Part shown: positions 1 to 31,694 of the stretch, in pieces
Layout of the letters: every line of letters starts with the position of its first letter
How positions within the stretch are numbered: the stretch's first letter is position 1
DNA from: a virus
Length of the DNA: 31,694 nt
Reading direction: 5' to 3' (one strand)
Virus record (IMG/VR): IMGVR_UViG_3300023184_000363
Span: 1-31,694 of that record
The notes under the pieces: model-generated
The model's database searches: none
Told to the model about the DNA's origin: nothing
Seen by the model: the letters and a program-made list of their open reading frames with translations, nothing else
Translations under genes and position numbers: made by a program

Positions 1-288
1 CTACTGATCGAAAACTATAATACGCCCGCTACAATAACTGAGTTAATGGAGCTGGGTGATCTAAGTACACTGGCTGAAACGCCCGCTGCGTGTAAAGCTT
101 ATCACCGCGATCGAAATGAACCGTGGGGTATGGTTGAGCCCAGAGATGTAAATGCCAGTGAAATAGCTAGCGTGGGGAAAGAGTACGGGGTAGATTATGT
201 GTACATTTATAATAACGAATTTGAATGGGAATGCTTCGATTATGAAGGCAATCCAGTAGAAATATTGAGCGAATTAGCTCTAAATTAG
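1..288 (+). CDS. Hypothetical protein, 5' end cut by window
   Basis: The reading frame is open from base 1 and ends in TAG at 286-288, so only the C-terminal 95 residues are seen. An internal ATG at 46 exists, but the frame continues upstream in good protein-like sequence (LLIENYNTPATITEL), so the gene probably begins outside the window. The visible part is acidic and ends with an aromatic segment, DYVYIYNNEFEWECFDYEG. I do not recognise a family. A strong hairpin (316-339) follows, which suggests the transcript ends here. Codon use is less AT-rich than in the structural genes further right and matches the small genes at 941-1931. Confidence 0.6.
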   Translation, partial: LLIENYNTPATITELMELGDLSTLAETPAACKAYHRDRNEPWGMVEPRDVNASEIASVGKEYGVDYVYIYNNEFEWECFDYEGNPVEILSELALN

Positions 289-315
289 GTTCATACTTTT
301 AATTTTTAATTGATC

Positions 316-339
316 GAGCTCGGGTTTCTACCCGGGCTC
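316..339 (+). terminator. GC-rich hairpin after the first gene
   Basis: GAGCTCGGGT (316-325) pairs with ACCCGGGCTC (330-339) around the loop TTCT: ten pairs, one of them G-T. It lies 27 nt after a stop codon. No clear T-tract follows (CTTCGCTG), so it is either an imperfect intrinsic terminator or an mRNA 3'-end stabiliser. Similar hairpins follow the genes at 883, 1231 and 1426. Confidence 0.55.
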
Positions 340-604
340 CTTCGCTGTCCAGCTGCTAGCGTTTCTGGGTATACGGTCCCCTCTGCTCATAGACTCCACC
401 CAACCACCCACCAAATATATAAAAAAATAGTTATGAATAATTATGAAAGGCAAAGTTAATTACTTATATTTAAGTATAATAAATAATTAAAAAGTTAATA
501 AAAATATATATAAAAATAATTAGAAATAGTTATAAATATATTTGAAAAGTAAAAATAAATTAATTATATTTAATTATATTAAAAATTATTAAAAATTATA
601 AATT
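340..604. other. Non-coding stretch: C-rich spacer, then extreme AT-rich leader
   Basis: No credible gene lies between 289 and 604. Bases 340-409 are C-rich and end in CTCCACCCAACCACCCACCA. From about 410 the composition flips to almost pure A/T with a little G; the only C bases between 410 and 898 are at 451 and 463. A TATATTTG at 537-544 fits the Bacteroidota -7 element TAnnTTTG, but I see no matching TTTG about 20 nt upstream. TATATTTA occurs at 465-472. This stretch presumably carries the promoter and leader of the gene at 605. Confidence 0.5.
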
Positions 605-898
605 ATGAATTTAAGTTTAAAGTGGTTAAAAGAGTATTTAATTGAAGTAGAAAATGATATATTAGATGATAATTATTTAGAAAATATTGAATGGATTAAG
701 AGTAATTTTAGTGATGAAGATGTAAGTGTAAGAGAGTGGTTAGATAAAGTAAAGGATTATTGGTATAAAGTAGGTGAAGAAGGTGGTGATAGTGAATTTA
801 TAGGTAATATGTTAGAAGATGGATTAAAATTAAGTAAAGAAGATGTAGATATGGTTATGAAAGAATATTGGAAAGATTGTTAATGGAATGGGGTAGGG
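464..898 (+). other. 435-nt cytosine-free tract on the + strand
   Basis: I read every base from 464 to 898 and found no C on the + strand, while G remains common; a hand count gives about 69 G in the 279-nt gene at 605-883. The tract covers the AT-rich leader, the whole coding sequence, the stop codon and the first arm of the following hairpin. The first C is at 899, in the hairpin loop. The genes on both sides use C normally. Confidence 0.9.
605..883 (+). CDS. Small acidic hypothetical protein encoded without any cytosine
   Basis: The gene encodes 92 residues from an ATG after an A/T-only leader. Because the coding strand lacks C, the protein has no Ala, Thr, Pro, His or Gln at all, and it is rich in Asp, Glu, Lys, Leu and Trp (five Trp). 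It still reads as a real soluble protein: amphipathic helices such as LKWLKEYLIEVENDIL and REWLDKVKDYWYKVGEE, a single Cys as the last residue, and sensible synonymous choices within the C-free code. I do not recognise a family. It is followed at once by a 9-bp hairpin (885-912), so it looks like its own transcription unit. Its base composition is unlike every other gene in the window, which suggests a special constraint, directional mutation or transfer. Confidence 0.75.
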   Translation: MNLSLKWLKEYLIEVENDILDDNYLENIEWIKSNFSDEDVSVREWLDKVKDYWYKVGEEGGDSEFIGNMLEDGLKLSKEDVDMVMKEYWKDC

Positions 899-912
899 CA
901 GGGCCCCATTCC
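885..912 (+). terminator. 9-bp hairpin between the C-free gene and the next cassette
   Basis: GGAATGGGG (885-893) pairs with CCCCATTCC (904-912) around a purine-rich loop, TAGGGCAGGG. It begins 2 nt after the stop codon of the 605 gene and ends directly at the TATCTTCACGG element of the next gene, so it separates two units. No T-tract follows. Confidence 0.55.
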
Positions 913-935
913 TATCTTCACGGTATAAAAATTAA
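913..935 (+). promoter_or_regulatory. TATNTTCACGGTATAAAA cassette element, copy 1
   Basis: TATCTTCACGGTATAAAA (913-930) followed by ATTAAA lies 5 nt before the ATG at 941. The same block occurs at 1241 and 1458, each time directly after a hairpin and just before a start codon. TATNTTCA resembles the Bacteroidota -7 element TAnnTTTG, and the A-rich TATAAAA part could act as the TAAAA-type ribosome-binding leader known from Flavobacterium. Calling it a promoter is an inference. Confidence 0.6.
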
Positions 936-940
936 ATAAT

Positions 941-1231
941 ATGAACAAGAAAGAAATTAGAAGTGCAATTAATAAAGCAGCGTACGCGTTTGCTGAGTCA
1001 TTAGGGTATGAAATGCATGATGACGAGGGTGATGGTACCGTATTATTCGCTCCACACGACTACACCAGTGCAGACGATACGATCACATGGCATCGCAGCT
1101 CACATGACACGTGTGTGTTGAACTGGTCCAGTGATAAGACCAAAGCGGACGCTGATGCGATCGATGCACACATGAAACCGATCATCGAGCAATATAATAA
1201 TCAATATACACCGAAACATGCTACGGCATAG
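941..1231 (+). CDS. Hypothetical small protein
   Basis: The gene encodes 96 residues from the ATG directly after cassette element copy 1. The N-terminus looks helical (KKEIRSAINKAAYAFAESLGYEM). An acidic/aromatic central part and a TITWHRSSHDTCVLNWSS segment that could form a beta hairpin follow, then a helical C-terminus. It has no membrane segment or signal peptide, and I do not recognise a family. Its stop codon lies inside the right half of a hairpin (1210-1237), so termination of translation and the 3' RNA structure are coupled. Its C content is normal, in sharp contrast to the neighbour at 605. Confidence 0.7.
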   Translation: MNKKEIRSAINKAAYAFAESLGYEMHDDEGDGTVLFAPHDYTSADDTITWHRSSHDTCVLNWSSDKTKADADAIDAHMKPIIEQYNNQYTPKHATA

Positions 1232-1237
1232 TTCGGT
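1210..1237 (+). terminator. Hairpin overlapping the stop codon of the 941 gene
   Basis: ACCGAA (1210-1215) pairs with TTCGGT (1232-1237). An inner ATGC (1218-1221) pairs with GCAT (1226-1229) around the loop TACG, with a 2x2 internal mismatch between the two helices. The TAG stop (1229-1231) lies in the structure, and the next cassette element starts 4 nt later. Confidence 0.5.
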
Positions 1238-1240
1238 TCG

Positions 1241-1263
1241 TATATTCACGGTATAAAATTAAA
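1241..1263 (+). promoter_or_regulatory. TATATTCACGGTATAAAA cassette element, copy 2
   Basis: TATATTCACGGTATAAAA (1241-1258) is followed by TTAAA and then the ATG at 1268. It matches copy 3 at 1458 over 18 bases and differs from copy 1 at one base. As in the other copies, only 8-10 nt separate the TATAAAA part from the start codon. Confidence 0.6.
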
Positions 1264-1267
1264 CGAT

Positions 1268-1426
1268 ATGATTATAACAAATGACATGCGAGCAGTAATA
1301 ATAAGAATGCAGCGTACTAAGATTGACCCCAACTATATAAGCCCAAATCTGGTAGCTGATGTAGCATGGGATATGGGTAAGAAATTAACATCAGATCAAA
1401 TAGTATATATTTCAGATAATTATTAG
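1268..1426 (+). CDS. 52-residue hypothetical protein
   Basis: A short frame runs from the ATG at 1268 to TAG at 1424-1426. It begins MIITNDMRAVIIRMQRTK and ends in a segment with DVAWDMGKKLTSDQ. It is supported by position: a cassette element sits immediately upstream at the same spacing as for its two neighbours, and a strong hairpin starts 7 nt after its stop. No family is recognised. It is probably a small soluble protein with a helical N-terminus. Its size would make most gene callers skip it. Confidence 0.65.
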   Translation: MIITNDMRAVIIRMQRTKIDPNYISPNLVADVAWDMGKKLTSDQIVYISDNY

Positions 1427-1433
1427 AACAAAA

Positions 1434-1457
1434 CGGGGTCGGTCGAAACCGGCCTCG
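1434..1457 (+). terminator. 10-bp hairpin with CGAA loop
   Basis: CGGGGTCGGT (1434-1443) pairs with ACCGGCCTCG (1448-1457) around CGAA: ten pairs, two of them G-T. The following TATATTCACGG element starts at the very next base, the same hairpin-then-element order as at 885-935 and 1210-1263. Confidence 0.6.
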
Positions 1458-1480
1458 TATATTCACGGTATAAAAATTAA
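1458..1480 (+). promoter_or_regulatory. TATATTCACGGTATAAAA cassette element, copy 3
   Basis: TATATTCACGGTATAAAA (1458-1475) then ATTAA, with the ATG at 1484. It is the third member of the repeated gene-leader block. A degenerate relative, GTATTCACGGCAAAAATACA, lies near 2180 without an adjacent gene start. Confidence 0.6.
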
Positions 1481-1483
1481 AAC

Positions 1484-1678
1484 ATGAGCAAATTAACATT
1501 TACAGACGGCGAGTCATTCGATTTAAGTGGTCCATTACGTTTGGAAGAACGATACGATGGATGGTATGTATTAGGTAATAATAGAATGATACCCGTGACT
1601 AGTCAAGATGCAGGTCGTAGATTGATTGACGATCAAATGGCTGAAGCAATAAACATTATAAACATAATAAACAATTAA
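1484..1678 (+). CDS. Hypothetical small protein
   Basis: The gene encodes 64 residues from the ATG after cassette copy 3. It starts MSKLTFTDGESFDLSGPLR and continues with a short beta-rich part (RYDGWYVLGNNRMIPVTS) and a helical tail ending in an unusual INIINIINN run. The DGWYVLGNNRMIPV pattern recalls small uncharacterised phage proteins I have seen, but I cannot name a function. The next gene follows after 4 nt, so 1484, 1683 and probably 1947 form one transcript driven from 1458. Confidence 0.7.
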   Translation: MSKLTFTDGESFDLSGPLRLEERYDGWYVLGNNRMIPVTSQDAGRRLIDDQMAEAINIINIINN

Positions 1679-1682
1679 TAAT

Positions 1683-1931
1683 ATGAACGTAAACGATTTA
1701 ATGAACATGAATGACATGTACTATGTAGGAAACATAATCGATGTAGATGGTAATGGATGGGTGACAAAGCAAGAAGCACAAGCTATATTAGACGAGCTGA
1801 TGGGTGATGACGATCATAAAGCTACACTACAACAAGATGAACAACGTTATAATGATAAGAAGTATGGTGATGAATCACCTACTGAATACAAACGTATGAT
1901 GGACGAGGTAAAATCTAATAATAACCAATAA
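1683..1931 (+). CDS. Small EF-hand-like protein
   Basis: The gene encodes 82 residues. Residues 20-31 (DVDGNGWVTKQE) match the canonical 12-residue EF-hand loop: Asp at 1 and 3, Asn at 5, Gly at 6, a hydrophobic residue at 8 and Glu at 12. Helical stretches flank the loop (MNDMYYVGNI before, AQAILDELM after). There is only one loop, so it may dimerise or be a dockerin-like or regulatory calcium site. The C-terminal half is highly charged and probably disordered or helical. It lies 4 nt after the 1484 gene in the same transcript. Calcium binding is inferred from the motif; the biological role is unknown. Confidence 0.7.
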   Translation: MNVNDLMNMNDMYYVGNIIDVDGNGWVTKQEAQAILDELMGDDDHKATLQQDEQRYNDKKYGDESPTEYKRMMDEVKSNNNQ

Positions 1932-1946
1932 TATAATCCAGTATAT

Positions 1947-2045
1947 ATGCAAACATTACTATTAACACTAATCTTCATCGGTATTTACACAGCCATTAAG
2001 GTAGCCATCACAGAGTACGCGCACGACAAAAATATGCACGAGTAG
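1947..2045 (+). CDS. 32-residue single-pass membrane peptide
   Basis: A frame from the ATG at 1947 to TAG at 2043-2045 encodes MQTLLLTLIFIGIYTAIKVA followed by a charged tail (ITEYAHDKNMHE). Residues 2-20 form a plausible transmembrane helix. It lies 15 nt after the 1683 gene in the same direction. Small phage membrane peptides often act in lysis, superinfection exclusion or host-membrane modulation, but nothing here points to one role. The call rests on composition and position only. Confidence 0.45.
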   Translation: MQTLLLTLIFIGIYTAIKVAITEYAHDKNMHE

Positions 2046-2328
2046 TACGTGTGTACAAAAATGTTGTGGGGATCGGGACGCTCGCGGTTGATAGCGGTAT
2101 GATAGCGGTTTGATGGCGGATTGCTCCCACGCCAATCGCGGTCCATCGACGGGGCGTGGTTATGCACAAAAAACCCGGGGTATTCACGGCAAAAATACAA
2201 TCTTTACGCCCCGACAGTATATACGCATATCCCACTTTCCAAAATAACCCCTTTACACCCACTTTGCAAGGCCACAAAACTACCTCTAATACACCTTTTT
2301 GTGTATAGAAAAATATATATGTATTGAC
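2046..2328. other. GC-rich, structured non-coding block
   Basis: No convincing gene lies in these 283 nt, although short frames exist on both strands. Bases about 2065-2185 are far more GC-rich than the window as a whole and can fold. CGCGGTTG (2083-2090) pairs with CAATCGCG (2133-2140; written 5'-3', it faces C2133 with one G-T pair), and CGGGGCGT (2150-2157) pairs with ACGCCCCG (2206-2213). ATACAC-CTTTTT-GTGTAT (2289-2306) is a further small hairpin before the next gene. Three tandem 11-mers lie at 2088-2120. It could be a structured RNA, a replication or packaging site, or a regulatory region. Confidence 0.5.
2088..2120 (+). repeat. Three contiguous 11-bp direct repeats
   Basis: TTGATAGCGGT (2088-2098), ATGATAGCGGT (2099-2109) and TTGATGGCGGA (2110-2120) follow one another without spacers. 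The 11-bp period is close to one helical turn, so a protein binding them would sit on one DNA face, as iteron-type initiators do. The function is inferred only. Confidence 0.6.
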
Positions 2329-2541
2329 ATGAAAAAATACACAGGCGAAATATTGCTAACTAAAGAAGCATTTGAAATACACGCGCGTCAGTTACGTGAA
2401 CAAACCGCTAAACAACACGGTCTTACACTTGAAGAATGGGACGCCGCTATATTTAGTCAAAGTGTTGTGGCGGCAAAATCATCACCGTATGTTTACCCAT
2501 ATGAAACGAATAACACAACAGGAAGCTCAACAGTATCGTGA
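2329..2541 (+). CDS. Small hypothetical protein overlapping the GIY-YIG gene
   Basis: The ATG at 2329 gives 70 residues: a charged, helical N-terminal half (EAFEIHARQLREQTAKQHGLTLEEWDAAIF) and a Ser/Thr/Tyr-rich tail. The frame can be extended upstream without adding anything protein-like, so I take this ATG. The last 53 nt overlap the likely start of the next gene in another frame. The tail (YETNNTTGSSTVS) is of low quality, so the true gene may be truncated by a frameshift or joined to the next frame. No family is recognised. Confidence 0.5.
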   Translation: MKKYTGEILLTKEAFEIHARQLREQTAKQHGLTLEEWDAAIFSQSVVAAKSSPYVYPYETNNTTGSSTVS

Positions 2542-2995
2542 GCTTAATCCACAAATATCATTTAAGTATAGTATGCGTGAAGTGGTTGCCTATACTCTGA
2601 CCCCCGATACAAATAATCCAGGCTGGGATGAAATAACATATTATGGCGCCAGCTGGATTGATCCCACACATATACCTCAACACCCACATTATATTTACAT
2701 TTTAGTTAACCCATCTATACCGGGAGTATGTAAGATTGGATATACTACTACAACAGTATATGATCGCGTACGCCAGATTAATGCGGCAACGGGCGTAGTT
2801 GCGCCGTGGTATCCTGTATTTTCATATAAGTGCCCAAATGGCCGTATGCTAGAGCAGGAAATACATGAACATCTTCAATTACTTGGTATGCGTCTTAATC
2901 CAAATCGCGAGGGATTTGTTATTGATACTAATAGTGCTCGTACTGTAGTTGAAAGTATGGGTAAAAAATACAAAACGGACGATTTAAACGCATAG
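2489..2995 (+). CDS. T5orf172/MUG113-type GIY-YIG nuclease-like protein
   Basis: From the ATG at 2489 (MFTHMKRIT; ATG 2501 is the alternative) the protein has about 168 residues. The GIY-YIG core is visible: YIYILVN as the first strand, then CKIGYT, an Arg-containing helix (YDRVRQIN), and the metal-site Glu in LEQEIHEHL, followed by RLNPNREGF. This pattern is typical of T5orf172 domains found in phage endonuclease-like and DNA-binding proteins. The frame is open further upstream (to 2372), but that part looks like the shadow of the overlapping 2329 gene, so I reject the longer form. It may be a free-standing homing-type nuclease. Confidence 0.7.
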   Translation: MFTHMKRITQQEAQQYRELNPQISFKYSMREVVAYTLTPDTNNPGWDEITYYGASWIDPTHIPQHPHYIYILVNPSIPGVCKIGYTTTTVYDRVRQINAATGVVAPWYPVFSYKCPNGRMLEQEIHEHLQLLGMRLNPNREGFVIDTNSARTVVESMGKKYKTDDLNA

Positions 2996-3065
2996 TAATA
3001 GTATATACGTATAGGTGTAGGATAAATGAAGGTAATAGCAACTTGAGCAGACTATTAAAAGTTAA

Positions 3066-3073
3066 TATTTATA
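3066..3073 (+). promoter_or_regulatory. ATATTTATA late-promoter-like element
   Basis: AATATTTATA lies only 3 nt before the ATG at 3077. CTTG at 3042-3045 is 20 nt upstream, so a host-type -33/-7 arrangement is also possible. The same core precedes the genes at 3487, 4822, 8100, 11395, 17347 and 28793. Confidence 0.4.
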
Positions 3074-3076
3074 GAT

Positions 3077-3334
3077 ATGGCAAAACATTACAAGATAAAG
3101 TTGGAAGATAAAGCAGCATTTCTTAATAAAATTGAGAAAGTTGGTGTTAAGGTGGATAGTTTTCAAATTAAAAATAATAAATTGGAGGATGTATTTGAAT
3201 TTGATGTAAGTGATCCTATAGCAATTAAAACAATAGATACGGTTTTAAAAAATTCTCCCAAAATAAACACTGTTAAAGAACAGCTTAAAGCAATGATTCG
3301 AGAAGAATTAAAATTATTTAGAAATAAAGAGTAA
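3077..3334 (+). CDS. Hypothetical protein at the left edge of the late region
   Basis: The gene encodes 85 residues, Lys-rich, with an alternating beta/helix pattern. KHYKIKLEDKAAFLNKIEKVGVKVD is followed by DVFEFDVSDPIAIKTIDTVL and a basic C-terminal helix (VKEQLKAMIREELKLFRNKE). There is no membrane segment or known motif. It starts 3 nt after an ATATTTATA element and ends inside the left arm of an intrinsic terminator, so it is probably transcribed alone. It is the first gene with the strongly AT-rich codon use of the structural region. Confidence 0.65.
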   Translation: MAKHYKIKLEDKAAFLNKIEKVGVKVDSFQIKNNKLEDVFEFDVSDPIAIKTIDTVLKNSPKINTVKEQLKAMIREELKLFRNKE

Positions 3335-3357
3335 CCAAAAGTTACTCTTCTTCTTTG
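3327..3357 (+). terminator. Intrinsic terminator
   Basis: AAGAGTAAC (3327-3335) pairs with GTTACTCTT (3341-3349) around CAAAA, a 9-bp stem, followed by the T-rich CTTCTTT. The stem overlaps the TAA stop of the 3077 gene. This is the most classical terminator in the window. Confidence 0.75.
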
Positions 3358-3460
3358 GAAATATAAAAATTTTTACGTAACTTCCACCTACGGTTGGTTT
3401 GATAGAACGGATGGAAAGAAACGGGAATGATAGCCGAGATTGCGGGAACAGAAATTAACG

Positions 3461-3470
3461 TATATTTATA
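3461..3470 (+). promoter_or_regulatory. TATATTTATA late-promoter-like element
   Basis: TATATTTATA lies 16 nt before the ATG at 3487 and downstream of the terminator at 3327-3357. It supports 3487 over the upstream ATG at 3427, because the latter would place the element inside the coding region. Confidence 0.45.
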
Positions 3471-3486
3471 TATAAACATATATCAC

Positions 3487-3684
3487 ATGAGATACAAAAA
3501 CAACGTGCTAGATAAATTAGTACAAACAGAAGCAATTATAAACAGAGTACAATTGCAAGTAAATAGAAATGTAGAACAAGATCAAATTCTTGAATCTATT
3601 GATCAATTAAAAGCTCAAATTGAAACTGTTCGTGAAATCATTTCTGTTGAGCCTGATGATCTTGAACAACAATTTAGAGGATAA
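3487..3684 (+). CDS. Small coiled-coil hypothetical protein
   Basis: Starting at the ATG at 3487 (MRYKNNVLDKLVQTEA) the product has 65 residues and is almost entirely predicted helix with heptad-like spacing (QLQVNRNVEQDQILESIDQLKAQIETVREII). The upstream ATG at 3427 would add about 20 residues across the TATATTTATA element, so I reject it. The next gene begins 2 nt after the stop, so the two are translationally coupled. I do not recognise a family. Confidence 0.65.
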   Translation: MRYKNNVLDKLVQTEAIINRVQLQVNRNVEQDQILESIDQLKAQIETVREIISVEPDDLEQQFRG

Positions 3685-3686
3685 TT

Positions 3687-3959
3687 ATGGCAATAGCAAT
3701 ATGGTTAGTGGTAATTCATTTAATTGAGTTATCTATTATTGGTGCATTTTTACTTATTAGACGTAATAACGTTTTAGAAAGAACAACAGCTAAACAACAA
3801 GATTATATTAATGCTATAAGCATTATTATTGCTAACTCTGATGCTAAGTTAAAAGAGTTAGATACTTTAGGTGCGTTTGAAGCCGATGATGAAGTGGGTA
3901 CTTTCTTCCGTAATTTGAAGGAAATCCAAGAAATCATAAGTGACTTTAATAATTCATAA
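3687..3959 (+). CDS. Small membrane-anchored coiled-coil protein
   Basis: The gene encodes 90 residues. Residues 2-24 (AIAIWLVVIHLIELSIIGAFLLI) form one transmembrane helix, followed by RR (positive-inside signal) and a long acidic, helical cytoplasmic tail ending EIQEIISDFNNS. It follows the 3487 gene by 2 nt and precedes the late sigma gene. The topology suggests a membrane-tethered adaptor. Its function is unknown. Confidence 0.7.
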   Translation: MAIAIWLVVIHLIELSIIGAFLLIRRNNVLERTTAKQQDYINAISIIIANSDAKLKELDTLGAFEADDEVGTFFRNLKEIQEIISDFNNS

Positions 3960-3966
3960 AAACTAG

Positions 3967-3998
3967 TTTGGTTACGTTTCTTTCTTTTCGTATAATGT
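3967..3998 (+). promoter_or_regulatory. Host-type promoter of the late sigma gene
   Basis: TTTG (3967-3970), 20 nt of spacer, then TATAATGT (3991-3998), placed 15 nt before the ATG at 4014. The spacing equals that at 21025-21056 and 31012-31043. The gp55-type gene lacks the ATATTTATA element, as expected if it is expressed before late transcription. GTTATT-AA-AATAAC (3997-4010) can form a small hairpin between promoter and start codon. Confidence 0.45.
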
Positions 3999-4013
3999 TA
4001 TTAAAATAACAGA

Positions 4014-4793
4014 ATGGCATATAATGAAGAAGATTACGATTTAGATATCTTTGCTGAAGATGACGTAATCGCTTTAACTAAAAGAGGGCTACCTCGTAAA
4101 CGTAAGCCCAAAGAACCTAGAATATATTTTACACAAGATACTGAAGATGCTATCGTGGAATATCTTATTACCACCGATATGGCTGAACGTAATCGTATTT
4201 ATAATGAACGTATTAAATACGGTTTTTATAAGTTAGCCGAGAATATTATTCATACGTTTAAATTTTATTACACCGATACTGATACAATTGAAGAATTAAA
4301 ACATGAGGTAATTACATTTCTTCTTGAAAAATTACATTTATATAAGTCTGAAAAAGGTAAGGCATTTAGCTACTTTGGTACTATTGCTAAACGTTACTTA
4401 ATTGTATATAACGAAAACAATTATAAGAAATTACAGGAAAAGGCTGATGTAGAAGAAATAGATGAAGATAAATCTCAACTACATGAGTCAATGGATGCAA
4501 TTGATGAAATGCATTCTCCAAACTTATTCATTAATCAGTATATAAAGTATATTGATAAGCATCTTTATACACTATTTCCTAAACACCATGATGCTCAAAC
4601 AGCAGACGCTATTGTTGAATTATTTCGTAAGCGCGAAACGCTAGAAATATTTAATAAAAAGGCTCTATACATTTATATTCGTGAGATGACAGACGTATCT
4701 ACTCCTCAAATAACTAAAATTATTAAGAAGTTAGATACATTACGTACTCGATTGTATAATGAATATTACGAGCATGGGTATATAAGGATTTAA
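4014..4793 (+). CDS. 55: gp55-like late-transcription sigma factor
   Basis: The gene encodes 259 residues. The N-terminus is acidic and followed by a basic patch (KRGLPRKRKPKEPRIYF). Residues about 45-145 resemble sigma region 2 as found in T4 gp55: a helix with NRIYNERIKYGFYKLAENIIHTFKFYY, then TIEELKHEVITFLLEKLHLYKSEKGKAFSYFGTIAKRYLI. In T4, gp55 binds host RNA polymerase and recognises the late -10 box TATAAATA. T4 gp55 is about 185 residues; this protein is longer, with a C-terminal part (about 190-259, EMTDVSTPQITKIIKKL) that looks like a helix-turn-helix. The neighbouring structural genes carry a repeated ATATTTATA element that could be its target. The family call is fairly secure; the extra domain is an observation. 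Confidence 0.8.
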   Translation: MAYNEEDYDLDIFAEDDVIALTKRGLPRKRKPKEPRIYFTQDTEDAIVEYLITTDMAERNRIYNERIKYGFYKLAENIIHTFKFYYTDTDTIEELKHEVITFLLEKLHLYKSEKGKAFSYFGTIAKRYLIVYNENNYKKLQEKADVEEIDEDKSQLHESMDAIDEMHSPNLFINQYIKYIDKHLYTLFPKHHDAQTADAIVELFRKRETLEIFNKKALYIYIREMTDVSTPQITKIIKKLDTLRTRLYNEYYEHGYIRI

Positions 4794-4794
4794 T

Positions 4795-4802
4795 TATTTA
4801 TA
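4795..4802 (+). promoter_or_regulatory. TATTTATA late-promoter-like element
   Basis: TATTTATA directly follows the sigma gene stop and lies 19 nt before the ATG at 4822. It would start the transcript for the spike and hub genes (4822-8086). Confidence 0.4.
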
Positions 4803-4821
4803 TTTATTGGTAAACGCAATT

Positions 4822-5220
4822 ATGGCTAATTTTGACGACGTAACCGTATTTGATGGTATGTCTTTATCGGATTTATTTAAGAAAATACATAAGAATAATA
4901 AAGACATTGATAAACAAATCGGTGAATTTATTGAAACTATGAAACCTATGGCAACATCTAACGCGGGTTCCGCTGTGATGTTAATGCCTACTGTTAAGGA
5001 TTTAATAGATGTCAACGTAAAAAATAATGAACAATTAATTAAAATGGCAGCTATTGCACAACGTGCTGCATCTTCTAATAGTTCATCACCCGATTCATTA
5101 ATTGATATGAGTGAAATAGAAGCGTTATTAGAAGAACAAAAAGCAATACAAGACGAAGGTAAAAAATTATTGGATCAAGCTCCCAAAACACAACAATTAC
5201 AATACGAAACTTCTAAGTAA
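4822..5220 (+). CDS. Hypothetical structural-operon protein
   Basis: I choose the ATG at 4822 (MANFDDVTVFDG), not an upstream TTG at 4807, because it follows the promoter-like element at a sensible distance. The product has 132 residues and is largely helical: LSDLFKKIHKNNKDIDKQIGEFIETM, a short hydrophobic segment SAVMLMPTVKDLI, then LEEQKAIQDEGKKLLDQA. The stop overlaps the next start by 1 nt. Its position before a spike gene suggests a baseplate, hub or chaperone role, but no family is recognised. Confidence 0.65.
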   Translation: MANFDDVTVFDGMSLSDLFKKIHKNNKDIDKQIGEFIETMKPMATSNAGSAVMLMPTVKDLIDVNVKNNEQLIKMAAIAQRAASSNSSSPDSLIDMSEIEALLEEQKAIQDEGKKLLDQAPKTQQLQYETSK

Positions 5221-6452
5221 TGTCTTTATCAATTAAAACAGGAGTAGGCTCATTAACCTCAGGTATAAGTAGACATAAAAGTCTTCCAACCCAATCTCCT
5301 GCTTTAAAAGTAGGAAGGGTATATGGTGTTACAACTACAAATAATACTCCTACAGCTAAACAATTTAGTAGAGCTGGTGAGTATGGAGGAACAGGTACTG
5401 TATTTTTCTTAGATTATAATAATTCAAAAAATGTAGCTGGAGATAATAGTGATAAGTTTTTTGATACTTGTGATATAGCTAAACCATTATTTTCTAATAT
5501 TAACTTTTTTCCATTACTTGGAGAATTAATTTATATATTAGATTTACCATCCCCAGCAGCTCAAATATCATCTAATTCAAATCAAAAATATTATATTCCT
5601 ATTAATATTTGGAATGAAGTTCAATCAAATCCTCTTACAGTTTCAAGTGTATCTCCTTTAGGAAAGACTTTTAAAGAAAATCCTGATGTTAGAAACTTAT
5701 TAAATTTTGAAGGGGATCATATTATACAAGGAAGAAAAGGAAATTCTATTCGTTTAGGAAGTACAGTAAGATCAGCTTCAGACAGTAATGAGTGGAGCGC
5801 AATTGGAAAAGAAGGTAATCCTATTACTATTATTTCTAATGGACATAATTACAATAAGGATCAAGATTTTTATATTGAAAAAATAAATGAAGAAGCTTCT
5901 TCTCTTTATTTAACCTATAATCAAGTTATTCCTTTTAAGGTTAATGTTAAGGATCCTCTTAATCCTCTTACTTTACCCATAGTAAACTATTATCAAAATT
6001 CTCAAGCAATATTAACTGCAGATAGAATAGTATTAAATTCTAAGAGAGATGAAGTAATGTTATTTGCTAATACTAATATAGAATTAAATACAAACTATAC
6101 TATTAATTTAAATGCTAAAGAACATATACATTTAAATATTAAGGAAGAACCAACAACAGGATTAGATATTAAACCAAAAATATTTTTAGGTACTAAATCT
6201 ACAAATGAAATACCTACAGAACCTTTAATGTTGGGTAGACAAACAGCTAAATATCTTCAAGATTTATTACAGGCTATAGATACATTCGCTGTTAAATTAA
6301 CACCAGCAGGAGCATCACCTCAAGGAAGTCCTTTATCTGATATTCAAGGTGCTGCTGAGGAATTACATAATAGAATTAATTCAGCTACAGAAACAAGTAA
6401 TCTTCGTGATAGAATTGAACAATTATTATCTAAATCAACCTATACTATATAA
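5220..6452 (+). CDS. gp5-like baseplate spike/hub protein
   Basis: The gene encodes 410 residues. Residues about 28-112 look like the OB-fold of phage spike proteins (KVGRVYGV ... AKPLFSNINFFPLLGELIYILDLP). Residues 171-183 (GRKGNSIRLGSTV) are the motif commonly seen between the OB domain and the C-terminal beta helix. Residues about 260-330 then show short repeated strands (RIVLNSKRDEVMLFANTNIELNTN, HIHLNIK) consistent with a trimeric needle. The C-terminus is helical. No lysozyme domain as in T4 gp5 is seen; a GH19 enzyme is encoded separately at 10751. It overlaps both neighbours by 1 nt, so the genes are translationally coupled. Confidence 0.7.
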   Translation: MSLSIKTGVGSLTSGISRHKSLPTQSPALKVGRVYGVTTTNNTPTAKQFSRAGEYGGTGTVFFLDYNNSKNVAGDNSDKFFDTCDIAKPLFSNINFFPLLGELIYILDLPSPAAQISSNSNQKYYIPINIWNEVQSNPLTVSSVSPLGKTFKENPDVRNLLNFEGDHIIQGRKGNSIRLGSTVRSASDSNEWSAIGKEGNPITIISNGHNYNKDQDFYIEKINEEASSLYLTYNQVIPFKVNVKDPLNPLTLPIVNYYQNSQAILTADRIVLNSKRDEVMLFANTNIELNTNYTINLNAKEHIHLNIKEEPTTGLDIKPKIFLGTKSTNEIPTEPLMLGRQTAKYLQDLLQAIDTFAVKLTPAGASPQGSPLSDIQGAAEELHNRINSATETSNLRDRIEQLLSKSTYTI

Positions 6453-8086
6453 TGCCTCCTAAACTACAACCAACACTTATCGAACCAGGTGATGTAATAG
6501 CTAATAACTTAGGAACTCCAGCTCCAGGTAATAGTAATGGTAATAGTATGGCTCGATCTCCAGGTGGTATTAATAATCCACCCCCCTCGGTAAATGGAGA
6601 TATGAAATCTAATGTATCTTCTTTTATACCAGCGGGTATAGGTAATACACTTTCCCAAATACAAAACCCAGCTTCGTTTGGTCAACAGTTAGCTAATCAA
6701 GCAAAACAACAAGTAATTGGTGTTGTCGATGGTGTCATACAGAGATTAAAAACTGAAATTGAAAATACAATTGGGGCTAAAATAAAATTAGAAGTAGATC
6801 ATGCTACAGCTATATTAGATATAACTTCTAAAGGAATACCAACTACTACGTATGATGAATCTGGTACTCAAGTTACAGTCCCTCCTATTTATTCTGCAGA
6901 AGAAGTTGCTACCAATATAACTAGAGAAAATGATAGTTATAATGCTCAAAAAGTTATTATAGATAATAATTTAAAAACTTTAAATGATAGATTACAAAAA
7001 ATAATTCTTGATCCATATTTAAAAATAAAAGCAGATATAGCTAAAGCTAAATTAACAAAATTTGATTTAAAAGCAAGAATTAAGGCTTTAAAAGCCCAAA
7101 TGGATGCTCAAAAGTTAAAACAATTAACTTTAAATATTGCTAAAACAATAATAGTATCAACATCTAGTTTATTAACACAACAATTAATTAAAGTTATATC
7201 TGATAATAGTGCTCTTCAAGATTTAGTAGATAAAACAAACGATATAATTGATGCTGCAACTACAATAGATGAACTTAATCAAGCTAGAATAGCTAGAAAT
7301 GGTTGTATTAGTAAAATAAATGCACAAGAAGTACGAATTCAAGCTGCTATAAAAGTATTAAATACTATAAATATAATATTAACTGTATTTAACGTATTAA
7401 ATAAAGTATTAACTATTCTTAATATACCCTCTCCATTTGGTATTGCTGCTAAACCTTTAGCTATGCTAAATGTAAATGCAGGTAAAATATTAGATGGTAT
7501 TTCAGCTGCGGTTTGTATTTTAATACCAATATTAGAAGGAGCAGTATTTGTTTTAGAAGATTTAAAAAGACAACTACATGATGTTAATTCAAAACTCGAA
7601 GAAAAAACATTAGCTTTATTAAATGATGTTGAATTATTTGATTATTTAAATCAAATTAAATATTCTAGTGATGATCCAACATCTGATATAAATCGTAGAC
7701 CTGGAGAGACTGATGAAGATTATGCTAATAGATTACGTAATTCTGCATCTTTATTAGCTTTATTAGAACAACAAAATCCTAATGCTGATTCAACTACATT
7801 ACAAGATTTATTAAATAACTCAAATATATCAACATTATCTGGACTTGCCAATCAGATTACACCAACTGATACTAATAATTTAGGAACATATAAAGGATTT
7901 ACATTTGTTATTAAAGAAGAAAATGATCCTAAATATAATGTTAGTGGAAATAAACGCCACTATGTTATGGCTGTTGATACTAAAAATGTTGAACGTTTAA
8001 AAAGTGATTTTTCATTCACTTTAAACCCACAACAATTAGTAAATCAACTAAAAATAATTATTGATCGACAAAATTTACAAGGATAA
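6452..8086 (+). CDS. Large helical tail/baseplate-associated protein
   Basis: The gene encodes 544 residues. The N-terminal ~60 are Pro/Gly/Asn-rich and probably flexible. Residues about 80-270 are long helices with coiled-coil character (KIKADIAKAKLTKFDLKAR and following). Residues about 300-385 are strongly hydrophobic (NIILTVFNVLNKVLTILNI, ILDGISAAVCILIPILEGAVFVLEDL), as in tape-measure or membrane-penetrating tail proteins. The last 70 residues (GFTFVIKEENDPKY...RHYVMAVD...FSFTLNPQQLVNQL) look like a globular C-terminal domain shared by T4-like tail proteins. Position after the spike gene suggests a hub component or a short tape-measure-like factor delivered with the tail tip. The family is not certain. 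Confidence 0.6.
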   Translation: MPPKLQPTLIEPGDVIANNLGTPAPGNSNGNSMARSPGGINNPPPSVNGDMKSNVSSFIPAGIGNTLSQIQNPASFGQQLANQAKQQVIGVVDGVIQRLKTEIENTIGAKIKLEVDHATAILDITSKGIPTTTYDESGTQVTVPPIYSAEEVATNITRENDSYNAQKVIIDNNLKTLNDRLQKIILDPYLKIKADIAKAKLTKFDLKARIKALKAQMDAQKLKQLTLNIAKTIIVSTSSLLTQQLIKVISDNSALQDLVDKTNDIIDAATTIDELNQARIARNGCISKINAQEVRIQAAIKVLNTINIILTVFNVLNKVLTILNIPSPFGIAAKPLAMLNVNAGKILDGISAAVCILIPILEGAVFVLEDLKRQLHDVNSKLEEKTLALLNDVELFDYLNQIKYSSDDPTSDINRRPGETDEDYANRLRNSASLLALLEQQNPNADSTTLQDLLNNSNISTLSGLANQITPTDTNNLGTYKGFTFVIKEENDPKYNVSGNKRHYVMAVDTKNVERLKSDFSFTLNPQQLVNQLKIIIDRQNLQG

Positions 8087-8096
8087 AATATTTATA
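8087..8096 (+). promoter_or_regulatory. AATATTTATA late-promoter-like element
   Basis: It overlaps the end of the 6452 gene and its stop, and ends 3 nt before the ATG at 8100, the same tight spacing as at 3066-3077. If it is a promoter, the transcript would be leaderless or nearly so. Confidence 0.35.
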
Positions 8097-8099
8097 ACT

Positions 8100-8477
8100 A
8101 TGAACATTAAAGCATTTAAAAGATTAATTAAAGAAGCGGTAATTGATGCTATTCATGAAGAATTACCTGAAATCTTAAACGAAGCTATGGCTCGTCAAAA
8201 CAGAAAACCATTGTCTGAAAATCAAACAATGAGTTTTACTAGTACTGATGTTAAACCTAACGCGGCTATACGTAGCCAATTAGCTGAAAAAATGGGTGGT
8301 ATGTTTGGAATGACACCACCAGCCCAACAATATCAATCAAGTGTACCTTTAGAGGTTATACGTGATCAAGTTAATGATGAAACAGGCGAACCTGTTAACC
8401 CTTACCTAGCATTTTTGGTTGATTCAGCAAATAATATGACACCACAAGAAAGATCAGGCCTTAAAAATTTAGGATAA
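8100..8477 (+). CDS. Hypothetical protein upstream of gp25
   Basis: The ATG at 8100 (MNIKAFKRLIKEAVIDAIHEEL) gives 125 residues. An in-frame TTG at 8061 would extend it into the previous gene and across the ATATTTATA element, so I reject it. The N-terminal ~30 residues form an amphipathic helix. The rest is Met/Gln/Pro-rich, with MGGMFGMTPPAQQY and a C-terminal segment NPYLAFLVDSANNMTPQE. It ends 1 nt before the gp25 gene. It is likely a small baseplate or tail-assembly protein, but I do not recognise a family. Confidence 0.65.
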   Translation: MNIKAFKRLIKEAVIDAIHEELPEILNEAMARQNRKPLSENQTMSFTSTDVKPNAAIRSQLAEKMGGMFGMTPPAQQYQSSVPLEVIRDQVNDETGEPVNPYLAFLVDSANNMTPQERSGLKNLG

Positions 8478-8478
8478 T

Positions 8479-8889
8479 ATGCCAATACCTCAAACAATAC
8501 GTGTAAATCCGTTAGATTTACAAAAGAATATTGTAATTGGGGTATCATTACCTTTTAATGCACCTGGTGTATTTAATAAAACATACAGTACTAAAGAGCA
8601 AATTAAATCAAACTTAATTAATCTTTTATTAACTGATAAAGGCGAAAGAATAATGAATCCTGAATTCGGAACGGATTTAAGAAAATCATTATTTGATAAT
8701 ATTACTGATTCTAGTATAGAAATTTTAAAAGCAAAAATAACAGATGCTGTTAATATTTTTATTCCTGAAATATTTTTACAAGATGTAATAATTGAACCGA
8801 ATACTGATTATAATACTTTAAATGTAACTATAAACTATCGTTTAATAATTTCTAACACACCAGACCAAGTAACTGTACAATTTATATAA
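8479..8889 (+). CDS. 25: gp25-like baseplate wedge protein
   Basis: The gene encodes 136 residues, the usual size for the GPW/gp25 family. Key features are the N-terminal NPLDLQKNIVIGVSLPF, the helix QIKSNLINLLLTDKG, and the conserved signature GERIMNPEFGTDLRKSLF (residues 55-72), followed by an amphipathic helix and two C-terminal strands. In T4, gp25 joins the gp6-gp7-gp53 wedge and primes sheath assembly. The gp6-like gene follows after 2 nt, the same order as in other contractile tails. Confidence 0.9.
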   Translation: MPIPQTIRVNPLDLQKNIVIGVSLPFNAPGVFNKTYSTKEQIKSNLINLLLTDKGERIMNPEFGTDLRKSLFDNITDSSIEILKAKITDAVNIFIPEIFLQDVIIEPNTDYNTLNVTINYRLIISNTPDQVTVQFI

Positions 8890-8891
8890 TA

Positions 8892-10739
8892 ATGGCCCAA
8901 GATAATAATATATCATATTTAAATAAAAGTTTTAGTGATTTTAAAGCTAATTTAACTAATTACGCTAAAACCTATTTTCCAACAGCATATAATGACTTTT
9001 CAGATGCTAACCCAGGAGCTATGTTTATTGAAATGGCTTCATATGTTGGTGATGTAATGTCATTTTATCTTGACAATCAAATTCAAGAAAACTTTTTACT
9101 ATACGCTAAGGAAAAAGAAAATTTATATGCTATGTCTTATGCTTTAGGATATCGTCCTAAATCATCATATGCTTCTTCAGCTACAGTTGATGTATATCAA
9201 ATAATGCCTAGTATAATAGCAGGTGGTACAGCAATACCTGATACTAGTTATGGTTTAGTAATTCCTAATAATACAACAATTACTTCAACTTCTGCAGGAA
9301 CTAAATTTTTAACAACTCAACAAGTAGATTTTACTGATACTGGTAGTGCTACTATTACTTTTTATGGTAATCATCCTACAATTGGTAATTCATTTTTAGT
9401 TAAAAAATCTGTACCTGCTATATCCGCTGAAATAAAATCAACTACTTTTACATTTACTACACCTCAGAAATTTTCTACAGCTGTAATTAGTGATACCAAT
9501 ATTATACAAATACTAGATGTAACAGATAATAATGGAAATATTTGGTATGAAGTACCATATTTAGCACAATCCTCAATTTTTGAAAAACAAACTAACTCAA
9601 ACTATAACTCAGATCAAGTACCTTACTTACTACAACTAAGAAGAGTTCCTCGTAGATTTGTTTCAAGACTTTTATCAGATAATACTTTACAATTAGAATT
9701 TGGAGCTGGTGTTTCTAATAAACAAGATGGAAATATAATTCCAACCCCTGATAATATTAAATTAGGTTTAGTACCAGGTATATCAAATCTATTAAATGAT
9801 TATAATCAAGCTTCTATATTTTATACCCAAGAATATGGTTTAGCTCCATCCAATACTACATTAACAGTAAGATATTTAGTAGGTGGTGGTATTACATCAA
9901 ATATTCCTTCTAATGACTTAACAATTATTAATACAGGAAATATTTACTTTAAATCAGGATATTCTACAGTAACATATTCAAATATAGTTAATAGTGTAAT
10001 ATCAACTAATACAGAACCATCATCCGGTGGTAGAAATGGAGATGAAATTGAAGAAATTAGAAATAATGCTTTATATGCTCATTCATCTCAACTGCGTGCT
10101 GTAACTAAAAATGACTATATTGTAAGAGCATTATCATTACCTTCTGATTATGGTAGTATATCTAAAGTATATGTTACCCAAGATCAATTAGAAAACCCTC
10201 AAACTACTACTCAACCACAAATAAGCTCAAATAACCCATTATCTTTAGATTTATATATTTTGGCATACAATTCGAGCAAGCAGTTGTCTTCGGCCTCTAC
10301 TAATTTAAAAAATAATTTAGTTACTTACATTAATGAATATAGAATGGTAACTGATTCTATTAATATTAGAGATGCCTTTTATATTAATATAGGAGTTAAC
10401 TTTGATATTACAATTATAAGTGGATTTAATAACCAAACAGTATTGTCAAATTGTGTAGCAGCTTTAAAGAATTTTTTTAATATAGAAAGTTGGCAAATAA
10501 ACCAACCAATAGTTATATCAGATATAATGGTTCTTCTTTTACAAGTAAAAGGAGTACAATCAGTTACAAAACTAGAAATTGTAAATAAACAAGATACTAC
10601 AGGAATTACTTACTCTCAATATGCTTATGATATTCCCGGAGCAACAAGAAATGGAAATATTTATCCATCAGCAGATCCTTCAATTTTTGAAGTAAGATAT
10701 CCTAATACAGATATTCAAGGTAGAGTTGTTACATACTAA
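8892..10739 (+). CDS. 6: gp6-like baseplate wedge protein (baseplate J family)
   Basis: The gene encodes 615 residues, close to T4 gp6 (660). The N-terminal part has the expected gp6/J signature: FSDFKANLTNYAKTYFPTAYNDFSDANPGAMFIEMASYVGDVMSFYLDNQIQE..LLYAKEKENLYAMSYALGYRPK. The middle carries the J-type segment GGRNGDEIEEIRNNALYAHSSQLRAVTKNDYIVRAL, and the C-terminus is a small alpha/beta domain with VQSVTKLEI. gp6 dimers form the ring that holds the baseplate wedges together. The preceding gp25 gene confirms the module. Confidence 0.9.
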   Translation: MAQDNNISYLNKSFSDFKANLTNYAKTYFPTAYNDFSDANPGAMFIEMASYVGDVMSFYLDNQIQENFLLYAKEKENLYAMSYALGYRPKSSYASSATVDVYQIMPSIIAGGTAIPDTSYGLVIPNNTTITSTSAGTKFLTTQQVDFTDTGSATITFYGNHPTIGNSFLVKKSVPAISAEIKSTTFTFTTPQKFSTAVISDTNIIQILDVTDNNGNIWYEVPYLAQSSIFEKQTNSNYNSDQVPYLLQLRRVPRRFVSRLLSDNTLQLEFGAGVSNKQDGNIIPTPDNIKLGLVPGISNLLNDYNQASIFYTQEYGLAPSNTTLTVRYLVGGGITSNIPSNDLTIINTGNIYFKSGYSTVTYSNIVNSVISTNTEPSSGGRNGDEIEEIRNNALYAHSSQLRAVTKNDYIVRALSLPSDYGSISKVYVTQDQLENPQTTTQPQISSNNPLSLDLYILAYNSSKQLSSASTNLKNNLVTYINEYRMVTDSINIRDAFYINIGVNFDITIISGFNNQTVLSNCVAALKNFFNIESWQINQPIVISDIMVLLLQVKGVQSVTKLEIVNKQDTTGITYSQYAYDIPGATRNGNIYPSADPSIFEVRYPNTDIQGRVVTY

Positions 10740-10750
10740 AAATTAAAATT

Positions 10751-11350
10751 ATGAATTTAGACAAATTAAAAGGACACATTCCGGATGCCGTTATTTCTCA
10801 AATCCCAGGTATTCAAGATAAATTTGAAATTAATACTCCATTACGTTTAGCTCATTTTTTAGCTCAATGTGGTCATGAATCAGGTGGTTTTAGATTAGTT
10901 AAAGAAAATTTAAATTATAGCGCTAAAGGTTTAATGGGTATATTCAAAAAATATTTTCCAACAGAAGCTTTAGCTAAAATATACGAACGCAAACCTGAAA
11001 AAATTGCTAATAAAGTTTATTCATCTAGAATGGGTAACGGCGATGAGGCAAGTGGGGAGGGTGCTAAATTTTGTGGTCGCGGTTATATCCAATTAACTGG
11101 AAAAACTAACTATCAATCATTTTTTAAATCAATTGGTGCCGATATTAATACTGACCCAACATTAGTTGCAACTCAATACCCATTAGCATCAGCAGCATGG
11201 TTTTTTAATAAGAATGGTTTACATAAAATAGCAGATGGCGGTGCAACTGACGCAGTTGTTACATCTATTACTAAACGTGTTAATGGTGGTACAATTGGTT
11301 TACCCGATCGTATTAAACATTTTAAAGAATACCACGCACTACTTGCATAA
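10751..11350 (+). CDS. GH19 (chitinase-like) lysozyme/endolysin
   Basis: The gene encodes 199 residues. The GH19 fold is clear: HFLAQCGHESGGF (catalytic Glu43), a second acidic residue at Glu52 in VKENLNYSA, and the signature GRGYIQLTGKTNY (109-121), then ASAAWFFNKNGLHKIAD and VTKRVNGGTIGLPDR. GH19 phage enzymes cut the glycan backbone of peptidoglycan. There is no signal peptide or anchor. The gene lies 11 nt after gp6, inside the baseplate cluster, so the enzyme may be virion-associated, replacing the lysozyme domain absent from the spike, rather than or as well as a lysis endolysin. Confidence 0.85.
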   Translation: MNLDKLKGHIPDAVISQIPGIQDKFEINTPLRLAHFLAQCGHESGGFRLVKENLNYSAKGLMGIFKKYFPTEALAKIYERKPEKIANKVYSSRMGNGDEASGEGAKFCGRGYIQLTGKTNYQSFFKSIGADINTDPTLVATQYPLASAAWFFNKNGLHKIADGGATDAVVTSITKRVNGGTIGLPDRIKHFKEYHALLA

Positions 11351-11367
11351 AATAGTTTGATAGTTGC

Positions 11368-11377
11368 TATATTTATA
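11368..11377 (+). promoter_or_regulatory. TATATTTATA late-promoter-like element
   Basis: TATATTTATA lies in the 44-nt gap after the GH19 gene, 17 nt before the ATG at 11395. The gap is one of the few in the structural region. Confidence 0.45.
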
Positions 11378-11394
11378 TGTAGTAATTACTAACT

Positions 11395-12525
11395 ATGGCA
11401 ATCTATAAAATATTCCCTGAAAAAAGTGCTACTTTATATTCATACTACCCCACAGTTAATACTGGGTTAGATGAAATTATAGAAATTAGTACATATTATA
11501 CTCTTAACTCTACTTATGAAGTATCACGTGGAGTTATAAAATTTCCAACTGCTCAAATAAGTGAATCAATAGCTAGAACTGCTGGTAAAAGTTTTGATGT
11601 TTACCTAAAGTTATACTTAGCAAATGCTTCTTCTTTACCCTTAGACTATACATTATTTGCTCATCCACTTTCAGGAAGTTGGAATATGGGTTCTGGTAAA
11701 TTAGGTAATATACCTTCTACTACAAATGGAGTTAGTTGGCAATATACCACAGCACTTAGTGGAAGTACTTGGGCTGTTAGTTCATTTAAAACTGGAACTA
11801 CAGGTTCATATAGAGCAGCCGGTACATCAGGTGGTGGTAATTGGTATGTAACATCTTCATATAAATTTGAATCAAGCCAATCCTATACAAATCTTACTTC
11901 TAAAGATATAGAATTAAAAGTTACTAACATTGCAAAGGCTTGGTATAGTGGCTCTACAGGAATATATAGTAGTTCTTCTATAGCAAATGATGGTATAATT
12001 TTAAAACATTCATCATCAATTGAATTTAATCCATCAGCATCTGTTTTTGAATTAAAATATTTTTCAGGCAATACACATACAATTTATCCTCCTTGTTTAG
12101 AAATTAGATGGGATGATTCATCATATACAACAGGTTCATTGCCTGTAGTTAGTGGTAGTACTTATGTAGTATCAATGGGTAATAATAAAGGACAATTTCA
12201 ACAAGATTCAATTCAACGTTTTAAAGTTAATGTAAGGGATAAATACCCAACAAGAGTATTCCAAACAACATCTTTATATTTAAGTAATAAGGCATTACCT
12301 TCTTCTTCATATTGGTCACTAGTAGATTTGGATACCCAAGAAATTGTCGTAGATTACGATACGAACTATACTAAAATTAGTTGTGATTCATCTGGTAATT
12401 ATTTTGACATATACATGAACGGGTTGGAACCTGAACGTTATTATAAATTACTATTTAAAAGTGTATTTGCAACAGGTGAAACAGTAGTATCTGATGATAA
12501 TCACTACTTTAAAGTTATAAGATAA
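11395..12525 (+). CDS. Beta-rich virion protein, DNRLRE-like N-terminus
   Basis: The gene encodes 376 residues. The N-terminus (IYKIFPEKSATLYSYYPTVNTGLDEIIEIS ... VSRGVIKFPTAQI) resembles the beta-sandwich of DNRLRE/CBM96-like domains. The middle is Ser/Gly/Thr-rich and aromatic. The C-terminal ~120 residues (QRFKVNVRDKYPTRVFQTTSLYLSN ... YKLLFKSVFATGETVVSDDNHYFKVI) look like another beta domain. It is probably a baseplate-peripheral or fibre-attachment protein, possibly doing the job of T4 gp7 or gp8, but homology is not evident by eye. It overlaps the next start by 1 nt. Confidence 0.6.
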   Translation: MAIYKIFPEKSATLYSYYPTVNTGLDEIIEISTYYTLNSTYEVSRGVIKFPTAQISESIARTAGKSFDVYLKLYLANASSLPLDYTLFAHPLSGSWNMGSGKLGNIPSTTNGVSWQYTTALSGSTWAVSSFKTGTTGSYRAAGTSGGGNWYVTSSYKFESSQSYTNLTSKDIELKVTNIAKAWYSGSTGIYSSSSIANDGIILKHSSSIEFNPSASVFELKYFSGNTHTIYPPCLEIRWDDSSYTTGSLPVVSGSTYVVSMGNNKGQFQQDSIQRFKVNVRDKYPTRVFQTTSLYLSNKALPSSSYWSLVDLDTQEIVVDYDTNYTKISCDSSGNYFDIYMNGLEPERYYKLLFKSVFATGETVVSDDNHYFKVIR

Positions 12526-12884
12526 TGTCTAACATTAATATAGAGAAAATAGTATTCGATAAGGATGCTTTTAATAAAGTTGTAAATACCCAATTTAGTC
12601 AATTAGCACCAGCTAATGAAGTGGGTAATCAACAAACAGCAACATCACCTTCATTTACTTTAGAAGATTTTTTAGCTTTATTTAATTCATTATACCCTCT
12701 TATACCAGCAGACATATTAAGACAAATGCTACAAAAAATAGCAGGTACTTTAGATGTAAGAATTGATACTACAGATATTCAAGCTTTATTAGAAGAAATT
12801 ACTTCATTAAGACAACAACTAGTAGATATACAATCTACAGTTAACAGTGCACAACAATACTCAACCCAAAATCTTGTAGTTTAA
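12525..12884 (+). CDS. Small coiled-coil structural-operon protein
   Basis: The gene encodes 119 residues. A polar N-terminus leads into FTLEDFLALFNSLYPLIPADILRQMLQKIAG and a clear C-terminal coiled coil (ITSLRQQLVDIQSTVNSAQQY). It is coupled to both neighbours (1-nt overlap, 3-nt gap), so it probably acts with the giant 12888 protein, perhaps as an oligomerising partner or assembly factor. No family is recognised. Confidence 0.65.
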   Translation: MSNINIEKIVFDKDAFNKVVNTQFSQLAPANEVGNQQTATSPSFTLEDFLALFNSLYPLIPADILRQMLQKIAGTLDVRIDTTDIQALLEEITSLRQQLVDIQSTVNSAQQYSTQNLVV

Positions 12885-12887
12885 TAA

Positions 12888-15800
12888 ATGGCAGACAATA
12901 TAAAAATAGTAGGTAGTATATTAAGTACAACTCAAGTATCACGTTATGCTATAGATGACTTAAGATTAATTGCTTCACAAAAAATAAAAAAGAACTTTAA
13001 TTCTTTTGAAGACTATATTGAATATTATGTATATGATATAGGAGATAATTTACTAGATAAAAGTTATAACTACCTCCAATACAAGCTACCCAGTAATGTA
13101 AGTTCTACTCCAGGAATAATTCCACCAACTAATATAAATGGACAATCACCTTCAGGTAATCAGGTAGGTTCTGTTTCTAATTTAAGTACTTCTGCTTCTT
13201 ATTATCCTGTTATTGAAATTGATCCTGTACAAGATTTACAAGATTTAGGTTATTCATCAGGTGAATTTAAGGTTCAATATAATATTTTTAAAAATAGAAT
13301 ATCAGGATATCCTTTAGCAGAGCTATTTATTAAAGAAATTTCACCTGATAGAACAGAGGTTAGAGCGGGTTCTGTTGCTTTAACTAATATTCAAATAGAG
13401 ACAGGATCTATTAATTTAATTAATAGTTACAATTCATCTTCATATTTTGATCCTTTTCTTTTAAATTTTAGTGACAATAAACAAGCTATAGTTACTAATA
13501 TTGTTTTAAATAAAGTAGATTCTGGATATGAAGTTTTATTTAAATTATACGATCCATTAGATAGTTCTATTAGTGAAAAAACGTCATTATGGGTAGTAGA
13601 AGAAATTTCTACTCCATATATGTTTGATATTAATCTTGATGCTATATTAGCAGCTCCAACTGGTAGTAAATTAAGAGGTCCTAATTTTGGAAATATTTCA
13701 AGATTTGGGTTAAACACAACCACTACTCCTTACTTAAATAATTTTTCAAATAATCAAAGTGGATTATTAAATCAAAATAATTCACAAAGTATTGCTATTA
13801 ATATTAACTACGATAGTGCTGATGGAAGTGCTACTGGTGGTTTTGGTAGTTTTGTAACATTTGGATCTGCTTTATCTCGTATAGAAAACTTTTATGATAA
13901 AGTTCAACAAATAGAAAGTTACAATATATTAATAAGTAAATATACCCCTTATGTATCTACTACTAGTAGCTTACAATCAGAAATAAATTCATATTCATCT
14001 AGTGTTAATGATCTTATTACTAATTTTGATGGATTTGAAAATTACCTATACTTTACTTCAGGCTCATTAACATCATCAGCACAATATGGTATTACTCCAT
14101 TCCCAAAAACAAGTAATGCTAGACCTTATATATTATTTCCATCAACTTCATCACAAGGATATACTTGGTATAATGCTACTACATCAAGTGCATATGATTA
14201 TGATGCAAATAACGTAAACTATTTTAAATATTCTGTACCTAGTTATGTAATAGATGATACAGATAATGCAAATTATTTGACCTTTTTAAATATGATGGGT
14301 CAATATTTTGATAATATATGGGTTTATGTTAAATCAATAACAGATATAAATCAAGCTAATAATAATTTAAATATTGGTATTTCTAAAGATGTTGTTTATA
14401 ATTTATTACAATCATTAGGAATAGGAATATTTAATAGCTTTGGTGATCAAAGTGTAGCTCAATATTTGTTAGGTGCGAATACAGGTAGTGCTTATTATAG
14501 TGGTTCGTTAGTTGATTTTTCGGCTACAAGTAGTTATTTAAATAATATTCCTAAAAAAGATATTTTAGCAGAATCATATAAACGTATATACCATAACTTA
14601 CCTTTATTATTACAACGTAAGGGCACTGTAGCTGGTTTAAGAACATTACTTTCAACTTTTGGTATATCAAATCAAGACTATTATAACATCTATTCAGGTT
14701 CAGTTACTTCTTCTTATTATACCCCTACTGGTAGTAATTTAATTACAGCTAGTGTATTAAATATCAATGAATATGGTGGTGCTACTAAAACACAATTATT
14801 AACAGGATATAATAATGATAAAGTTAGAATTGTAAATTCAACTGCTACAGGTAGTGTACTATCTCCACTTGTTAGTATAGTACAATATACTTCTGAGTCT
14901 TCTAAATTTAGAACAGCAGATGATCATTATGTTGATGTTTCATTCTCTCCTCAAACACAGATAAATAGTTACATATCTAGATCTATATCTGCTAGTAACC
15001 CTAGTTGGTTAATAGATGATTATATTGGTGATCCTAGACAATTATCAAGTGGTTCTTATAATGATTTAGTTGTTCAAAGAAATATATACTTTAAAGGAAC
15101 AGGTTCATTCCCCGGTTTTACAGGTTCATTAATGAACTATAGTGGATTTATTCGTTTAGTTCAATTCTTTGATAATTCATTATTTAAAATGTTAGAGGAT
15201 AATACACCAGCTAGAATTAATCTTACTACAGGTGTATCAATTGAATCTCCAGTTTTAGAGAGAAATAAGTGGTCTTATGCTCGTACTAATGGTACTACTA
15301 ATCAAATAGTATATCAACCAGAAATTAGTGCTTCTAGAATTTCTTCTCCATATGACAACTATTATGACTGGTTATCAGGAAGTAAAATGTCTTATCTTAC
15401 AGGAGAAATAAGTGGAAGCGAAATTGATATATATAATAATTATTTTACACCAAACAATTATAATCCTTATTTATATAATACAAGTTCTTATAATTTAGGA
15501 AAATCAACATATCAACAAGTAGACTATTCAGAATTTATTCATTCTGATTTTAATATTTTATTAAATAATATTTCACATAGTATTGCTTCAAGTACTAGAA
15601 AAACACTAGAAATTTCAGGTAGTACTGGATATATAGGAACAGGATCTAGAAATATATTAACACCATCTCTTTTACAAGATTCTTACTTATCATTAGATTC
15701 TTATCTTTTACCACGTTACAATGGAGTAAAAATTTCAAGCTTAGCTTATAATTTATATACTTCTGCTTCATACGATAGTCAAGGTACATTAGTTTATGTT

Positions 15801-17300
15801 GGGGATAATTCATATGGTAAAACAGCTGTTATAGATCAATATGTTAGAAAAATTGGATTATTTACTCAAATTGTAAGTAGCTCTTTCTTTCCTAATCGTA
15901 ATACAACTGCTTTAAAATATCTTGTAGATGAAAGCGGTAGTTTAACAGAATTAAGTCAAACAGATATTTTAAAACCAAATAGTAATTGGGTTGAAATTCA
16001 AAATACATTTAAATTAGGTTCAACATCAAATATTGCTTTATTTGATAATCAACAATATAGTAATCAAAAGACAACAGATGGTGCTAAAACTATTTTTGAT
16101 AGTGGGTATTCTTATTATCCAATATTATATTACACTGGTTCAGATCAAAAATTATACTTTCAGTATGTAGGAAAAGGTACCAGTATATTAATGCGCTCTA
16201 ATAATAATGGATCATTTATAACAGGTTCAGTATCAGGATCATTAAATAGATATACAGCATCTGCTATTGTTAATGGAACAGGCAGCATATATCCAATATT
16301 TGATACACTTGATCCTGATTTTACTAGAGGTAATAGTTACTATTCTAACTTTAGATTTACAGGTTCTAATAACTATGTAAATAACTTTCCTACTTACAGT
16401 ATTTCACAAAGTGCTAATATGATTTTCTCATCTAATTTTGGTATAAACATCCAATATCCTCAACCTAACTACTCAGCATCTTATAAATTTGATATAGTAG
16501 CTTCAGGCTCAACTCTTAATAATATTACTATTGGCTCTCAAACTCAAACATTTATATCTTCTGGGCCTAACTTAGCAGGAACATTAATATTTAATGTTAC
16601 AAGTTCAGGTAGAGATTATAATCCTGGAGACCAAATTTATTTTCAATTAAGACAATTTAACGTATCAGGACCTCAATTCCTTACAGCTTCATTAGCAGCT
16701 ACAGGTAAAAATACACCATATGATGGATTAAGAAACTCATTAAACTCTTCTGGAATATACCCATTTGCAACTGGTTCTGCTTCACCATTTATTTCGGGTT
16801 CTAGTGCAATTGATACATTAGTATTTAATTCAAGTTTATCAAACTTTACAGATTATTTATATATATCTGCGACTAGTTCTGCTTTATTACATCCAACTTA
16901 TGGTAACGTTTCAAACACGTTTTCACCTAAGGTTGGAGATGTGATTCTAGTTTATTATAATGGTAATACTCAATATCAAGAACTTAATATTAGTGATATA
17001 TCAATTGATTCTAATAATAATAACAAATTAACTGTAAAAGTAACTCCTAATTTAGTTAATAATTTAACAACAGGGTCTTATACAAATACTACAGTTAGTC
17101 AATTTTTATTATTATCAAAATTACCTGATGAAACTAATATCAACTTATCTTTTGATAAAGAAGATGGACAAACATCATATGGATTTATAATTCCTGGTAA
17201 TTTATCTCCAAGTGTTTTAAATAATATTGATACAATAACTAGACAAGTACAACAAAAACTATTGCAAACCCAACAAGGAACAACAATAAACACCGTTTAA
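12888..17300 (+). CDS. Giant virion protein (possible gp7-like wedge or fibre component)
   Basis: The gene encodes 1470 residues, the longest in the window. It is rich in Ser, Asn, Tyr, Thr and Gly, with many short TGS/SGS turns, typical of extended beta-structured virion proteins. Residues about 553-596 contain KKDILAESYKRIYHNLPLLLQRKGTVAGLRTLLSTFGI, a helix-loop motif I associate with large phage tail proteins. The N-terminal ~90 residues are more globular (RYAIDDLRLIASQKIKKNFNSFEDYIEYYVYDIGDNLLDKSYNYLQYK). T4 gp7 is about 1030 residues and sits after gp6, so a gp7-like wedge role fits position, but a fibre or adhesin is equally possible. No catalytic motif was seen. Confidence 0.6.
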   Translation: MADNIKIVGSILSTTQVSRYAIDDLRLIASQKIKKNFNSFEDYIEYYVYDIGDNLLDKSYNYLQYKLPSNVSSTPGIIPPTNINGQSPSGNQVGSVSNLSTSASYYPVIEIDPVQDLQDLGYSSGEFKVQYNIFKNRISGYPLAELFIKEISPDRTEVRAGSVALTNIQIETGSINLINSYNSSSYFDPFLLNFSDNKQAIVTNIVLNKVDSGYEVLFKLYDPLDSSISEKTSLWVVEEISTPYMFDINLDAILAAPTGSKLRGPNFGNISRFGLNTTTTPYLNNFSNNQSGLLNQNNSQSIAININYDSADGSATGGFGSFVTFGSALSRIENFYDKVQQIESYNILISKYTPYVSTTSSLQSEINSYSSSVNDLITNFDGFENYLYFTSGSLTSSAQYGITPFPKTSNARPYILFPSTSSQGYTWYNATTSSAYDYDANNVNYFKYSVPSYVIDDTDNANYLTFLNMMGQYFDNIWVYVKSITDINQANNNLNIGISKDVVYNLLQSLGIGIFNSFGDQSVAQYLLGANTGSAYYSGSLVDFSATSSYLNNIPKKDILAESYKRIYHNLPLLLQRKGTVAGLRTLLSTFGISNQDYYNIYSGSVTSSYYTPTGSNLITASVLNINEYGGATKTQLLTGYNNDKVRIVNSTATGSVLSPLVSIVQYTSESSKFRTADDHYVDVSFSPQTQINSYISRSISASNPSWLIDDYIGDPRQLSSGSYNDLVVQRNIYFKGTGSFPGFTGSLMNYSGFIRLVQFFDNSLFKMLEDNTPARINLTTGVSIESPVLERNKWSYARTNGTTNQIVYQPEISASRISSPYDNYYDWLSGSKMSYLTGEISGSEIDIYNNYFTPNNYNPYLYNTSSYNLGKSTYQQVDYSEFIHSDFNILLNNISHSIASSTRKTLEISGSTGYIGTGSRNILTPSLLQDSYLSLDSYLLPRYNGVKISSLAYNLYTSASYDSQGTLVYVGDNSYGKTAVIDQYVRKIGLFTQIVSSSFFPNRNTTALKYLVDESGSLTELSQTDILKPNSNWVEIQNTFKLGSTSNIALFDNQQYSNQKTTDGAKTIFDSGYSYYPILYYTGSDQKLYFQYVGKGTSILMRSNNNGSFITGSVSGSLNRYTASAIVNGTGSIYPIFDTLDPDFTRGNSYYSNFRFTGSNNYVNNFPTYSISQSANMIFSSNFGINIQYPQPNYSASYKFDIVASGSTLNNITIGSQTQTFISSGPNLAGTLIFNVTSSGRDYNPGDQIYFQLRQFNVSGPQFLTASLAATGKNTPYDGLRNSLNSSGIYPFATGSASPFISGSSAIDTLVFNSSLSNFTDYLYISATSSALLHPTYGNVSNTFSPKVGDVILVYYNGNTQYQELNISDISIDSNNNNKLTVKVTPNLVNNLTTGSYTNTTVSQFLLLSKLPDETNINLSFDKEDGQTSYGFIIPGNLSPSVLNNIDTITRQVQQKLLQTQQGTTINTV

Positions 17301-17315
17301 AAATTAACAATTTAA

Positions 17316-17325
17316 TATATTTATA
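17316..17325 (+). promoter_or_regulatory. TATATTTATA late-promoter-like element
   Basis: TATATTTATA lies 21 nt before the ATG at 17347, in the 46-nt gap after the giant gene. It would start the transcript for 17347-21017. Confidence 0.45.
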
Positions 17326-17346
17326 ATATATACAACATAAAGAATT

Positions 17347-18012
17347 ATGGCAATTTTAAATCCAACAGTAATCACCATAGATGCTATATTGACAACAAAA
17401 GGTCGTCAATTATTGGCTCGTAACGATGGTTCATTTCAAATTACACAATTTTCATTAGCTGATGATGAAATTGATTATACTTTGTATAATCCAAATCATC
17501 CATCTGGCTCTGCATATTACGGCGAGGCTATTGAGAACATGCCTGTAATTGAAGCATACCCAGAAGACACGCAAATTATGCGTTATAAATTAGTAACCTT
17601 ACCTCGTGGTACATCACGTTTACCAGTCATTAATGTTGGATATACTAGCATTGCTTTACGTCAAGGTGCTTCATTAACAATAACTCCTCAAACACTTAAC
17701 TATTTAGGCGCTACAAGTACATTTGAAGCAAATGGATATATTGTTACTGTTTCTGATTCTCGCTTATTATCAGCATTTGCTGGTACTGGTATCACAACAG
17801 CTACCCCTGGAATAACAGGTTTAAATACAACTTCAGGTACTGTACTTTCAACAAGTCAAGTAGGTACTTCATTTACATTAACAGGAACAACACTCAATAC
17901 TTTATTTGGATCTACTTTGACTACATTAACAACTACACTTACCGTTATTGGTAGAGATAGTGGAGCTAGAATTAGTGTACCATTAAACATTCAAAAAGTA
18001 GCTACAATCTAA
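17347..18012 (+). CDS. Virion structural protein of unknown role
   Basis: The gene encodes 221 residues. The first ~100 (VITIDAILTTKGRQLLARNDGSFQITQFSLADDEIDYTLYN ... GEAIENMPVIEAYPEDTQIMRYKLVTLPRG) read like a conserved phage structural domain. The rest is Thr/Ser/Gly-rich with Ig-like strands (TLTVIGRDSGARISVPLNIQKV). It follows a late-type element and precedes the 18026 gene by 13 nt. It could be a fibre-connector or decoration protein. Its codon use is less extremely AT-biased than the giant gene before it, which may mean higher expression. Confidence 0.6.
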   Translation: MAILNPTVITIDAILTTKGRQLLARNDGSFQITQFSLADDEIDYTLYNPNHPSGSAYYGEAIENMPVIEAYPEDTQIMRYKLVTLPRGTSRLPVINVGYTSIALRQGASLTITPQTLNYLGATSTFEANGYIVTVSDSRLLSAFAGTGITTATPGITGLNTTSGTVLSTSQVGTSFTLTGTTLNTLFGSTLTTLTTTLTVIGRDSGARISVPLNIQKVATI

Positions 18013-18025
18013 AATAATTTAAAAA

Positions 18026-18985
18026 ATGTCATTTACAAGATATAACACAGAAGATTCCGTAATAAGTTCAGAAACCGTAGTACGTGGTTTATGGAGTGGA
18101 GATAACTACACTTTATCTTCATTTTTTACATCTAGTACATACACTGAGTATTATTTAGATGTTTACGATGCAAACTTAACTCTATCAACTTCTGCTTCAG
18201 TTCAATTTAGCCTTCAATATGGTCACGTAAGTGGATCAGGATCAGCACCAATTAATGCCGCTGTACCTGGATACTCTCCATCACGTATTGTTTATGGTCA
18301 ATATAGAAATTTAGTATATGGCACTGAAACTCAAAACTTTACTTTTGACGGTACTACAACTTCAAATGCTATATGGGTAATTAATGTTTCTAGAGCTCGT
18401 TATAAAGAATCTTTATTACCTGGTTCTTTATTACTAACATTAAGTGGTAGTGCAGGTAGATTACATTTAGGTGATGATAGTAGTACTACAAACTTAACTC
18501 GTTTTGTTGGTGAAAACAAATATTATAATATAGTAGCAACAGGAAGTACTTCACCAATTTATGGTTTATTTTTCCCTGATTTGAATACTATTATATTAAA
18601 TGCTAATCAATTAACAGGTAGTGGTGGTACTAACTACTATGTAAGTCAAAGTAGAGGAACTACAGTAGTTAATAATCATTTATTTTTATACAATTCTTTA
18701 GTAGGAGGTAGTAATTTTAGAATGAACTCATCTGAAACTATTTCAGCACGTTATTTCTTTACTCGTGTTAAAAACAGTGAATATAATTATACTTCAAATC
18801 CATCTATTATAGATAGTAATGGTAATTTATTATACACTACATTAATCAATAACCCTCAAACATACGTTACCTCAGTAGGTATGTATAATGATAATAATGA
18901 ATTATTAGCAGTAGCTAAATTATCTAAACCATTAGTAAAAGATTTTACTAAAGAAGCATTAATCAGAGTGAAGTTAGATTATTAA
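18026..18985 (+). CDS. Beta-rich virion protein with a reused C-terminal module
   Basis: The gene encodes 319 residues, Ser/Thr/Tyr/Gly-rich and beta-structured. The last ~70 residues carry [18 protein letters not shown] and then [25 protein letters not shown]. The same module, with [12 protein letters not shown] identical, ends the 130-residue protein at 29548. The nucleotide sequences of the core (18884-18921 and 29839-29876) differ at one base in 38, so the copies are recent or homogenised. It is likely a tail or fibre component that docks through this module. It lies 7 nt before the mucin-like gene. Confidence 0.65.
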
Positions 18986-18992
18986 TTTATGT

Positions 18993-21017
18993 ATGTCATC
19001 ATTCAAAAAACTAAGCAAATCAGACGTTACGCATGTACCATATGCTGCCAATAAGCAGTGGAACTTAACTTACTCTTCGGGGTATCCAAAGAATGATGGT
19101 TACGTAACAATATATAAAGGTACTAATTTAACTAGTAGCTTCGATTCTATTATGGATCCTGTAACTGAGGGTCAATATGAAGGTTTAGTTTATGATTCAA
19201 TAAATCATTTATTTTATCAAGAATTTAGTGGTTCTCTTTTAAATACTTCTTCTTTAGCAAATTCAATATTTTACGAATCTGCTTCTCAACAACGTCCTAC
19301 TTCATCATATTTTATTTATGATGAAAACCCTAAATTTAAAAATTATTTTCCTACAGGCTCTAATGAAGGTATTCGTGTATTAGGATTTAATCAAGAAATT
19401 TTTGGTAATAAATTATTACCTTATAACTTTATTTTATCATCATCTGCATATTATATAACAGATGATGGTAATGGCAATATATTAGATAATAATATTACTT
19501 ATGTAGGTAATATATTTTATCCTCAAGGTTTAGTTGTTATTACAAACCAAGACTATCAAGATATGTTCCCTCTACCTCCACTTGCGGTAGCGGATATTAT
19601 TAATGTTTTAGCAAGTGATTATGATAAAACGGGAAGTATATTAGATAATGATTTAGCTAGATTTGGATCTTTAGTTACAAGCTCTATTACATTATCAGGT
19701 AGTGCATTTCAAAAATCTACTATTAAACTTACAGGTAGTTATAATAGTGATGTTAGTATGGTTTCTAGTTCTAGCCCATATCCCTATTTCCAACAAGGGG
19801 TATATGATATCTACTATACAGTTAATTCTACTGGTAGCTTTGGATCTCTTACAAGCAATAAAGCATTAATCAGATTTAATGTTGGGGCTCCTGATTGTGA
19901 TTTTGAACCTGTATTAACTTTAATACCACCATCCCCAACGCCTACACCATCATTAACACCTAGTGTTACTAGAACTCCAAGTATAACACCTACTCCATCA
20001 TTAACACCTACTCCATCAATAACAGCAACACCATCATTAACTCCAACTCCTTCATTAACTGCAACACCATCATTAACTCCTAGTATTACTGCTACTCCAA
20101 GTATAACACCTACTCCATCATTAACACCTACTCCATCAATAACAGCAACTCCATCATTAACAGCTACTCCATCGTTAACACCTAGTGTTACTAGAACACC
20201 TAGTATTACTGCTACTCCATCGTTAACTCCTAGTATAACCCCAACTCTACCACCTTCCCCTACTCCATCATTAACACCAACCCCATCATTAACACCAACA
20301 CCATCAATTACCAGAACGCCTAGTATTACTGCTACACCATCATTAACACCAACACCATCAATAACTGCTACCCCATCATTAACAGCTACTCCATCATTAA
20401 CACCTAGTATTACTGCAACTCCAAGTATTACTGCAACTCCAAGTATTACTGCAACTCCAAGTATTACTGCTACTCCATCGTTAACACCAACACCAAGTAT
20501 TACTAGAACACCTGATCCAACTAGTACACCAAGTTTAACACCAACACCATCAATTACCAGAACGCCTAGCATTACTGCTACTCCAAGTATTACTAGAACA
20601 CCTAGTATAACTCCTACTCCATCATTAACACCTTCCGAATCTCCAATACCTCCAACATATACAGTTAATGTGTTTGCTAAATCAAGTGGACTTCTATCCC
20701 CTCAAGAATTTATTTGGTGGAGTGATGATGCTTGGGCTACACAAAATAAACTATCTACTGCAGTTACTACTTCAGGAGTTAATGCCGGTAATATACCTAA
20801 CGTAACTAGTGGAACAACAATACAATTTGCATGTTCTAATGGAACTGGTCCTATAACATCTGGAGCAGGTACAGCAATTAGTATAGCTGTGGGTAGTGGT
20901 TACCCAACAGGTCCTTCTAGTTGTGGCGCTTTACCTTATGGAGGTCAAGCTTATCAAGTATTCTCTAATGTTACCTTGTACTTTACAGCCAATTCTGGAT
21001 TCCAAGGATCTTGTTAA
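18993..21017 (+). CDS. Mucin-like Ser/Thr/Pro-repeat virion protein (putative adhesin)
   Basis: The gene encodes 674 residues in three parts. Residues 1 to ~312 are a beta-rich head with Ser/Tyr/Gly turns, similar in style to the preceding structural proteins, so it is probably the virion attachment part. Residues ~313-547 are about 39 hexapeptides of the form PS(I/L)T(A/P)T, sometimes with Arg (VTRTPS): an extended, rigid, mucin-like stalk in which about every second residue is Ser or Thr. Residues ~550-674 are a C-terminal globular domain ([12 protein letters not shown] ... [14 protein letters not shown] ... [12 protein letters not shown]) with three Cys. There is no signal peptide. The glycosyltransferase operon starts 43 nt downstream, so the stalk is the obvious candidate acceptor. 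A long antisense frame here is a by-product of the repeat. Confidence 0.75.
19931..20632 (+). repeat. About 700 bp of degenerate 18-bp coding repeats
   Basis: The period is 18 bp (six codons). Most units differ at synonymous third positions, but some are exact. AGTATTACTGCAACTCCA occurs three times in perfect tandem at 20406-20459. Bases 19974-20029 are repeated identically at 20094-20149, exactly 120 bp (40 codons) apart. The mix of old, diverged units and fresh copies points to continuing slippage or unequal recombination that keeps the frame. Confidence 0.85.
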
Positions 21018-21024
21018 TAAAATG

Positions 21025-21056
21025 TTTGGATATTAAATAAAAATTAGTTATATTTA
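21025..21056 (+). promoter_or_regulatory. Host-type promoter of the glycosylation operon
   Basis: TTTG (21025-21028), a 20-nt spacer, then TATATTTA (21049-21056), one base from the Bacteroidota consensus TAnnTTTG. The ATG at 21061 is only 4 nt further, so the mRNA would be leaderless or nearly so. The operon would be transcribed separately from the late structural genes. Confidence 0.5.
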
Positions 21057-21060
21057 AGTT

Positions 21061-22320
21061 ATGTCAAAAATCTTTGTTTCGATAGCATCCTATAGGGATC
21101 CTGAACTGCTACCAACATTACACGACTTAATAAGTAATGCTGCTAATCCTGATGATTTAGTGATATGCATTGCCTGGCAACATTCTAAAAAAGATAAATG
21201 GGATACTTTAAAAAAATATAAAAACGATACACGTTTTAGAATTATTGATATCCCATATGAAGAATCTAAAGGCGTATGTTGGGCTAGAGCTAAAATACAA
21301 GAACAATACCAAGGTGAAGATTATTATTTTCAATTAGATTCACATCACCGATTTATTAAAAATTGGGATAGAGAATTAATTGATATGTTACATTATTTAC
21401 AATGTAAAAGCTACCCTAAACCATTAATATCAGCATATATACCATCATATTTCCCAAATAAAGAACCAGATGGTAGAATTAATGAGGTATGGATGTTAAA
21501 TATTCAAAGATTTTTACCTGAAGGTGCTGTATTTTTAAACCCACAAGGATTAGATAACTGGAAAACCTTTAAAGAACCTGTACCTACCCGTTTTATATCA
21601 GCCCATTTTATTTTTACATTAGGTAAATTTGTTGAAGAAGTTCCATATGATCCTAATTTTTATTTTCATGGTGAAGAAACATCATTAGCTGCTCGTGCTT
21701 ACACTTGGGGTTATGATTTATTTAGTCCTCATAAAATATATGCTTGGCATGAATATTTTAGAGATGGTAAAACAAAACAATGGGATGATGATCCAATATA
21801 TGTAGAACGAGATAAAAGTTCATACGCTAGATTTAGAGCATTATTTGGAATGAATGAAGGTGATTGTGAAGGTTGTTCTCAAAAAGAATTTGGAAAATAT
21901 TGGTTTGGTAATAAAAGAATGTTACGAGATTATGAACGTTATGCTGGTTTAAAGTTTAGAACTAGACAAATACATAAGTATACTTTAACAAATAATCCCC
22001 CACCAACTAAAGGAGATTATGAATCGGGTTTACTTAGTAAAGTAAAGGTTTGTATAGATGTTTACAAAGGTTCTTTACCTGAACCGGATTATGATTTGTT
22101 TGTAATAGCATTATTAGATAAAAATGGTAAAGATATTTTTAGAAAAGATGCTGATGCTAATGAAATAAAATTCTTATTAAATGAACTTCCAAACGATCAA
22201 TTTGTACACATATGGAGAGAATTTGAAAGCGACATTCAACCCCATAAATGGAGAGTTTGGCCACATAGTGTATCTAAAGATTGGATGGACCCAATAGAAC
22301 AAGAAATAAAATATGAATAA
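21061..22320 (+). CDS. GT60/PF11397-like polypeptide GlcNAc-transferase homologue, copy 1
   Basis: The gene encodes 419 residues. The N-terminus IFVSIASYRDPELLPTLHDLISNAANPDDL and the block CWARAKIQEQYQGEDYYFQLDSHHRF (DSHHRF at 93-98, the metal/nucleotide-sugar site in place of DxD) are characteristic of PF11397. HGEE at 203-206, RAYTWGYDLFSP (212-223) and His230 follow in the expected order. Known members (Dictyostelium Gnt1, trypanosome mucin GlcNAc-transferase) add GlcNAc directly to hydroxyproline or Ser/Thr of proteins. The C-terminal ~100 residues form an extra domain shared with the next gene. It is first in the operon, next to the mucin-like gene. Family call is strong; donor and acceptor are inferred. 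Confidence 0.8.
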   Translation: MSKIFVSIASYRDPELLPTLHDLISNAANPDDLVICIAWQHSKKDKWDTLKKYKNDTRFRIIDIPYEESKGVCWARAKIQEQYQGEDYYFQLDSHHRFIKNWDRELIDMLHYLQCKSYPKPLISAYIPSYFPNKEPDGRINEVWMLNIQRFLPEGAVFLNPQGLDNWKTFKEPVPTRFISAHFIFTLGKFVEEVPYDPNFYFHGEETSLAARAYTWGYDLFSPHKIYAWHEYFRDGKTKQWDDDPIYVERDKSSYARFRALFGMNEGDCEGCSQKEFGKYWFGNKRMLRDYERYAGLKFRTRQIHKYTLTNNPPPTKGDYESGLLSKVKVCIDVYKGSLPEPDYDLFVIALLDKNGKDIFRKDADANEIKFLLNELPNDQFVHIWREFESDIQPHKWRVWPHSVSKDWMDPIEQEIKYE

Positions 22321-23581
22321 AAAAGAAACTATATTACTACATCTCCCAGCATATAGAGATCCGGAATTGATTCCCTCTATTAAAGATGCTTTAGCAAAAG
22401 CAAAATATCCAAAACGTATTCATTTTGGTATTTGTAGACAATATCATCCTGATGATACGTTTGATAATCTAGATGAATTTAGAAAGGATAAACGCTTTCA
22501 TATAATGGATGTGTTATATACTGAGGCACAAGGATTACCTTGGGCCCGCGCCCAAATTAATGAAAAATTATTAACTAATCAAGATTATATATTACAATTA
22601 GACTCACATCATCGATTTGCACAAGATTGGGATGTTACTTTAATTGATATGCATAATAAATTAGAGGAAAAAGGACATAAACCTATATTGGCCGCTTATC
22701 TGCCATTATACACCCCATTAAATGATCCTGAAGGACGTTCAATGGAACCTTGGCAACAACAGTTTGCTTGTTTTTATCCGCATGGTACGATTTTTATACG
22801 CCCGGGTTTATTACAAGGTCATCAATTTATGACAGAACCACCAATGTCACGTTTTTTATCGGGACATTTTTGCTTTGCTCGCTCTGAATGGGCTCGTGAA
22901 ATAAGACATGATACTGATATTTATTTTAGTGGTGAAGAATTAAATTTAACTGTTCGTTCATATACTCATGGTTATGATTTCTTCCACCCCCATAAATTAG
23001 TTATTTGGCATTCAACAATGAGAGAAGAAAGATCAGGTATACTTAAATGGGATGATGATGCTAAAGCTGGAAATGATTGGTGGAAAAAACAAGATTATGC
23101 TCGTAAAAAAATAAGAGTTTTATTACGTACTGAAGAAGACCCAAATATTGATTTAACAGGTTATGATTTAGGTACTGTAAGAACGTTACGTGATTTTGAA
23201 AAGTATGCTGGTTTTAACTTTAAGAAAAAAGCAGTACAAAAATATACTTTAGATAATTTTTACCCACCAAATCCATTAATTAAAGATGATGAATTGTGGG
23301 AACAATCATTTATGGAATCATTTTATTATTTAATAACAGTTGACAAAAATTTCTTCCCTGATGATAATTATAAATTTGTATTAATAGCGTTTGATGATGA
23401 AAATGGTAAAGCAATTAATACCAAATATGTAGATGGAGATGACTTAATACAATTTAACAAAGGACAAAATATTCATTATGAAGAATTCTTTTTAATTGAG
23501 AAAAAACCTGTTAGAGTTGTATATTGGGCTTATAGTGAGGCTAAAGGATGGTGTGAACGTTTAGAATACAAAATAGATTAA
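22313..23581 (+). CDS. GT60/PF11397-like polypeptide GlcNAc-transferase homologue, copy 2
   Basis: The gene encodes 422 residues and overlaps copy 1 by 8 nt. It has the same plan: LLHLPAYRDPELIPSIKDAL, PWARAQINEKLLTNQDYILQLDSHHRF (DSHHRF at 97-102), SGEE (206-209) in place of HGEE, RSYTHGYDFFHP (215-226) and His233. It is clearly a paralogue of copy 1 but well diverged, so the two probably differ in acceptor site or sugar. The C-terminal domain (FKFVLIAFDDENGKAIN) matches that of copy 1. All key residues look intact. Confidence 0.8.
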   Translation: MNKKETILLHLPAYRDPELIPSIKDALAKAKYPKRIHFGICRQYHPDDTFDNLDEFRKDKRFHIMDVLYTEAQGLPWARAQINEKLLTNQDYILQLDSHHRFAQDWDVTLIDMHNKLEEKGHKPILAAYLPLYTPLNDPEGRSMEPWQQQFACFYPHGTIFIRPGLLQGHQFMTEPPMSRFLSGHFCFARSEWAREIRHDTDIYFSGEELNLTVRSYTHGYDFFHPHKLVIWHSTMREERSGILKWDDDAKAGNDWWKKQDYARKKIRVLLRTEEDPNIDLTGYDLGTVRTLRDFEKYAGFNFKKKAVQKYTLDNFYPPNPLIKDDELWEQSFMESFYYLITVDKNFFPDDNYKFVLIAFDDENGKAINTKYVDGDDLIQFNKGQNIHYEEFFLIEKKPVRVVYWAYSEAKGWCERLEYKID

Positions 23582-24535
23582 ATGAACAAAATATTAATAG
23601 TACAAATGGCTCTAGGCCCAACCTACAAAGCCAGATTACTACATAATCTTCAAACATATCCAGCATACGATAAGTTTGATGTCTTTATTATGACTGATGA
23701 AGTTGAATACTTTAATCAAGTATCTCATAAATCTAATTTATATATTAATAATATAGATGAAATAAGAAAAGATTATCCTTGGTCTATTGAATTAGAAAAG
23801 GTACCACCTTTAATAAAGGATGAAGCTGAATTTGCTAAATATTGCTTAGAAAATAATGTAAAAATTCCTACGTTACTTCAAAGATTTTCTTTAAATTGGG
23901 AAAAATCATCTGATTATGATGGATTTATTTGGATGGATTGTGATGTTCTTCCTTTAGTAGATTCTGAAACTTATAATAAATTAGAAAATTATTTTACTAC
24001 TAAAGAAGATAAAGTAGTAATATTGCCTGTTGGTGGTACATATAATATGGATAATAATTCTTATATAAAAGACTTTGCATTATATATTAATGACAAATAT
24101 AAAATTACTAATAAAGAAGTAGTTGATAATAACTTTTTAACTACAGATGGTAATTTTAGAACTTTAAAATTTCCAAACAAAGAATATACTAAATATTTTT
24201 TTGAATTATTAAATAATGTAGCACATGACGTGCTAACAGATGATAAATATTTTTTAATAGGAGTGCACACTATGTGGAATCTCCATTCAGAATATATACT
24301 AGCTATACTTTTTAATTTATTAGAAGCTAAAGGATATCCATGGTCTGAAGATAAAGGAATAGACAGAAATAATAATAATTCTTTTAAATTATGTGGTTTC
24401 CCTGAAGATAGATTTTGGAGTTGGGCATTAGGTACAGTTATTCCATCACTCATTGGTAAACAAGATTTTATTGATAAAAATTATGATGGTTTAAAACAAT
24501 ACTATATAGATCATTTTCAAGAATTTCCTTATTAA
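23582..24535 (+). CDS. Putative glycosyltransferase, GT-A-like
   Basis: The gene encodes 317 residues and starts right after the copy 2 stop. The N-terminus (KILIVQMALGPTYKARLLHNLQTY) is a Rossmann-like strand-helix, and DGFIWMDCDVLPLV (Asp119 and Asp121) is the kind of DxD motif used by GT-A enzymes to hold a metal-bound nucleotide sugar. Later, PVGGTYNMDNNS and GVHTMWNLHSEYILAILFNLLEAKGYPWSEDKG could form the acceptor side. I cannot name a CAZy family. Its place inside the operon supports a sugar-transfer role. Confidence 0.6.
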   Translation: MNKILIVQMALGPTYKARLLHNLQTYPAYDKFDVFIMTDEVEYFNQVSHKSNLYINNIDEIRKDYPWSIELEKVPPLIKDEAEFAKYCLENNVKIPTLLQRFSLNWEKSSDYDGFIWMDCDVLPLVDSETYNKLENYFTTKEDKVVILPVGGTYNMDNNSYIKDFALYINDKYKITNKEVVDNNFLTTDGNFRTLKFPNKEYTKYFFELLNNVAHDVLTDDKYFLIGVHTMWNLHSEYILAILFNLLEAKGYPWSEDKGIDRNNNNSFKLCGFPEDRFWSWALGTVIPSLIGKQDFIDKNYDGLKQYYIDHFQEFPY

Positions 24536-24546
24536 AAAATAAAAAC

Positions 24547-25416
24547 ATGTTAAAATATTTTAAACCTTACAAAATTGATTCTCCTAAAGTTCGTTTAGGT
24601 AATAAAAGCGACGGTGGTTATGTTGTATCTGAAATAGTACTTAATAAATGTACTACCTTATTTACTTATGGTTATGGTGGTGATAAAAGTTATGAAGATG
24701 ACTTTATCGCTAAGTACGACAAACCAAACTACATATTTGATCATACTGGGCATCAAGAAAAATGGAGCCAAGGTGAGCAATACTTTTTCCCTGAAGGGTT
24801 AGGATCAAGTTTATCTAATAAAGATAAAGAAGTAAGTTTATTTAATGAATTGTATATAAGAAAAGATCTTTTAGACAAAGCATTTGATGACTTAAGTGAA
24901 GACCAAAGTGTAACTAAAGTAAAAAAGTATAAAAAATCATTAGATGTACTTTATGAATCAGTTAAAAATTTATCTGATCTTTTAAGTGTTAAAGATGTTA
25001 GGGAACATTATGATAGCTTAGGTATTCAAGGAGACATATTTTTAAAAATTGATACTGAAGGTGCTGAGTTTGATTATTTTTTAAATGCTGATATTGATGA
25101 TTTATCAACGTTTGTTTGTGGTATTGTAGTTGAAGTACATTGGTTAGAACAATTACAAAACCAAACTAAATTTATTGATATGATGGAAAAAATTAATAAG
25201 CATTTTATATTAACACACGTTCATGGTAATAATTGGGGTGGGGAATTTGAATATGAAGGTCATACAATACCTAGAGTACCAGAATTTTCATTTGTAAATA
25301 GAAAATATGTTACTGATTCAATATCTGATACTCAAGACTATCCAATCGTTGATTTAGATTATCCTAATAATACTAACATTGCCGATTGCAATCTAGACTT
25401 TTTAAAAACACTATAA
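24547..25416 (+). CDS. FkbM-like SAM-dependent methyltransferase
   Basis: The gene encodes 289 residues. VRLGNKSDGGYVVSE (15-29) is the N-terminal signature of FkbM/Methyltransf_21-type proteins. TLFTYGYGGDKSYEDDF (38-54) fits SAM-binding motif I, and FLKIDTEGAEFDYF (165-178) is the conserved FkbM motif. Such enzymes O-methylate sugars or polyketides. Here the likely target is a sugar placed by the neighbouring transferases; terminal methylation often caps a glycan. A ~70-residue helical insertion (about 95-165) separates the motifs, which is longer than usual. Confidence 0.7.
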   Translation: MLKYFKPYKIDSPKVRLGNKSDGGYVVSEIVLNKCTTLFTYGYGGDKSYEDDFIAKYDKPNYIFDHTGHQEKWSQGEQYFFPEGLGSSLSNKDKEVSLFNELYIRKDLLDKAFDDLSEDQSVTKVKKYKKSLDVLYESVKNLSDLLSVKDVREHYDSLGIQGDIFLKIDTEGAEFDYFLNADIDDLSTFVCGIVVEVHWLEQLQNQTKFIDMMEKINKHFILTHVHGNNWGGEFEYEGHTIPRVPEFSFVNRKYVTDSISDTQDYPIVDLDYPNNTNIADCNLDFLKTL

Positions 25417-25417
25417 T

Positions 25418-26263
25418 ATGATTTATATATCACTAACTACAGTTCCAGTACGAATGAGTTTTTGGAACGAATTTAAACAAAATCTTGATTCATTGTTAAA
25501 TCAAGATACTACAGCTGATTATAAAGTAGTATTAAATGTTCCATATCGTTATAAAAATAATAATGATGAAGAATATGTTATATCTGAAGATTTATTAAAA
25601 TATGTTGAGGAAAATCCTAAATTAATTATTAATAGAGTAGAAGATGATTTTGGTCCTGTGGTTAAGTTAACAGGTATGCTATTATATTCTAATAATCCTG
25701 ACGATATTTTAATTGTATGTGATGACGATCACGTCTATCACAAAGATATGTTAGAATATCATTTAAAAAAACGCAATGAATACCCAAATGATGCTATTTG
25801 CTTTAGAGGTGATACACCAGTACAGAAAAGAGGATGGGTGGAAGACGGAGTAAAAAAATATACATTACCAAATACTCATACTTTTTTCCCAGCTAAATTT
25901 GATATTCAGTTAAATGTACCAGGGCATTGGCACTCAGTTGGTTATAAAAGAGAATTTTTTAATGATGATTTTTTAGATAAAGATTTTTTAACAGCTTGTG
26001 ATAATGATGATGTTCTTGTAGGATATTATTTTAGAAAATATCAAAGACTTATTACATGCGTTGCCTGGGATAAAGAAACGGACTTTAGAGCAGTAAATGA
26101 TCTTGGTCGTGGTGCTCATCATTTCCCAATAATTAATCCATTACCTTTCCCAAGTTCTGGATTTAACGAATTTAGAGCTAAAAGTGGAGACCATATGGGT
26201 CGTTCACAGGATTTTATTTGGGAATTATTAAATAATCATAACACAATATATACAGAAAAATAA
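25418..26263 (+). CDS. GT-A glycosyltransferase, paralogue A
   Basis: The gene encodes 281 residues. It begins with a GT-A strand (YISLTTVPVRMSFW ... NLDSLLNQ), then YKVVLNVPYRYK, FGPVVKLTGML and ILIVCDDDHVYH (CDDD at 101-104), the metal-binding DxD. A His-rich segment near the C-terminus (GRGAHHFP) may contribute to catalysis or metal binding. The next gene is a clear paralogue. There is no membrane segment, so it should act in the cytoplasm. Donor sugar unknown. Confidence 0.7.
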   Translation: MIYISLTTVPVRMSFWNEFKQNLDSLLNQDTTADYKVVLNVPYRYKNNNDEEYVISEDLLKYVEENPKLIINRVEDDFGPVVKLTGMLLYSNNPDDILIVCDDDHVYHKDMLEYHLKKRNEYPNDAICFRGDTPVQKRGWVEDGVKKYTLPNTHTFFPAKFDIQLNVPGHWHSVGYKREFFNDDFLDKDFLTACDNDDVLVGYYFRKYQRLITCVAWDKETDFRAVNDLGRGAHHFPIINPLPFPSSGFNEFRAKSGDHMGRSQDFIWELLNNHNTIYTEK

Positions 26264-26268
26264 ACAAA

Positions 26269-27072
26269 ATGAACAAAGTAATTGTAACACTAACAACATT
26301 ACCAACTAGAATAACTCAAGATTATGATGCTGGTATTAAAAGCAATATTGACTCTTTAATCAACCAAGATTATGAGGGGGAGTATGAAATTCACTTTAAT
26401 GTACCTACAGTATTAAAATATACAGGTGAGGAGTATATTATTCCTGAATGGATGAAAGAATTATCAACAACAAATCCTAAATTCAAAATATTTGATAACT
26501 TGGAGGATTTAGGACCTGTTACTAAATTGTATCATACTTTACAACGTATAGATGATCCTGAAGCAATTATTATTGTTTGTGATGATGATTTAGTTTACCA
26601 CCCAGGAATGGTTGCTGAACAAGTTAGAAATCAAAATAGATTTGTTAATACTGCTGTTGGGTATGATGGAACTAGAGCTGAAAATATAGAATTTGATGAT
26701 GTTAGACAACATTATGTAGTATCTGTTCCTAGAGATGTTGAAGTAAATCGTTTACAACATTACAAGACAGTATCTTATAGACGCAAATGGTTTGAAAATG
26801 ATTTTTTTACTGATTTTGTAGGCAAATCATGGAATGATGATATATTAGTAAGTGCTTATATGGGTAAGCAAGGAATTAGAAGATTAGTTGCTACCTATGA
26901 ACATGAAGAACAATTAATTACTATTGAACAATGGCAAGAAAAAGGTGGAGTAACAACTTTCCCTGTATTACGCCATACTTCTCATGAAGGTCAAGAAGGT
27001 TGTAATTTATATAGACAAGCTCAATTAGATGAGAATTTTATGGATTTTGTAAATTTAGGATACTTAAAATAA
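26269..27072 (+). CDS. GT-A glycosyltransferase, paralogue B
   Basis: The gene encodes 267 residues with the same order of motifs as its neighbour: VIVTLTTLPTRIT, SLINQDYEGEYEIHFNVP, LGPVTKLYHTL and IIIVCDDDLVYH (CDDD at 104-107). The C-terminal halves differ, and the His-rich segment of paralogue A is replaced here by LRHTSHEGQEG. Together with the PF11397 pair this makes two duplicated enzyme pairs in one operon, as expected for stepwise chain extension. Confidence 0.7.
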   Translation: MNKVIVTLTTLPTRITQDYDAGIKSNIDSLINQDYEGEYEIHFNVPTVLKYTGEEYIIPEWMKELSTTNPKFKIFDNLEDLGPVTKLYHTLQRIDDPEAIIIVCDDDLVYHPGMVAEQVRNQNRFVNTAVGYDGTRAENIEFDDVRQHYVVSVPRDVEVNRLQHYKTVSYRRKWFENDFFTDFVGKSWNDDILVSAYMGKQGIRRLVATYEHEEQLITIEQWQEKGGVTTFPVLRHTSHEGQEGCNLYRQAQLDENFMDFVNLGYLK

Positions 27073-27073
27073 T

Positions 27074-28768
27074 ATGAATAAAGACTTAACCATAGTAACA
27101 GGTTTGTGGAATATTAGTAGACCAGGACGTTCTTTTGATCACTATATTCAACATTTTAACCATTTTTTAGACATAGATGCTAATTTATTTATTTATATTC
27201 CTCAAGAATATGAACATTTAGTTTGGGCTAAAAGATCAAAAGAAAATACTTTTGTTAAGGTTTATGAATTAGATGATGTAAAAAAATTATATTCTCCATT
27301 TTGGGATAAAACTCAACAAATAAGAACAAATCCTGAATGGTTAAATTTAACAGGCCCTGGTGGTTGGTTACCTGGTAGTCCTCAAGCAGCTAATGAATGG
27401 TATAATCCAATTGTAATGTCTAAAATGTTTATGTTACATGATGCTACTCTTTGGAATCCATTTGATACAGAATATTTTATTTGGTTAGATGCTGGTATTA
27501 CAAATACTGTTTATGAAAAATTCTTTACTGAACAAAAAGTTTTAGATAAAATAACAAATCATTTAAATCCATTTTTATTCTTATCTTATCCATATGCTGC
27601 TACAGATGAAATACATGGTTTTAAATTTAAAGAAATAAATGAATATTGTGATACTACTGCTGAATGGGTTTGTAGAGGTGGGTTGTTTGGTGGTACTAAA
27701 AAAGCAATTCATGAAGCAAATGGATTATATTATTCTTTAGTAGATAAATCCTTAGCTCAAGGCTTAATGGGTACTGAAGAAAGCATATTTTTAATAATGT
27801 CTTATTTAGAACCAGAAAAATATAGGCGTTATGCTTTAGATTCAAATGGCTTGATTATTAAATTTATTCAAGCATTAGATGAAAATAAAGTTGAACTAGA
27901 ACCCATACCAGAAACACGTACACAATTTATTGAAAAATCATTATCATTGGATGATATAAAAACATCATTATATGTTTTAACATTCAATTTTCCTCAACAA
28001 TTACAAACATTGTTAGATAGTTACGAAAAACATCCTGAATGGTTAAAACGTACTCGTAAAATATTAATTGATAATTCTACAGATGCTATTGCTAAAATTA
28101 ATAATAAAGAAATAGCAGATAAATATGGGTTTGAACATATTATAACTGGTAAAAATGGTGGTATATGTGGTGGTAGACAAATTGTAGCAGAACACTTCCA
28201 TGAATCCGATAGTGATTATTATATATTTTTAGAAGATGATATGTGTATACATGAACCATCTATGGAAGGTAAATTTTGTAGAAATGGATTTAGGCAGTAT
28301 ATTCCTAACTTATATGATAAAATTCATAAAATTATGATTAAGGAAAAATTTGATTTCCTTAAATTATCATATACAGAAGTATACATGGATAATAATATTC
28401 AAGTATCTTGGTATAATGTTCCTCAAAGCGTTAGAACAGAAATGTGGCCTGAATATGATAAATTACCTACAACTGGTTTAGATCCTAATACACCTCGTGC
28501 TAATTTTAAAAATATTAATGTTTTAGACGAATTAAGCTACATTTCAGGTGAAATTTATTATGCTAATTGGCCTATGATTGTTAGTAAAGAGGGTAATAAA
28601 AAAATGTTTATTGATACTAAATGGGCACACCCATACGAACAAACATGGATGAGCCAAATGTTCCAAGATACTCGCAGCAATAAACTAAAACCAGCAGTGT
28701 TATTAGCATCCCCGGTTAACCATAATAGAATAATATGGTATAAGCCTGAAGAAAGACGTGAAAATTAA
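27074..28768 (+). CDS. Two-domain glycosyltransferase (HtrL/YibB-like plus GT2-like)
   Basis: The gene encodes 564 residues. Residues 1 to ~285 resemble the HtrL/YibB family: LTIVTGLWNISRPGRS, FNHFLDIDANLFIYIP, FIWLDAGITNTVY (135-147), WVCRGGLFGGTKKAI and GTEESIFLIM. Residues ~295-564 look like a second GT-A domain: SLYVLTFNFPQQLQTLLDSY, RKILIDNSTD, and YYIFLEDDMCIHEPS with the EDDM acidic motif at 387-390. A fusion like this would let one protein add two successive sugars. It is the last gene of the operon. Confidence 0.7.
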   Translation: MNKDLTIVTGLWNISRPGRSFDHYIQHFNHFLDIDANLFIYIPQEYEHLVWAKRSKENTFVKVYELDDVKKLYSPFWDKTQQIRTNPEWLNLTGPGGWLPGSPQAANEWYNPIVMSKMFMLHDATLWNPFDTEYFIWLDAGITNTVYEKFFTEQKVLDKITNHLNPFLFLSYPYAATDEIHGFKFKEINEYCDTTAEWVCRGGLFGGTKKAIHEANGLYYSLVDKSLAQGLMGTEESIFLIMSYLEPEKYRRYALDSNGLIIKFIQALDENKVELEPIPETRTQFIEKSLSLDDIKTSLYVLTFNFPQQLQTLLDSYEKHPEWLKRTRKILIDNSTDAIAKINNKEIADKYGFEHIITGKNGGICGGRQIVAEHFHESDSDYYIFLEDDMCIHEPSMEGKFCRNGFRQYIPNLYDKIHKIMIKEKFDFLKLSYTEVYMDNNIQVSWYNVPQSVRTEMWPEYDKLPTTGLDPNTPRANFKNINVLDELSYISGEIYYANWPMIVSKEGNKKMFIDTKWAHPYEQTWMSQMFQDTRSNKLKPAVLLASPVNHNRIIWYKPEERREN

Positions 28769-28777
28769 ATATTTATA
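28768..28777 (+). promoter_or_regulatory. AATATTTATA late-promoter-like element
   Basis: AATATTTATA overlaps the end of the 27074 gene (its TAA is at 28766-28768) and lies 15 nt before the TTG start at 28793. It would return expression to the late, structural class. Confidence 0.45.
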
Positions 28778-28792
28778 TAAAATACCACATAA

Positions 28793-29536
28793 TTGGCTCA
28801 ACTCGTAACAATACAACTTTCAGCACAAAGCACTTCTCCAGGTCCTTATACTGTATATGATTATACTAATGGTACTCTTTTACAATCAAATGCATCGTTA
28901 TTTGATTTACAAGCGGGAGTTATAAAAAACGTCCCTGATAATACAAATCAAATTTCTATCGTTAACCAAAATCCAGCATGTCTTGGAAGAACAGTAATTA
29001 GAAATATTCCACCATTTTCTAGCCCATCACCAACCCCTTCATTAACACCAAATGCTTCATTAACACCAACTCCAACAATAACACCAACAGCAACTCCTAG
29101 TATTACTACAACCCCATCAGCAACACCACAACCAACAGCTACCCCATCACCTACGCCAACACCAACTATTACTCCATCAGTACCTCAAGTATCTATTACA
29201 GTTAGATTAACAATAGATGCAGGTAATACAGGTTATGCCACATTATATACAGGAGGTGCTGTACAAATAGGTTCTTCATTAACGTCTACTAGTCAATATA
29301 CATTTAGTACAGTTAATGGAGGTCAATTCTATGTATCTGTATTCCAAACCTCAAGAGCATTTAGTTATCAAATGTCAACCATATACAACTATATTAATGG
29401 AGCTCCAGATGCTTGTAGCCCTTATTATCAAACAGTATTGAATACAGAAAATAAAACATTCTGTGGTGGTTCTTACACAACAGCTACTTTAGGTAATAGT
29501 TATCTTATTGATTGTTATATTGGTAACCAACGTTAA
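28793..29536 (+). CDS. Second Ser/Thr/Pro-rich virion protein, TTG start
   Basis: The gene encodes 247 residues. The codon before the TTG at 28793 is a stop in the same frame and no ATG occurs until near the C-terminus, so TTG is the only workable start ([12 protein letters not shown]). Residues 1 to ~76 are a beta domain with one Cys. Residues ~77-132 are a Pro/Thr/Ser linker ([19 protein letters not shown]) related in style to the 18993 stalk but much shorter. Residues ~133-247 are a beta domain with three Cys ([19 protein letters not shown]). It is probably another fibre or decoration protein and a second possible glycan acceptor. Confidence 0.7.
29020..29184 (+). repeat. Short Thr/Ser/Pro-coding repeat
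   Basis: About 55 codons of irregular TPS/TPT units within the 28793 gene. The order is less regular than in the 19931-20632 stalk, but the vocabulary is the same (ATTAACACCA, CCATCA, ACAACC), suggesting common origin or exchange. Confidence 0.65.
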
Positions 29537-29547
29537 TTTTTAAAACA

Positions 29548-29940
29548 ATGGCATTTAGCGGTTTATTTAGTGGTTCATTTCAACTTTTATTTAAAAACGA
29601 ACATTTCGTTTATGAAAATGAAGTGCGCTGTGTTATTAAGGAAAGTGAATTTAATTTGTCTTATAATCCTACATTACTTGTTTCAGGAAGTCAATATATC
29701 ACTGCTATATCATCTAGTGCATCAGGAAGTACATATACTTTAACAGGTTCTTTAAATAGTACTTTAAAGTTTTTTGCTACTGGTTCAACTTTACCTTCAG
29801 GATCTTATTTTACACCTTATGTTACAACAATAGGTTTATATAATGATAATAATGAATTACTAGCAGTAGCTAAATTTGGTAAACCAATATTAATGTCACC
29901 TTATACAGATATGACATTTATAGTTAGATATGATACATAA
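29548..29940 (+). CDS. Short paralogue of the 18026 C-terminal module
   Basis: The gene encodes 130 residues. It consists almost only of the module that ends the 18026 protein: ENEVRCVIKESEFNLSYNPTLLVSG corresponds to [23 protein letters not shown], and [25 protein letters not shown] to [25 protein letters not shown]. The near-identical DNA at the core shows a recent duplication or gene conversion. It could compete for, or share, the docking site of the larger protein. Its last 11 nt overlap the next gene. Confidence 0.7.
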   Translation: MAFSGLFSGSFQLLFKNEHFVYENEVRCVIKESEFNLSYNPTLLVSGSQYITAISSSASGSTYTLTGSLNSTLKFFATGSTLPSGSYFTPYVTTIGLYNDNNELLAVAKFGKPILMSPYTDMTFIVRYDT

Positions 29941-30559
29941 GAAAAAATATAATAAAATTTATTGTATTGGAGACTCCCATGCTAATACTTTACATGAATC
30001 TCCCAACATTACATCTATCGCTTTTGGACCTAATACTATGCACCATATTGGAAAACATGGTATAGAAGATATGTTAAATTATCTCTATGATACTAAAGAA
30101 GTTATAAAAGAAGAATTATTTTCTGAAGAGGGGTTATTAATATTAGCTTATGGTGAAATTGATGTTAGATGCCACATCAATAAACAGATAATAGAAAAAC
30201 AAAGAGAAGAAGACGAAGTAATAAAAACCTTAATTGATAATTATATAAATCAATTAAAATTAATTTCTACTAATGTTGGAGTATTAAGTATTGTTCCTCC
30301 AATAAGATTTTATTCTGAAATATATTTTAATGAAAATTTTCCTTTTGTAGGTTCTGATTCAGATAGAAATAGATATACTCAAAAATTAAATGAATATTTA
30401 TATCAAAGATGTATTGAAGAAAATATAGTATATGTTGATATATACAATCCATATAAAGATGAAGAGGGATTTTTAATAAAAGAATTATCTGATGGTAATG
30501 TACATATTCAAAATAAAAATAAAGTAAAAGATATATTAATTAATATTGGTTTAATATAA
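29930..30559 (+). CDS. SGNH/GDSL-like hydrolase
   Basis: The gene encodes 209 residues. Block I is IYCIGDSHANTL with the nucleophile Ser16 in GDSH. Block III may be AYGEIDVRCHI (Gly75, Asp78), and block V SDGNVHIQ supplies Asp188 and His192 in the usual DxxxH spacing. SGNH enzymes remove or transfer acyl groups, often O-acetyl on sugars. Beside a glycosylation island it may edit the virion glycan or deacetylate host surface polysaccharide. There is no signal peptide. The start overlaps the 29548 gene by 11 nt, so translation is coupled to a structural gene. Confidence 0.7.
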   Translation: MIHKKKYNKIYCIGDSHANTLHESPNITSIAFGPNTMHHIGKHGIEDMLNYLYDTKEVIKEELFSEEGLLILAYGEIDVRCHINKQIIEKQREEDEVIKTLIDNYINQLKLISTNVGVLSIVPPIRFYSEIYFNENFPFVGSDSDRNRYTQKLNEYLYQRCIEENIVYVDIYNPYKDEEGFLIKELSDGNVHIQNKNKVKDILINIGLI

Positions 30560-30574
30560 AAATAAATAATAGTT

Positions 30575-31030
30575 ATGTTACAAGTTTTAGGACCTGCCTT
30601 AAAGGTAGAAGATTTAATAAATAATCCCGATTTTGTTATTGATGATTTTGTTGGTTATGTTTATATAACAACCCATATCCCTACTGGACGTAAGTACATT
30701 GGTAGAAAAGCATTTTTTCACACTACTACTAAAAAATTAGGCAAAAAGGAACTAGCCGAAATTCCTGTTACTAAGGGACGAAGACCAACTAAAAAATCTG
30801 TTATAAAGGAAAGTAATTGGAAGACCTACTATGGCTCAGCTACTGAAATTAAGTTATGTAAGCCTGAGGATATGATGCGTCATGTTTTACGTTTATGTAG
30901 AACTAAAAAAGAACTAACATACTACGAGGCGAAATATCTATTTCAATATAATGTTTTAGAAGATAGAAACTATATTAACGATAATATATTAGGTAAATTC
31001 TATAGTAAGGATTTGATTATGGCAGAATAA
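30575..31030 (+). CDS. GIY-YIG nuclease-like protein
   Basis: The gene encodes 151 residues. The core reads GYVYITTHIPTGRKYIGRKAF (27-47): YVY and KYIG form the GIY-YIG pair, with Arg44. A basic loop (KKLGKKELAEIPVTKGRRPTKK) and NWKTYYGSA follow, then Glu118 in TYYEAKYLFQYNVLED and NYINDNILGKF. This layout matches a GIY-YIG endonuclease type common in T4-like phages, some of which are homing or DNA-degrading enzymes. It is more complete than the T5orf172-type protein at 2489 and belongs to a different subgroup. Confidence 0.75.
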   Translation: MLQVLGPALKVEDLINNPDFVIDDFVGYVYITTHIPTGRKYIGRKAFFHTTTKKLGKKELAEIPVTKGRRPTKKSVIKESNWKTYYGSATEIKLCKPEDMMRHVLRLCRTKKELTYYEAKYLFQYNVLEDRNYINDNILGKFYSKDLIMAE

Positions 31031-31043
31031 TTCCTTATATTTG
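31012..31043 (+). promoter_or_regulatory. Host-type promoter of the primase gene
   Basis: TTTG (31012-31015), 20 nt, then TATATTTG (31036-31043): a perfect match to the Bacteroidota housekeeping pattern TTTG-N19-21-TAnnTTTG. The ATG follows after 5 nt, so the transcript would start at or next to the start codon. The -33 box lies inside the end of the GIY-YIG gene. Confidence 0.6.
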
Positions 31044-31048
31044 AGGTT

Positions 31049-31694
31049 ATGGAAAATGCTGCTCTACTAGTATTAGTAGAATCTGTTTTAGGTAAAGGAC
31101 AAGCTACAAGTAAAGGTAACTATGCTTTCAAATGTCCGTTTTGTGCTCATCACAAAAATAAACTAGAAGTATCGCTACGTACCACAGCTAAAAAGGAAAA
31201 TTTTTGGCATTGTTGGGTATGTGATACTAAAGGTAAATCTATCCGTACATTATTTAAGCAAGCAAAAGCAACACCAGATAGATTTCAAGACCTAAATCTG
31301 CTCATTCAACCAAGTAATATAGAAGATATTGTATCTAATGAGGCACTCGCTTTACCCGCTGAGTATATCGCATTAAACGGTATTTACTTGGACAAAATCG
31401 CTCAAATAGAGGCTAAACACGCATTGCGATTCTTAACAAAACGTAACGTAACTAAAGACGATATTTTAAAATATAATATTGGTTTCTGTAAGGAAGGGTC
31501 GTATGGTGGACGAATAATAATACCATCATATGATGCAAATGGTATTTTAAATTATTTTGTTGCTCGCGCTTATAAAGAATCAGATCGCAAATATAAAAAT
31601 CCACCTGTAGCATCTAAGGAAGTTATAGGTTTAGAATTATACATAAATTGGGATGCACCAATCATACTTTGTGAAGGTATGTTTGATGCAATCA
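31049..31694 (+). CDS. DNA primase, DnaG/gp61-type, 3' end beyond window
   Basis: The frame is open from the ATG at 31049 to the window end (215 residues seen). A zinc ribbon is clear: Cys29-PF-Cys32 and HCWVC with Cys55 and Cys58. A helical region follows (ALRFLTKRNVTKDDILKYNIGFCKEG), then GGRIIIPSYDANGILNYFVARAYKESDRKYKNPP, a typical DnaG-like segment, and IILCEGMFDAI, the first TOPRIM motif with its catalytic Glu. It makes RNA primers for lagging-strand synthesis with a gp41-type helicase, not in this window. Expected full length is about 300-350 residues. Confidence 0.85.
   Translation, partial: MENAALLVLVESVLGKGQATSKGNYAFKCPFCAHHKNKLEVSLRTTAKKENFWHCWVCDTKGKSIRTLFKQAKATPDRFQDLNLLIQPSNIEDIVSNEALALPAEYIALNGIYLDKIAQIEAKHALRFLTKRNVTKDDILKYNIGFCKEGSYGGRIIIPSYDANGILNYFVARAYKESDRKYKNPPVASKEVIGLELYINWDAPIILCEGMFDAI

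Follow-up and report, generated by a model that had tools for sequence, protein, structure and literature searches.

The locus

The DNA analysed here (the window) comprises positions 1 to 31,694 of the IMG/VR virus record IMGVR_UViG_3300023184_000363, 31,694 nucleotides in all. It belongs to a T4-like myovirus that shares 47% identity with Flavobacterium phage immuto in the baseplate wedge protein. Genes for DNA ligase, a DnaB-type helicase and thymidylate synthase, among others, are present on a 167-kb sibling contig. The carriers are regarded as viruses of Flavobacterium-type bacteria. The 167-kb sibling phage also encodes a PARP-type ADP-ribosyltransferase, a TROVE (Ro60-like) RNA-binding protein and a NAMPT-like enzyme (L055:6217-7428, L057:13919-15460, L057:1096-2472). 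In the window, glycosyltransferase- and methyltransferase-like ORFs stand behind the tail genes (21061-28768) and are conserved in the genome G001.

Near the left end of the window, a small gene without a single C on its coding strand occupies a slot between two ordinary genes (Table 1).

Table 1. Features of the cytosine-free unit and its borders in the window
Feature	Position	Strand	Remarks
MATRSLIG-family ordinary gene (phrog_1987)	46..288	+	Normal C content; left border of the cassette slot
Hairpin GAGCTCGGG/CCCGGGCTC	316..339	+	Closes the upstream C-containing gene; from sequence
Predicted promoter	442..472	+	Degenerate -33 element TATG (442-445), 19-nt spacer AAAGGCAAAGTTAATTACT, -7 box TATATTTA (465-472)
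C-free tract	464..898	+	435 nt, by base count
C-free 5' leader	473..604	+	Predicted transcription start a few nt past the -7 box
C-free ORF CF92, 92 aa	605..883	+	From sequence and model; no known family
3' hairpin GGAATGGGG ... CCCCATTCC, probable terminator	885..912	+	dG -18.5 kcal/mol
MNKKEI-family ordinary gene	941..1231	+	Normal C content; right border of the slot, conserved in siblings

The hairpin upstream of the unit probably insulates it against read-through, and the same or a similar hairpin is found upstream at the loci L007, L010, L020 and L032. Housekeeping promoters of the Bacteroidota follow the consensus TTTG-N19-TAnnTTTG; judged by its motifs, the window promoter, with TATG and TATATTTA, fits this type, and its alleles in L002, L020, L022 and L029 have TTTG at -33. 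One block of the leader is common to L007 and, less closely, to L020. A repeated promoter/leader, TATATTCACGGTATAAAAATTAAA-ATG, serves the ordinary small genes (at 912-1500 in the window and between most small genes); it is unlike the C-free promoter, and its immuto counterpart is TATCTTTAGGTATCAATAATTAAAAC.

A transcription unit without cytosine

A previous inspection of the letters alone (the sequence-only reading) had described 464-898 as free of C with a coding part of about one quarter G, and recounting bore this out exactly. The 435 nt of the + strand consist of 201 A, 84 G and 150 T, bounded by C463 at the 5' side and C899 at the 3' side, and the ORF contains 69 G in 279 nt (24.7%). Its translation into 92 residues likewise agrees with that reading in lacking Ala, Thr, Pro, His and Gln altogether. 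Chance had been called implausible, which simulation confirmed: in 300 windows generated by an order-3 Markov model built on the remainder of the window, the longest C- or G-free run had a mean of 65 nt and never exceeded 112 nt. The second-longest run without C in the window itself is 71 nt. Under the window's codon usage, the probability that this protein would be encoded without any C is about 10^-6.9, and that of 92 residues without Ala, Thr, Pro, His and Gln about 10^-9.7.

The window also contains a long repeat with extreme C-rich skew and an 80-nt G-free run (19814-20572, within the structural protein ORF 18993-21017). Homologous repeats account for a 172-nt C-free antisense run in L045 (14188-14359), which lies antisense to a Thr/Pro/Ser repeat gene and was rejected as unrelated to the C-free units.

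The limits of the tract coincide with signals of transcription. At the 5' side, the last C (463) sits 2 nt upstream of the -7 box and the C-free run begins 1 nt before it, thus the tract starts at the promoter, a point that the sequence-only reading had overlooked. It had correctly placed the 3' end in a terminator loop: position 899, where the unit has its first C, falls within the loop of a perfect 9-bp hairpin (885-893/904-912) whose 5' arm is C-free. The run also starts 1 nt before the -7 box in L010, L020, L032 and L025; in L002 the last C lies inside the -7 box, and in L007 and L044 the run starts 13-31 nt earlier. Runs continue for 15-74 nt after the last stop and mostly end in a terminator-like hairpin, except in L025 and L026, where they end a few codons before the last stop (within a hairpin in L026). 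In the window, L010, L020 and L032 there is strictly no C from the -7 box to the stop codon. Furthermore, C is likewise missing from the untranslated leaders (~40-140 nt) and the 3'UTRs, which rules out codon usage and the protein as the cause. These promoter and terminator bounds, which recur across unrelated genes, strongly support the proposal that the tract corresponds to a unit of transcription and not to a reading frame.

Recurrence in other phages

Siblings were located via a neighbouring gene, with the slot defined as the interval between the MATRSLIG and MNKKEI genes, and further loci (L020, L022, L032, L029/L044, L025 and L026) came from scans with the L007 protein and a conserved 3'UTR motif. 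The prevalence of C-free units is that seen through protein and motif scans only. L002 carries a close homologue of the window gene (96% amino acid identity), C-free over 331 nt. In L007 the slot is occupied by a gene that encodes 123 aa and belongs to a tract of 592 nt without C; in L010 it holds one for a 74-aa protein (275 nt C-free), and in L009 part of an L007-type gene. The C-free tracts measure 597 nt in L020 and 488 nt in L032, both again in this slot, and 479 nt in L022, up to the contig end. C-free operons occur in members of the group that are less closely related: the one in L029/L044 has 828 nt with two ORFs. In L025 the tract reaches 1,890 nt and spans four ORFs, three of them wholly C-free; the fourth and last holds a single C, immediately beyond the tract and three codons ahead of the stop. 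L026 has C-free stretches of 245, 445, 548 and 333 nt with a single C between each, in every case 6 nt ahead of the next promoter's -7 box, and two C within a hairpin precede the stop of its last ORF by a few codons.

C-freeness is carried by at least eight unrelated protein families. In an all-against-all BLAST, the wholly C-free proteins formed eight sequence families (CF92, CF123, CF74, CF55, L025_149/114, L025_176, L026_128 and L026_70), and three more are nearly C-free (L025_96, L026_96 and L092_72). In other siblings the slot is empty or filled by ordinary C-containing genes, and in several large relatives no C-free run reaches 178 nt, which marks the units as accessory.

The 3'UTR motif, AATGAAATAGTTTGAAAATAT, is conserved in L007, L009, L020, L022, L025, L026, L028-L030, L032 and L033. 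It follows C-free ORFs or separates them, and in L022 and L029 a further promoter, TTTG...TATATTTA, comes directly after it. Of the twelve contigs matched by this motif, several stop inside or beside a C-free tract, either at their start (L009, L022, L030) or at their end (L028, L033). Assembly may break there on a shared, exchanged cassette or through poor coverage of C-free DNA.

Conservation, exchange and base composition

In the CF123 family, zero C is retained down to ~35-40% amino acid identity. Pairs of its members differ at up to 146 nt (L022 and L026), and none of these differences involves C; in the adjacent MNKKEI gene, 34-68% of the differences between such phages do. Homologues with normal C content were looked for, as the sequence-only reading had suggested. 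No C occurs in the available sequence of any of the seven L007-type members or of the window gene's close homologue. The distant L083 homologue, with 32% amino acid identity to the window gene and differences at 116 of 273 nt, contains just 2 C in 276 nt. The L083 gene has an ordinary phage promoter and a leader that contains C, and the constraint there looks relaxed or not yet complete.

Between the window and L002, 6 of 276 nt differ in the CF92 ORF and 91 of 285 in the next gene: C-free cassettes move between phages. Together, the loci define a class of accessory, horizontally exchanged units whose predicted RNA has no C from the promoter to the stop codon or terminator, irrespective of the protein encoded.

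The place of the missing C is filled by A and G. G makes up 13-29% of C-free ORFs compared with 15% of ordinary genes and is not avoided, and T is unchanged (34.2% vs 33.3%). Conversion of C to T in ordinary genes would give 47% T, 10.7% Phe and 14.5% Ile, whereas C-free ORFs show no enrichment of Phe (3.2%, against 4.7% in ordinary genes) or Ile (8.3%). C-to-T hypermutation should add as much T as C is lost and enrich Val, Ile, Phe and Tyr, a signature that the C-free ORFs do not show. With T at the ordinary level, C-to-T deamination did not produce the tract, and the strand-specific deamination that the sequence-only reading had offered as an alternative is disfavoured. Its other alternative, origin in an element with extreme skew, fares no better, since the bounds are those of single transcription units across phages and gene families. 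General skew and low GC were likewise rejected as the cause.

The encoded proteins

The proteins of the C-free units are small and have no known relatives. CF92 is acidic (25 D/E vs 11 K/R). Structure prediction, a check that had been proposed from the sequence, yielded a compact, mostly helical model, a confident five-helix fold (pLDDT 89.6, pTM 0.80). Profile searches of Pfam, PHROGs, PADLOC and PDB gave no credible match (best E ~0.01, far short of the cut-offs), and no relatives were found in phage or plasmid collections, GTDB genomes or PDB sequences. A single GTDB match to 18 residues of a Ligilactobacillus contig was discarded as chance, as were the AT-rich matches that were all BLASTN of the tract returned from phages. 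Searching with the structure gave nothing in BFVD at E<=0.001 and a best PDB Z of 3.3. The CF123-family model, a helical hairpin with a small C-terminal part, found no significant match in a fold search, and many short structure-search matches were dismissed as coincidences of 14-19 residues. Small, swappable accessory genes behind host-type promoters would fit early takeover or counter-defence functions.

A cultured relative

Gene gp143 (68330-68686) of Flavobacterium phage vB_FspM_immuto contains 5 C in 357 nt (1.4%), with a longest C-free stretch of 158 nt; each of the other annotated genes examined in the same 11-kb stretch has at least 5.5% C. The gp143 leader, GTTATTAATAATTAAAAATATAAAAGTT, has no C. 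One further promoter-like leader in the stretch is also without C, and almost every other one (GGTATCAATAATTAAAAC...) contains between one and four. The gp143 protein may be a distant homologue of the C-free L025_114, to judge from a weak alignment (34% over 59 aa, pairwise E 2e-4). Immuto (genus Immutovirus) thus resembles the window phage both in its baseplate wedge and in having a nearly C-free gene. However, it differs from the C-free units in that its tract is shorter and gp143 has the promoter type usual in that phage. Having such a gene in a cultured phage puts the question within reach of experiments.

Possible causes of cytosine loss

The cause is very probably purifying selection against each C in the transcript, or against each G in the template strand, rather than mutation. 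Absence of C from the RNA is equally absence of G from the template and of C from the non-template strand. Zero C over ~2 kb implies a severe penalty for every C when these genes are expressed, one that is absent or bypassed for the rest of the genome. At about even odds, Bacteroidota phages exchange a set of genes written in three-letter (A, G, U) mRNA that alone would be expressed when cytidine in RNA is blocked, be it by CTP depletion, by a CTP-analogue terminator or by a C-cutting nuclease. If true, this would add a new layer to the conflict between phage and host, in which nucleotide choice itself is the counter-defence.

The favoured form of this idea, given a probability of roughly 0.35, is that the units may be natural C-less cassettes, expressed under CTP shortage or in the presence of a chain-terminating CTP analogue. 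Host RNA polymerase would transcribe them early in infection, and transcription would be completed even if CTP were exhausted or replaced by a chain terminator such as ddhCTP. Small host-takeover or counter-defence proteins would still be made while C-containing transcripts fail, and C would be tolerated only in places where the damage is small, namely ahead of the start site and in terminator hairpins that follow the stop codon or lie within a few codons of it. In support of this reading, unrelated ORFs that share one slot are all C-free. Counting against it, the phages' other genes contain C yet must be expressed too, and a strict block without CTP would not forgive the C near the stop in the last ORFs of L025 and L026. 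Moreover, L083, L092 and immuto retain 1-5 C, so the constraint is not absolute everywhere. Published work on viperins reportedly points to T7 RNA polymerase, rather than the host polymerase, as the enzyme inhibited by ddhCTP; since the C-free promoters are of host type, this weakens the CTP/ddhCTP idea, which the sequence-only reading had already raised and with which the pattern is compatible.

Other explanations place the penalty elsewhere. A nuclease of host defence or phage shut-off could cleave at cytidines and spare C-free mRNAs, a doubtful account but the one that comes nearest to CTP shortage in probability; RNA without C would withstand either condition. It predicts equal boundaries and the same indifference to the protein, and the residual C of L026 lie in hairpin stems, which a single-strand nuclease would spare. 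Such escape works in the laboratory, where MazF cuts at ACA and ACA-less mRNAs allow single-protein production (PMC9102682, PMC5408214). However, the account needs a single-base C-specific nuclease; none is known to act here, and none was identified in a partial scan of the phage genes. The penalty could also lie in the template, if 7-deazaguanine-modified phage G hindered host RNA polymerase in placing C; C-free genes would then be genes with G-free templates. G001 encodes the full preQ0 set of FolE, QueD, QueE and QueC (pathway coordinates L055:15909-18108 and L054:1512-1976; QueC at G001:67328-67963), and QueC is present in 7 of 7 large family genomes tested (G001, G016-G020 and immuto), the window contig being a fragment that lacks the region. 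W02 and W03, which are without QueC, also have no C-free run of at least 146 nt. Replacement of G, by dADG, is known from Campylobacter phages of the DpdA-lacking group (PMC6884629), and from its gene content the DNA of these Bacteroidota myoviruses may be G-modified. As an explanation of C-freeness this is nevertheless unlikely: G017, G018 and G020 have QueC, yet no C-free run of at least 178 nt, and a PF01702 search found no TGT/DpdA-type enzyme, a negative that leaves room for divergent TGT/DpdA or dNTP-level routes.

Selection for unstructured mRNA, for Rho immunity or for both appears improbable as well. Rho prefers YC sites, and an mRNA without C has neither G-C pairs nor YC sites for the primary RNA-binding site of Rho; C-free mRNAs should escape it. 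This would aid translation without a Shine-Dalgarno sequence and keep AT-rich foreign genes from being silenced. Folding energies are -6 to -11 kcal/mol per 100 nt for C-free ORFs compared with -18 for ordinary genes, and -10 to -17 kcal/mol per 100 nt when the same proteins are recoded with ordinary codons. Bacteroidota mRNAs are without Shine-Dalgarno sequences and their initiation is tuned by mRNA structure (PMC6847099), which is in keeping with such selection. However, these benefits, though real, are graded, and a low number of C would suffice for them; they leave zero C over 1,890 nt and the loss of Ala, Thr, Pro, His and Gln unexplained, and neighbouring genes in the same phages did not go that way. 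A mutational origin is very improbable. Transcription-coupled deamination of cytosine by a phage or host deaminase, acting on the single-stranded non-template strand in the bubble, would give identical boundaries, but T stands at 34.2%, like the ordinary 33.3%, instead of 47%, and Phe and Ile are not enriched. Base-converted reads, mis-assembly or low complexity by chance would be compatible with the contigs that end within the tract (L009, L022, L028, L030, L033). However, the pattern is seen again and again in metagenomes assembled independently, ordinary C content resumes within a few bases of it, the ORFs are intact and their proteins conserved, T is not raised, and a near-C-free gene is found in sequenced isolates, so that an artefact is hardly credible.

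Whichever agent is responsible, C-freeness is a sign of strong pressure that acts during infection on C in RNA (or on G in the template), and finding that pressure would expose a new principle of host defence or phage shut-off. C-free ORFs are also an easily searched signature, whose bearers in phages and plasmids are candidate early takeover or anti-defence genes.

Comparison with known systems

The literature consulted, mostly outside subscription papers, where a precedent is possible, reports no natural C-free genes but only laboratory C-less cassettes and ACA-less messages. We know of no precedent for whole transcription units that lack one base across unrelated genes. Prokaryotic viperins, which make ddhCTP, ddhUTP and ddhGTP, are a host defence that renders the incorporation of C into RNA dangerous (PMC10732462). 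A gene without C would escape ddhCTP, a tie that is hypothetical for these phages, but not ddhUTP or ddhGTP. The 7-deazaguanine modification of phage DNA (FolE/QueD/QueE/QueC) has its pathway in the window's phage family, but its known role is protection from restriction. We know of no effect of this modification on the base composition of genes. Host shut-off by T4 Alc is a cytosine-based discrimination of transcription in a T4-type phage; however, Alc acts on DNA with unmodified cytosine, whereas the C-free units lack C on one strand of selected genes. In single-protein production with MazF, an ACA-less message without the nuclease target outlives global mRNA destruction, as a C-free mRNA might; that system is engineered and based on a motif, while the C-free units miss a whole letter and their nuclease is only hypothetical. 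The C-less (G-less) cassettes used in vitro likewise combine a promoter with a C-free tract from which RNA can be made without CTP, but these are laboratory constructs, whereas the phage units are natural, coding, multi-gene and evolving.

Follow-up and report, generated by a model that had tools for sequence, protein, structure and literature searches.

Enzymes of glycosyltransferase family GT60 (PF11397) have in common with those of GT27 the O-glycosylation of Ser/Thr in polypeptides, and a DxH motif is given for both families in a survey of GT-A enzymes, according to which GT60 is confined to prokaryotes and protists (PMC7185993). A GT60 enzyme of T. cruzi forms GlcNAc-alpha-Thr in mucin-like proteins (PMC9472816; PMC3769586). 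Glycosylation of phage virions is already known from mycobacteriophages (Freeman 2023) and has been proposed for phage XacN1, in whose paper at least two glycoproteins are reported; in the accessible text of that paper the glycoproteins are neither named nor tied to Ser/Thr/Pro-rich (STP) proteins. An earlier, sequence-only reading of the locus described here had held that no phage system of such a design was described. This stands for GT60 enzymes with STP acceptors in phages, of which no report was found in the literature searched (most subscription papers lay outside it), but not for virion glycosylation as such.

The window analysed is a virus record of 31.7 kb with a tail module of T4-like type, in which the baseplate wedge proteins encoded at 8479 and 8892 have matches among tail PHROGs. 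Judged by the second of these proteins, the nearest isolates are Flavobacterium phage immuto, at 47%, and Microcystis phage Mel-JY01, at 42%. On one strand, the tail genes are followed by STP1, by seven genes (21061-28768) forming a cassette, and by STP2, with a gap of 43 bp between STP1 and the first enzyme gene. The features are listed in Table 1. Since STP2, which had been overlooked before, stands at the far end, the cassette is flanked on both sides by STP proteins. From their place in the tail module, after the baseplate genes, STP1 and STP2 are inferred to be part of the virion. The cassette is considered to be, with fair probability, a phage-encoded mucin-type O-glycosylation system, in which GT60 would initiate on STP1 and STP2, with extension by the other transferases and modification by the FkbM enzyme.

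Table 1. Features of the cassette locus in the window, in order of position
Feature	Position	Strand	Evidence or remarks
STP1, probable tail/virion protein, 674 aa	18993..21017	+	N-terminal domain, tract, C-terminal domain (phrog_15511)
STP1 Ser/Thr/Pro tract, proposed O-glycan acceptor	19929..20640 (end approximate)	+	39 TPS units
GT60a, PF11397, proposed initiating polypeptide HexNAc-transferase	21061..22320	+	Pfam, phrog_24687, DxH, fold
GT60b, second PF11397 enzyme	22313..23581	+	Pfam; catalytic D and H kept
Uncharacterised cassette gene	23582..24535	+	No match in Pfam or PHROG
FkbM-type methyltransferase	24547..25416	+	PF05050, 3.3e-6, 27.8 bits (cut-off 22.7)
GT2-like glycosyltransferase	25418..26263	+	PF00535, 24.5 bits (cut-off 23.3)
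GT2-like glycosyltransferase	26269..27072	+	PF00535 just under cut-off, 21.4 bits (cut-off 23.3)
Two-domain HtrL_YibB + GT2-like enzyme	27074..28768	+	PF09612, 1.7e-11; GT2 part below cut-off
STP2, second Ser/Thr/Pro-rich protein, 247 aa	28793..29536	+	End of cassette
Conserved gene	29548..29940	+	Right border of cassette locus, in loci with and without cassette

The first two cassette genes had been assigned to PF11397/GT60 from the sequence, and the profile search agreed, with scores of 232.8 bits (E=1e-68) for GT60a and 166.3 bits (E=2e-48) for GT60b at a gathering cut-off of 21. The two proteins share 36% identity, their genes overlap by 8 bp, and both match phrog_24687, which is annotated as glycosyltransferase. 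Residues D93, H95, E206 and H230 are invariant in an alignment of 58 homologues, phage and bacterial; D93-S94-H95 is a DxH motif, standing where DxD would be. NCBIfam gave sub-cut-off matches only, and no PDB chain matching GT60 by sequence was found. The AlphaFold model of GT60a (pLDDT 94.5, pTM 0.89) has a GT-A fold near GT27: its Foldseek list is headed by ppGalNAc-Ts, and in VIA-align rows 1-29 are all ppGalNAc-T (Z 19.7-23.2), the next enzyme following at 17.2. The proposal that GT60 starts the glycan chain is supported by this match of a predicted structure. Initiation by GT60 is therefore suggested by family, motif and fold, together with the association with STP proteins given below.

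The sequence-only reading had also named hydroxyproline as a possible acceptor. In Skp1-type hydroxyproline glycosylation the partner enzyme is a prolyl hydroxylase. By Pfam, none was present in the cassette or among the 25 listed of 37 families formed by 78 GT60 neighbours, and this acceptor received no support.

In STP1 exactly 39 TPS triplets were counted, as against the approximately 39 repeats noted earlier, and the [ST]P[ST] triplets number 54. Repeat-dense windows cover 272 residues from aa 313 on, and repeat arrays were located at about 19937-20621 by Tandem Repeats Finder. Thr is encoded by ACA (29), ACT (38), ACC (5) and ACG (3), Pro by CCA (40) and CCT (20), and Ser is likewise written with several codons, so that the tract is not a simple DNA microsatellite. 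An origin of the repeats by chance or from low-complexity DNA was ruled out by the mixed codons and by near-zero reversed-pattern controls. The model of the N-terminal domain, made from 20 sequences, reached a pLDDT of 55.6 and was too poor for structure search.

All seven of the genes previously ascribed to sugar transfer and modification are present as ORFs, and six match a family of glycosyltransferases or methyltransferases in Pfam, be it above or below the cut-off; the third matches none. The FkbM methyltransferase was recovered above its cut-off. The pair of GT-A enzymes held in its first member, the second falling just short of PF00535, and the two-domain enzyme in its HtrL_YibB part, the GT2 match being sub-cut-off; no PDB chain matched the YibB enzyme by sequence. 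Homologues of this HtrL_YibB/GT2 enzyme occur in 77/87 viral and 16/80 bacterial GT60 loci, compared with 0/80 baseplate-gene loci and 0/120 random stretches used as controls, and it is the most constant partner of GT60. Variable partners are FkbM and TylF methyltransferases, a carbamoyltransferase, GDP-mannose dehydratase, epimerases, GT10 and GT34. Constancy of the one and variation of the others suggest that the core for initiation and extension is conserved and that decoration varies.

The STP1 N-terminal domain (aa 1-306) is common to 20 loci, where it is encoded downstream of tail genes. The order tail genes, STP1, g29548, g30575, primase was found wherever the contig is long enough. GT60 cassettes lie between STP1 and g29548 in five loci (L252, L254, L255, L256 and L054), while STP repeats occur at the same genomic place without a cassette in several relatives (L257, L258, L260-L262, L264, L267 and L269); in L265 nothing is inserted, and its STP1 is without a tract. 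As the cassette is present or absent at a kept locus, it looks like an insertable unit. The relatives with repeats and without cassette indicate that no adjacent GT60 is required for the repeats, and at the STP1 locus itself cassette and repeats are not linked in a clear-cut way.

Across viruses, the co-occurrence of PF11397 genes with Ser/Thr/Pro repeats that had been predicted from this single locus proved significant. With a criterion of 7 or more motifs per 60 residues, used also for the dereplicated, bacterial and carrier-group counts, an STP-repeat ORF was detected in 50/87 viral GT60 loci and in 3/80 baseplate-gene (core-gene) control loci, part of this gap being due to length since the control loci are shorter (mean 10.2 vs 17.4 kb). 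No STP ORF was seen in 36/87 viral GT60 loci even under a composition-based criterion, the one applied to STP2. When GT60s at least 80% alike were removed, 31/55 loci retained an STP ORF, and in 18/55 it was adjacent to GT60 (shuffle mean 9.6, sd 2.4, maximum 18 in 3000); dereplication at 65% left 9/20 adjacent (shuffle mean 4.0, sd 1.5).

Records were also selected by a DNA pattern for STP repeats, with GT60 disregarded. From 80 listed STP-selected and 80 listed random records, 50 (all at least 28 kb; L306, just over the length line, was left out) and 40, respectively, were taken by length. Among the matches listed, PF11397 was present in 18/50 STP-selected and 0/40 random records. In 120 STP-selected stretches, for which at least 6 motifs were required, GT60 was found nine times, seven of them as the next gene to the STP gene. 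GT60 records of at least 87 kb carried the STP DNA pattern in 16/16 cases, mid-size GT60-positive fragments in only 3/9. For large records together the pattern was present in 18/18 GT60-positive and 0/11 GT60-negative ones; the 11 were hand-picked, being either relatives or phages that are well known, large records with STP but without GT60 exist, and, the records being mutually related, Fisher values are indicative only. The amino-acid composition of STP proteins is similar in GT60-positive and GT60-negative records and does not separate them. No glycosyltransferase was seen beside the STP genes of GT60-negative records among 25 listed families (50 proteins). The neighbours of these STP genes include virion families, e.g. 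sheath and portal.

An action of the cassette on host lipopolysaccharide or capsule, for example to exclude other phages, would leave the STP proteins as ordinary spacers and the tail locus as a matter of chance. Enzymes of the HtrL_YibB type are associated with lipooligosaccharide and surface glycan loci, the neighbours of GT60 include sugar-nucleotide enzymes (GDP-mannose dehydratase and epimerases), and STP proteins are common without GT60, PF11397 being absent, among the matches listed, from 32/50 STP-selected records of at least 28 kb, seven of them at least 100 kb long. This explanation is nevertheless judged unlikely, as the fold and motif of GT60 are of the polypeptide transferase type and the cassette sits in a tail module. 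Moreover, the 57 STP proteins near GT60 can be sorted, by their parts outside the tract, into as many as 24 unrelated groups (an upper bound, some members being contig-edge fragments), so that the common feature is the tract and not one tail gene; a bond of GT60 to a single tail gene was ruled out on the same count. Gtr-type seroconversion of lipopolysaccharide employs a flippase and a bactoprenol transferase beside the specific glycosyltransferase. Neither a flippase nor a polyprenol/bactoprenol-type enzyme was seen by Pfam in the seven cassette genes, which also speaks against a host-surface target.

Less probable still is that GT60 acts on a different protein of the virion (of the capsid, tube or fibre), following the mycobacteriophage example, and that proximity to STP genes reflects a late structural module shared by both. 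It would accommodate the glycoproteins left unnamed in the available text on XacN1, as well as genomes such as L065, which does have STP although none of its STP ORFs comes within the 10 kb flank fetched around GT60. Against it, in 16/55 dereplicated loci GT60 is the gene right after an STP gene, less than 150 bp from its end, and relatives of at least 110 kb without GT60 also lack the STP pattern (4/4). Modification of phage DNA, in the manner of the T4 glucosyltransferases, would suit a phage that is T4-like by its baseplate genes and is described as a well-known task of phage glycosyltransferases, but is very improbable given that Pfam found no DNA-modification glycosyltransferase family in the seven cassette genes, that the cassette is enclosed by STP genes within a tail module, and that relatives without the cassette keep the locus.

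For mucin-type O-glycosylation of STP1 and STP2, the sugar, linkage, order of enzymes and function are proposed as follows. Both proteins would be produced together with the cassette enzymes, and GT60a and GT60b would transfer the first sugar, probably N-acetylhexosamine, onto Thr or Ser of the tract. The chain may then be lengthened by the HtrL_YibB/GT2 two-domain enzyme and the GT2-like transferases and modified by the FkbM enzyme. A dense cover of glycans would protect the tract and hold it in extended form, and the glycosylated tract would act as a stiff, hydrated spacer by which the C-terminal domain is held off the tail. Binding of lectins, stiffening of the fibre and masking of the virion had been put forward in the sequence-only reading as possible roles.

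Similar arrangements were found elsewhere. ORF334 of XacN1 is a GT60 homologue (40% identity) with a carbamoyltransferase and GT9 nearby, and STP tracts are encoded by ORF325, after baseplate wedge genes, and by ORF369, ORF370 and ORF372, close to the gene for the tail sheath. Matches to the STP pattern number 42 in XacN1 and 33 in RAS14, compared with 0 in seven GT60-negative named records. In the bacterium Jiulongibacter sediminis two GT60s surround one STP gene, and GT60 adjoins STP proteins in Saprospiraceae and other bacteria too; several of these bacterial proteins carry a twin-arginine-like N-terminus. GT60 and STP occur together in 12/80 bacterial loci, seven of them adjacent vs 3.1 expected. 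The association is weaker in bacteria than in phages, and some bacterial matches in GC-rich genomes may be spurious ORFs. A wider reading, put forward tentatively and at somewhat short of an even chance, is that of a widespread prokaryotic counterpart of mucin-type O-glycosylation: a mobile module of GT60, HtrL_YibB/GT2 and an STP acceptor, serving mucin-like virion stalks in phages of several hosts and exported proteins of bacteria (Jiulongibacter, Saprospiraceae and others), with HtrL_YibB as O-glycan extender.

If the proposed glycosylation system is real, many environmental phages encode mucin-like O-glycosylation with enzyme beside acceptor, a class of phage Ser/Thr/Pro repeat proteins is accounted for, and a function is suggested for the uncharacterised HtrL_YibB family. 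It would also inform the question of an ancient origin of mucin-type initiation versus its passage between prokaryotes, phages and protists. The proposal is testable in the isolated phages RAS14, CM1 and XacN1 and in cultured Jiulongibacter.

Among known systems, the protist enzyme TcOGNT1 of T. cruzi has the same Pfam family and DxH motif as the phage enzyme. TcOGNT1 is described as acting on Thr in mucin-like proteins, whereas donor and acceptor of the phage enzyme are proposed only; the phage enzymes are, moreover, cytoplasmic, with no Golgi, and form a tandem pair in a tail operon. The GT27 ppGalNAc-Ts of animals and Toxoplasma provide the closest solved folds to GT60a and likewise carry DxH, at 12-17% identity and with a fold match mainly over residues 1 to about 330. 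XacN1 resembles the window in its GT60 homologue and many STP proteins but is a jumbo phage of another lineage, and its authors' accessible text names neither the GT60 family nor an STP acceptor. In mycobacteriophages, virion proteins are decorated by phage glycosyltransferases, as proposed here, with the glycans reported at the C-terminal ends of the subunits of capsid and tail tube (Freeman 2023); the system proposed for the window differs in its long Ser/Thr/Pro tract and mucin-type initiator.

The most constant partner of the GT60 (PF11397) glycosyltransferase genes is an HtrL_YibB/GT2-like fusion, present in 77 of the 87 viral GT60 loci. To our knowledge, no function is known for the HtrL_YibB family. 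Shortly past the glycosylation cassette lies a gene weakly matching GDSL esterases, whose product is a possible O-acyl modifier of the glycan; a homologue was found in just one of the 87 loci. The coordinates of the features are summarized in the table.

Features of the window and of two bacterial GT60 loci
Record	Position	Feature	Basis
Window	2001-3000	GC 0.42 (rest of window, ~0.30)	
Window	2372-2995	Putative GIY-YIG-type ORF	Judged by eye
Window	10751-11350	Putative chitinase/lysozyme-like gene	Judged by eye
Window	27074-28768	HtrL_YibB + GT2-like fusion	Domain matches
Window	29930-30559	Weak match to GDSL esterases	20.8 and 22.4 bits, both under cut-offs
L176	5948-9233	GT60 adjoining Ser/Thr/Pro protein	
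L174	6504-9248	GT60 adjoining Ser/Thr/Pro protein	

Elsewhere in the window, the GC-raised stretch, which covers the putative GIY-YIG-type ORF, is possibly a recent insertion. The chitinase/lysozyme-like gene is located between the baseplate wedge genes and the fibre-region genes.

Among the matches listed, PF11397 was absent from 32 of the 50 tested phage records with Ser/Thr/Pro repeat proteins (L281-L360). In the viral contigs L024 and L034, separated GT60 genes alternate with Ser/Thr/Pro repeat genes in the order repeat-GT60-repeat-GT60, as if each enzyme had one acceptor of its own. Bacterial GT60 genes (L176 and L174; Jiulongibacter sediminis, Saprospiraceae) adjoin Ser/Thr/Pro proteins, several of which have N-termini that are twin-arginine-like.
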